Below are positions 1 to 31,863 of a stretch of 31,863 nt of DNA, piece after piece. Every line of letters begins with the position of its first letter. The stretch's first letter is position 1. The translations under genes and the position numbers were made by a program. Origin of the DNA: a virus; IMG/VR virus record IMGVR_UViG_3300028837_001164, positions 1-31,863 of that record; one strand, given 5' to 3'. The notes below the pieces were generated by a model, which made no database searches, was not told the origin of the DNA, and saw nothing but the letters and a program-made list of their open reading frames with translations.

Positions 1-282
1 GGCAATCCCCAGTGTTAAATTCGTAACCCATGTTAGAGCATCGTCCCAAGGCACATCAGGCTGGAGCCTTTCTAATTTCCTAACCTGGCTATACTTAGCA
101 GAAGCAGAGAGGAGATTGAGCTTGTTTTGGTCTAGCAATGCTTCTTCTGTCCCGTTACCAGAGAAAAATAATAGCTCGGCATGACCATTAGCATCATAGC
201 CTTTTGCCATTACCCTGAGCTTGAATTCTGGCCAGTTATAGTTGATGAATCCTATCCCCGGGGTGCTAGATGGTTTATTCAT
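1..282 (-). CDS. 5' part of a probable replication-module protein, cut by the window edge
   Basis: The first 94 residues are present, beginning MNKPSSTPGIGFINYNWPEF; the C-terminus lies beyond base 1. The start ATG overlaps the stop of the preceding gene (ATGA at 279-282), with a G-rich ribosome binding site (CAGGGGGTG) just upstream, so it is translationally coupled. The N-terminal pattern resembles, from memory, the DNA-binding N-terminus of large AAA/RepA-like ATPases in phages and plasmids of Gram-positive and Chloroflexota hosts. It has a short beta region and then K..RL....PDVPWDDAL. No Walker motif lies inside the visible part, so the ATPase assignment is inference. A full-length product of that type would be several hundred residues, which implies that the replication module continues to the left. 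Confidence 0.6.
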   Translation of the reverse strand, partial: MNKPSSTPGIGFINYNWPEFKLRVMAKGYDANGHAELLFFSGNGTEEALLDQNKLNLLSASAKYSQVRKLERLQPDVPWDDALTWVTNLTLGIA

Positions 283-593
283 AGTTTCACCCCCTGAGAC
301 AGCACAGGTCTCTTGACTGGCTTCGCTGATAACTCGTAAATCTTGTTGCGCAGGTGTGCGATTTCACCGTGCATCTGCTTGAACTGGTCATAGTATCGGC
401 GCGGAATTCTCCCCGCCTGTGCTGAGATAGCCTCAAGATTGTTCACCCGGTCAGCTAACTCATCATCCTCTTTCTGGTAAGCATTAGGACAACCCTGGCA
501 AAGTGGCGGTAAGCATCTCTTTGTGTGAGGGTTGTAGTATCCCACCTCGGGATTCTCAGGGTATAGCCTTTCCTTACATTCCTTACAGTTCAT
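279..593 (-). CDS. small Cys-rich early protein with helical C-terminal half
   Basis: A 104-aa protein. The start MNCKEC at 593 is preferred over in-frame upstream starts because GGGAGGTG lies 5 nt before it and it overlaps the end of the upstream zinc-ribbon gene by 11 nt. The first 35 residues carry CxxC (C3/C6) and a second cysteine cluster (CLPPLCQGC), suggesting one structural metal site. Residues from about 40 to 90 are charged and heptad-like, probably a helix or short coiled coil. Its stop overlaps the start of the next gene as ATGA. No family recognised; an early phage protein by position. Confidence 0.75.
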   Translation of the reverse strand: MNCKECKERLYPENPEVGYYNPHTKRCLPPLCQGCPNAYQKEDDELADRVNNLEAISAQAGRIPRRYYDQFKQMHGEIAHLRNKIYELSAKPVKRPVLSQGVKL

Positions 594-768
594 CGCGCAC
601 CTCCCGGGGAAGGATTGTGCGCTTTCTGCGGTCCCTACAAGGTTTGCATCGCTTGGGTTCACTTAGTTCCTTCGAGTAGTAGAAAGCCTGCTCACCGGCG
701 GTGAAGATAAACGACTCGCCACAATCAACACACTTGAGCGTTTTATCCTCGAATTCAATTTGTTCCAT
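583..768 (-). CDS. zf-trcl-type zinc-ribbon protein
   Basis: A 61-aa protein with two CxxC pairs in the order CVDC ... CKPC. The text between them (GESFIFTAGEQAFYYSKE, then EPKRC) matches the pattern I know for the small zinc-ribbon family zf-trcl: C.DCG..F.FTAGEQ.FY....... PKRC..CR. The family is common in phages and clostridia and its function is unknown; a single zinc-ribbon fold is expected. The ribosome binding site AAGGAGGG lies a few bases upstream. It sits in the early operon and overlaps the next gene by 11 nt. Confidence 0.8.
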   Translation of the reverse strand: MEQIEFEDKTLKCVDCGESFIFTAGEQAFYYSKELSEPKRCKPCRDRRKRTILPREVRDEL

Positions 769-794
769 ACTGTCAGCCCTCCTTTGTCTTTGCG

Positions 795-1037
795 TTATTC
801 CTTTTTGTTTTTTCTCTTTATTGCGGATAGCCTCGCCAGCCTAGACATGTGTGCCTTCAGGTTGGCTCGTGCCCGCCGTTGTCTCTCCTCTTCAGATAGT
901 GATGGGTCTTGAGGCTCGAACCGTGCCATAAAGCCACGCCTGGCAGGACCGGTCAATTCCTGGGGGCTATATTTGGCAGCTTTCGTATAGCCGCCGATTT
1001 TGCCCCTGGCAGCCATATCCTTACTGTCTAACGCCAT
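795..1037 (-). CDS. small basic early protein, unknown function
   Basis: An 80-aa, Lys/Arg-rich protein. The ATG at 1037 (MALDSKDMAARGKIGGYTKA) is preferred to an in-frame TTG three codons upstream because AAGGA lies about 9 nt before the ATG. The N-terminal ARGKIGG.TKAAKYSPQEL segment resembles short KGG/GGKARA-type basic motifs of small phage and stress proteins; this is a weak resemblance. The C-terminal half is a predicted charged helix ending in KRKNKKE. Nucleic-acid binding is plausible from its charge but unproven. It lies just downstream of a strong terminator, so it may need readthrough or its own promoter. Confidence 0.65.
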   Translation of the reverse strand: MALDSKDMAARGKIGGYTKAAKYSPQELTGPARRGFMARFEPQDPSLSEEERQRRARANLKAHMSRLARLSAIKRKNKKE

Positions 1038-1131
1038 TAGCTTCAATCCTTCTCATATCATTAGCTTCAATCTTTGTTTTTCGCCATTGCCTTTTCCAGC
1101 TATTACAATTACGACAATCTCCATCGCTCAT
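1021..1131 (-). CDS. possible 36-aa Cys-containing peptide
   Basis: An ATG at 1131 opens a 36-aa frame (MSDGDCRNCNSWKRQWRKTK...) with one CxxC-like pair and a basic, Trp-rich stretch. It ends inside the start of the following gene, a 17-nt overlap. There is no convincing ribosome binding site. The 13-nt sequence ATTGAAGCTAATG occurs twice within it, 26 nt apart. It lies between the terminator at 1147-1176 and the next gene, so it could equally be leader sequence. Confidence 0.3.
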   Translation of the reverse strand: MSDGDCRNCNSWKRQWRKTKIEANDMRRIEANGVRQ

Positions 1132-1146
1132 ATCTGTTTAACAAAA

Positions 1147-1176
1147 GAGGCAAGTCCAGTTTCCCAAACTTGCCTC
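1147..1176 (-). terminator. intrinsic terminator after the sigma-like gene
   Basis: A perfect 9-bp stem (GAGGCAAGT / ACTTGCCTC) with a 12-nt loop, followed on the minus strand by CTTTTGTTA. It lies 84 nt beyond the stop of the sigma-like gene and before the next group of early genes, so it divides the early region into two transcriptional parts. Confidence 0.8.
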
Positions 1177-1259
1177 GGTTGTTCCGTCGGCTAAATTATG
1201 TTACTTTATCTATGCTTTTCCCCCCTCTAATATAGATAGACGAAATTACTTTTTAAAAG

Positions 1260-2453
1260 TTAACCAAAACCTTTCCGGGGGCGCCTACCACAATACCATC
1301 GCGAATAAAAGCTAGAACAGAGGTCAACAAATGCTATTAGGTCTTTCCTTTCTAGGTTGCCAAAAAATACTTTAGATTGGGGGGCTTTGATAATCTTGGT
1401 GTAAAAGGGATTCCAGCAGTAACAGAAATCATCAAAGTTAAATGGTTTATCCGAGCTTGGCGGAGTTAATTCGCCCAATAAAAGCCAACCCCCCTGCACT
1501 CTCGATTCACAAGCCTTCTTGTATTGGCTGGCTAAATAATTAGTGAGTTTTAGAAGCCGTGCCCTTTTTATATCAGGATTTATTGATGCAGGCAATAAGC
1601 TCCATCCCCATTCCCCAAGATAGTTATTCACTACCTTTTGGGAGATGTATGACTCTGAAACATTAAAATCTCTAGCGAGTTCAACTTGCTTAAGCCCTGA
1701 TAGATAGGCTTCCATAATCCGCCTCGTTTTATCGTTCTTAATATCACTAATGCGATGATTTATAATATGCAAGTTACCCCATAGTTTCTGAGTATCTTCG
1801 TAAAAACGCTCATCTGCCTCTTTATATACTCCATCCCAGCTTTGCATTGTCTTGTTGCGTTCCGATTTAACTTGCCCCTCCCATCCTTCTATACTCCACC
1901 ACCATTCATGGCTGAGCACTTGATTTAGTGTCTCAATCCATTCGTGTGGGTGATAACTGTCGTCATCTCGCTCTAATGGCTTTCTTTTCTCATTTATTTG
2001 AAATACTGAGTAGCCGGAACCATCATCTCCTTTTTCATCATCATCAAATTGTATAAATTCCTTTCGTATGCTATCGTCTATACTGCATAATTTTTCTCTG
2101 TCTGTGGTATCCCTGACTTTCGTGATGCCTACTTCTACAAGTTTGCAAGTCCTACCCAAATCAATCACAGAATCAATAATGGTAGTTGTGGCATAATCCC
2201 AGGGGAGAGAGATATTTTGAATACTATCAGGGTGGAGAAAATCTTCTACCTTGTTCATTGCCTTCTCAACCGCATCATTTATCAAGGTTGTAGAGGAAAA
2301 TTTGGCATAGGCAACGCTAGTGGCAAGCTGAGTGAGCTTATTAAATTGCCATTGATATTGTTCTGCATCACCCGATATAACTGCTTGATAAAGGTCTGCA
2401 TTTCTACTGCTAGTTCTATTTCCTGTTCCTGGTATATTCATATTTTTCCCCAT
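1260..2453 (-). CDS. phage sigma-factor-like protein (ECF-type regions 2 and 4)
   Basis: A 397-aa protein. Residues about 20-101 follow the pattern of sigma70/ECF region 2: AVISGDAEQYQWQFNKL, a helix with INDAVEKAMNKVEDFL, then LPWDYATTTIIDSVIDLGR, which aligns by eye with the ECF pattern 'PW.Y.IA.N...D..R'. Residues about 240-278 look like region 4: NDKTRRIMEAYLSGLKQVELA, then the helix-turn-helix ARDFNVSESYISQKVV. Between them lies an unusually long acidic and aromatic linker (about 105-235), and a further 115 residues of unknown kind follow. If functional, it would bind host core RNA polymerase and direct it to phage promoters. The start is uncertain: ATG 2453 or ATG 2441, neither with a good ribosome binding site, next to a duplicated ATGATGCTAC. 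The alternative is a non-sigma HTH regulator. Confidence 0.6.
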   Translation of the reverse strand: MGKNMNIPGTGNRTSSRNADLYQAVISGDAEQYQWQFNKLTQLATSVAYAKFSSTTLINDAVEKAMNKVEDFLHPDSIQNISLPWDYATTTIIDSVIDLGRTCKLVEVGITKVRDTTDREKLCSIDDSIRKEFIQFDDDEKGDDGSGYSVFQINEKRKPLERDDDSYHPHEWIETLNQVLSHEWWWSIEGWEGQVKSERNKTMQSWDGVYKEADERFYEDTQKLWGNLHIINHRISDIKNDKTRRIMEAYLSGLKQVELARDFNVSESYISQKVVNNYLGEWGWSLLPASINPDIKRARLLKLTNYLASQYKKACESRVQGGWLLLGELTPPSSDKPFNFDDFCYCWNPFYTKIIKAPQSKVFFGNLERKDLIAFVDLCSSFYSRWYCGRRPRKGFG

Positions 2454-2459
2454 GTAGCA

Positions 2460-2888
2460 TCATGTAGCATCATTATCAGGAATAAATACAAGCGTGCCTG
2501 GCTCCTTAATCTCTTTTAGAACTCCAATAGTCCTATATGGTGCCTCTATATCGTCGTAGTGCTGCCCCAAAGTCTTCAATGCCTCAAGCATAGCATCCGC
2601 ACCTTCCTCAAAGGTCTCAGATGTTGGGTAAAAGCCAGTATGAGGATTCTCCCATCCTTCAGGTCTCCAATTCATATTGCCCTCCTTAATCTTGTGTCTC
2701 CTTTGGTGTCTCCACCTATACTTCTCTACCTTGATTGCCTCATAGAGCTCATCGCCTTTATTCAATAGTTCGTTCATTACGACTACTTGCCCATCCCACC
2801 CATTCTGAAGAGCTGCCATTGCCAGCCCCGCTACTGGAGCACCCTTTAAGGTTACATACCTAATTACATCTACAACAGTGATATTCAT
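2460..2888 (-). CDS. early protein with a possible internal start (WRPEGW domain)
   Basis: A 142-aa protein starting MNITVVDVIRYVT. This start overlaps the upstream stop as ATGA and has GAGGAG 8 nt before it, so it is preferred to in-frame starts further upstream. Residues from about 72 on (MNWRPEGWENPHTGFYPT, then FEEGADAMLEAL) form what looks like an independent small phage protein. An ATG at 2675 opens it in frame and is preceded by an excellent AAGGAGG. The gene may therefore make a 142-aa product and a 71-aa C-terminal product, or be a fusion of two former genes. It ends with GTLVFIPDNDAT, a tail shared with the 18-aa peptide at 3274-3330. Confidence 0.65.
   Translation of the reverse strand: MNITVVDVIRYVTLKGAPVAGLAMAALQNGWDGQVVVMNELLNKGDELYEAIKVEKYRWRHQRRHKIKEGNMNWRPEGWENPHTGFYPTSETFEEGADAMLEALKTLGQHYDDIEAPYRTIGVLKEIKEPGTLVFIPDNDAT
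2473..2495. repeat. 23-bp direct repeat, copy 1
   Basis: The 23 bases starting TTATCAGGAATAAATACAAG are identical to 3284-3306. In the coding (minus) direction they encode TLVFIPD at the end of the 142-aa protein. Confidence 0.8.
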
Positions 2889-3274
2889 TCTACCCACTCC
2901 TCGCCGTTCCAGACCTTGTTGTATTTCTCTTTCATCATCACAGCCAACCAAAGCTGTTCCCAAGAAGTAAACTGCTCTGCCAATTCATAGAACTTGCCCA
3001 TTATACATTCTTCATAGTCATCTAAAAGCACATGTTTATTTGGCTTGCTCCATCCCACCATCTCCTGCAACTGGTCTTGGCGTAGCAAGGGAACAATGGT
3101 TTTATCCGATTCAAAGCCAGGCATATATTCATCAACATAAGCTTCGTGATAAGTAACTATATGATAACCTTGTCGTTGTGGAATGGCTGCAAAATCACCA
3201 TTAGCCCATGTATGCTTTGGCATATACCGTCTAGCTTTATCGCTTTGTTTAATATAACTCTCACTCGTGTCCAT
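2885..3274 (-). CDS. unknown early phage protein
   Basis: A 129-aa acidic protein. Its ATG overlaps the stop of the 18-aa gene upstream (TAATG) and its stop overlaps the next start (ATGA), so it is coupled on both sides. The C-terminal part, with LLRQDQLQEMVG, then SWEQLWLAVMMKEKYNKVWN and a final EEWVE, resembles small proteins I recall from early regions of other phages, whose function is unknown. No catalytic motif, metal cluster or membrane segment is visible. Probably cytoplasmic. Confidence 0.7.
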   Translation of the reverse strand: MDTSESYIKQSDKARRYMPKHTWANGDFAAIPQRQGYHIVTYHEAYVDEYMPGFESDKTIVPLLRQDQLQEMVGWSKPNKHVLLDDYEECIMGKFYELAEQFTSWEQLWLAVMMKEKYNKVWNGEEWVE

Positions 3275-3330
3275 TAGCTCTCCTTATCAGGAATAAATAC
3301 AAGCGTTCCCTTAACGCCCTGGTATGTCAC
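3274..3330 (-). CDS. 18-aa translationally coupled mini-protein
   Basis: GTG start, product MTYQGVKGTLVFIPDKES. Evidence that it is translated: a GAGG ribosome binding site 5 nt upstream, inside the end of the previous coding stretch. Its TAA also overlaps the ATG of the next gene (TAATG). Its GTLVFIPD core recurs exactly at the C-terminus of the 142-aa protein two genes downstream, carried on a 23-bp identical DNA repeat. Function unknown; it could be a leader for coupling or a peptide tag-like module. Confidence 0.5.
   Translation of the reverse strand: MTYQGVKGTLVFIPDKES
3284..3306. repeat. 23-bp direct repeat, copy 2
   Basis: Identical to 2473-2495. It lies inside the 18-aa gene and encodes TLVFIPD in the same reading frame as copy 1. 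Confidence 0.8.
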
Positions 3331-3338
3331 GCTTTCCT

Positions 3339-3563
3339 CTATCCCTCCGCGAAAGCTAGCTTAACAGCAAGCTCCTCAATATTAAGTGTATCACCGATGC
3401 TTAAACCTGCCTGTGCAGGTGGGGCAAGGTTTGTAACTAATTCCACACCCTTCCGATTAAGCAGATTTAGTGTCATTTTAACCATCATATCATCAGGTTT
3501 AAGGGGATTGGGAGAAATATCATCAACCTTTATTTGTAGCGTTCCAGTTATAGTTTTTTGCAT
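3339..3563 (-). CDS. unknown 74-aa early protein
   Basis: Begins MQKTITGTLQIKVDD with AAGGAGGG directly upstream, and reads as a small, mostly beta-strand protein (alternating hydrophobic residues, NPLKPDDMMVKMTLNLL). No Cys clusters, membrane segments or known motif. First gene after the HTH gene in the early operon, 43 nt downstream of it. The next gene (18 aa) begins 8 nt beyond its stop. Confidence 0.65.
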   Translation of the reverse strand: MQKTITGTLQIKVDDISPNPLKPDDMMVKMTLNLLNRKGVELVTNLAPPAQAGLSIGDTLNIEELAVKLAFAEG

Positions 3564-3606
3564 TAGCCCTCCTTACTTAATCAATCTGATTTCGTATGTT
3601 TTATAT

Positions 3607-3780
3607 CTACTTCAAGGATTTACCCCTTCTTTTCTTAGTGTAAGAAAGCTCAAGGACCACCCAAGAGCCACTTATCTTTTTGCCTTTTATCCTACCTTCT
3701 TCTAGTAGCTTCCTTACCCGGCGCTCTGATATGCCAAGCTTCTCGGCTGCATCTTTAACACTCCACATTTTCTTTTCCAT
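3607..3780 (-). CDS. 57-aa HTH protein, excisionase or repressor candidate
   Basis: Product MEKKMWSVKDAAEKLGISER followed by RVRKLLEEGRIKGKKI and a basic C-terminus. This is the classic MerR/Xis-like helix-turn-helix of the excisionase-type HTH_17 family: W.V.DAAE.LGIS.R.VRKLL..G.I.G.K. The ATG at 3780 is chosen because AAAGGAAC lies just upstream. It is the first gene after a consensus promoter and sits next to the integrase, the usual place for an excisionase (Xis) or recombination directionality factor. A small repressor or early regulator is the alternative. Being only 57 aa, it is easily missed by gene callers. Confidence 0.75.
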   Translation of the reverse strand: MEKKMWSVKDAAEKLGISERRVRKLLEEGRIKGKKISGSWVVLELSYTKKRRGKSLK

Positions 3781-3801
3781 TTCGTTCCTTTATCCTTTAC
3801 T

Positions 3802-3831
3802 ACTATACCACAGACGGAAGAATCCTGTCAA
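3802..3831 (-). promoter_or_regulatory. early-operon promoter
   Basis: On the minus strand: TTGACA (3831-3826), an 18-nt spacer, TATAGT (3807-3802), then 21 nt to the HTH gene start. A full-consensus -35 and a near-consensus -10 make this the strongest sigma70-type promoter in the left arm. It should drive the HTH gene and the early genes to its left. Confidence 0.75.
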
Positions 3832-3880
3832 ATTTGGTGGCTCGAAGCTAATTTGCGGGCTTTAGGCAGAAACAATTTTC

Positions 3881-4789
3881 TCAAATTCTATCTCCTGGGC
3901 TTAACCTTTTATGAGCTTCCCTGGCTCTCTCACTAGCCCTTGATTTTGCATATCTACTTAGCATCTTTCGGCTTTTCCAACCGGCGATTTGCATTAGGTC
4001 GCCTTCTGCACCCTCACTGGCAAGCCAAATATGAACGAAAGTATGTCGAAACAAGTGCGTATAAACTTCTCCAATACCGGCTTGTGCTGCCCTATTCCTG
4101 ACTATTTGATATATCCCCGAACCAGTCATCGAGCCAGCCTTGCCAAGCCACAATTTAGGCAGTAAGGCTTGGGGGTGCAGGGCACGAATGCGAAGGTATC
4201 GGTCAATATCCCTTGTTGCCTTTCTACCAAAGGGAACAATGCGAATCCTTGCTCCCTTGCCCATAACGGTTGCTGTTTGAGCATCCAAGTCAACATCTTC
4301 CATTTTTAACCCTGCTAATTCTGCCCGCCTTAAACCAGTATCAATCAAGAGCCGTAATATGGCTGTATCTCGGCGGGCAAAGAAGTCTTTGCCTTCACAC
4401 ACTTTTAGAATTGCCCTAACATCCTCAATCGCTAATGGCTCTGGTGTGTATTCTGGTATTGTGGGGGGCTTCATCTTTTGCATCGGGGATTCTTTAATTT
4501 CGCCTTCATCTACTAACCACTTGAAGTAGCGATTAAGAGCACGATAACGATTATTGGCGGTTGCTGGCTTCCACTTAGCTAATAGCTCATTTATAAAATC
4601 TTGTATTTGCCTACGAGTGATTTCAGATGGAGTAGCAATTACTTCCTTTCGGGCAAGGAATTTAATAAACTGTCTTACGGATTCGCCGTATGTCTCAATG
4701 GTTCGGTCAGAGCGATTTTCAGCCCTTAGCCCTCTCAGAAATGAGTCCAGTAACAGTTGATGTTCTACGGCTAGAAGGTGAATCTCCAT
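3881..4789 (-). CDS. int: tyrosine-recombinase phage integrase
   Basis: A 302-aa site-specific recombinase for integration and excision, of normal family length. Residues about 9-95 form the SAM-like core-binding domain ([17 protein letters not shown]). Residues about 118-290 form the catalytic domain, with R154 in [10 protein letters not shown]178 in [13 protein letters not shown]245-x-x-R248 in HLFRHTF, W271 at the usual His/Trp position, and nucleophile Y280 in LSRYAKS. All catalytic positions are present. It lies 105 nt from the 3' end of tRNA-Gly and points away from it, the usual arrangement when a tRNA 3' end is the attachment site. It has its own likely promoter and is probably read separately from the early operon. 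Confidence 0.93.
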
Positions 4790-4814
4790 AATTTACCCCA
4801 TTCTCTTTTCCTTA

Positions 4815-4844
4815 ATGTTATCATCTGAAATAGCGGTGTGTCAA
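4815..4844 (-). promoter_or_regulatory. probable integrase promoter
   Basis: TTGACA (4844-4839 on the minus strand) with TAACAT 18 nt downstream (4820-4815); TGATAA at a 15-nt spacing is an alternative -10. It is 26 nt ahead of the integrase ATG. The -35 is perfect and the -10 is mediocre. Confidence 0.5.
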
Positions 4845-4893
4845 GTTTTTAGCGGGGGTAAAATCCAGTTATGGTGTCTATTTAGCTTTGGAA

Positions 4894-4965
4894 AGCGGGA
4901 GAGGGGATTCGAACCCCCGACACCCTGCTTGGAAGGCAGGAACTCTACCACTGAGTTACTCCCGC
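4894..4965 (-). tRNA. tRNA-Gly (anticodon TCC)
   Basis: A full cloverleaf can be drawn. Acceptor GCGGGAG (4965-4959) pairs with CTCCCGC (4901-4895). The D-arm is CTC-AGTGGTA-GAG, the anticodon stem is CCTGC/GCAGG around loop CTTCCAA (anticodon TCC), and the T-arm has loop TTCGAAT. The 3' CCA is not encoded (TTTCC follows). It is intact, so it is either a host gene used as the integration target and kept whole by the phage, or a phage-carried copy. The integrase lies on its 3' side, as expected for tRNA-targeting phages. Confidence 0.95.
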
Positions 4966-4977
4966 GAGACTGAGTCC

Positions 4978-5006
4978 ATTTTACCTCAAATCTTACAGTT
5001 GGTAAA
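4978..5006 (-). promoter_or_regulatory. possible tRNA-Gly promoter
   Basis: TTTACC (5006-5001) and TAAAAT (4983-4978) are separated by 17 nt on the minus strand, with 12 nt from the -10 to the mature tRNA 5' end. The -35 match is moderate. Confidence 0.35.
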
Positions 5007-5035
5007 CAAGAAGAGGGTTTTGTGTCCACCAGGTA

Positions 5036-5173
5036 AAGTCGGGACTATCAAACAAGGTTATCCAGGCTCTTGGTGGTTGGGAAAGTCCTGATATGGTTAG
5101 CCACTATGCAGCAAGCCTAACCTTTGAGGAGGCATTGAGGCTGTATAAGGCTGTGAACTTAAATAGTCAGTAG
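5036..5173 (+). pseudogene. C-terminal remnant of a second tyrosine recombinase
   Basis: The plus-strand frame ending at the TAG at 5171-5173 reads KSGLSNKVIQALGGWESPDM then VSHYAASLTFEEALRLYKAV. This is the final part of a tyrosine recombinase: the box-III G-W motif and the nucleophile Tyr in HYA, followed by the usual C-terminal helix. The rest of the gene (R, K, HxxR) is missing, and an in-frame stop at 5003-5005 closes the frame upstream. It lies directly on the 5' side of tRNA-Gly, so it looks like the debris of an earlier element that used the same site. It covers most of the 313-base gap between the tRNA and the next gene; I see nothing else in 5174-5260 beyond the next ribosome binding site. 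Confidence 0.75.
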
Positions 5174-5278
5174 ACTGTTCTAGGTAGTTTGATTACCTAA
5201 AGTATGTCCCAACCTTAAATGCAAATCTCCCTATTGGGATAAGCCAAGACGAAAGAAAGGAGGTAAAAAGAGGGAATA

Positions 5279-5629
5279 ATGGCACAAGATACTGGGTGGA
5301 AGCAAAACAAACCCTGGGCTCAGGATATTCAGGCTAGGCTTTGTGAGTTTGAGGGTGATGATTTCGGCTATGCTACATGGTGTCTAAACCATTGTCGTGT
5401 CTGTGGGAAGGCAATGGACGATTATAATAGGGATTTGTGTGAGCGAATTAGTGCTATGGCTAGACAAAAACAGCACAAAGTTATAGTAGATTTGCCTAAA
5501 TATCCTATCGAATACCCTGGTGGTAAGTATAGGCAAATTCTATGCTCAAAGGAATGTGACAAGGAATGGTTGACACAATTCTATAAACCAAAAGTAAAGA
5601 AACAAAGCCGACAAAGGGAAAGGGGGTGA
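5279..5629 (+). CDS. small treble-clef/zinc-finger-like protein
   Basis: A 116-aa protein, first gene of the plus-strand accessory module. It carries HCRVCGK (about residues 39-45) and later LCSKECDKEW (about 88-97). The arrangement C..C....C...C with CSxxC resembles small FCS/treble-clef zinc fingers (CR.CGK ... CSKEC), so one zinc site is likely. The C-terminus is basic (KPKVKKQSRQRERG). Ribosome binding site GAGGG lies 4 nt before the ATG, with GGAGG further up. Function unknown; nucleic-acid or protein binding is possible. Confidence 0.7.
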   Translation: MAQDTGWKQNKPWAQDIQARLCEFEGDDFGYATWCLNHCRVCGKAMDDYNRDLCERISAMARQKQHKVIVDLPKYPIEYPGGKYRQILCSKECDKEWLTQFYKPKVKKQSRQRERG

Positions 5630-5634
5630 TGCCT

Positions 5635-5732
5635 ATGAGAAATAAAAAGTGCCCCTGAGCCTTACAGCCCGGGGACACGGCCAAGAGAATCCCACTACAG
5701 AACCCTCAGCTAATCTTATTATAAGTTGAGGG
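5635..5732 (+). promoter_or_regulatory. leader-like segment: 7-codon frame and two hairpins
   Basis: ATG at 5635 opens MRNKKCP-stop, preceded by AAAGGGGGTG. Its last codons enter a hairpin (GTG CCCC ... GGGG a CAC, 5649-5678, one bulge). A second hairpin follows at 5703-5732 (CCCTCAGCT/AGTTGAGGG with one G-T pair). Neither has a U-run. The arrangement upstream of the 5760 gene recalls an attenuator leader, but this is speculative. Confidence 0.3.
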
Positions 5733-5759
5733 GGGAAAGAAAGTCAAGGAGGGAAACCA

Positions 5760-6143
5760 ATGACAAGAGCAGTAGCCATAAAAGGAGCAAAACTCGTGGA
5801 AGGAATCCACAAGGGGCAGTCAGGTGGTTTGGCAATCACTGTAGAAGTTCCCTTTGATGAGGGCTCAACAATCACTCAGGAAGTCCCTTTCGATGAGGAA
5901 GGTGGAGCAACGCCGGTGCTCATTGAGGCGATGATTCTAGAACTCGACATAGAGAACCCTGAACTCAGAGAGGCAACCAAGAAACATTGCCTTACCTTCC
6001 TTGAGGGATGGGTTGAAGTAGTCGGGGATACCGAAGAGGCTTATGACACCATACCGCTAAGCAAACTCTACAGTCAAGCTGAGGCATTTGTCGCTGGCTA
6101 TGAGGCTTGCCTTAAGAAACAGTTAGCCTTACAGGCAGCATAA
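5760..6143 (+). CDS. unknown 127-aa accessory protein
   Basis: Begins MTRAVAIKGAKLVEG with AAGGAGGG upstream. Residues about 28-46 contain a short tandem duplication, EVPFDEG and then EVPFDEE, also visible in the DNA (GAAGTTCCCTTTGATGAG and GAAGTCCCTTTCGATGAG). The C-terminal half is helical and acidic (IENPELREATKKHCLTFLEG; SQAEAFVAGYEACLKKQLAL). No motif recognised, and no signal or membrane segment. It is followed at once by a strong terminator hairpin, so with the upstream gene it forms a self-contained unit. Confidence 0.65.
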   Translation: MTRAVAIKGAKLVEGIHKGQSGGLAITVEVPFDEGSTITQEVPFDEEGGATPVLIEAMILELDIENPELREATKKHCLTFLEGWVEVVGDTEEAYDTIPLSKLYSQAEAFVAGYEACLKKQLALQAA

Positions 6144-6149
6144 AAAGTC

Positions 6150-6196
6150 AAGAATGCTGGGGAGTGCCGTTTAATTCCTTACTCCCTAGCGTTCTT
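6150..6196 (+). terminator. long hairpin, probable terminator after the 127-aa gene
   Basis: A 16-bp stem (AAGAATGCTGGGGAGT against ACTCCCTAGCGTTCTT; two G-U pairs in the plus-strand RNA) with a 15-nt loop, starting 6 nt after the stop codon. The 3' arm ends TTCTT followed by ATTAG. The U-tract is imperfect, so it may also act as a stabilising or regulatory stem. Confidence 0.6.
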
Positions 6197-6317
6197 ATTA
6201 GAGATAAAGGGAGATTGAAAATGCAACAAAGAGATATGGCACAACGCCGATTCTCATTACCGCACATGGCACGCCCTGGGGGGCTACGCCCAAAGGGAAT
6301 ACGGGATTTCCAACTTC

Positions 6318-6932
6318 ATGGACAAGGTTATTCGTCCTGGAGTTCCCAAACAAATCATGCCCACTATCTCCGATACGGAGCTTGAACAATTAGCCGTGAT
6401 TGTAAACTCTGCAACACCTAGAGACAAGGCAATTATATGCCTGCTTATTGATACGGCTGTCCGTCTAGGTGAAGCTGTAAATCTTCAACGGCAAGATATT
6501 CTCGAAGATAGAATCATGGTTCACGGAAAGACAGGTTATCGAGTAGCACCAATTTCTAAAGATACCAGGGATTTACTCCTGTCATTGCCAGCAACGACAG
6601 ATGGCTTTGTATTTCACGGCAGGGCAGGGAAGCCATTAGGGAAAACAGGCTTCTATAAGGTAGCCAAAAAGTATTTACTTCTCGCTGGTTACACTAAAAA
6701 GCATCCCAGCCCACAAACCTTGAGGCGTTCTTTCGGTAGGTTTTGGCTTAGAAGTGGCGGAGACCGCAAAAGCCTATCAATGATTTTAGGCCATGCGAGT
6801 GTTGTGACAACAGACCTGGCCTACACCCCCCTGCTTGAGGAAGATTTAATCGAGATACATCAAAGAAAGTCGCCAGGGCGGGCGTTTGGGCAAGTAAATG
6901 AAGTAAGGCAGGGAGTTAAGACATATCCCTAG
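6318..6932 (+). CDS. truncated tyrosine recombinase (catalytic domain)
   Basis: 204 aa from the first ATG, essentially the catalytic domain alone. Visible residues: R49 (DTAVRLGEAV), K71 (HGKTGYRVAPI), R136 in box II (SPQTLRRSFG), H159 (LGHAS) and Y169 (LAYTPL). The box-II His is replaced by Gln133, and the usual second His by Arg. The same frame is open upstream back to a TGA at about 6216. It reads HYRTWHALGGYAQREYGISN there, the last helix of a core-binding domain, but has no start. A well-placed ATG at 6221 with GGGAG is in another frame. This looks like a 5'-truncated, perhaps inactive recombinase; a small accessory recombinase is the alternative. Confidence 0.7.
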   Translation: MDKVIRPGVPKQIMPTISDTELEQLAVIVNSATPRDKAIICLLIDTAVRLGEAVNLQRQDILEDRIMVHGKTGYRVAPISKDTRDLLLSLPATTDGFVFHGRAGKPLGKTGFYKVAKKYLLLAGYTKKHPSPQTLRRSFGRFWLRSGGDRKSLSMILGHASVVTTDLAYTPLLEEDLIEIHQRKSPGRAFGQVNEVRQGVKTYP

Positions 6933-6993
6933 TAACTGGGTGGCGAGGCCGAATATCCCGAAGGAAGGCAGGCTGTGATGAAAGGAGGAGAAA

Positions 6994-7179
6994 ATGTATA
7001 AAGGGAAAAGGACACCGACTAAATATGAAAAGCGTTATTTTGAGAATATAGTCCGCAGATGTAGGAATGCCAAGTGGATACTGGATGCCCTGAACATACT
7101 AGCGAAATGCCACCTATCAGCAGAGGATAAGAAAGATATTTTCGCTGTTTGGTGGTATGTTAGGAACAAAAGGAATTAG
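6994..7179 (+). CDS. unknown 61-aa basic protein
   Basis: MYKGKRTPTKYEKRYFENIV with a perfect GGAGG ribosome binding site 6 nt before the ATG. Mostly helical, with two Cys (RRCRNAK, LAKCHLSA) too far apart for a ribbon. Ends WWYVRNKRN. No recognised family; accessory gene by position. Confidence 0.6.
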   Translation: MYKGKRTPTKYEKRYFENIVRRCRNAKWILDALNILAKCHLSAEDKKDIFAVWWYVRNKRN

Positions 7180-7416
7180 CTGTTAGGTTCAGGGTATTGG
7201 CTTTAATTCTTCTCAAATGCCCTTAATTTGAGGCTCAGTGCCACTTACTTCTTTTCGGCTAGTAATCCCCTTATACAGAGTGAATTAACTGCCTGTTAAA
7301 GAGGAGATGCGGTTCTAAATTATTTCTCAGGGTGCTTGTCGCCGTTTTTGGAGAGCCTTTTCAGCTATGGGATTGACATTTCGGGGAAAGGGATTAGAAT
7401 AATAAAGGAAAGTGAA

Positions 7417-7608
7417 GTGAAAAGAGTCATAGGGTGGGTTATTTTCGGCTTCGGTATTCTATATTTATTCATAGCCCCGACAGTTGCCAGGATACAGATG
7501 GATGCAGGGAACGCAGTCTTTGGTGGCATGTCCCTGCAAATCGGCATTGGCATTGCCATCATCGGTATTGGTTGGGTGGTCGCCCATCCTAAAAAGAGCC
7601 CGGGATGA
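7417..7608 (+). CDS. 63-aa two-helix membrane protein
   Basis: The GTG at 7417 is preferred (MKRVIGWVIFGFGILYLFIA) because AAAGGAAA lies about 8 nt upstream; a TTG at 7336 would add 27 residues but has no ribosome binding site. Two hydrophobic segments, about residues 4-22 and 36-56, are separated by a short polar loop (TVARIQMDAGNAVFGG). Small inner-membrane protein; a holin-like or superinfection-exclusion role is possible but unsupported. Its stop overlaps the next start (ATGA). The 237 bases before it hold only a 7-bp hairpin (7212-7232) without a U-run. Confidence 0.55.
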   Translation: MKRVIGWVIFGFGILYLFIAPTVARIQMDAGNAVFGGMSLQIGIGIAIIGIGWVVAHPKKSPG

Positions 7609-7736
7609 AAGAGCCTCGCTATTCTTACTGGTCCGCGGTCCTCAGATTTTGCGGGTTAGATTGGCGAAAGGTTAAACCGATAGATTGGAGCAAACTAAAA
7701 CCAAGGCGTAAACGACAGAAAGCAATTAGTAAATAA
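7605..7736 (+). CDS. 43-aa highly basic peptide
   Basis: MKEPRYSYWSAVLRFCGLDW then a Lys/Arg-rich tail (KLKPRRKRQKAISK). Coupled to the membrane-protein gene by ATGA and followed 7 nt later by a bidirectional terminator, which marks it as the last gene of the plus-strand module. Function unknown. Confidence 0.55.
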   Translation: MKEPRYSYWSAVLRFCGLDWRKVKPIDWSKLKPRRKRQKAISK

Positions 7737-7743
7737 AAAAGTC

Positions 7744-7764
7744 CCCTCTCCATCAAGGAGAGGG
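7744..7764. terminator. bidirectional intrinsic terminator between convergent operons
   Basis: A perfect 8-bp stem CCCTCTCC/GGAGAGGG with loop ATCAA. The plus strand continues TTATTT. The minus strand continues GACTTTTTTATTT. It can therefore stop both the plus-strand accessory module and the minus-strand late operon. Confidence 0.85.
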
Positions 7765-7886
7765 TTATTTACTGTAAAATCTGAGGTTAAAATCTTCTCT
7801 GAGTAATATTACACACAAAAAGAATTTCGTCCTCAAAATCCTACATAACTATGTGGGTTTCAGCACCAATTAGGGGATTTTAGCGG

Positions 7887-8087
7887 TCATGCCTTAGTCG
7901 TTTTGGGGGTCTTGTCGCCGTTTAACTTGTTGAGCAGCCTCGATTCGCCGTTCAGACGGAGAGCCTCTTCAGTTAGCTGCTGCCTTCTCGCTGCTAGTTG
8001 CTGCTGTTGAGCTATCACCTGGTTAAGCTCTTCAACTACCGCCTCCTGCCTGGTTTTGTGGTCTGCCTGTGCTTCCTTAATTTCCAT
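7887..8087 (-). CDS. 66-aa coiled-coil protein at the end of the late operon
   Basis: MEIKEAQADHKTRQEAVVEE followed by a Gln/Leu-rich helix (LNQVIAQQQQLAARRQQL), predicted to be one continuous coiled coil over residues about 8-55, with a basic tail (KTPKTTKA). The ribosome binding site AAGGAGGTAC is immediately upstream. Last minus-strand gene before the terminator at 7744-7764. It could be a small virion or chaperone protein; no family assigned. Confidence 0.65.
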   Translation of the reverse strand: MEIKEAQADHKTRQEAVVEELNQVIAQQQQLAARRQQLTEEALRLNGESRLLNKLNGDKTPKTTKA

Positions 8088-8099
8088 GTACCTCCTTAC

Positions 8100-8129
8100 T
8101 TGACAAATTATTTAAGGTGGGAGTATTTT
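8100..8129 (+). promoter_or_regulatory. possible plus-strand promoter for the zinc-ribbon gene
   Basis: TTGACA (8100-8105), 18-nt spacer, TATTTT (8124-8129). Transcription would begin close to the GTG at 8136, so the message would be nearly leaderless. Confidence 0.3.
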
Positions 8130-8135
8130 AAGAAT

Positions 8136-8369
8136 GTGATACAAATATTCAAAGCTAAAATAAGAGGTCTGATAAAGCTAGTTTCTCCCTCTCAGACTTG
8201 CCCTCATTGTGGTTTTGTATTCAAAAATAATTACCATTCTCATTCTTTCTTCGTTTGTCCAATTTGTGGATTCCCGTCTACTGCCGACTTATCAAGTATA
8301 TTTACCTTGACTTATTTTATACATTTTGTCCGCATTCTCACTCAACTTTTTAATCGTTTATTTGATTAA
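8136..8369 (+). CDS. double-CxxC zinc-ribbon protein inserted on the opposite strand
   Basis: A plus-strand frame with TCPHCGFVF and, about 20 residues later, VCPICGFPS: two CPxCGF knuckles typical of a zinc ribbon, hard to obtain by chance. The C-terminal part is hydrophobic (FTLTYFIHFVRILTQLFNRLF) and could be a membrane or amphipathic helix. The start is uncertain: GTG 8136 (77 aa) or TTG 8100 (89 aa). It lies in a 294-base, AT-rich gap between two minus-strand late genes, which is moron-like. The alternative is a chance frame in non-coding DNA. Confidence 0.45.
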   Translation: MIQIFKAKIRGLIKLVSPSQTCPHCGFVFKNNYHSHSFFVCPICGFPSTADLSSIFTLTYFIHFVRILTQLFNRLFD

Positions 8370-8381
8370 GCCCATCCTGGG

Positions 8382-8699
8382 TCATATCTTCTTTCCGAAT
8401 TCTTTATTCAATAACTCGTAAAGTTTCCTTCTATCTGTTGGTGCTTGAAGCTTTTTAGCTGAAGCCTGAAAGTCGTCATCACTAAGAATACCTATCTTAT
8501 TTAACCAGTAATCTCTCTCTGCGCCGTCAGGGTCAGATTGGGTAAATCCGTTTTCCTGAGCAGTTATTAACATAATGGCATCTACCTTTTCAGGTTTGAT
8601 ACTTCCATCAGGTTGCTCAAAGTTCTGATACTCCTGATACCCAATTAGGTGTTCCCTGTCATCCAGGATAAATACCTTGTCAAACTTAATTTCTATCAT
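8382..8699 (-). CDS. unknown 105-aa late protein
   Basis: The start MIEIKFDKVFILDDRE is chosen because its ATG overlaps the stop of the hub-like gene (ATGA at 8696-8699) and GGAGG lies 5 nt upstream. A longer in-frame reading exists but is not needed. Acidic, alpha/beta-looking, with no motif or membrane segment. Its position right after the hub-like gene suggests a tail-associated or assembly protein. Confidence 0.65.
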   Translation of the reverse strand: MIEIKFDKVFILDDREHLIGYQEYQNFEQPDGSIKPEKVDAIMLITAQENGFTQSDPDGAERDYWLNKIGILSDDDFQASAKKLQAPTDRRKLYELLNKEFGKKI

Positions 8700-11038
8700 A
8701 AATACCTCCATGTGGCTGCGACTGCATCCCAGCATCTCCATCTTCCTGTATTTGTAGGATAGTAGCTTCTACCAGAGTAAGTAGTTGGTGGTGCGCTTCT
8801 TCTTGGCATATCTACATAGTCCGCCCATCCAAAACCTACTGCCCCTTGAACATGCAAGTCCTCATAAACAAAAATCTCCTTTGTATTGATTTGTAACCAA
8901 CGATAATCGTTTGAACCACATATCCGAGAGTTTGAGACATCGGGTCGTATATTTTGTACAATAGCTCCGTAAAAGCCCGAAACTACTAAATATCCGTCGG
9001 TATCAACATCTAGTGAATGCCCGTGACCCCCAGCAGAATCCGTGAGCGTTAACTTGCCGCCCCTTATCTCTATTCCATCACTAGCATGAATCTTAACCCC
9101 ACCTGTGTTATACCATTCTCCCTCAATGTTAGTATATGCAGATAAGGTCAGATAACCCGCAACCATATCATCCTCCAAATCTATAGCTAACTCGTAAGCG
9201 TCAAGGGCTAGGCCATAGGATTCATCCCAATCATCCTTTTCGTTGTCTGTTACCAACCTGGCACTTGAACTTTGTACGATTGATGTGCCCTTGATGCTAC
9301 CATTGTAAATATCAACGCTATTGACAAGCCCATATCCCAAAGAGGTATCCAAGCCTTGCGTAGACAGTTTAATCTTGCCCTGACTAATGGCTGTCTTATT
9401 AACTAAGCCATAGTCGTCCCCTATCTGAACCTCATCCAGCAGAACTAGACCATCGGGTGATAGACTAGCTAATTTGGTGTGAGTTGTAAGGAGCCCTTTA
9501 TTTAAGGCATCTATCTCGTCCTGGTCAATCGTAAACCAGGCAGAGCCAGTCCAGCGCTTAATTATGGGTTCTGCGCCAGAGGTATCAATCCAGTATTCTC
9601 CTACCTCTACACCCGATGGGGCACTATCCTGCCGGCGAATACCCGCTTCGTCTGAATCGGGAGAGAATCTAATGTAATACTTCATTCCCTCCCACAGTGT
9701 CAGCCCAGTCTCGCCATTAAGATTCATTTTCCTTGCCCGGTAGTAATATTCACCCTCTGGCAGATTATCAAAGGTATCACCAATCTTAGAAAGGTCAATC
9801 GTATTGTCGGGGTCTATCCACACAAAGTCCATATTCCCAGCTAGAAGATGCTCAGCATAGAGGTCTCCGACAGAGAGGCGAGCGAAGTATTGGCCGGCAT
9901 CGGTATATGTCTGAAGTTGGTTGAGTATTTCTTGGTAATGCTGTGCGGTAAACCAGTTCCCAAACCCGAAAGTCATCATCCACTTATCACCACCGAATCT
10001 GCGGTGAATATAGCCTAAGTTCCCGGTCCGGGTGTCGCCCTGCCTCTGGTCAGTAACCTTCACATAGTCAAAGACTTCACTTCCGATGTTGATTCTGATT
10101 TCGGCTTGCCCCCGCGCAGAGCCCATCTCAGCCTTAGCTATCAGTGCCTCAGCTATATCTTCAGCCTGGTCATCACTTTCCAGAGGGAGCCGAACAAATT
10201 TAGTCTTTTTGACTTTGTCAGGTAGGGAATCATAGCCGGCAATTTGAGCCGAGCCTGAATACTTAGGGTCGTCATCATCCCTCGACTTGACGATTACTTT
10301 ATTAGGAAAGACGAGGCTGTTTCGATATGCCTTGCTGAAGAAAGTATGGCAGCCCTCTTGGAGACTGTATTCAGAATCGAAGTCAGTCCCAGTAATAACG
10401 GGCTTCATTATATGAATCTTGCCGTCGGCTTCAAAGCGTGGCACATTTCCTGTATAGTCAAGCACCCTTCTCAGAGAAGCCAATCTTGAGCCACCGTAAA
10501 TTCTGAATCCGTCTTTGGGCTTGTAGGTATCGGCTAAGGTGTCATAGCCCGTATCCCAAACTACCTCGAACGCCTTGCAATGGGTAAACGGAGCCAGTGT
10601 AGCCCCAACGATAGCGTTCACCAATGTTTTAACTGTCTCAGGAGCATCCTCATCTGGCATATAGGTCTCGCTGGCCTCATCTTCAGCCATGAGATTAGGC
10701 ATCCCCTCAATAAAAAGCGTGCAGATTAACTTATTGGGGTCAGAATCAAACTGCTGGTCTATAACAGAGAGAGGGGAAGTTGCTGAATACTCTTTGCCGA
10801 AACCATAGGAGAGAACCGCATCGTAGCCCTTCAGGTCTTTATCGTCAAGTTCGTGGTCGTGATTGTCTAGGACGAGCTTAGCCCGGTGAGAATACATCTC
10901 CTCATCGTGCTCAGAGGGCAATATCCTGGTATTATCATAGCTGTAGCTGCTCTCCCCCTTTGTGAGCACAATCTTGTACAGGGGACTTAAAGCCCCGGCA
11001 CGCTGCGCCTTCTTTAATGTATCGGTGAGTGTCCTCAT
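8696..11038 (-). CDS. large tail/hub-like structural protein
   Basis: 780 aa. The N-terminal half (about 1-380) looks like a baseplate-hub or tail-tip domain: LSPLYKIVLTKGESSYSYDN, then DEEMYSHRAKLVLDNHDHEL and VKVTDQRQGDTRTGNLGYIH, the style of phage proteins that build curvature around a tail axis. Residues about 480-510 hold a short carbohydrate-binding-like or neck motif (GEYWIDTSGAEPIIKRWTG). After that comes a repetitive beta region (YGLVNK, YGLVNS), then TLTDSAGGHGHSLDVDTDGY, consistent with a fibre. It ends with a WRCWDAVAATWRYL segment. Cell-surface contact is inferred. It overlaps both neighbours (ATGA at each end). Confidence 0.7.
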   Translation of the reverse strand: MRTLTDTLKKAQRAGALSPLYKIVLTKGESSYSYDNTRILPSEHDEEMYSHRAKLVLDNHDHELDDKDLKGYDAVLSYGFGKEYSATSPLSVIDQQFDSDPNKLICTLFIEGMPNLMAEDEASETYMPDEDAPETVKTLVNAIVGATLAPFTHCKAFEVVWDTGYDTLADTYKPKDGFRIYGGSRLASLRRVLDYTGNVPRFEADGKIHIMKPVITGTDFDSEYSLQEGCHTFFSKAYRNSLVFPNKVIVKSRDDDDPKYSGSAQIAGYDSLPDKVKKTKFVRLPLESDDQAEDIAEALIAKAEMGSARGQAEIRINIGSEVFDYVKVTDQRQGDTRTGNLGYIHRRFGGDKWMMTFGFGNWFTAQHYQEILNQLQTYTDAGQYFARLSVGDLYAEHLLAGNMDFVWIDPDNTIDLSKIGDTFDNLPEGEYYYRARKMNLNGETGLTLWEGMKYYIRFSPDSDEAGIRRQDSAPSGVEVGEYWIDTSGAEPIIKRWTGSAWFTIDQDEIDALNKGLLTTHTKLASLSPDGLVLLDEVQIGDDYGLVNKTAISQGKIKLSTQGLDTSLGYGLVNSVDIYNGSIKGTSIVQSSSARLVTDNEKDDWDESYGLALDAYELAIDLEDDMVAGYLTLSAYTNIEGEWYNTGGVKIHASDGIEIRGGKLTLTDSAGGHGHSLDVDTDGYLVVSGFYGAIVQNIRPDVSNSRICGSNDYRWLQINTKEIFVYEDLHVQGAVGFGWADYVDMPRRSAPPTTYSGRSYYPTNTGRWRCWDAVAATWRYL

Positions 11039-11364
11039 TTTACTTCAAAAGCAAATTTCTGGGGTGATATGACTGCTGTAATTCCTGTTCCGTCAATAAC
11101 CAGTATTTCGCCTCTCCACTGCCCTTTATCCATCGGGTCAGAATCTACCCCTGTGTGATAGAAATACTCATAAATCCCGGTGTTGCTATCATATTGGGTC
11201 ATTGCCTCTTCATCAATTATTACTTCGTTGTCAGGGTCAATGATAGAAACCTTGATAGCCGTAGGGTCAACGAGCTTATTATCCTCATCATAGACAAGGG
11301 CAAGTATCCACACTGTAGCCTTGTCAGGAAATACTATTACTTGAACAATGCCTTCTAAAGCCAT
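11035..11364 (-). CDS. 109-aa beta-sandwich (Ig-like) tail-associated protein
   Basis: A single beta-rich domain with the spacing of a bacterial Ig-like fold: ATVWILALVYDEDNKLVDPT, VSIIDPDNEVIIDE, and YDSNTGIYEYFYHTG. This order (deregulated beta strand, D..TG.Y.Y.Y) is common in small phage structural proteins that decorate tails or heads. It is placed between two tail genes and overlaps the start of the next (ATGA). Confidence 0.65.
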   Translation of the reverse strand: MALEGIVQVIVFPDKATVWILALVYDEDNKLVDPTAIKVSIIDPDNEVIIDEEAMTQYDSNTGIYEYFYHTGVDSDPMDKGQWRGEILVIDGTGITAVISPQKFAFEVK

Positions 11365-11366
11365 GA

Positions 11367-13049
11367 TTAACCTCCAGTGATAAGGGTTCGGATTTTTCTT
11401 TTCTGTGCGGTAACTACATCTATATTTCGACTCTGTGATGTAATTACATCGAGATTGCGGTACTGGCTGGTAACAATCTTTATCCTGAGTTTCCTACCTA
11501 TCCATGTCTCAAACACAGTAGGGGCAATAACTCCCGCAAGGGCTTTGACAAATTCGGGGGTTACTGTCATTGAAGCCAGGATAATATCGGGGTTTTCCCC
11601 CCTGGCTATGGCTTTTACATACTCAGGCTCTAGGGTAAGTGAACCCTTGATAACTGTCGGGGCAACCACCAGCCCTGCTGCCTCAGCAATGCCATTTTGT
11701 ACAATTATATTGCCTTGAATAACCTTGCCTATCTGCCCTTCGGCAATGGCAGAAATAAAGCTAGGTGTCAGGCTTATAGAGCCTAAAATCACAGTGGGGT
11801 TTACCCTGCCGCCGATAGCATCTACGGGTGTGGGCGTGACATATATTACGCCACCAGTGGTACTCACAATCGGAGCAACTACCTGCCCTATGGCTTCAAT
11901 ATATGTAGGCGTGATTGAGATTGAGGTCAGAATCACAATGGGATTTGCCCCACTAGCGATGGCACTGGCTGGGTCAGGTATTATCGCCCCGTAAATTACA
12001 GATGGGCTAATAGCCTTCGCTATGGCATCAATCGGTGTCGGGGCATAGATTATATTCCCTGCTTTTACTTGAGGTTGGACTACTTGCGCGAGAGCGTCTA
12101 TGTGTTCAGGGGTAGCAGTGGTTGAACCTAATTTTACTGTCGGGGCTACAACTGAACCTACTGCCTGAGCGGGTGAAGGAATGATAACTAATGCAGTCTT
12201 AAAGTATGCAGATGCGCTCCATGCACCCTCGCCAGCACTGTTTTTAGGCTGAGTTTGGAACTCATATTCGGTTACAGGGGCTAGCTCTGTTAAGTCCGCA
12301 TAATAGGTATCGTTTGTTACTAGGGTATTTTGCCACTCGGTTGTTGCCCATTCATACTCATAGGTGTATCTATAACATATATCCTCGGTTGGCCTATCTT
12401 CCCAAAAGCTTACATAAAGGACTAAGAATTCATCTTCCTTAACACTTGGGATATTTAAATAAGTTTGGATACAGTTGGAGCTATCCCCACCACTAAATTC
12501 ACAGCTTAATCGCACCTCTTCATTGATTAAAACGGGTGAATCAAAAGTTACCTCAGGCCAAGTAGAGGCTCCAGGGGGCAAAGCACTAGCATCCCCCCAA
12601 ACTTTACTAACTATAATAGAGTCATCTGAAACTTTACGGATAGCAAAAGTAACATCACCAGTAGGACTCCCCATCTTCGCCAATCGAAAGGATAGCTCTG
12701 GAACTCTGCGATTGCTAATAGTTAGCCGTTGACCCTCTCTTATCCGCAGACTTGCATACATCCCTTCATTTTGAGTATAGGCAGTTTGCTCTTCAGTGCC
12801 ACCTAGCTCTCTATACCTGAATCTAGCCTCACAGGACTCGCCACCATCATCACTTATCTTCCCATTGATTCGGGCTGTAGTACCTTCTATGTTAGAGGCA
12901 ACTTGCTGGATAGCAGTTGGGACTTCTACTACAGTTGGCGCTATGACAGAGCCTATTGCCGAAGCAGGAGAGGGGGTAATGGTTAATCCCCCAGCCTCAT
13001 CAAAGGCTACTTCATCAAAGACACATAAATCAAAAACTGCTTGAGTCAT
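11367..13049 (-). CDS. receptor-binding/tail protein with nested FN3 and ~24-aa repeats
   Basis: 560 aa with an unusual nested layout. Residues 23-42 (ITPSPASAIGSVIAPTV) are one copy of a short repeat whose other ten or so copies fill residues 288-515. Pattern: P.p..AI...v.P.Vi.Gsi, 21-24 aa each. Between them lies a fibronectin-III-like domain in two pieces: about 44-86 (TTARINGKISDDGGESCEAR) and 231-286 (ELAPVTEYEFQTQPKNSAGE). A jelly-roll-like domain is inserted at about 95-229 (ELSFRLAKMGSPTGDVTFAI; EVRLSCEFSGGDSSN). The C-terminus has three short repeats (VTSQYRNLD, ITSQSRNID, VTAQKRKIR). Adhesion or host recognition is inferred. Confidence 0.65.
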   Translation of the reverse strand: MTQAVFDLCVFDEVAFDEAGGLTITPSPASAIGSVIAPTVVEVPTAIQQVASNIEGTTARINGKISDDGGESCEARFRYRELGGTEEQTAYTQNEGMYASLRIREGQRLTISNRRVPELSFRLAKMGSPTGDVTFAIRKVSDDSIIVSKVWGDASALPPGASTWPEVTFDSPVLINEEVRLSCEFSGGDSSNCIQTYLNIPSVKEDEFLVLYVSFWEDRPTEDICYRYTYEYEWATTEWQNTLVTNDTYYADLTELAPVTEYEFQTQPKNSAGEGAWSASAYFKTALVIIPSPAQAVGSVVAPTVKLGSTTATPEHIDALAQVVQPQVKAGNIIYAPTPIDAIAKAISPSVIYGAIIPDPASAIASGANPIVILTSISITPTYIEAIGQVVAPIVSTTGGVIYVTPTPVDAIGGRVNPTVILGSISLTPSFISAIAEGQIGKVIQGNIIVQNGIAEAAGLVVAPTVIKGSLTLEPEYVKAIARGENPDIILASMTVTPEFVKALAGVIAPTVFETWIGRKLRIKIVTSQYRNLDVITSQSRNIDVVTAQKRKIRTLITGG

Positions 13050-13061
13050 TAGTTAACTCTC

Positions 13062-14078
13062 CTATGCTGTTTGCTTCAATAAGAAAATACTTAGTGGATT
13101 ATGACTAGGGGCAGTATAGTATAGAGTTGGCGTTCCTTCTGTTCCTGTATGATATGCTACAAGAAATATAGATTGACCTGCTGTTAATGGAACCAACCAA
13201 GCATTTGCGGGTTGAGAGTAAGTAGCTATAGGACTAGCAAAGGCGATAGATGTCAACTGTGTGGGTGAGGCAGTGCCTGTAAACTCCCGAATCTGTGCCT
13301 GGAAAATCTTATCAACCTCAGCAGGCAGAAATAATACCCCTCCTGTTACCGAGTATAATCCAGTAACAGGAATAATCAGCTCTGAGTGCTTAATCCAATA
13401 ATAATAACTGGCTGCAAAGTCATCTCCTGAGCATTTCTCAATCGTCAATGTAGTAGAAGAAGTCACAGTATGGATAACCCCAATGCCAGTATCTGCATCA
13501 CCAGCAGCATTTGAAGCCCACTTCACTATCGTTAATCTGATAGAATTAGGGAAATTTGCATCATCGTCCTCAATTTTTGTTGCTGAGGAATCTGCATCGG
13601 ATTGTCTATAAGCACCAGAGGCTCCATACCAATCAGTTACATTGAGTATAGATAATGGGTCTGATATAGCAGTAAGGGTTGGAACCTTTATGGTTGCTCG
13701 CAATCCTTCAACAATCTCAGCACCATATCCAGAGAACAAGTTATTGTTGTTATGTACCGATGAGGATAAGACAGCAGCATTGTGGTTGGTCAATTCAGTC
13801 TGGACATTCTCAATAACTCCTGCCGTAATCTGAAGTTTTACAGCCTTGCCAGCAGTGTGGGCAGCAGCATCCGTGCCCTCAGCTTCCCTGGTTACAGTAA
13901 GGACATCGGTGCTTCTGTTCGTGCACTCTAATATCTCATCCTCGATTGTAATATGGAAGGGATAAGTTGAAGGGAATAAAGCCCCTTCACCTGTGGCTAC
14001 TGTTAGTGACAAATCACTGTCAGATATACCACTAGCCAGCGATGATATTGCTCTATTCTTTACTTTGAGAAAACTCAT
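13062..14078 (-). CDS. tail protein with N-terminal anchor and C-terminal beta domain
   Basis: 338 aa. The N-terminal about 100 residues (NRAISSLASGISDSDLSLTV, then FHITIEDEILECTNRSTD and LTVTREAEGTDAAAHTAG) follow a pattern frequent at the start of phage tail or fibre proteins. The C-terminal about 120 residues (YSVTGGVLFLPAEVDKIFQA ... SIFLVAYHTGTEGTP) resemble a C1q/TNF-like jelly roll of the kind used as trimeric tips. This suggests a fibre attached by its N-terminus and binding by its C-terminus. It overlaps the preceding gene by 26 nt and has GGAGG ahead of the ATG. Confidence 0.65.
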   Translation of the reverse strand: MSFLKVKNRAISSLASGISDSDLSLTVATGEGALFPSTYPFHITIEDEILECTNRSTDVLTVTREAEGTDAAAHTAGKAVKLQITAGVIENVQTELTNHNAAVLSSSVHNNNNLFSGYGAEIVEGLRATIKVPTLTAISDPLSILNVTDWYGASGAYRQSDADSSATKIEDDDANFPNSIRLTIVKWASNAAGDADTGIGVIHTVTSSTTLTIEKCSGDDFAASYYYWIKHSELIIPVTGLYSVTGGVLFLPAEVDKIFQAQIREFTGTASPTQLTSIAFASPIATYSQPANAWLVPLTAGQSIFLVAYHTGTEGTPTLYYTAPSHNPLSIFLLKQTA

Positions 14079-14331
14079 AATTTGCCTCCTTGCCTAAATC
14101 GCACAAAATACATCTCCCTGGGCGACATTCCCTGTCTCCAATCCCTGTCAACAGTTTCAATCTGCGATTAAGCCAATCCCGCGTTTCTTCTAAGGTCTCC
14201 CCAAGATGCTTTGCAGTAATAGGGTTCTTAACTTTGCGTAAGTATTTCCCCCACGCTATATCAAAATTGGCTAACTGCTCGTTGATTCCCTCTACTTTCT
14301 GTCGCCATTGCCAGCATTGTTTACACAGCAT
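14053..14331 (-). CDS. 92-aa Cys-cluster protein between tail genes
   Basis: MLCKQCWQWRQKVEGINEQL at the start and ECRPGRCILCDLG near the end give two separated cysteine pairs, likely one zinc site that ties the two ends of a helical hairpin together. The centre is charged helix (ITAKHLGETLEETRDWLNRR). It is unusual among structural genes, which rarely bind zinc; it could be an assembly factor. Function unknown. Confidence 0.6.
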   Translation of the reverse strand: MLCKQCWQWRQKVEGINEQLANFDIAWGKYLRKVKNPITAKHLGETLEETRDWLNRRLKLLTGIGDRECRPGRCILCDLGKEANYEFSQSKE

Positions 14332-14358
14332 TAGTCCTCCGTATGCGACCAGAAATCA

Positions 14359-14820
14359 TTAACTCTCAGTCAAGCGTAGTTCGCAGTCTTGCAGGGTTAG
14401 GTTCTGTCCGTCTGATACCGACCTGTCGCTTGTCAAATCCCAGTATGCTAAAACCAGGCGATTGGCTACTGTGGCATTATCGTCTGTTAACACCGCATAC
14501 CTGGCTCCATCACCTGAATCTGGGATTGACCCGCCCGATGCCGTCCAGACAACATCTTTAATCTGAATCTTGGCCAGGTCGTTAGTGTCATCCTCGTTAA
14601 TGACATCAAAGTCCGTGCCATTGGGAGTTAACTGATAACCCCCAGTGGTATATCCGTTACCATCTGCTATCTCGGTAAGCTCACCAAAGGTATTGATGTC
14701 GCAGGTCGGCGCCGTCGCCGATGTCACTAACGCCACATAGAAATTTGTGGGTATTGTCGCCCCCCTGAAAAAACAACCAAGTGCTGTGAATTTTCCTCTG
14801 TTTGTCCAACCTACTGCCAT
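14359..14820 (-). CDS. beta-rich virion protein of the 'FYVALVT' type
   Basis: 153 aa: MAVGWTNRGKFTALGCFFRG, then TNFYVALVTSATAPT, FGELTEIADGNGYTTGGYQL and DDTNDLAKIQIKDVVWTASG. This combination (GA.FYV.LVT ... T.GELTEIA.GNGYT.GGY ... ARYAVLTDDN) is familiar to me from phage structural proteins found just after connector genes. Probably a neck, tail or fibre component; the exact role is not known. GGAGG ribosome binding site. Confidence 0.65.
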   Translation of the reverse strand: MAVGWTNRGKFTALGCFFRGATIPTNFYVALVTSATAPTCDINTFGELTEIADGNGYTTGGYQLTPNGTDFDVINEDDTNDLAKIQIKDVVWTASGGSIPDSGDGARYAVLTDDNATVANRLVLAYWDLTSDRSVSDGQNLTLQDCELRLTES

Positions 14821-14835
14821 TGTGTTTACCTCCTT

Positions 14836-15426
14836 TTAGTATTCCCAAGCTTTCACCGGGGTGATTGAATCGAGTCCTTTCTGATAAATTGTGTAGTGTT
14901 CATTTGCCCAGGCGTGATACCATTTCATTGTGTTGGGTATTATCTGTTTACGCATTTCACCACCGAGCCATGAACGAGCAGTTAAAGCGATAGCACCATC
15001 TACTAAGACTTTCTCTAAGTCAGAAGTCAAAGTAGATGCCGATTCCGTCAGCGTGTGAACTTTATGACAGTATAGGTAGATATTCTCCCCCAAAGTCGGA
15101 GCACTCCTTGTATTCAGCGTAAGAGTGTTACCGAAGATACTAAAATCATATATGTAGTCAGGTGGCTCGCTCCCCGTCGGATACTCAACCTTTTCTACCT
15201 TGTCCCCGATTAAGTCCTCGATGTCGCTAAGGTCTATCTCGATTGTGCCATCGCTTTCTACAGTCTCCCGCACTTCATAAGGGCAAGCCTGGGAAGTCTC
15301 AATAAGGGCTTCGCCGATATGAATGTCTAATTCGTCTGGCTTGAAGTCATAATCAATCCCCGAGACAAACTCATCTTTTAGTATTTGCCTGACCGTTTGC
15401 CTGATTGTGCTAAGATTCTTTACCAT
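14836..15426 (-). CDS. head-tail connector/adaptor-like protein
   Basis: 196 aa beginning MVKNLSTIRQTVRQILKDEF. Helical N-terminus (FKPDELDIHIGEALIETSQA), a small acidic beta domain in the middle, and a helical C-terminus (EKVLVDGAIALTARSWLGGE, MKWYHAWANEHYTIYQKGL). The helix-beta-helix layout and the place after coat-linked genes and before tail genes match phage DNA-packaging adaptors (gp4/gp6-like), as far as can be judged by eye. Role inferred mainly from position. Confidence 0.6.
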   Translation of the reverse strand: MVKNLSTIRQTVRQILKDEFVSGIDYDFKPDELDIHIGEALIETSQACPYEVRETVESDGTIEIDLSDIEDLIGDKVEKVEYPTGSEPPDYIYDFSIFGNTLTLNTRSAPTLGENIYLYCHKVHTLTESASTLTSDLEKVLVDGAIALTARSWLGGEMRKQIIPNTMKWYHAWANEHYTIYQKGLDSITPVKAWEY

Positions 15427-15433
15427 CGCTCAC

Positions 15434-15607
15434 CTACTTCTTTACCGGCTGGAGACAGTAATCCTTTAGCTGCTCCTCGGTCATTGAGTTTGCCAGGTCA
15501 ATGACAGCCTTTTTGTTTTTGACGCTTTTTATGGCGCTTTCACCATGACGCTTATAGGCGTAAGCCATGCACATCATGGTCTTTTGTTCTTCATTTTCAG
15601 TAGGCAT
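15434..15607 (-). CDS. 57-aa DUF3008-like small phage protein
   Basis: Product MPTENEEQKTMMCMAYAYKR followed by HGESAIKSVKNKKAVIDLAN and SMTEEQLKDY. The scheme (S..Q...MCMA.AYK.G ... A..MTE.QL.DYC) matches small helical proteins that often sit near phage capsid and connector genes (DUF3008-like). GGAGG lies 6 nt before the ATG. Function unknown. Ends 8 nt before the connector gene. Confidence 0.65.
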   Translation of the reverse strand: MPTENEEQKTMMCMAYAYKRHGESAIKSVKNKKAVIDLANSMTEEQLKDYCLQPVKK

Positions 15608-15609
15608 AT

Positions 15610-16329
15610 TTACCTCCTTTTACACAAAACATATAAATGTGTGCCTAGATAATAGAGATGTGTGCAGTCCCTAGTTATGCGGTCTATCTCCATGAAGTCC
15701 CGAAGTAGTCTCTCTTGAACCTCCACAGACTTGAAAAGCACTATTCCGTTAAGGATATAGGGAATGTCCCCCCTCTTCTTGATTACATCAAAACCCTGGA
15801 GTTCTAATTCGTCCAGGAATGATGGGGGCGCATAGCCCCGAACATGGATTACGCCGTCAATATATCCTCCTAAGCCGTTCGGTGTCGTTATAAGCAGATA
15901 GCCCTCGGGTTTTAATACCCTTCTAATCTCTTGAAAGGTGGCGTCCGCATCAGGCACATGCTCAATCACTTCCCTGCAAATAACAACATCAAAGGTCTGT
16001 TCCTTGAACGGTAGGTTTGCAACATCAGCCCCTATAATCTTTTTCTCAGGCTGTGCGATGAGGTCGGTCCTGACAATTCGCCCATTGATTGACTCAAGCA
16101 ATTCATCCTCTACCCATTCTCTTGAGCCAACGGACAGGACATCTTTCCCTTCGCACAAATCGCCCAGCATCTCAAGGCAGATGCGGTTTCGGTTATGGCA
16201 ATACCACAAATCAGTCTGGTAAGAAGGCCTTGTAGTGTTTGCCCAGCTTTTTACACTGGCTTTGGCGTAGCCACTATAGAGTTCTATGGCATCGCCCGTT
16301 TCCCTAAACCTATCTGCGACTTCTTGCAT
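15610..16329 (-). CDS. class I SAM-dependent methyltransferase
   Basis: 239 aa. Motif I DVLSVGSREWVED (about 63-75, a variant of the glycine loop), acidic residue D89 after strand 2 (IVRTDL), motif II/IV ADVANLPFKEQTFDVVICRE (about 101-120), VIEHVPDADATFQEI, then VLKPEGYLLITTPN. This is the layout of Methyltransf_11-type enzymes acting on small molecules, sugars or lipids rather than of DNA methylases (no NPPY/DPPY). It overlaps the glycosyltransferase by 20 nt, so the pair probably acts together, for example to make or cap a glycan on the capsid or the cell surface. The target is not visible. Confidence 0.85.
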   Translation of the reverse strand: MQEVADRFRETGDAIELYSGYAKASVKSWANTTRPSYQTDLWYCHNRNRICLEMLGDLCEGKDVLSVGSREWVEDELLESINGRIVRTDLIAQPEKKIIGADVANLPFKEQTFDVVICREVIEHVPDADATFQEIRRVLKPEGYLLITTPNGLGGYIDGVIHVRGYAPPSFLDELELQGFDVIKKRGDIPYILNGIVLFKSVEVQERLLRDFMEIDRITRDCTHLYYLGTHLYVLCKRR

Positions 16330-17500
16330 ATTTATCTTTTCCTTTATGCTTTTTCCTGGGCATCTGTATCATCTTCTCGATTTCCGCAATGACAGGTTTC
16401 CAGTATTTCTCCATCACAACGGGAATATCGTATTCCATCGCCTTCTCCCTGGCTGCTATCTTCCTCTCTGCGAGCTTGCCCGATTTCTTTTCCTGGTAAG
16501 CCTCCTCAAGATATTCCACGATTTCGTCAGGGTCAGCTCTTCCTTCCCAGGATGATTGCTCGTCAAACTCGGGTATCATTCTCTTGAGAATCCATCCCCC
16601 ACCACATAGTTCAGGCTGTGCCGTGTTGTTGGAAACAATGACAGGAACCCCAGCCGACTGTGCTTCTATGGTCGGTATTCCGAATCCCTCTCCCTTTGAG
16701 TTGCTCAAATACACATCGAGCGAGTTGTACATGTTGTTCATAGTTGGGGGAGGGATGCCGGTGAGCTTCATCTCCACCATAGAGGGAAAGCGAGTTACAT
16801 CTTGAATCATCAGGTTTTCCCGCAATGCCTGGAGATTACGCCCCCTTGGTTCTGAAGGGTCCGTGTGACAGTACATCATTACGTCATCGTGGTATCTCTT
16901 GAACTTGCTTAATGCAAGAAACGCAGATGTCCAGTCCTTTCTTTCGCGGACATTCGTGCCTACCTTGCCTATGACGAACTTATCAGTCCAGCCTACATTT
17001 TCCCTTTGTATCTGGCGTATATCTAAATTAGGGTAATAGGCCGTGCAGTCAATCATGTGCGGAGCATAGAAGCACTTAAGTTTCAGGCGCTTCATTTCCT
17101 TTTCCCCAAACTTGGACATGGCAATCGGCCTGTAAATCCCGGGATGCTTTTTAAGAATATTGTAAACTCCAGGTGGCATGGGTTCGTGGTCAATCGGAGT
17201 CCAGGGAAACCATTTGCAGTTTTCTGATTGCATCCCGAGAATCCAGACATCAACCAATGTAATTAGGCAGTCAGCCTTGAAGTGGTTATAGATTCTCTCC
17301 GCCCAGTTTGCTCCATAGTCTCCTCCGGGGTTGGGGTAAATAGGTATATCATTCCAGTAAATAATGCCACCGTCCAAACCATAATAGGCAAAGATGGCAA
17401 CTGTGTGCCCGAGCCCCCGTAACTCCAATGCTAGTTGTGCTGGTTGAACTCCATATCCGGTGTGACAAAATGGTGAATTACCAGTAAGTAGGATTCTCAT
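16310..17500 (-). CDS. GT-B glycosyltransferase, family GT4-like
   Basis: 396 aa. The N-terminal Rossmann half starts MRILLTGNSPFCHTGYGVQP (G-rich acceptor loop). The C-terminal half has KFVIGKVGTNVRERKDWTSA, then SLDVYLSNSKGEGFGIPTIE, containing the family's E-x7-E nucleotide-sugar motif (E271 ... E279), followed by AQSAGVPVIVSN. It transfers a sugar from a nucleotide-sugar donor; the acceptor is unknown. It lies directly after the coat gene, with the methyltransferase overlapping its end, so modification of virion proteins or of the host surface during the late phase is likely. The C-terminus is strongly basic (RKKHKGKDKYARSRR), possibly for membrane or nucleic-acid contact. Confidence 0.88.
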   Translation of the reverse strand: MRILLTGNSPFCHTGYGVQPAQLALELRGLGHTVAIFAYYGLDGGIIYWNDIPIYPNPGGDYGANWAERIYNHFKADCLITLVDVWILGMQSENCKWFPWTPIDHEPMPPGVYNILKKHPGIYRPIAMSKFGEKEMKRLKLKCFYAPHMIDCTAYYPNLDIRQIQRENVGWTDKFVIGKVGTNVRERKDWTSAFLALSKFKRYHDDVMMYCHTDPSEPRGRNLQALRENLMIQDVTRFPSMVEMKLTGIPPPTMNNMYNSLDVYLSNSKGEGFGIPTIEAQSAGVPVIVSNNTAQPELCGGGWILKRMIPEFDEQSSWEGRADPDEIVEYLEEAYQEKKSGKLAERKIAAREKAMEYDIPVVMEKYWKPVIAEIEKMIQMPRKKHKGKDKYARSRR

Positions 17501-17518
17501 AAACCTCCTTAATATATG

Positions 17519-17550
17519 GGGGAGGTCTGGCTTTCAGGAGCAACCTCCCC
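17519..17550. other. hairpin between coat and glycosyltransferase genes
   Basis: A perfect 8-bp stem GGGGAGGT/ACCTCCCC with a 16-nt loop. A TTTTTT run follows it on the plus strand only; on the minus strand, the direction of transcription here, CATATATT follows. It looks like a terminator pointing the wrong way. On the coat mRNA it may act as a 3' stabilising stem or a partial terminator that lowers expression of the modification genes. Confidence 0.55.
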
Positions 17551-17587
17551 TTTTTTGTAGCTTCTCCTTGCCCGCTAAATTAAACTA

Positions 17588-18700
17588 TCAGTCGCACAGT
17601 CTGGCAGCTAGTTCCTTGTCCAGAGTTTTCACTCCGAAGAGGATGTCTACCGAGATGCGGTTTGCCTTAGCAACAGTGTCTCCATCGAGAGCTACACGGC
17701 AGGAAATGCCCTTGTAGTTCTGGGTACTGCAATTCACTCCGCCGATATAAGGTTCCAGTGGTGCAGAAACAAGAGCAAAGGCGTTCTTATGTAAGGCCAG
17801 ATTGACCTTGCCTGCAGCCTGAAAGGTAACAACGGCAGTGGTAAGTATTGCGGCATCCAAGGGTGGAGTAAAGGTAATGTCAACTTCAGCAGTTGCATCG
17901 GCTAGGACAGTGCTACCAGTTACAATTAGGTAGCCCCTATCACTACCGACTACCTTGAAGACATCGCCAGCAGCAACGGCACCTACGGTTCCACCTCCGT
18001 CAAGCGTGGCAGCCGTGGCACCAGCAGTGGCAGCACCCTTGAAAGCAAGCGTGTCATCGTTGCAGTTGCTTGCCCAGGTCGGCACATTCTGGGACATGTA
18101 ATAGTCAGCACCCAGCACACGCCCAATGCGGTACTCGTCGATGGTGAGGGACTTGCCCCTCTTGTCGGCATGAAGTATCGCATCGAGGGCAGCGTATTTC
18201 GCCTGGGTGACAGGATGCAAAACTACCCGTCTTTCGGTAATAGGACATTTCTGAATGTCCAGTTGTGCCATCAGATTAGCCAAGTCGCCAACGACCGGGG
18301 TGCCGCTAACCGGAGTGTGTCCAGCCACAGTCTTGTAGATTTCACTGAAGATAATCTCATCTACATTCTGGGCGTGCTCACGCATCATCGGTTGTAGCAC
18401 CTGTTCTGAAAAGCTCACGAGGTCCAGCGACATTTCCTGTGAGGTTATGTGCGCCGTGATGTCGTAAAACTTGTTCAGAATAACCTGAACGCTCGACTCG
18501 ACTATTTCCTGGGCAGCGACAGTTGTTGAAAAGGCACTTGCCTCGAATGTCGCTGGCTTGCGAATTGTAACCGTTGCCCCTACCTTCTTGTACTCCTTAG
18601 AGTAATCCCGGTGGACAAGGTTAGCCATGACTAATTCCTTCTCCAGCACCAACAGACCTTCTTTCGCTATGATGGATGGAGTTAAAAGTGTCTGAGTCAT
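17588..18700 (-). CDS. major capsid protein, P22 coat-like
   Basis: 370 aa beginning MTQTLLTPSIIAKEGLLVLE, then MANLVHRDYSKEYKKVGATV and TIRKPATFEA. The N-terminal arm and the 'NLV.RDY..E..K.G.TV.IRKP..F.A' signature match the P22 gene-5 coat family, with an HK97-type fold. The segment about 218-300 (FKGAATAGATAATLDGGGTV ... ITFTPPLDAAI) is a beta-rich stretch likely inserted in the core. NLALHKNAFALVSAPLEP near the end is the usual 'h+nAf.l....l' strand. It forms the icosahedral shell and lies directly after the scaffold gene. P22-type coats are usual in podoviruses. Confidence 0.9.
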   Translation of the reverse strand: MTQTLLTPSIIAKEGLLVLEKELVMANLVHRDYSKEYKKVGATVTIRKPATFEASAFSTTVAAQEIVESSVQVILNKFYDITAHITSQEMSLDLVSFSEQVLQPMMREHAQNVDEIIFSEIYKTVAGHTPVSGTPVVGDLANLMAQLDIQKCPITERRVVLHPVTQAKYAALDAILHADKRGKSLTIDEYRIGRVLGADYYMSQNVPTWASNCNDDTLAFKGAATAGATAATLDGGGTVGAVAAGDVFKVVGSDRGYLIVTGSTVLADATAEVDITFTPPLDAAILTTAVVTFQAAGKVNLALHKNAFALVSAPLEPYIGGVNCSTQNYKGISCRVALDGDTVAKANRISVDILFGVKTLDKELAARLCD

Positions 18701-18708
18701 GTTCCCTC

Positions 18709-19434
18709 CTATAATGGGAATCTGTCGGGGTCTTCCTTTTTCCTTGTAGCAGCATAGTCGTCCATTGACTGCTTATCTCGCTGCTCAAGGGTAGGTGTCC
18801 GAGTTCCGCCAGTTGTCGGCACAGATACAGGAGTCGTTTTCCTTTCGCCACCTTCAACTTCGCCCTCCGGTAGTCGTTCACCCGTGGGTTTCAGTCTTTT
18901 GGCGAGTTTTTCGGCCTGCTCCACAGTAGTCAGCTTAAGGTCAGCAACACCCTCTTTGAGCGTCTGCGGGTTTACATCGTATCTCGCTGCAATCTCCCAC
19001 AATTTATCTCTTAATGTGATTTCCTCTGCTGCCCTAATCTTTTCTGTGTGCTCGGCCTTTTCGCGCTCAAGTTCTGCTCTGTCTTTTTTTAGCTGGGCTC
19101 TTTCGGCTGCGAAACTAGCTTGCTCTTGCTTTTTAGCCTGCTTCGCTTGATAACTCTGCATTTTCTCAGGGTTAAGCTTAGCTTCCTCAAGTTCCCTAGC
19201 TTCGCTTTCAATCTCTTTTGCCTTGGCAGCCTCTTCTCTTTCATTCAAAGATTGCTCTCTAAATTCAAAGTCTTTGGCCGTCCTGCCAGCAGCGGATAGA
19301 GCATTACTCACTCGCTCTTGAAACTCCTTCTCTGTGTAAGTCTTGGCTTTCTCCGTTGAAGTTCCCTGATTTTCCTCAGAAGAAGACTGTCCAGTTTCCT
19401 GAAGAGTGTCCTTCTGTTCCTCAGTTTCGTCCAT
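18709..19434 (-). CDS. capsid scaffolding protein
   Basis: 241 aa, extremely charged: an acidic, Glu/Gln/Ser-rich start (MDETEEQKDTLQETGQSSSE), a long coiled coil from about 35 to 145 (REEAAKAKEIESEARELEEA, AQLKKDRAELEREKAEHTEK), a small helical domain, and a Pro/Thr/Gly-rich linker before a short C-terminal helix. This composition, and its place just before the coat gene, are standard for scaffolds that direct procapsid assembly and then leave. GGAGG ribosome binding site. A terminator hairpin lies directly upstream of it. Confidence 0.85.
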   Translation of the reverse strand: MDETEEQKDTLQETGQSSSEENQGTSTEKAKTYTEKEFQERVSNALSAAGRTAKDFEFREQSLNEREEAAKAKEIESEARELEEAKLNPEKMQSYQAKQAKKQEQASFAAERAQLKKDRAELEREKAEHTEKIRAAEEITLRDKLWEIAARYDVNPQTLKEGVADLKLTTVEQAEKLAKRLKPTGERLPEGEVEGGERKTTPVSVPTTGGTRTPTLEQRDKQSMDDYAATRKKEDPDRFPL

Positions 19435-19455
19435 TTTAACCTCCTAAATAAAAAC

Positions 19456-19484
19456 GCCTCAGAATGTAAAAGATTTTCTGAGGC
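19456..19484 (-). terminator. intrinsic terminator ahead of the scaffold gene
   Basis: A 9-bp perfect stem GCCTCAGAA/TTCTGAGGC, 11-nt loop, then GTTTTTATTT on the minus strand, merging into the scaffold's own AGGAGG. Another hairpin (GCCACC/GGTGGC, 19489-19509) stands just before it. It would reduce readthrough from the upstream virion genes into scaffold and coat unless antitermination or an internal promoter acts. Confidence 0.7.
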
Positions 19485-19523
19485 CTGTGCCACCCTTTAA
19501 GGCGGTGGCTTTCCCAACGACCC

Positions 19524-19649
19524 TTAGTTTTTAGTGTTGCGTATTCCTAACTTTCGTCTTTGTGCTCTATTCATTGGCACAACTTTCTTTACATTCCTCT
19601 GCTTGTCAACAATCGCAACTCTCTTTGTAGGCGATGGTGTGAATTTCAC
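19524..19649 (-). CDS. 41-aa basic peptide coupled to the repeat protein
   Basis: The GTG start overlaps the upstream stop (GTGA at 19649-19646); the product is MKFTPSPTKRVAIVDKQRNV then KKVVPMNRAQRRKLGIRNTK. Strongly basic, without Cys or membrane segments. Nucleic-acid binding or head assembly is possible; function unknown. The tight coupling is the main evidence that it is real. Confidence 0.55.
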   Translation of the reverse strand: MKFTPSPTKRVAIVDKQRNVKKVVPMNRAQRRKLGIRNTKN

Positions 19650-20860
19650 TTAAATAGTTCCTTAAATTGTTCCACCTCAGCAGCCTCTTCCCAGGGCGAT
19701 TTTTCCTCTTTTACCTCCCCTCTCCCCGCTAGTGGCTTCCATTTACCTGCTAAGATGCCCCATTCTTCTAAGGCAGGATTGGCTTTTCTGAAATCTAATC
19801 TTGGATTTCCAAGAGGTAACATTTGATATTGCTCATAAAGTCTTTCTACCTCTATTGATGGAATCCCATCAAAGTCTATTGGTTCATTGCCCCAAATGCC
19901 TAGCCATACTTCATTATAAAAGTCAAGGTTTTCCTTCAAATAACGCTCATTAGCATAGCCTTTTGAGTCAATGTTTCGATATGTAACCACATTCTCTATA
20001 AGGTCTTCTGAAACGCCATCATCCATCGCCTTCATGCGGTTTCTGTCATCCCTGAACTCGGGATGAGAATTAAGATACCGCTCTCTAGCCTCTGTGGTTT
20101 CAATGGCATCATACTCAGCCTGTGCATCTCGCCACTTAATCTGAAGCTGGTAATACTCAATACCTCTGTAATCTTCTGTGCCTTCCCAATCCCAGTTCTC
20201 CATTGCCCAGTTAGTAAAGTCGGGATGCTCCAATCGCCAGAGTTTAGCTTCGGCAGTGTTAGACCCAAACTCATCTACAATCTTCCCATATTCAACATTA
20301 AACTCAGCCATCTCAGGGCTTCCGCCTGCTTGAAATACTTCAAGCCTGTTTCTATCATCCCTAAAGTCAGGGTGGGTATTCAGAAATTCTTTTCTGGCCT
20401 CTGCCCTCGCATCGTCATCGGCAATATATTGTGGCGAATCATCATCGCCGAAGGCAGCATATTGGTCAAATAGGTCTCCATGCTTAACCTGTATTCTCAG
20501 AACATCAATATTGGCATCCCTCAAGGCTGATTCCTTCCAGCCATAGGCATCCGTACCCCATTGGTTAAAGTCAGGGTTTTCTAGCCTGAATAACTTGACT
20601 TCAGCAGAAGCAGAACCAAACTTGTCTGATATACCCAAGTAATCAAAATAGGCATCGGCAAGCTCTTCAGGTGGCAACCATGCTGTCAAATGCTCTAAAG
20701 GAACATTGTATTCTTTAGCCCACTTGGCAACCTGATTGTAGGCTTCTCTAGTTTGTATTCTGCCTGGGAAACCCCAGAAGGCCAGCATAGCATCCTGCTG
20801 AGGGTTAGCACTCCTCCACTCCTTACGCCATTCTTTCGTAAGTTCGGGATGAGCTTCCAC
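19646..20860 (-). CDS. repeat-containing virion-region protein
   Basis: 404 aa, acidic and Trp/Asp-rich. It contains two copies of a unit of about 100-115 residues: FGSASAEVKLFRLENPDF at 81-98 and FGSNTAEAKLWRLEHPDF at 198-215; then THPDFRDDRNR at 162-172 and SHPEFRDDRNR at 265-275. The listed start (GTG, VEAHPEL) has only a distant AAGGA. The frame is open 84 nt further upstream, where it reads QYYDLWQEYQALATKKERDA in the same style as the repeats. It may therefore be the C-terminal part of the preceding giant protein, separated by a -1 frame change. No family recognised; probably internal virion or assembly. Confidence 0.55.
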   Translation of the reverse strand: MEAHPELTKEWRKEWRSANPQQDAMLAFWGFPGRIQTREAYNQVAKWAKEYNVPLEHLTAWLPPEELADAYFDYLGISDKFGSASAEVKLFRLENPDFNQWGTDAYGWKESALRDANIDVLRIQVKHGDLFDQYAAFGDDDSPQYIADDDARAEARKEFLNTHPDFRDDRNRLEVFQAGGSPEMAEFNVEYGKIVDEFGSNTAEAKLWRLEHPDFTNWAMENWDWEGTEDYRGIEYYQLQIKWRDAQAEYDAIETTEARERYLNSHPEFRDDRNRMKAMDDGVSEDLIENVVTYRNIDSKGYANERYLKENLDFYNEVWLGIWGNEPIDFDGIPSIEVERLYEQYQMLPLGNPRLDFRKANPALEEWGILAGKWKPLAGRGEVKEEKSPWEEAAEVEQFKELFK

Positions 20861-20886
20861 AAAAGCATCTCGTTCCTTTTTAGTTG

Positions 20887-22017
20887 CTAACGCCTGGTAT
20901 TCTTGCCAGAGGTCATAGTATTGGCCTCTCCATGCCTGTCTTCATCAACTATGCCTAGCTTGGCAAGTTCGTTCTCTATCTCGTTTGTGATATTCAATCT
21001 TGTGGGCAATGGGAATCCCAGGAACTCATACCATGCCCCCTTCTTTTCATTAAGCTGGTCTATGTATTCTCTGCCTCCCTTTGTGGCATAAATACCCCGC
21101 GTCAAGGCGGTCAGCCATTCGTCAGGGTGGACTTCAAACAACTGTTTTCCTCTAACATCAGTCCATTCCCCATGCACTAAAGCATCTACAGCATCGAACA
21201 TCCTGTTAATCTGGGTCCCACCAAGAACATGATACCGAGTAGCCCATTGCCTCAAGTCTGTCCAGTTGTCATATTTGAGAACATCGTCTATTGCCCCTTT
21301 GAGGTCGTTCATATACTGAAGTGGCATAGGCAAATACCAGGGATTGTTAGAATCCATGCCAGCACCCATCAGACTAAAGAAGGGGATAAACGAGCTCAGG
21401 CGCCAGGGCTTGCGGTTGATAAACTTATCAGCCACCATGTTAATAACCACCATAGCAGCGAACCAGGTCAAAAGCATTTTTACCCTATTTTGAATGGTAG
21501 CCTGCCCTTCTGCCGATGTCGCCGATATAGTCTCATAAGCCCCTGCTTTGCCTACCAATTTACGCACACCGATTAAGTTAAGTTCCCTTACTGTGTTGAA
21601 AACCTCAAGCGAGAATGTCTGGAAGGGGAAGAGTGTGCCGACTTCCCTATTCCGCAGAATCCCCGGTAAATTCTCCAAGTTATACATAGATTGGGTTTTA
21701 GCACCACCCTCTGAGGCATATTCCCACAAGGCTCTTCCCTTATATCCTAGTTTCTGCCCATGAAAGTAGGCAGCCCTTATAGAAACTCCAGTCAACATAT
21801 TCTCAATCGTATTCGTCAGAAAGTTGGCGATGTTTTCTACTTTATCAAGTGTAGAACCTTCCCATGCCAAGTTCTTTTCGAGCCTAGCACCAATATCCTG
21901 ATAAGCAACCTTCCCACCGCGCCTTCCTTTGATAATCGAGGAGTAGGCATTTTGCCTTACCTGGCGATGAACTGAAGGAACTAACAGGTAATCCAGCCCT
22001 CGTATTGTGTTTACCAT
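20887..22017 (-). CDS. C-terminal part of the giant virion protein (frame 2)
   Basis: 376 aa from an ATG with no ribosome binding site. The same frame is open upstream to a TGA at 22090-22092 and reads RYFVQTSSIVLTTTRYG just before this ATG. That looks like continuing protein, not leader. Visible text: RQNAYSSIIKGRRGGKVAYQ, GGAKTQSMYNLENLPGILR, VGTLFPFQTFSLEVFNTVRE, a hydrophobic stretch MLLTWFAAMVVINMVA, and PLQYMNDLKGAIDDVLKYDN. From memory these motifs belong to the end of very large phage virion proteins. Best read as the second half of the 26122 gene, now out of frame by +1. A separately translated protein is the alternative. Confidence 0.6.
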   Translation of the reverse strand: MVNTIRGLDYLLVPSVHRQVRQNAYSSIIKGRRGGKVAYQDIGARLEKNLAWEGSTLDKVENIANFLTNTIENMLTGVSIRAAYFHGQKLGYKGRALWEYASEGGAKTQSMYNLENLPGILRNREVGTLFPFQTFSLEVFNTVRELNLIGVRKLVGKAGAYETISATSAEGQATIQNRVKMLLTWFAAMVVINMVADKFINRKPWRLSSFIPFFSLMGAGMDSNNPWYLPMPLQYMNDLKGAIDDVLKYDNWTDLRQWATRYHVLGGTQINRMFDAVDALVHGEWTDVRGKQLFEVHPDEWLTALTRGIYATKGGREYIDQLNEKKGAWYEFLGFPLPTRLNITNEIENELAKLGIVDEDRHGEANTMTSGKNTRR

Positions 22018-25000
22018 CCCGTACCGGGTAGTTGTTAGGACTATTGACGAGGTTTGAACAAAGTATCTTGCCGTTCTGCACGATGTTGGTCATAAAGAGG
22101 TCTTTACCAGCCGTTACAGAGTAGTCATACATAAGCTGGACTAAATCACGCTTCTTGATATAATCGGCTAATCCACCCTTGCGAGCCTCAGCACGGGGGT
22201 TAAATGGTGCATCAGGCTTAATATAGTCGGGCATGGGAACTGACTGCATCATTATATCGGGACGCTTATTCCTCCCGAATAACATCGCCCAGAGGTTAGT
22301 GTCTGTAACCCACTGCCGGTAGTTTCGCCTGTATGGGATTGTTTCCTGATTCCTTTTTGTTCTAGCTCGGTTCTGAATATCAAGCATATTGTCGAAGAAG
22401 TGCCTGGCTTCCTTCGCAAAGTCAATAATGTTTTGCTGGGTTTGTGAGTCGAATCCCTTAACAAGTGCAGCGATTTCAGGTATGTCTCTCATTAACTCCT
22501 GTGCCGTTTGCATTGACTCTACTTGCCCGATGTATTCAATCACATCACCAGCAGCTTGCCTCGCCTTTCCCATCCCAAATCTAGTTAAACCATATTTCTC
22601 AGCCAGTTCGTGAACTTTTATCTTTGTAGTATCAACAAACTGAAGATAGGATAGATAAGTCCTTTGTGTCGGCCAGAGGATATGCTGTTGGGCTGCTCCC
22701 GCAAATCTGCCTCCATCTACAGCCTGAAGAAGTCGAATCGTGTCCATCAGCATCCCAGATGGTAAGCTGACATCCTGGAAGAAAGGATACTCTGCAAAGT
22801 CTGTAGAGACATAAAACCCACTATCCCTTACGGCGGGTATTAACTTGCCCCCTTTTGTCTTACGCAGAGCCATGCCTAGATGAACAGCATCGTTAATGGT
22901 TAGCCTTTCCCCACCCTTGAGTTTCCGTATTAGTCCATCAAAAAAGTCAACGGCTTGTGTGAGCCTGGATATTTCAGATTCAATGACTGCTCGCTCCTCC
23001 GGTGATTCATATTTTTGCCGAGTTAAGTATGCAATCTCCTCCTCGCCAAGTTTCTGTAACTCCACGACCTCAGCGATATTCGCCCTAACTTCATCGCTTA
23101 ACGCCTGAAGTTTCAGCTCATCATACTCGGGCATCTTGGCGATATAGTCATCAATAACACCCTCTTGAAGATAAGCGGTGGCAGCTACGTCTAGTTCGTT
23201 ATTGGGAGTCGCATCATAGAACTCCCTAGCCAGTTCAATGTTCCCTACCTCTTCGCTTTTGATATGGTCAGGATGGCGGACTGTGTTGCGGGGAGTAGGT
23301 TCAACAGCTTCAACTTCGGGTGCAGCTTCAAACCTTGCCTCGGCATCTTGGATTAAAGATTTAAGCTCAGTAACTCTTCGCTCAGTCCTGGCTATTTGCT
23401 CTATTCGATTGACGAGCTCCTGCTCACCCATGTTGAAGTGTTCAGCAAGTTCGTCAATGATGTATTCCCACCGCACATTGCCAGCCTTGTCAAATGCTCC
23501 GGGCTTTAACTCCCTTCCCATTAACAAGTATCTTGCCTTCTCTGGGGTTAAGGTTTCAGGCATTTTCCCTTCAACAAGCACTGAGGTTATCTTGTATTTA
23601 CGAGTAACCTTCTTGCCCTTCCTAGTATAAGTTATTTCCTTGCCAGTGTATGTCGCCACCGGGTCAGTTCTCAACCATTCCTGAGCGCCATCTAATTCGG
23701 CTTGCAATTCATCAAGGGCTATACCGACTTCAGCCTTAGTCGTAACCTTCTCAACAATCTCCCTCATTACCTCTATGCGAGGTTGCGAAGCCATCTCCCT
23801 GCTTATCGCATCAGCCTCACTGCTGCTAAAAATCCCCTTCTCACTCGCCCAGAAAGCAAATATCTTCTGTATTTCGGAGTTCTTAGACCATCTGAATAGA
23901 GCAGATGTTTTGCCTATCCCTGTAAACTGATTATTGATAAATCGAGCAAAGTCATAGACTGTGTAATTGTTAAAGTTCTCCTTACCACCCTTGAAACTCT
24001 CTAGCTGTGTTTTAACTTCTTGGGGTAGTTTGTTGTAATTAAGTCCCAGTTCTCCTACTGTCATTTCGGTATCGGCGATATTGCCGATGTTAAACATTGA
24101 GTTCTGTTTAGCCTGTTCGGATTCCTGGACTTCCCCAACGATTTTCTCAACTAATGCCTTGCCTTCGGTTGTTCCGGCAACGGCATCCAGTCCAGCTAAT
24201 TCAGATGCTTCAGGTGATTTCCCCTCTTCTATGGCTTCAAGTTTGGCTGTATCAAAAATCTCAGTTAACCCCGGAGTGAGGTTATTTTTTATCCGGGTTT
24301 GAATCACGGTAAAGACATCACCTGCTCCACCCAGTCCAAAGCCCATCACGAAGCCAAGCGATATAGCTTGCTTCATCTCATCGTCTAACGCAAGTTCCTC
24401 TCCAAGTGCCTGACGGATAAACCAATCTTGGAAAAACTCCTCTCCTGCCTCAGATAAGCCTACAATTATCGGCTTCCCTGCAATTATCGCAACTTTAATG
24501 AAGGGACTGGCTATCTTAGCAGGTCCAGGAGCAAAGGCCAGGAAAAACTCGGCAGCATCCATTCCCATCAAAAGCATATTCTTATTAAATACGCTATCCG
24601 CAGCTTCATGAGCTTCTTCCGGTGAAAACCCTTGAGCTAACGCTTGGTCATAGGCTCCACCGGCCTCTAGCGCACTCTCAAGGGGTCTTGATAAACCAGC
24701 AGCAGCAATAGAACCCAATATTACCTGCCCTAAATGTCCTAGCCCTATCGCACCTGCAATGCTTACCCCAGCATAACCTCCTATTATCGCGGCAGGTATA
24801 AGAGCGAGTGTGAATGGTAAAGCTCGCGGTAACTGACCTGTCCAGAAGTTAGCATGAGTCATTCCCTGCCAATCTAAAGGCGGGGTAACTCTTTGATACT
24901 TTAGTCCTTCTTGGGATATTGTTTTACCAAGACCTTCAGCTCCAAGCCAGTTAAGGGCAGAACCAAAAGTGTTAATCATATCGCCCCAGCCAGCTATGAA

Positions 25001-26122
25001 CTGCGCACCAAAGCTAGATGGCAGTTCTGCACCTTCTAAGAGTGATTCCCAATAGGCGTACTTGGTTTCATTTGCCTGGAGTTCCCTGAGATACTCCGCA
25101 TTGAACGGGTCTAATTTAATCCCTATCTGTTCCAGTTCCTCCGGTGTCAATCTCAGATAGATAGTTGGGACTTCACCTGTTCCTTCAATTATTTCCTTTT
25201 GATAATCGGGTATAAACTCGCTTTCGAGCAATCCTCTATGAATTATATCCAGCACGATAAGTTGCTGTTCTGTCCGCACTGGTGTAAGAAACCATGTATG
25301 AGAGCGAACTGTCTCGCTAATACTTTTATCCCAGGGAGAAGGTTCAGGCAAGCCGAGAGTTTCAGGCGTTGTCCACTCTACGCCCGCTATGCCCTCAAAA
25401 AGCATCGCTATATCTTCATCAGTTATTTCAGGTGCTAGGATTCGTAGTAATGCCTCGGTGTCTTCAGTCCGCCCTATTTCCCTTATATCGGCAAGGAATC
25501 CCTCCGGGTCAGATTCGATATAAGCTGTAATCTCCTCAATATCCTGCTCGGGAAACACTTTACCAAAGACCTGCTCTGTTTCAAGTTGTTCCTGTTCTCT
25601 TTCCTGATACCAGCCCCAAACATCTAGCTGCCCGCCCGCGGCTTGATATTCTTGATATGCAATCTTCCCTTCTTCCGTTAAGTCCTCTATGGTTGGAATC
25701 GCTATCTCTGGTGGAGCAAATCCCCCCGTTGGTGGTGATAACTGAGCCTGTAAATCGGCCTGAGATACTCTTTCACCAGATGGGGAAATGTAGTAATTAT
25801 CTTCCGTAATCTCCCATTTCTGAGGGGTAATAAAACTTGAGGTAAAACCACCGTTTCCTTCTATCGGGGTAAGTTTGAGCATCCAGCCTTCCTGTAATCC
25901 CAAGCCCATCTCAGCAGCCTCATTAGCCGTAAAGAACATTGGCTGTGTCGGAAAGGTAGTCGTCAACCGCCTCTGTGAAATAGCCTCAGTTAGCTGGGGA
26001 TACATTTCCCTGACACCTTTCAGGGAAGTATCATATTGAGAGAATAAACGCCCAATCTTAATATCCTTTGCCTGACGGAACTGCCTCAGCAAGTCCTCTT
26101 CGTTTAGATTAAATCCATTCAT
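21884..26122 (-). CDS. giant virion/ejection-type protein, first part
   Basis: 1412 aa, the largest gene here. N-terminal about 430 residues: acidic, helical (LNEEDLLRQFRQAKDIKIGR). Residues about 430-480: a long Gly/Ala-rich hydrophobic stretch (LPFTLALIPAAIIGGYAGVS ... GQVILGSIAAAGL) able to enter a membrane. Then mixed helical domains with long Glu/Lys-rich segments. Size, place between portal and scaffold, and the hydrophobic region fit an internal or ejected virion protein of a short-tailed phage; no tape-measure coiled coil or lytic-transglycosylase motif is seen. The last about 45 residues (NNYPVRDGKHNTRAGLPVSS) have low-quality coding character and are probably read in the wrong frame, because the real continuation is in the overlapping frame. 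Start coupled to the gene before it (ATGA). Confidence 0.65.
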   Translation of the reverse strand: MNGFNLNEEDLLRQFRQAKDIKIGRLFSQYDTSLKGVREMYPQLTEAISQRRLTTTFPTQPMFFTANEAAEMGLGLQEGWMLKLTPIEGNGGFTSSFITPQKWEITEDNYYISPSGERVSQADLQAQLSPPTGGFAPPEIAIPTIEDLTEEGKIAYQEYQAAGGQLDVWGWYQEREQEQLETEQVFGKVFPEQDIEEITAYIESDPEGFLADIREIGRTEDTEALLRILAPEITDEDIAMLFEGIAGVEWTTPETLGLPEPSPWDKSISETVRSHTWFLTPVRTEQQLIVLDIIHRGLLESEFIPDYQKEIIEGTGEVPTIYLRLTPEELEQIGIKLDPFNAEYLRELQANETKYAYWESLLEGAELPSSFGAQFIAGWGDMINTFGSALNWLGAEGLGKTISQEGLKYQRVTPPLDWQGMTHANFWTGQLPRALPFTLALIPAAIIGGYAGVSIAGAIGLGHLGQVILGSIAAAGLSRPLESALEAGGAYDQALAQGFSPEEAHEAADSVFNKNMLLMGMDAAEFFLAFAPGPAKIASPFIKVAIIAGKPIIVGLSEAGEEFFQDWFIRQALGEELALDDEMKQAISLGFVMGFGLGGAGDVFTVIQTRIKNNLTPGLTEIFDTAKLEAIEEGKSPEASELAGLDAVAGTTEGKALVEKIVGEVQESEQAKQNSMFNIGNIADTEMTVGELGLNYNKLPQEVKTQLESFKGGKENFNNYTVYDFARFINNQFTGIGKTSALFRWSKNSEIQKIFAFWASEKGIFSSSEADAISREMASQPRIEVMREIVEKVTTKAEVGIALDELQAELDGAQEWLRTDPVATYTGKEITYTRKGKKVTRKYKITSVLVEGKMPETLTPEKARYLLMGRELKPGAFDKAGNVRWEYIIDELAEHFNMGEQELVNRIEQIARTERRVTELKSLIQDAEARFEAAPEVEAVEPTPRNTVRHPDHIKSEEVGNIELAREFYDATPNNELDVAATAYLQEGVIDDYIAKMPEYDELKLQALSDEVRANIAEVVELQKLGEEEIAYLTRQKYESPEERAVIESEISRLTQAVDFFDGLIRKLKGGERLTINDAVHLGMALRKTKGGKLIPAVRDSGFYVSTDFAEYPFFQDVSLPSGMLMDTIRLLQAVDGGRFAGAAQQHILWPTQRTYLSYLQFVDTTKIKVHELAEKYGLTRFGMGKARQAAGDVIEYIGQVESMQTAQELMRDIPEIAALVKGFDSQTQQNIIDFAKEARHFFDNMLDIQNRARTKRNQETIPYRRNYRQWVTDTNLWAMLFGRNKRPDIMMQSVPMPDYIKPDAPFNPRAEARKGGLADYIKKRDLVQLMYDYSVTAGKDLFMTNIVQNGKILCSNLVNSPNNYPVRDGKHNTRAGLPVSSFSSSPGKAKCLLLDYQRKARWEGCLSGYWC

Positions 26123-26292
26123 TCCTTTTTCCCTGTATTAACTTTTCCTAGCTTGTTACCAGTTCGTAGCATCTCCAAAAGGTTCGGTTTAGTTAGCTTG
26201 GCTTTGTTACCCTCATCTCTCTTGGCAGCGTCAAAAAATGCTCGGTCTACATCTTCAACCGTCCACTCAAAGTCCAGCTTGTCATTACTCAT
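26119..26292 (-). CDS. 57-aa helical protein between portal and giant gene
   Basis: MSNDKLDFEWTVEDVDRAFF, DAAKRDEGNKAKLTKPNLLE, then a basic end. The start lies inside the portal gene's end (GGAGG 6 nt upstream) and the stop overlaps the giant gene's start (ATGA), so it is coupled on both sides. Small and charged; it could be a head-assembly chaperone or decoration peptide. No family known. Confidence 0.6.
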   Translation of the reverse strand: MSNDKLDFEWTVEDVDRAFFDAAKRDEGNKAKLTKPNLLEMLRTGNKLGKVNTGKKE

Positions 26293-28012
26293 TTTCGGCC
26301 TCCTCGATAGACTCCTCTACCCCTGGCACCGTGCCCAACATTGAGCGCCTCTGCCCCATATTGCCTCCACCACTTTCCTTAGTTAGCACTTGCTCAGTTT
26401 TATCTTTGGCCTGGAGTTCAGGAAACTTGTTACCCTCGATAGGACTTAGTTGCCCCATAGCGTTTCGTTGTTTGAGAATAGTGGCACCTCTTTGAGACAG
26501 GAGATAAGACTCAATCTTCTTCTGGATGGTCAGTTCTTCGCCCTTTCTGATTGGATTGACTAGTGCCCTTGCTCTTCGATAGAGAAAAACAACCTCATCT
26601 AACATCTCGGCTTGCTGAGACTGAAACTTAATCTCTTCCCCATCTGGGTCTTTATCGTGTAGGTAATCCCGCCTGATAGTATCCCTAGAGTAGAATAGAC
26701 TAGCATCCCTAGCCATTGTCAGATTAGCTATCCTGTCCTCTGCCAATTCGGTGAAAAACCGATATTCAATAGTATAGTCACCCTGAAGGTCTTCTGGTTT
26801 ATACTCATTCTCGCTGCCCACCGGCCCTATGATTAGAGGCTGGTCTAGCTGTATACACTGATTAATAATCATTCGGCTGAGAGCCTGGTAAAATGCTGCT
26901 TTTGTATTCACCCGGGGTAGGAATATGTCGTTTCGTGAGCCCAAAAGTTTAGCCATTGCCAGCGATGAAAGAGGAAATCCCAATGTGCCATAGTCAATCG
27001 CTGCTAGGCTTCCACGCTGCGAATCGGCTTCGACAATAGAATAGTATAAGGTTGTGGCTCTCTTTATGTCGTTGAACGGCATTGCCTTGAAGCCTCCACC
27101 TATCTCCACATCATGAACAGTCTTTGGTTTGTAGGGTGATTCCTTTGGCCTCTTGGCTTTCTTTGGTTCGGAACTCGCTCGCTGTAGAGCAGCAAAAAGG
27201 GTGTTGACGCTGATGGTCTTTAGAATCGTTGCAATACTATTCTTTTCCGTCCATAATTCACGGTTAGCCCACAGTATGCTCTCCCCCTTATGCTCCACTG
27301 CATCCTTGCTGTAAAACATAGAGCCTGCATGGACGACTGAATAGATAAAAGGCGGGTATCCGTAGGTATTAGGCTGTTTGCGAGCTATTTCCTTTTGCAC
27401 AAAGACAAGGTTCTCTTCGGAGTTCCAAAGGTCAACGACTTCGTTCTCGCTGCCCTCTACATTAGGCAGTGTGTCGCCTGGCTCGTTGTATTCCTGTTTA
27501 AGCTCCTCTTTAGTCTGAATAAACCACGGAGCCCCCCATACAATTCCATTGTTACCAAGCTGAGGAACAAAGAACCGAGTATCCAGGGGTGTAACATCGG
27601 GGATAAGGACACCATCTTTGCTTATCCTTAGACAAGAGCGAGCACCTACATGCCCACGAATCATTATCTGCTCATCAATAAAAGCTCCCAAACCCCATAT
27701 CCCTTTTTTCTCCAGCATTTCGTCTACCATGTAATAGACATCGGAAAGGAATTGCTCAATTAAGGACGTCTGATTATCTGTCAGTTTGTGTCCCTTAACT
27801 ACCGCCTGCATAGTCGCCCCACCTAGTATAGATATTGCCTTCACAGCATAGAGAAGGCAGTCATTGAGAGTGACGCCTGGTTTATCCAGCCTCATCATCT
27901 TATAGGGCTTCAAGAAGTAAAGAGCCTCATCAACATCCTGGCGGTCGTATGTGGGCTTCAGGGTAATCCGCTTTTCATCAAACGCTTTGTATTCCTTAGT
28001 TGGTTCTGCCAT
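26285..28012 (-). CDS. portal protein
   Basis: 575 aa. Typical portal features by eye: an N-terminal alpha/beta part with WGLGAFIDEQIMIRGHVGAR and ISKDGVLIPDVTPLDTRFFV (stem-proximal domain), a long helix region around SIVEADSQRGSLAAIDYGTL and SSLAMAKLLGSRNDIFLPRV, and a C-terminal crown-like helical part (DEVVFLYRRARALVNPIRKG) ending in a flexible Gly/Glu tail. It forms the dodecameric vertex through which terminase packs DNA. Placed after the terminase genes, as usual. The sequence is too divergent to name the subfamily. Confidence 0.75.
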   Translation of the reverse strand: MAEPTKEYKAFDEKRITLKPTYDRQDVDEALYFLKPYKMMRLDKPGVTLNDCLLYAVKAISILGGATMQAVVKGHKLTDNQTSLIEQFLSDVYYMVDEMLEKKGIWGLGAFIDEQIMIRGHVGARSCLRISKDGVLIPDVTPLDTRFFVPQLGNNGIVWGAPWFIQTKEELKQEYNEPGDTLPNVEGSENEVVDLWNSEENLVFVQKEIARKQPNTYGYPPFIYSVVHAGSMFYSKDAVEHKGESILWANRELWTEKNSIATILKTISVNTLFAALQRASSEPKKAKRPKESPYKPKTVHDVEIGGGFKAMPFNDIKRATTLYYSIVEADSQRGSLAAIDYGTLGFPLSSLAMAKLLGSRNDIFLPRVNTKAAFYQALSRMIINQCIQLDQPLIIGPVGSENEYKPEDLQGDYTIEYRFFTELAEDRIANLTMARDASLFYSRDTIRRDYLHDKDPDGEEIKFQSQQAEMLDEVVFLYRRARALVNPIRKGEELTIQKKIESYLLSQRGATILKQRNAMGQLSPIEGNKFPELQAKDKTEQVLTKESGGGNMGQRRSMLGTVPGVEESIEEAENE

Positions 28013-28021
28013 AGTTACTCC

Positions 28022-28240
28022 TTATAAAAAAATTCTCACTCCTATAAACGCCAGAATCAAGGCAATAAGAGCGAGGATAAAGTTCAATTTAATGTCCTGC
28101 CAGTGTAGCCGCCAGTCCACCTTATCTAAGCGACTTGGTATATGGTTATAGCAAGAGTCCCAGAGCATTGAGAGCTGCCTGTTGACACCCTTAGGTTTCT
28201 TGGGAATCGTATAGTTAGGTTTTTTCCAGGGTTTCCACAT
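28022..28240 (-). CDS. 72-aa protein with one C-terminal membrane helix
   Basis: Basic N-terminus (MWKPWKKPNYTIPKKPKGVN), central amphipathic part with HIPSRLDKVDWRLHWQDIKL, and one clear C-terminal membrane segment (FILALIALILAFIGVRIFL). The layout resembles small XhlA-like lysis-associated proteins. It lies between terminase and portal. Role in lysis is a guess. Confidence 0.6.
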   Translation of the reverse strand: MWKPWKKPNYTIPKKPKGVNRQLSMLWDSCYNHIPSRLDKVDWRLHWQDIKLNFILALIALILAFIGVRIFL

Positions 28241-28251
28241 AATTTGCCTCC

Positions 28252-29424
28252 TTAGAACTGCCAGACCTCGGCCTCGCTAGGTTCTGTAAAGTCGTGAGAT
28301 GCAACAGGGTACCTCCTGGCGTCCATGCCATGTGACCAAACATGCGAGGTTTTATCAGTTAGTCTGCCAGTAGTCTTATCCTTAATGTAACGAAAGTTTC
28401 TCTGTTCCTTGATGCAATTTATACTTCCCTTAGTCCAATACTGATAAAATTGATTTACCCTCTGGATGCCAAACCCAACACTCCCTTTACCCTTCACTGC
28501 TTCAATCACATTAAAGCCTGCATCCCTTAGCTCCTGGGCGCTCTTAGGTTCGCTGGGGTCAGGATAGATGGGTTCTTTGCCAATGCCAGCCAACCGCATT
28601 TTCCTTGCTACCTGGTCATTAGTGAGCCCTGTCTTGTCGTAGAATATCTCTTGTGAGTAGAGTTTATCCCCCAGGACGACATTCTTAACTAGCACTGTCG
28701 GGTCTACTGCAAAGCCAAAGTCCAGCCCATAGGCAACCTCACCCGTAGGGAGACTATCTACTTGCTCAAAATTAGGGTAGACTAGGCCTTCAATCTTGCC
28801 TATCAGCCCCAGCCCATAGATGTTCCACCAGTTAGGGTCTTTGTCCCGATACGACTCAATCTCAGCAGCCTTTGTAGCGGGGATAACATCTAAGGCATCA
28901 AGATAAGTCGAGTGGTCATAAGCATTGATATCTTCCTCTGTCCAGTTCTCATGAGCCCAGAACTCACCAACCGGGTTCCAGTCGAGGATAGTAAATAACT
29001 CCGTCCTAATGTCTAACGCCCTGGCGGTCTCCCAGGGTATATTATTGGCCTCATTGATGAACAGGATATGCCGTCGTGGTCCCCTTACCTTACTATCATC
29101 ATCAGCACTGAAAAACAGGGTTTTGCCGTTCCAGTCAGGACGGCTATATATATGGTCTGTCTTGTTGTAGAAGGGTGATGTTTCCTTATCTTCCCCCAGG
29201 ATATTGAAGAAGTCTCTGATGCAGCCCTGTTTTAAGTGAGGCAGGGATTCAGACACGATGCTTATATCAAGGGGAATCTCGGACTTCTCGGCGATAGCCT
29301 GGAGCGCTTGTAATGCTGAGTAAGTCTTGCTGCTCCATGTCCCACCCTCTAGTTTAATCCGTCTCTTGCCCTGAGTCCACGCCTGTAGAATAGATTTGAA
29401 TACCTTGGTGGTTCTTATATCCAT
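28252..29424 (-). CDS. terL: terminase large subunit
   Basis: 390 aa, DNA-packaging motor. ATPase domain: Walker A-type GGTWSSKT at 27-34, a deviant P-loop common in terminases. Walker B HILFINEAN at 119-127 has catalytic E125, and coupling motif ILDWNPVGEFW is at 146-156. Nuclease domain (RNase H fold): D235 in YGLDFGFAVDPT, D289 in IYPDPSEPKS, D368 in SHGMDARRY, the expected metal-binding Asp triad. The order and spacing fit the PBSX/Terminase_3 type. Its start lies inside the small-subunit gene (71-nt overlap), with AAGG 5 nt before the ATG. Confidence 0.93.
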   Translation of the reverse strand: MDIRTTKVFKSILQAWTQGKRRIKLEGGTWSSKTYSALQALQAIAEKSEIPLDISIVSESLPHLKQGCIRDFFNILGEDKETSPFYNKTDHIYSRPDWNGKTLFFSADDDSKVRGPRRHILFINEANNIPWETARALDIRTELFTILDWNPVGEFWAHENWTEEDINAYDHSTYLDALDVIPATKAAEIESYRDKDPNWWNIYGLGLIGKIEGLVYPNFEQVDSLPTGEVAYGLDFGFAVDPTVLVKNVVLGDKLYSQEIFYDKTGLTNDQVARKMRLAGIGKEPIYPDPSEPKSAQELRDAGFNVIEAVKGKGSVGFGIQRVNQFYQYWTKGSINCIKEQRNFRYIKDKTTGRLTDKTSHVWSHGMDARRYPVASHDFTEPSEAEVWQF

Positions 29425-29992
29425 CTAACCTTGTTCTCTCGCCTACCCTAGCCAGTAAGTCCTTTGTCTCGTTATCTATTACATAGACATTTACTTGACG
29501 GTCAATGTTGTTCTGAATGAGCGACCCCTCAGTATAGAGCTTGTCAATCTTGTTCAGTAAGTCTATGGCTTGAATGGGATTGTGTAGCTTAACCGTAGTG
29601 TAAACAGTCGGCTTTGCCCCTTTATCATTGTATTCTGTCCGTGAGCGTATCTCTTGAATAGCTCCAGTCATAGGCACTTCTGGCCCTAGATTCACCCATG
29701 AGCCGTCCTGTCCTAGCTCCATGAAATCAGTCAGTCTTGCCCGGGCAATCTCGGTTAGTCTTTCCTTGCGCTCTTGAACATTCATCACAGCAGCGCTTTC
29801 CGTCTTTTCTCGGAGTTCCGCTAACCTTGCTTGAACCTTAGTTGTTTTCTCCATTCGGCAAGCATTACTATCAATGATTGCCGGAGCATATTTACTAGAA
29901 TATCCAGCCTTTATCCATGCTTCCCTTTGAGATAGACCTTCAAAGAGAAAAAGGGCAAATCTATCTTGCTTTTGTGTTAGTCGTGTCCTCAT
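29354..29992 (-). CDS. terS: terminase small subunit
   Basis: 212 aa. N-terminal LTQKQDRFALFLFEGLSQRE, AWIKAGYSSKYAPA is the Terminase_2 signature (LT.KQ..F...... .EA...AGYS), containing the DNA-binding helix-turn-helix; it recognises the packaging start site and forms a ring. A central coiled segment (KVQARLAELREKTESAA, VQERKERLTEIARARLTDF) is the oligomerisation part. GAGGAG lies 4 nt before the ATG. Confidence 0.9.
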   Translation of the reverse strand: MRTRLTQKQDRFALFLFEGLSQREAWIKAGYSSKYAPAIIDSNACRMEKTTKVQARLAELREKTESAAVMNVQERKERLTEIARARLTDFMELGQDGSWVNLGPEVPMTGAIQEIRSRTEYNDKGAKPTVYTTVKLHNPIQAIDLLNKIDKLYTEGSLIQNNIDRQVNVYVIDNETKDLLARVGERTRLDGYKNHQGIQIYSTGVDSGQETD

Positions 29993-30068
29993 CTTGCTCC
30001 TCAGTAGTATTCTCCTCTGCCTCTGTTATACTGTCTCTAGTCCTTGTAAAGTTATCGTTCCATTCCAT
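29961..30068 (-). CDS. 35-aa acidic peptide overlapping terS
   Basis: MEWNDNFTRTRDSITEAEEN followed by TTEEQDEDTTNTKAR. GGAG lies 7 nt before the ATG. It starts 1 nt after the upstream stop and overlaps the terS start by 32 nt; its own sequence supplies the terS ribosome binding site. Probably disordered. It may serve mainly to couple translation. Confidence 0.5.
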   Translation of the reverse strand: MEWNDNFTRTRDSITEAEENTTEEQDEDTTNTKAR

Positions 30069-30069
30069 G

Positions 30070-30348
30070 TTAAGCTCCGAAGGTTATGTAGAAGCCGGCT
30101 ATAACAAGCCCTCCCCAGGCCAGTCTCCCAATCCCCATGCCTATCTTGTAATACCACGCCTCTCTCGCAAGGATGGCGTAGAAGTCAGTGACCTTATATT
30201 TATCTTCCGTCTCCTGGATAGTGGGTATCTTCTCGGCTTTACTGAGGGCGAGTCCATCACCCAGGCCAGAGACAATCATGTGCCATTCCGCCCAAGTTAA
30301 GAGCAATCCTCTCAAAGCCCCTAAAAAGTCTCTGAAGCTGAAACTCAT
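30070..30348 (-). CDS. 92-aa membrane-associated protein of the lysis region
   Basis: A soluble N-terminal part (FSFRDFLGALRGLLLTWAEW; KIPTIQETEDKYKVTDFYAI) and one C-terminal hydrophobic segment (IGRLAWGGLVIAGFYITFGA). Its ATG overlaps the stop of the holin-like gene (ATGA). No catalytic residues of known endolysins or spanins are seen. Possibly a lysis accessory protein. Confidence 0.6.
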   Translation of the reverse strand: MSFSFRDFLGALRGLLLTWAEWHMIVSGLGDGLALSKAEKIPTIQETEDKYKVTDFYAILAREAWYYKIGMGIGRLAWGGLVIAGFYITFGA

Positions 30349-30593
30349 TTACCCTCTTTGATACCAGCCACAATCTTGTCAACTAGCTTCTGACTATTAT
30401 CGACGCTTGTGGCCTTGATGTGCTGCACAGTCCTATCGCCGAACCACCAAAGGATGCAGGTAGCAGCCAGGGCCAGGAACCACTGCGGTGCGTCAATCCC
30501 CTCGACGACAACCTGGGCGATTACGGCAGCAAAGATAATACTGATTGCCGGCCTCGCTATTGCTCGGATGATTTGAACAATCGGATTCTCCAT
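30345..30593 (-). CDS. holin-like membrane protein, first late gene
   Basis: 82 aa with two or three hydrophobic segments (AISIIFAAVIAQVVVEGI; WFLALAATCILWWFGDRTV) and a charged tail (KLVDKIVAGIKEGK). A short loop and the WWFGDR motif near the second helix are usual in three-helix phage holins. Ribosome binding site CAGGAGG just before the ATG. First gene after the late promoter and leader terminator. Confidence 0.7.
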   Translation of the reverse strand: MENPIVQIIRAIARPAISIIFAAVIAQVVVEGIDAPQWFLALAATCILWWFGDRTVQHIKATSVDNSQKLVDKIVAGIKEGK

Positions 30594-30609
30594 AAAACCT
30601 CCTGAAATG

Positions 30610-30634
30610 AAAAAACCACCCTGAAGGTGGCTCT
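30610..30634 (-). terminator. leader terminator between late promoter and late operon
   Basis: On the minus strand: AGAGCCACC-TTCAG-GGTGGTTTTTT. The stem CCACC/GGTGG is extended to 9 bp by A-U and G-U pairs and runs into six Us. It lies about 30 nt after the expected transcription start and ahead of the holin-like gene. Confidence 0.75.
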
Positions 30635-30669
30635 AAAATGACTTGTGGGCGTTCTACTCCCTCACACCT

Positions 30670-30698
30670 AGTCTATCACTAGCCAAAATTCCTGTCAA
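30670..30698 (-). promoter_or_regulatory. late promoter
   Basis: TTGACA (30698-30693), 17-nt spacer, TAGACT (30675-30670) on the minus strand. It lies in the only sizeable gap of the right arm (207 nt). Perfect -35, near-consensus -10. The sequence TTTGACAGGA is shared with the early promoter at 3802-3831. Confidence 0.7.
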
Positions 30699-30745
30699 AT
30701 TAAAGCTAAAACGGGAGTATGAATTTCCTCTCCTGGGAGAAGCGG

Positions 30746-30802
30746 TGCGTGTTTTTCCTAAACCCGTAGCTAATTTCCCCCCCTGCTCTCCTGCGTGTTT
30801 TT
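30746..30802. repeat. two copies of an 11-bp motif upstream of the late promoter
   Basis: TGCGTGTTTTT occurs at 30746-30756 and 30792-30802, 46 bp apart in direct orientation, between the regulator gene and the promoter. Possible binding sites for the adjacent regulator; the right copy overlaps the regulator's stop codon. Confidence 0.35.
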
Positions 30803-31220
30803 ATAACCTGGGGGTCTCTCTCCAGCCATTTTGTATCCACTCACTGTAATTAGTTCTCTTGCGTGCCTTACCAGCCATATATCTCATTGCCCTCTTAATA
30901 CGCCTGCCCACCTTTTTATAGGGGATGCCAAATATCTTTGCGATTTTATCCTCAGTATATTGTTTATAGTACCGACAGACACACATATCACCATCCCGTC
31001 CAACACTCGCTATTCTGTCATCCATCTCAGCTTTTATCAGACTAATCATTTCAAAGTCTGCATGATGGCTAGTGTTATTGTATATTATCGTATCGTCAGT
31101 GGTAGAAAACGGCCAGTGCCCATCGCTTATAGAGTCCCACGCTTCGGGGTCTAACAGCCATCTTATTTGCCATTGGGAATACCAAATCTGCCAGGGGTAA
31201 GGGTAGTAGTCATCACTCAT
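30801..31220 (-). CDS. late transcription regulator, sigma-region-4-like HTH
   Basis: 139 aa. The N-terminal part is aromatic and acidic (MSDDYYPYPWQIWYSQWQIR). Residues 58-124 form a helical DNA-binding domain: EMISLIKAEMDDRIASVG, then YTEDKIAKIFGIPYKKVGRR and IKRAMRYMAG, the pattern of a sigma region-4 or ArpU/Q-like helix-turn-helix (..eIA.i.gip...V.r.i..A). The last gene before the late promoter, the usual site of a late activator or antiterminator. Ribosome binding site AAGGAGACGG. Whether it works by activation or antitermination cannot be read from the sequence. Confidence 0.7.
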   Translation of the reverse strand: MSDDYYPYPWQIWYSQWQIRWLLDPEAWDSISDGHWPFSTTDDTIIYNNTSHHADFEMISLIKAEMDDRIASVGRDGDMCVCRYYKQYTEDKIAKIFGIPYKKVGRRIKRAMRYMAGKARKRTNYSEWIQNGWRETPRL

Positions 31221-31223
31221 TTA

Positions 31224-31727
31224 CTACCGTCTCCTTATCATCCCCTTATGAAGGGTTATATCCACACCGCAGCGAGGGCAGAATAGATATTCTCCACTCT
31301 CCCCTTCTGTTAACCTATGCCCTAGCCCTAATCGTAGTTCGTGATATGGTGCGTTCTTGGCGAGTTCCTTGATATCATCGTCAAGCTGCCCTTTCTTAGC
31401 CCGGGGAAGTAAAAGACAAGCCTTTGCCACGCCGATTTCCAGCACTTCCTCTTTAGTCAAAAGTTGTGTCGCCACCAATCGGCTTATATCTATCAACCTC
31501 ATTACCCATGAATAACTGCCGATTCCCAAAAGCTCAATAAAATCCTTGAATGATTCGTGGTGCTCACTCCATAAAGCCCTGTCCTGATTATCAGCCAATA
31601 GCCCACCCAGCTCCAGGAATCGAACCTTTATATCCTTGCAGCAATCCGCAATTAAAAACTCGCTCTGTTCTGCCGGTGTTAGCCCTATATCAATGGTTAC
31701 TATTTTCCCTTCACCTATCGTTTCCAT
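31224..31727 (-). CDS. helical phage protein with C-terminal zinc knuckle
   Basis: 167 aa. A helical core (CKDIKVRFLELGGLLADNQD, FKDFIELLGIGSYSWVMRLI) resembles proteins with a DUF3102/ParB-N-like helical domain found in phage early regions, followed by VLEIGVAKACLLLPRAKKGQ. The C-terminal YLFCPRCGVDI adds one CxxC. Coupled to the regulator gene: only 3 nt apart. Regulatory or partition-like role possible. Confidence 0.65.
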   Translation of the reverse strand: METIGEGKIVTIDIGLTPAEQSEFLIADCCKDIKVRFLELGGLLADNQDRALWSEHHESFKDFIELLGIGSYSWVMRLIDISRLVATQLLTKEEVLEIGVAKACLLLPRAKKGQLDDDIKELAKNAPYHELRLGLGHRLTEGESGEYLFCPRCGVDITLHKGMIRRR

Positions 31728-31859
31728 TTATCCTAATACCAGAACGTATAACCAAATTAAGAGCCCCAAATCTACGGCAAGCAGCACACATATCCCCTTC
31801 TCTGATTTGCCCATCCCTTTCCACCGTTTATTAATCTCTTCCCATTGCAATTTTTTCAT
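31728..31859 (-). CDS. 43-aa single-helix membrane peptide
   Basis: MKKLQWEEINKRWKGMGKSE then one hydrophobic helix (ICVLLAVDLGLLIWLYVLVL). Its stop directly abuts the next start. The start ATG is 4 nt from the window's right end, so its ribosome binding site is not visible. Unknown function. Confidence 0.5.
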   Translation of the reverse strand: MKKLQWEEINKRWKGMGKSEKGICVLLAVDLGLLIWLYVLVLG

Positions 31860-31863
31860 TTTT

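Follow-up and report, generated by a model that had tools for sequence, protein, structure and literature searches.

Gene order and control elements of the late region

The window, the whole stretch of DNA analyzed here, comprises 31,863 bases of viral DNA in one contig, and all elements of the proposed late gate lie on its minus strand, in the order 139-amino-acid (aa) HTH ORF, promoter, hairpin with six U residues, ribosome site, and late operon. The late operon comprises an 82-aa ORF, genes for the small and large terminase subunits (TerS and TerL), and capsid and tail genes. The features are as follows.

30801..31220, minus strand: candidate antiterminator of 139 aa, with weak sigma70_r4 and Q-like matches, from a family of 26 loci upstream of TerL
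30792..30802, no strand assigned: 11-bp direct repeat TGCGTGTTTTT, second copy, overlapping the regulator stop codon; not conserved in relatives
30746..30756, no strand assigned: 11-bp direct repeat TGCGTGTTTTT, first copy; not conserved in relatives
30693..30698, minus strand: −35 element TTGACA (consensus), from the promoter scan
30670..30678, minus strand: extended −10, TGA TAGACT, with TG just 5′ of the −10 TAGACT (30675-30670)
30648..30661, minus strand: initial transcribed region, GGG...AACGCC, the window version of TAYGC/NAYGCC, with a candidate promoter-proximal pause at C30651/G30650
30610..30634, minus strand: promoter-proximal intrinsic terminator, with hairpin at 30630-30616, A/U extension to 30634, and U6 at 30615-30610
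30345..30593, minus strand: first ORF of the late run, encoding 82 aa and preceded by AGGAGG, which follows closely on the U tract; an unknown phage family is matched weakly
30070..30348, minus strand: late ORF of 92 aa, unknown
29354..29992, minus strand: terminase small subunit (PF03592, 3.4e-12; phrog_51, 3.9e-25)
28252..29424, minus strand: terminase large subunit (phrog_2, 5.9e-29)
17588..18700, minus strand: major head protein, encoded further along in this late gene run (phrog_283, 3.3e-63)

The initial annotation had described an HTH protein, a sigma70-type promoter, a hairpin with six U residues about 30 nt past the start site, and a late operon, and each of these was recovered on the minus strand; the designation "late operon" is borne out by the TerS, TerL, major head protein, and tail genes that follow. 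The 82-aa product of the first late ORF is a possible small membrane or lysis protein.

The −35 and −10 elements are separated by a 17-nt spacer (promoter 30698-30670), and TTGACA-N17-TAGACT is the sole promoter match of at least 9 out of 12 positions within 29800-31863. Transcription is predicted to start near 30663, and from the hairpin to position 26000 neither a minus-strand promoter above chance level nor a better one was found. The terminator hairpin, CCACCTTCAGGGTGG (30630-30616), has a 6-bp stem followed by six T residues and begins ~30 nt past the predicted start, so that the terminated RNA would be ~50 nt long. Its energy is −12.1 kcal/mol including the A/U extension, and none of 200 shuffled sequences folded equally well. 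Shuffled DNA gives promoter and terminator counts at least as high as those of the window taken by itself, and the question of whether the elements are real therefore turned on conservation.

The two 11-bp repeats between the regulator gene and the promoter had been put forward as binding sites, but they were rejected as operators for want of conservation in relatives. The only other contig that shares them does not differ from the window over the 900 bp compared. Many relatives have a −35 element that overlaps the regulator stop codon or lies within ~30 bp of it, which leaves little or no room for such repeats.

Conservation of the promoter-terminator layout in related phages

When the window protein or individual family members served as queries, direct searches yielded little beyond the same contigs; the single-protein search with the window regulator returned only one contig, whose protein is identical, and a first scan of genome contigs with a single TerL gave no matches. 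Relatives were recruited via TerL (~110 distinct), and a profile search of their ORFs for the regulator identified 26 loci with a family member upstream of TerL, including the window and L178, a locus discussed below. The family members share 19 to 34% identity with the window regulator. One regulator alignment, A1, was discarded for the pattern scan as too diverged.

A promoter was found within 150 nt of the regulator stop in 18 of the 26 family members versus 49 of 533 control genes from the same contigs. A promoter together with a terminator just 3′ of the regulator was found in 12 of 26 members versus 2 of 533 control genes (p ~5e-16, a value that is optimistic, like all p-values given here, because related phages are not independent samples). 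These regulator-anchored counts are less biased than those made on the partly hand-assembled set of 31 leaders described below. They replaced a loose count of promoters and terminators upstream of TerL, which was noisy (30 forward, 16 reverse, and 14 shuffled). It is through conservation, not by counts in the window, that the arrangement exceeds chance. The comparison of leaders in related phages, which the initial annotation had proposed as a check, thus upholds its reading of a gate like lambda pR′-tR′ beside the regulator: the parts and their order are conserved across diverged relatives, in which hairpins and proteins have both diverged.

The TTGACA box overlaps the regulator stop codon in many relatives (e.g., L004, L006, L018, L124, and L178), while in L045, L058, L091, and L093 the promoter lies 0.8 to 1.8 kb downstream of the regulator, the promoter-terminator unit being placed before the late genes. 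The hairpins, mostly found 34 to 94 nt past the −10 box, differ completely in sequence among relatives; the retention of position without shared sequence speaks for selection acting on termination and against a neutral repeat inherited from a common ancestor. With the scan used, no simple terminator was detected within 100 nt in L019, L045, L046, L053, L057, L086, L121, L129, and L151. Long stretches of strongly structured-looking RNA without an Rfam match take the place of the short terminator in L046 (2592-2790) and L086 (1850-2260). A different HTH protein occupies the place of the regulator in L126 (3713-4114, plus strand; promoter at 4103), with the same promoter-hairpin layout; it was missed by the regulator profile and weakly matches a phage transcriptional regulator family.

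Probable host and hold-out loci

The closest cellular TerL matches are in Chloroflexota and Dehalococcoidia genomes. Because all of these genomes are metagenome assembled, the host assignment is probable, not certain: judging by these matches, the virus probably infects uncultured Dehalococcoidia-like bacteria. L178 lies in a Dehalococcoidales metagenome-assembled genome and has the regulator, the promoter, and the hairpin. As a hold-out test, loci were recruited by the regulator profile alone from 393 genomes of the class to which L178 belongs, and the regulator was found in 6 of them. In L267 (on a 1.52-Mb contig) and L272, a promoter and a hairpin again lie 3′ of the regulator, and these two loci are an independent confirmation of the layout. 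No promoter with hairpin was found 3′ of the regulator in the stretch read of L268, L269, and L270. In L268 (1162-1914), the regulator-like domain follows an N-terminal extension of ~110 residues with CxxC pairs, which is zinc-ribbon-like. Our search of the literature, covering open-licence papers, did not turn up a description of this kind of system for phages of Dehalococcoidia.

Sequence and predicted fold of the regulator

The resemblance to sigma region 4 in the initial annotation is reflected in a weak match of the HTH to Sigma70_r4_2 (8.6e-5; 22.6 bits, under the Pfam cut-off of 25.7 bits). It fits 21Q, which has a sigmaR4-like fold resembling sigmaR4 bound to anti-sigma (PMC6606751), and GafZ, whose HTH resembles that of a sigma factor and which controls a phage-like structural cluster through antitermination (PMC11150451). 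The AlphaFold2 model of the 139-aa protein (pLDDT 88) consists of two short N-terminal helices, a flexible loop (residues ~33 to 54, starting with a conserved GxWP), a long helix, and a C-terminal sigma-region-4-like HTH; the C terminus of the protein is basic. A structure search pointed to region 4 of ECF sigma factors, with 3hug reaching a probability of 1.00 for the HTH at a nonsignificant E value of 0.25. Only region 4-like similarity is seen, and sigma region 2, responsible for −10 recognition, is absent. A sequence profile search of the PDB returned no antiterminator. Compared with 21Q, AlpA, and GafZ, the protein as modeled appears much as a Q-type protein looks.

The antiterminators 21Q and QuuD are represented by PF06530 and phrog_79 and by PDB entries 6P18 and 6JNX. 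Lambda Q and YdfT fall in PF03589, and QuuD falls in PF06530, near 21Q. Neither the window protein nor its family matched PF03589 or phrog_127 (the lambda Q family), and hhalign gave a probability of 0.2% for the regulator family against lambda Q. A whole-domain match to PF06530 was not reached either, the best member (L042) scoring 17.6 bits against a cut-off of 26 and over the HTH part only. One family member matches phrog_79 (QuuD/21Q-type) at 9.8e-7, again over the HTH, and hhalign of the family against QuuD aligned 39 HTH columns only (89%). Full-length similarity of the family to any Q was not found. Judged by these searches, the regulator falls outside both Q families, with its resemblance to QuuD/21Q confined to the HTH, in keeping with the earlier view that it differs from known Q proteins. 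No described protein is a close relative of its family.

Approximately half of the family members (L004, L006, L008, L018, L028, L046, L061, L097, L122, L124, L151, and L178) appear to lack the first HTH helix and turn and retain the N-terminal part and the layout. A fold search with an HTH-less member gave no meaningful match. With the HTH missing in about half of the members, DNA recognition cannot be uniform across the family. Four conserved N-terminal cysteines, C-x2-C-x5-C...C, are present in the HTH-less members L004, L006, L008, L018, L097, and L124, where they possibly form a zinc site.

Promoters, a pause-like motif, and RNA structure in the leaders

We aligned 31 leaders on the −10 box. 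The −35 element is TTGACA in 29 of the 31 leaders, and the −10 box is TG-extended in 20. The leader promoters look strong, and a classical activator therefore appears unnecessary. The sequence TAYGC/NAYGCC, starting 14 to 21 nt past the −10 box, occurs in 21 of the 31 leaders versus 23 of 682 control promoters, which are the other promoters of the same contigs (p ~5e-21, indicative only, as are all p-values from this partly hand-assembled set). When the same offsets are applied to lambda DNA, the pR′ pause sequence TTCG begins at offset 19, matching the position of the leader motif; the pR′ pause itself lies at +16/+17. The window motif, GGGAGTAGAACGCC, reads AACGCC rather than TAYGC and has G at about −10 and C/G at −1/+1 (30651/30650). 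The conserved leader motif is a candidate pause site.

Promoters of Q and AlpA need a −10-like pause element (PMC6606751, PMC9371919), which is resembled by a second sequence, GACAAT/GACAGT, found 3′ of the −10 box in 8 of 31 leaders versus 2 of 681 controls. The window has no clear −10-like element just past its promoter. No element common to the leaders was recognized by eye in the spacer between −35 and −10, and conservation among the leaders between promoter and terminator is limited to the short motif. In three leaders, those of the window, L008, and L030, ACGCC and then AAGTCATTT are found between the motif and the terminator.

The leaders could alternatively act as RNA-based attenuators, in which termination depends on a leader peptide, on a competing RNA structure, or on an RNA that is bound, and the protein is dispensable or an N-like binder of leader RNA. 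Consistent with this, a 5′ stem (GGC...GCC) that pairs with the motif and precedes the terminator occurs in a subset of leaders and overall exceeds shuffled sequences (sum of 228 versus 172; 0/300), ATG is present in 14 of the 21 motifs, as in TATGCC, and in some cases follows a purine-rich stretch, and the leaders of L046 and L082 could both encode MPATRKG. However, over half of the leaders have a weak stem or none, and that of the window does not surpass shuffles; ACG is found in 7 of the 21 motifs, including that of the window, the ORFs that the leaders might encode are 2 to 194 codons long, and the leaders examined have no Rfam family match. With the stem restricted to a subset and ACG in one-third of the motifs, an RNA switch or a leader peptide could account for part of the family at most, and we consider attenuation of this kind unlikely. 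Leader-peptide attenuation was rejected as the main reading on account of the ACG motifs and the unconserved ORF lengths, as was a conserved 5′ hairpin for the whole family, which is real in a subset only and not in the window.

Proposed mechanism of late gene control

We propose, with a probability of about 0.7, that the late genes are controlled by Q/AlpA-like antitermination through a separate regulator family in Dehalococcoidia phages. The late operon would be transcribed from one strong, probably constitutive, host-type promoter. In the absence of the phage protein, RNA polymerase would make a leader of ~50 nt and stop at the promoter-proximal terminator. Once the 139-aa regulator has accumulated, it would join RNA polymerase at or just past the late promoter, probably while the polymerase is paused 12 to 16 nt into the transcript, and would render it terminator resistant, so that transcription continues past the leader terminator and along the long late operon. 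21Q, lambda Q, and AlpA act in this way. In this model the hairpin would terminate transcription in vivo, and the regulator would bind both promoter DNA and RNA polymerase and would cause readthrough of the leader terminator. Several observations count against the model: the lack of a clear −10-like element in the window and its AACGCC version of the motif, the family members without the HTH, the absence of full-length similarity to any Q, the leaders in which no simple terminator was detected within 100 nt, and the four loci with a promoter 0.8 to 1.8 kb from the regulator.

It is tentative, and to our mind somewhat doubtful, that a separate Q-like lineage rules late transcription in Dehalococcoidia phages and that about half of its members work without the DNA-binding HTH, so that they would have to be loaded via RNA polymerase, the paused transcript, or some other DNA contact.

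RinA and ArpU are thought to be late-promoter activators in Gram-positive phages. The regulator could likewise be a classical activator of the late promoter, with the hairpin merely ending early-operon transcripts or setting a basal level. Sigma region 4, which its HTH resembles, contacts −35 DNA, the hairpin could insulate the late genes from early read-through, and RinA of the staphylococcal phage phi11, described as a transcription activator (PMC9867676), provides a precedent. We nevertheless give this explanation a low probability: the promoters look strong and have no obvious need of an activator, even activated transcripts must pass the terminator because of its position 3′ of the start, and many family members are entirely without the HTH. 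Finally, the promoter and hairpin could produce a short independent phage RNA (6S-like or antisense), the late genes being driven from elsewhere, since a ~50-nt leader with a terminator at its 3′ end would make a stable small RNA and lambda also makes a terminated pR′ RNA, but this is very improbable given the lack of any better-than-chance minus-strand promoter from the hairpin to 26000, a ribosome site of the first late gene that almost abuts the U tract, and a promoter-to-terminator sequence that is unconserved apart from the short motif.

Comparison with known antiterminators

Q-type antitermination is understood in lambdoid phages and in a small number of proteobacterial relatives (AlpA and GafZ). 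If the antitermination model holds, phages of Chloroflexota use the same gate, made up of a strong promoter, a pause-like motif, an immediate terminator, and a sigmaR4-like partner, with an unrelated-looking protein, and this solution is either far more widespread than these examples or has arisen repeatedly. The HTH-less members could reveal which part is essential, DNA binding or a plug of the RNA exit channel, and the gate would offer an easy way of spotting late promoters in phages whose hosts are hardly ever cultured.

As in Q-type systems, the regulator gene of the window lies beside the late promoter, upstream of the structural genes, and an intrinsic terminator lies between that promoter and the first late gene. 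The 21Q/QuuD systems likewise have a terminator directly after the late promoter and a regulator gene immediately upstream, and their proteins have the sigmaR4-like fold with N-terminal helices that is predicted here, with the HTH register matching that of QuuD over 39 columns. In contrast to these, the window family scores under the Pfam cut-off, has no N-terminal similarity, and includes many members without the HTH; the hosts in the 21Q/QuuD systems are enterobacteria rather than the probable Dehalococcoidia-like hosts here, and the 6-bp direct-repeat QBE was not recognized in our leaders. Lambda Q at pR′-tR′ (PF03589, phrog_127) is alike in logic, in the order of elements, and in a motif at the offset of the +16/+17 pause, but it has no sequence similarity to the window family, its zinc finger is lacking in the window protein, and its leader is ~190 nt long versus ~50 nt here.

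AlpA has an N-terminal ring/loop and a C-terminal HTH and works through a sigma-dependent pause, with a terminator just before the first gene (PMC7969949, PMC9371919). AlpA of Pseudomonas aeruginosa, compared by description, is thus a Q-like antiterminator unrelated to Q in sequence, with a terminator placed as here and a pause of the kind proposed here, whereas it is chromosomal, controls a lysis programme, and has a binding element between −35 and −10 that was not identified in our leaders. GafZ of the Caulobacter gene transfer agent, also compared by description, resembles the system proposed here in its control of a structural cluster, its sigma-like HTH, and antitermination, and differs in working with GafY and IHF and in having its terminator 3′ of the first gene. 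The regulators are most aptly described as a new family of antiterminators of the known Q/AlpA/GafZ kind, AlpA and GafZ being compared by description; of the "new class" initially suggested, the novelty stands at the level of family and not of class.

Other genes of the window

Between TerL and the head gene lies an ORF of 1,412 aa without a PHROG match (21884-26122, minus strand). A glycosyltransferase-like gene (16310-17500, minus strand; phrog_2170, 2.3e-26) is found inside the structural cluster, and a tRNA gene (4894-4965, minus strand; Rfam RF00005, 69.9 bits) is located near one end of the contig.
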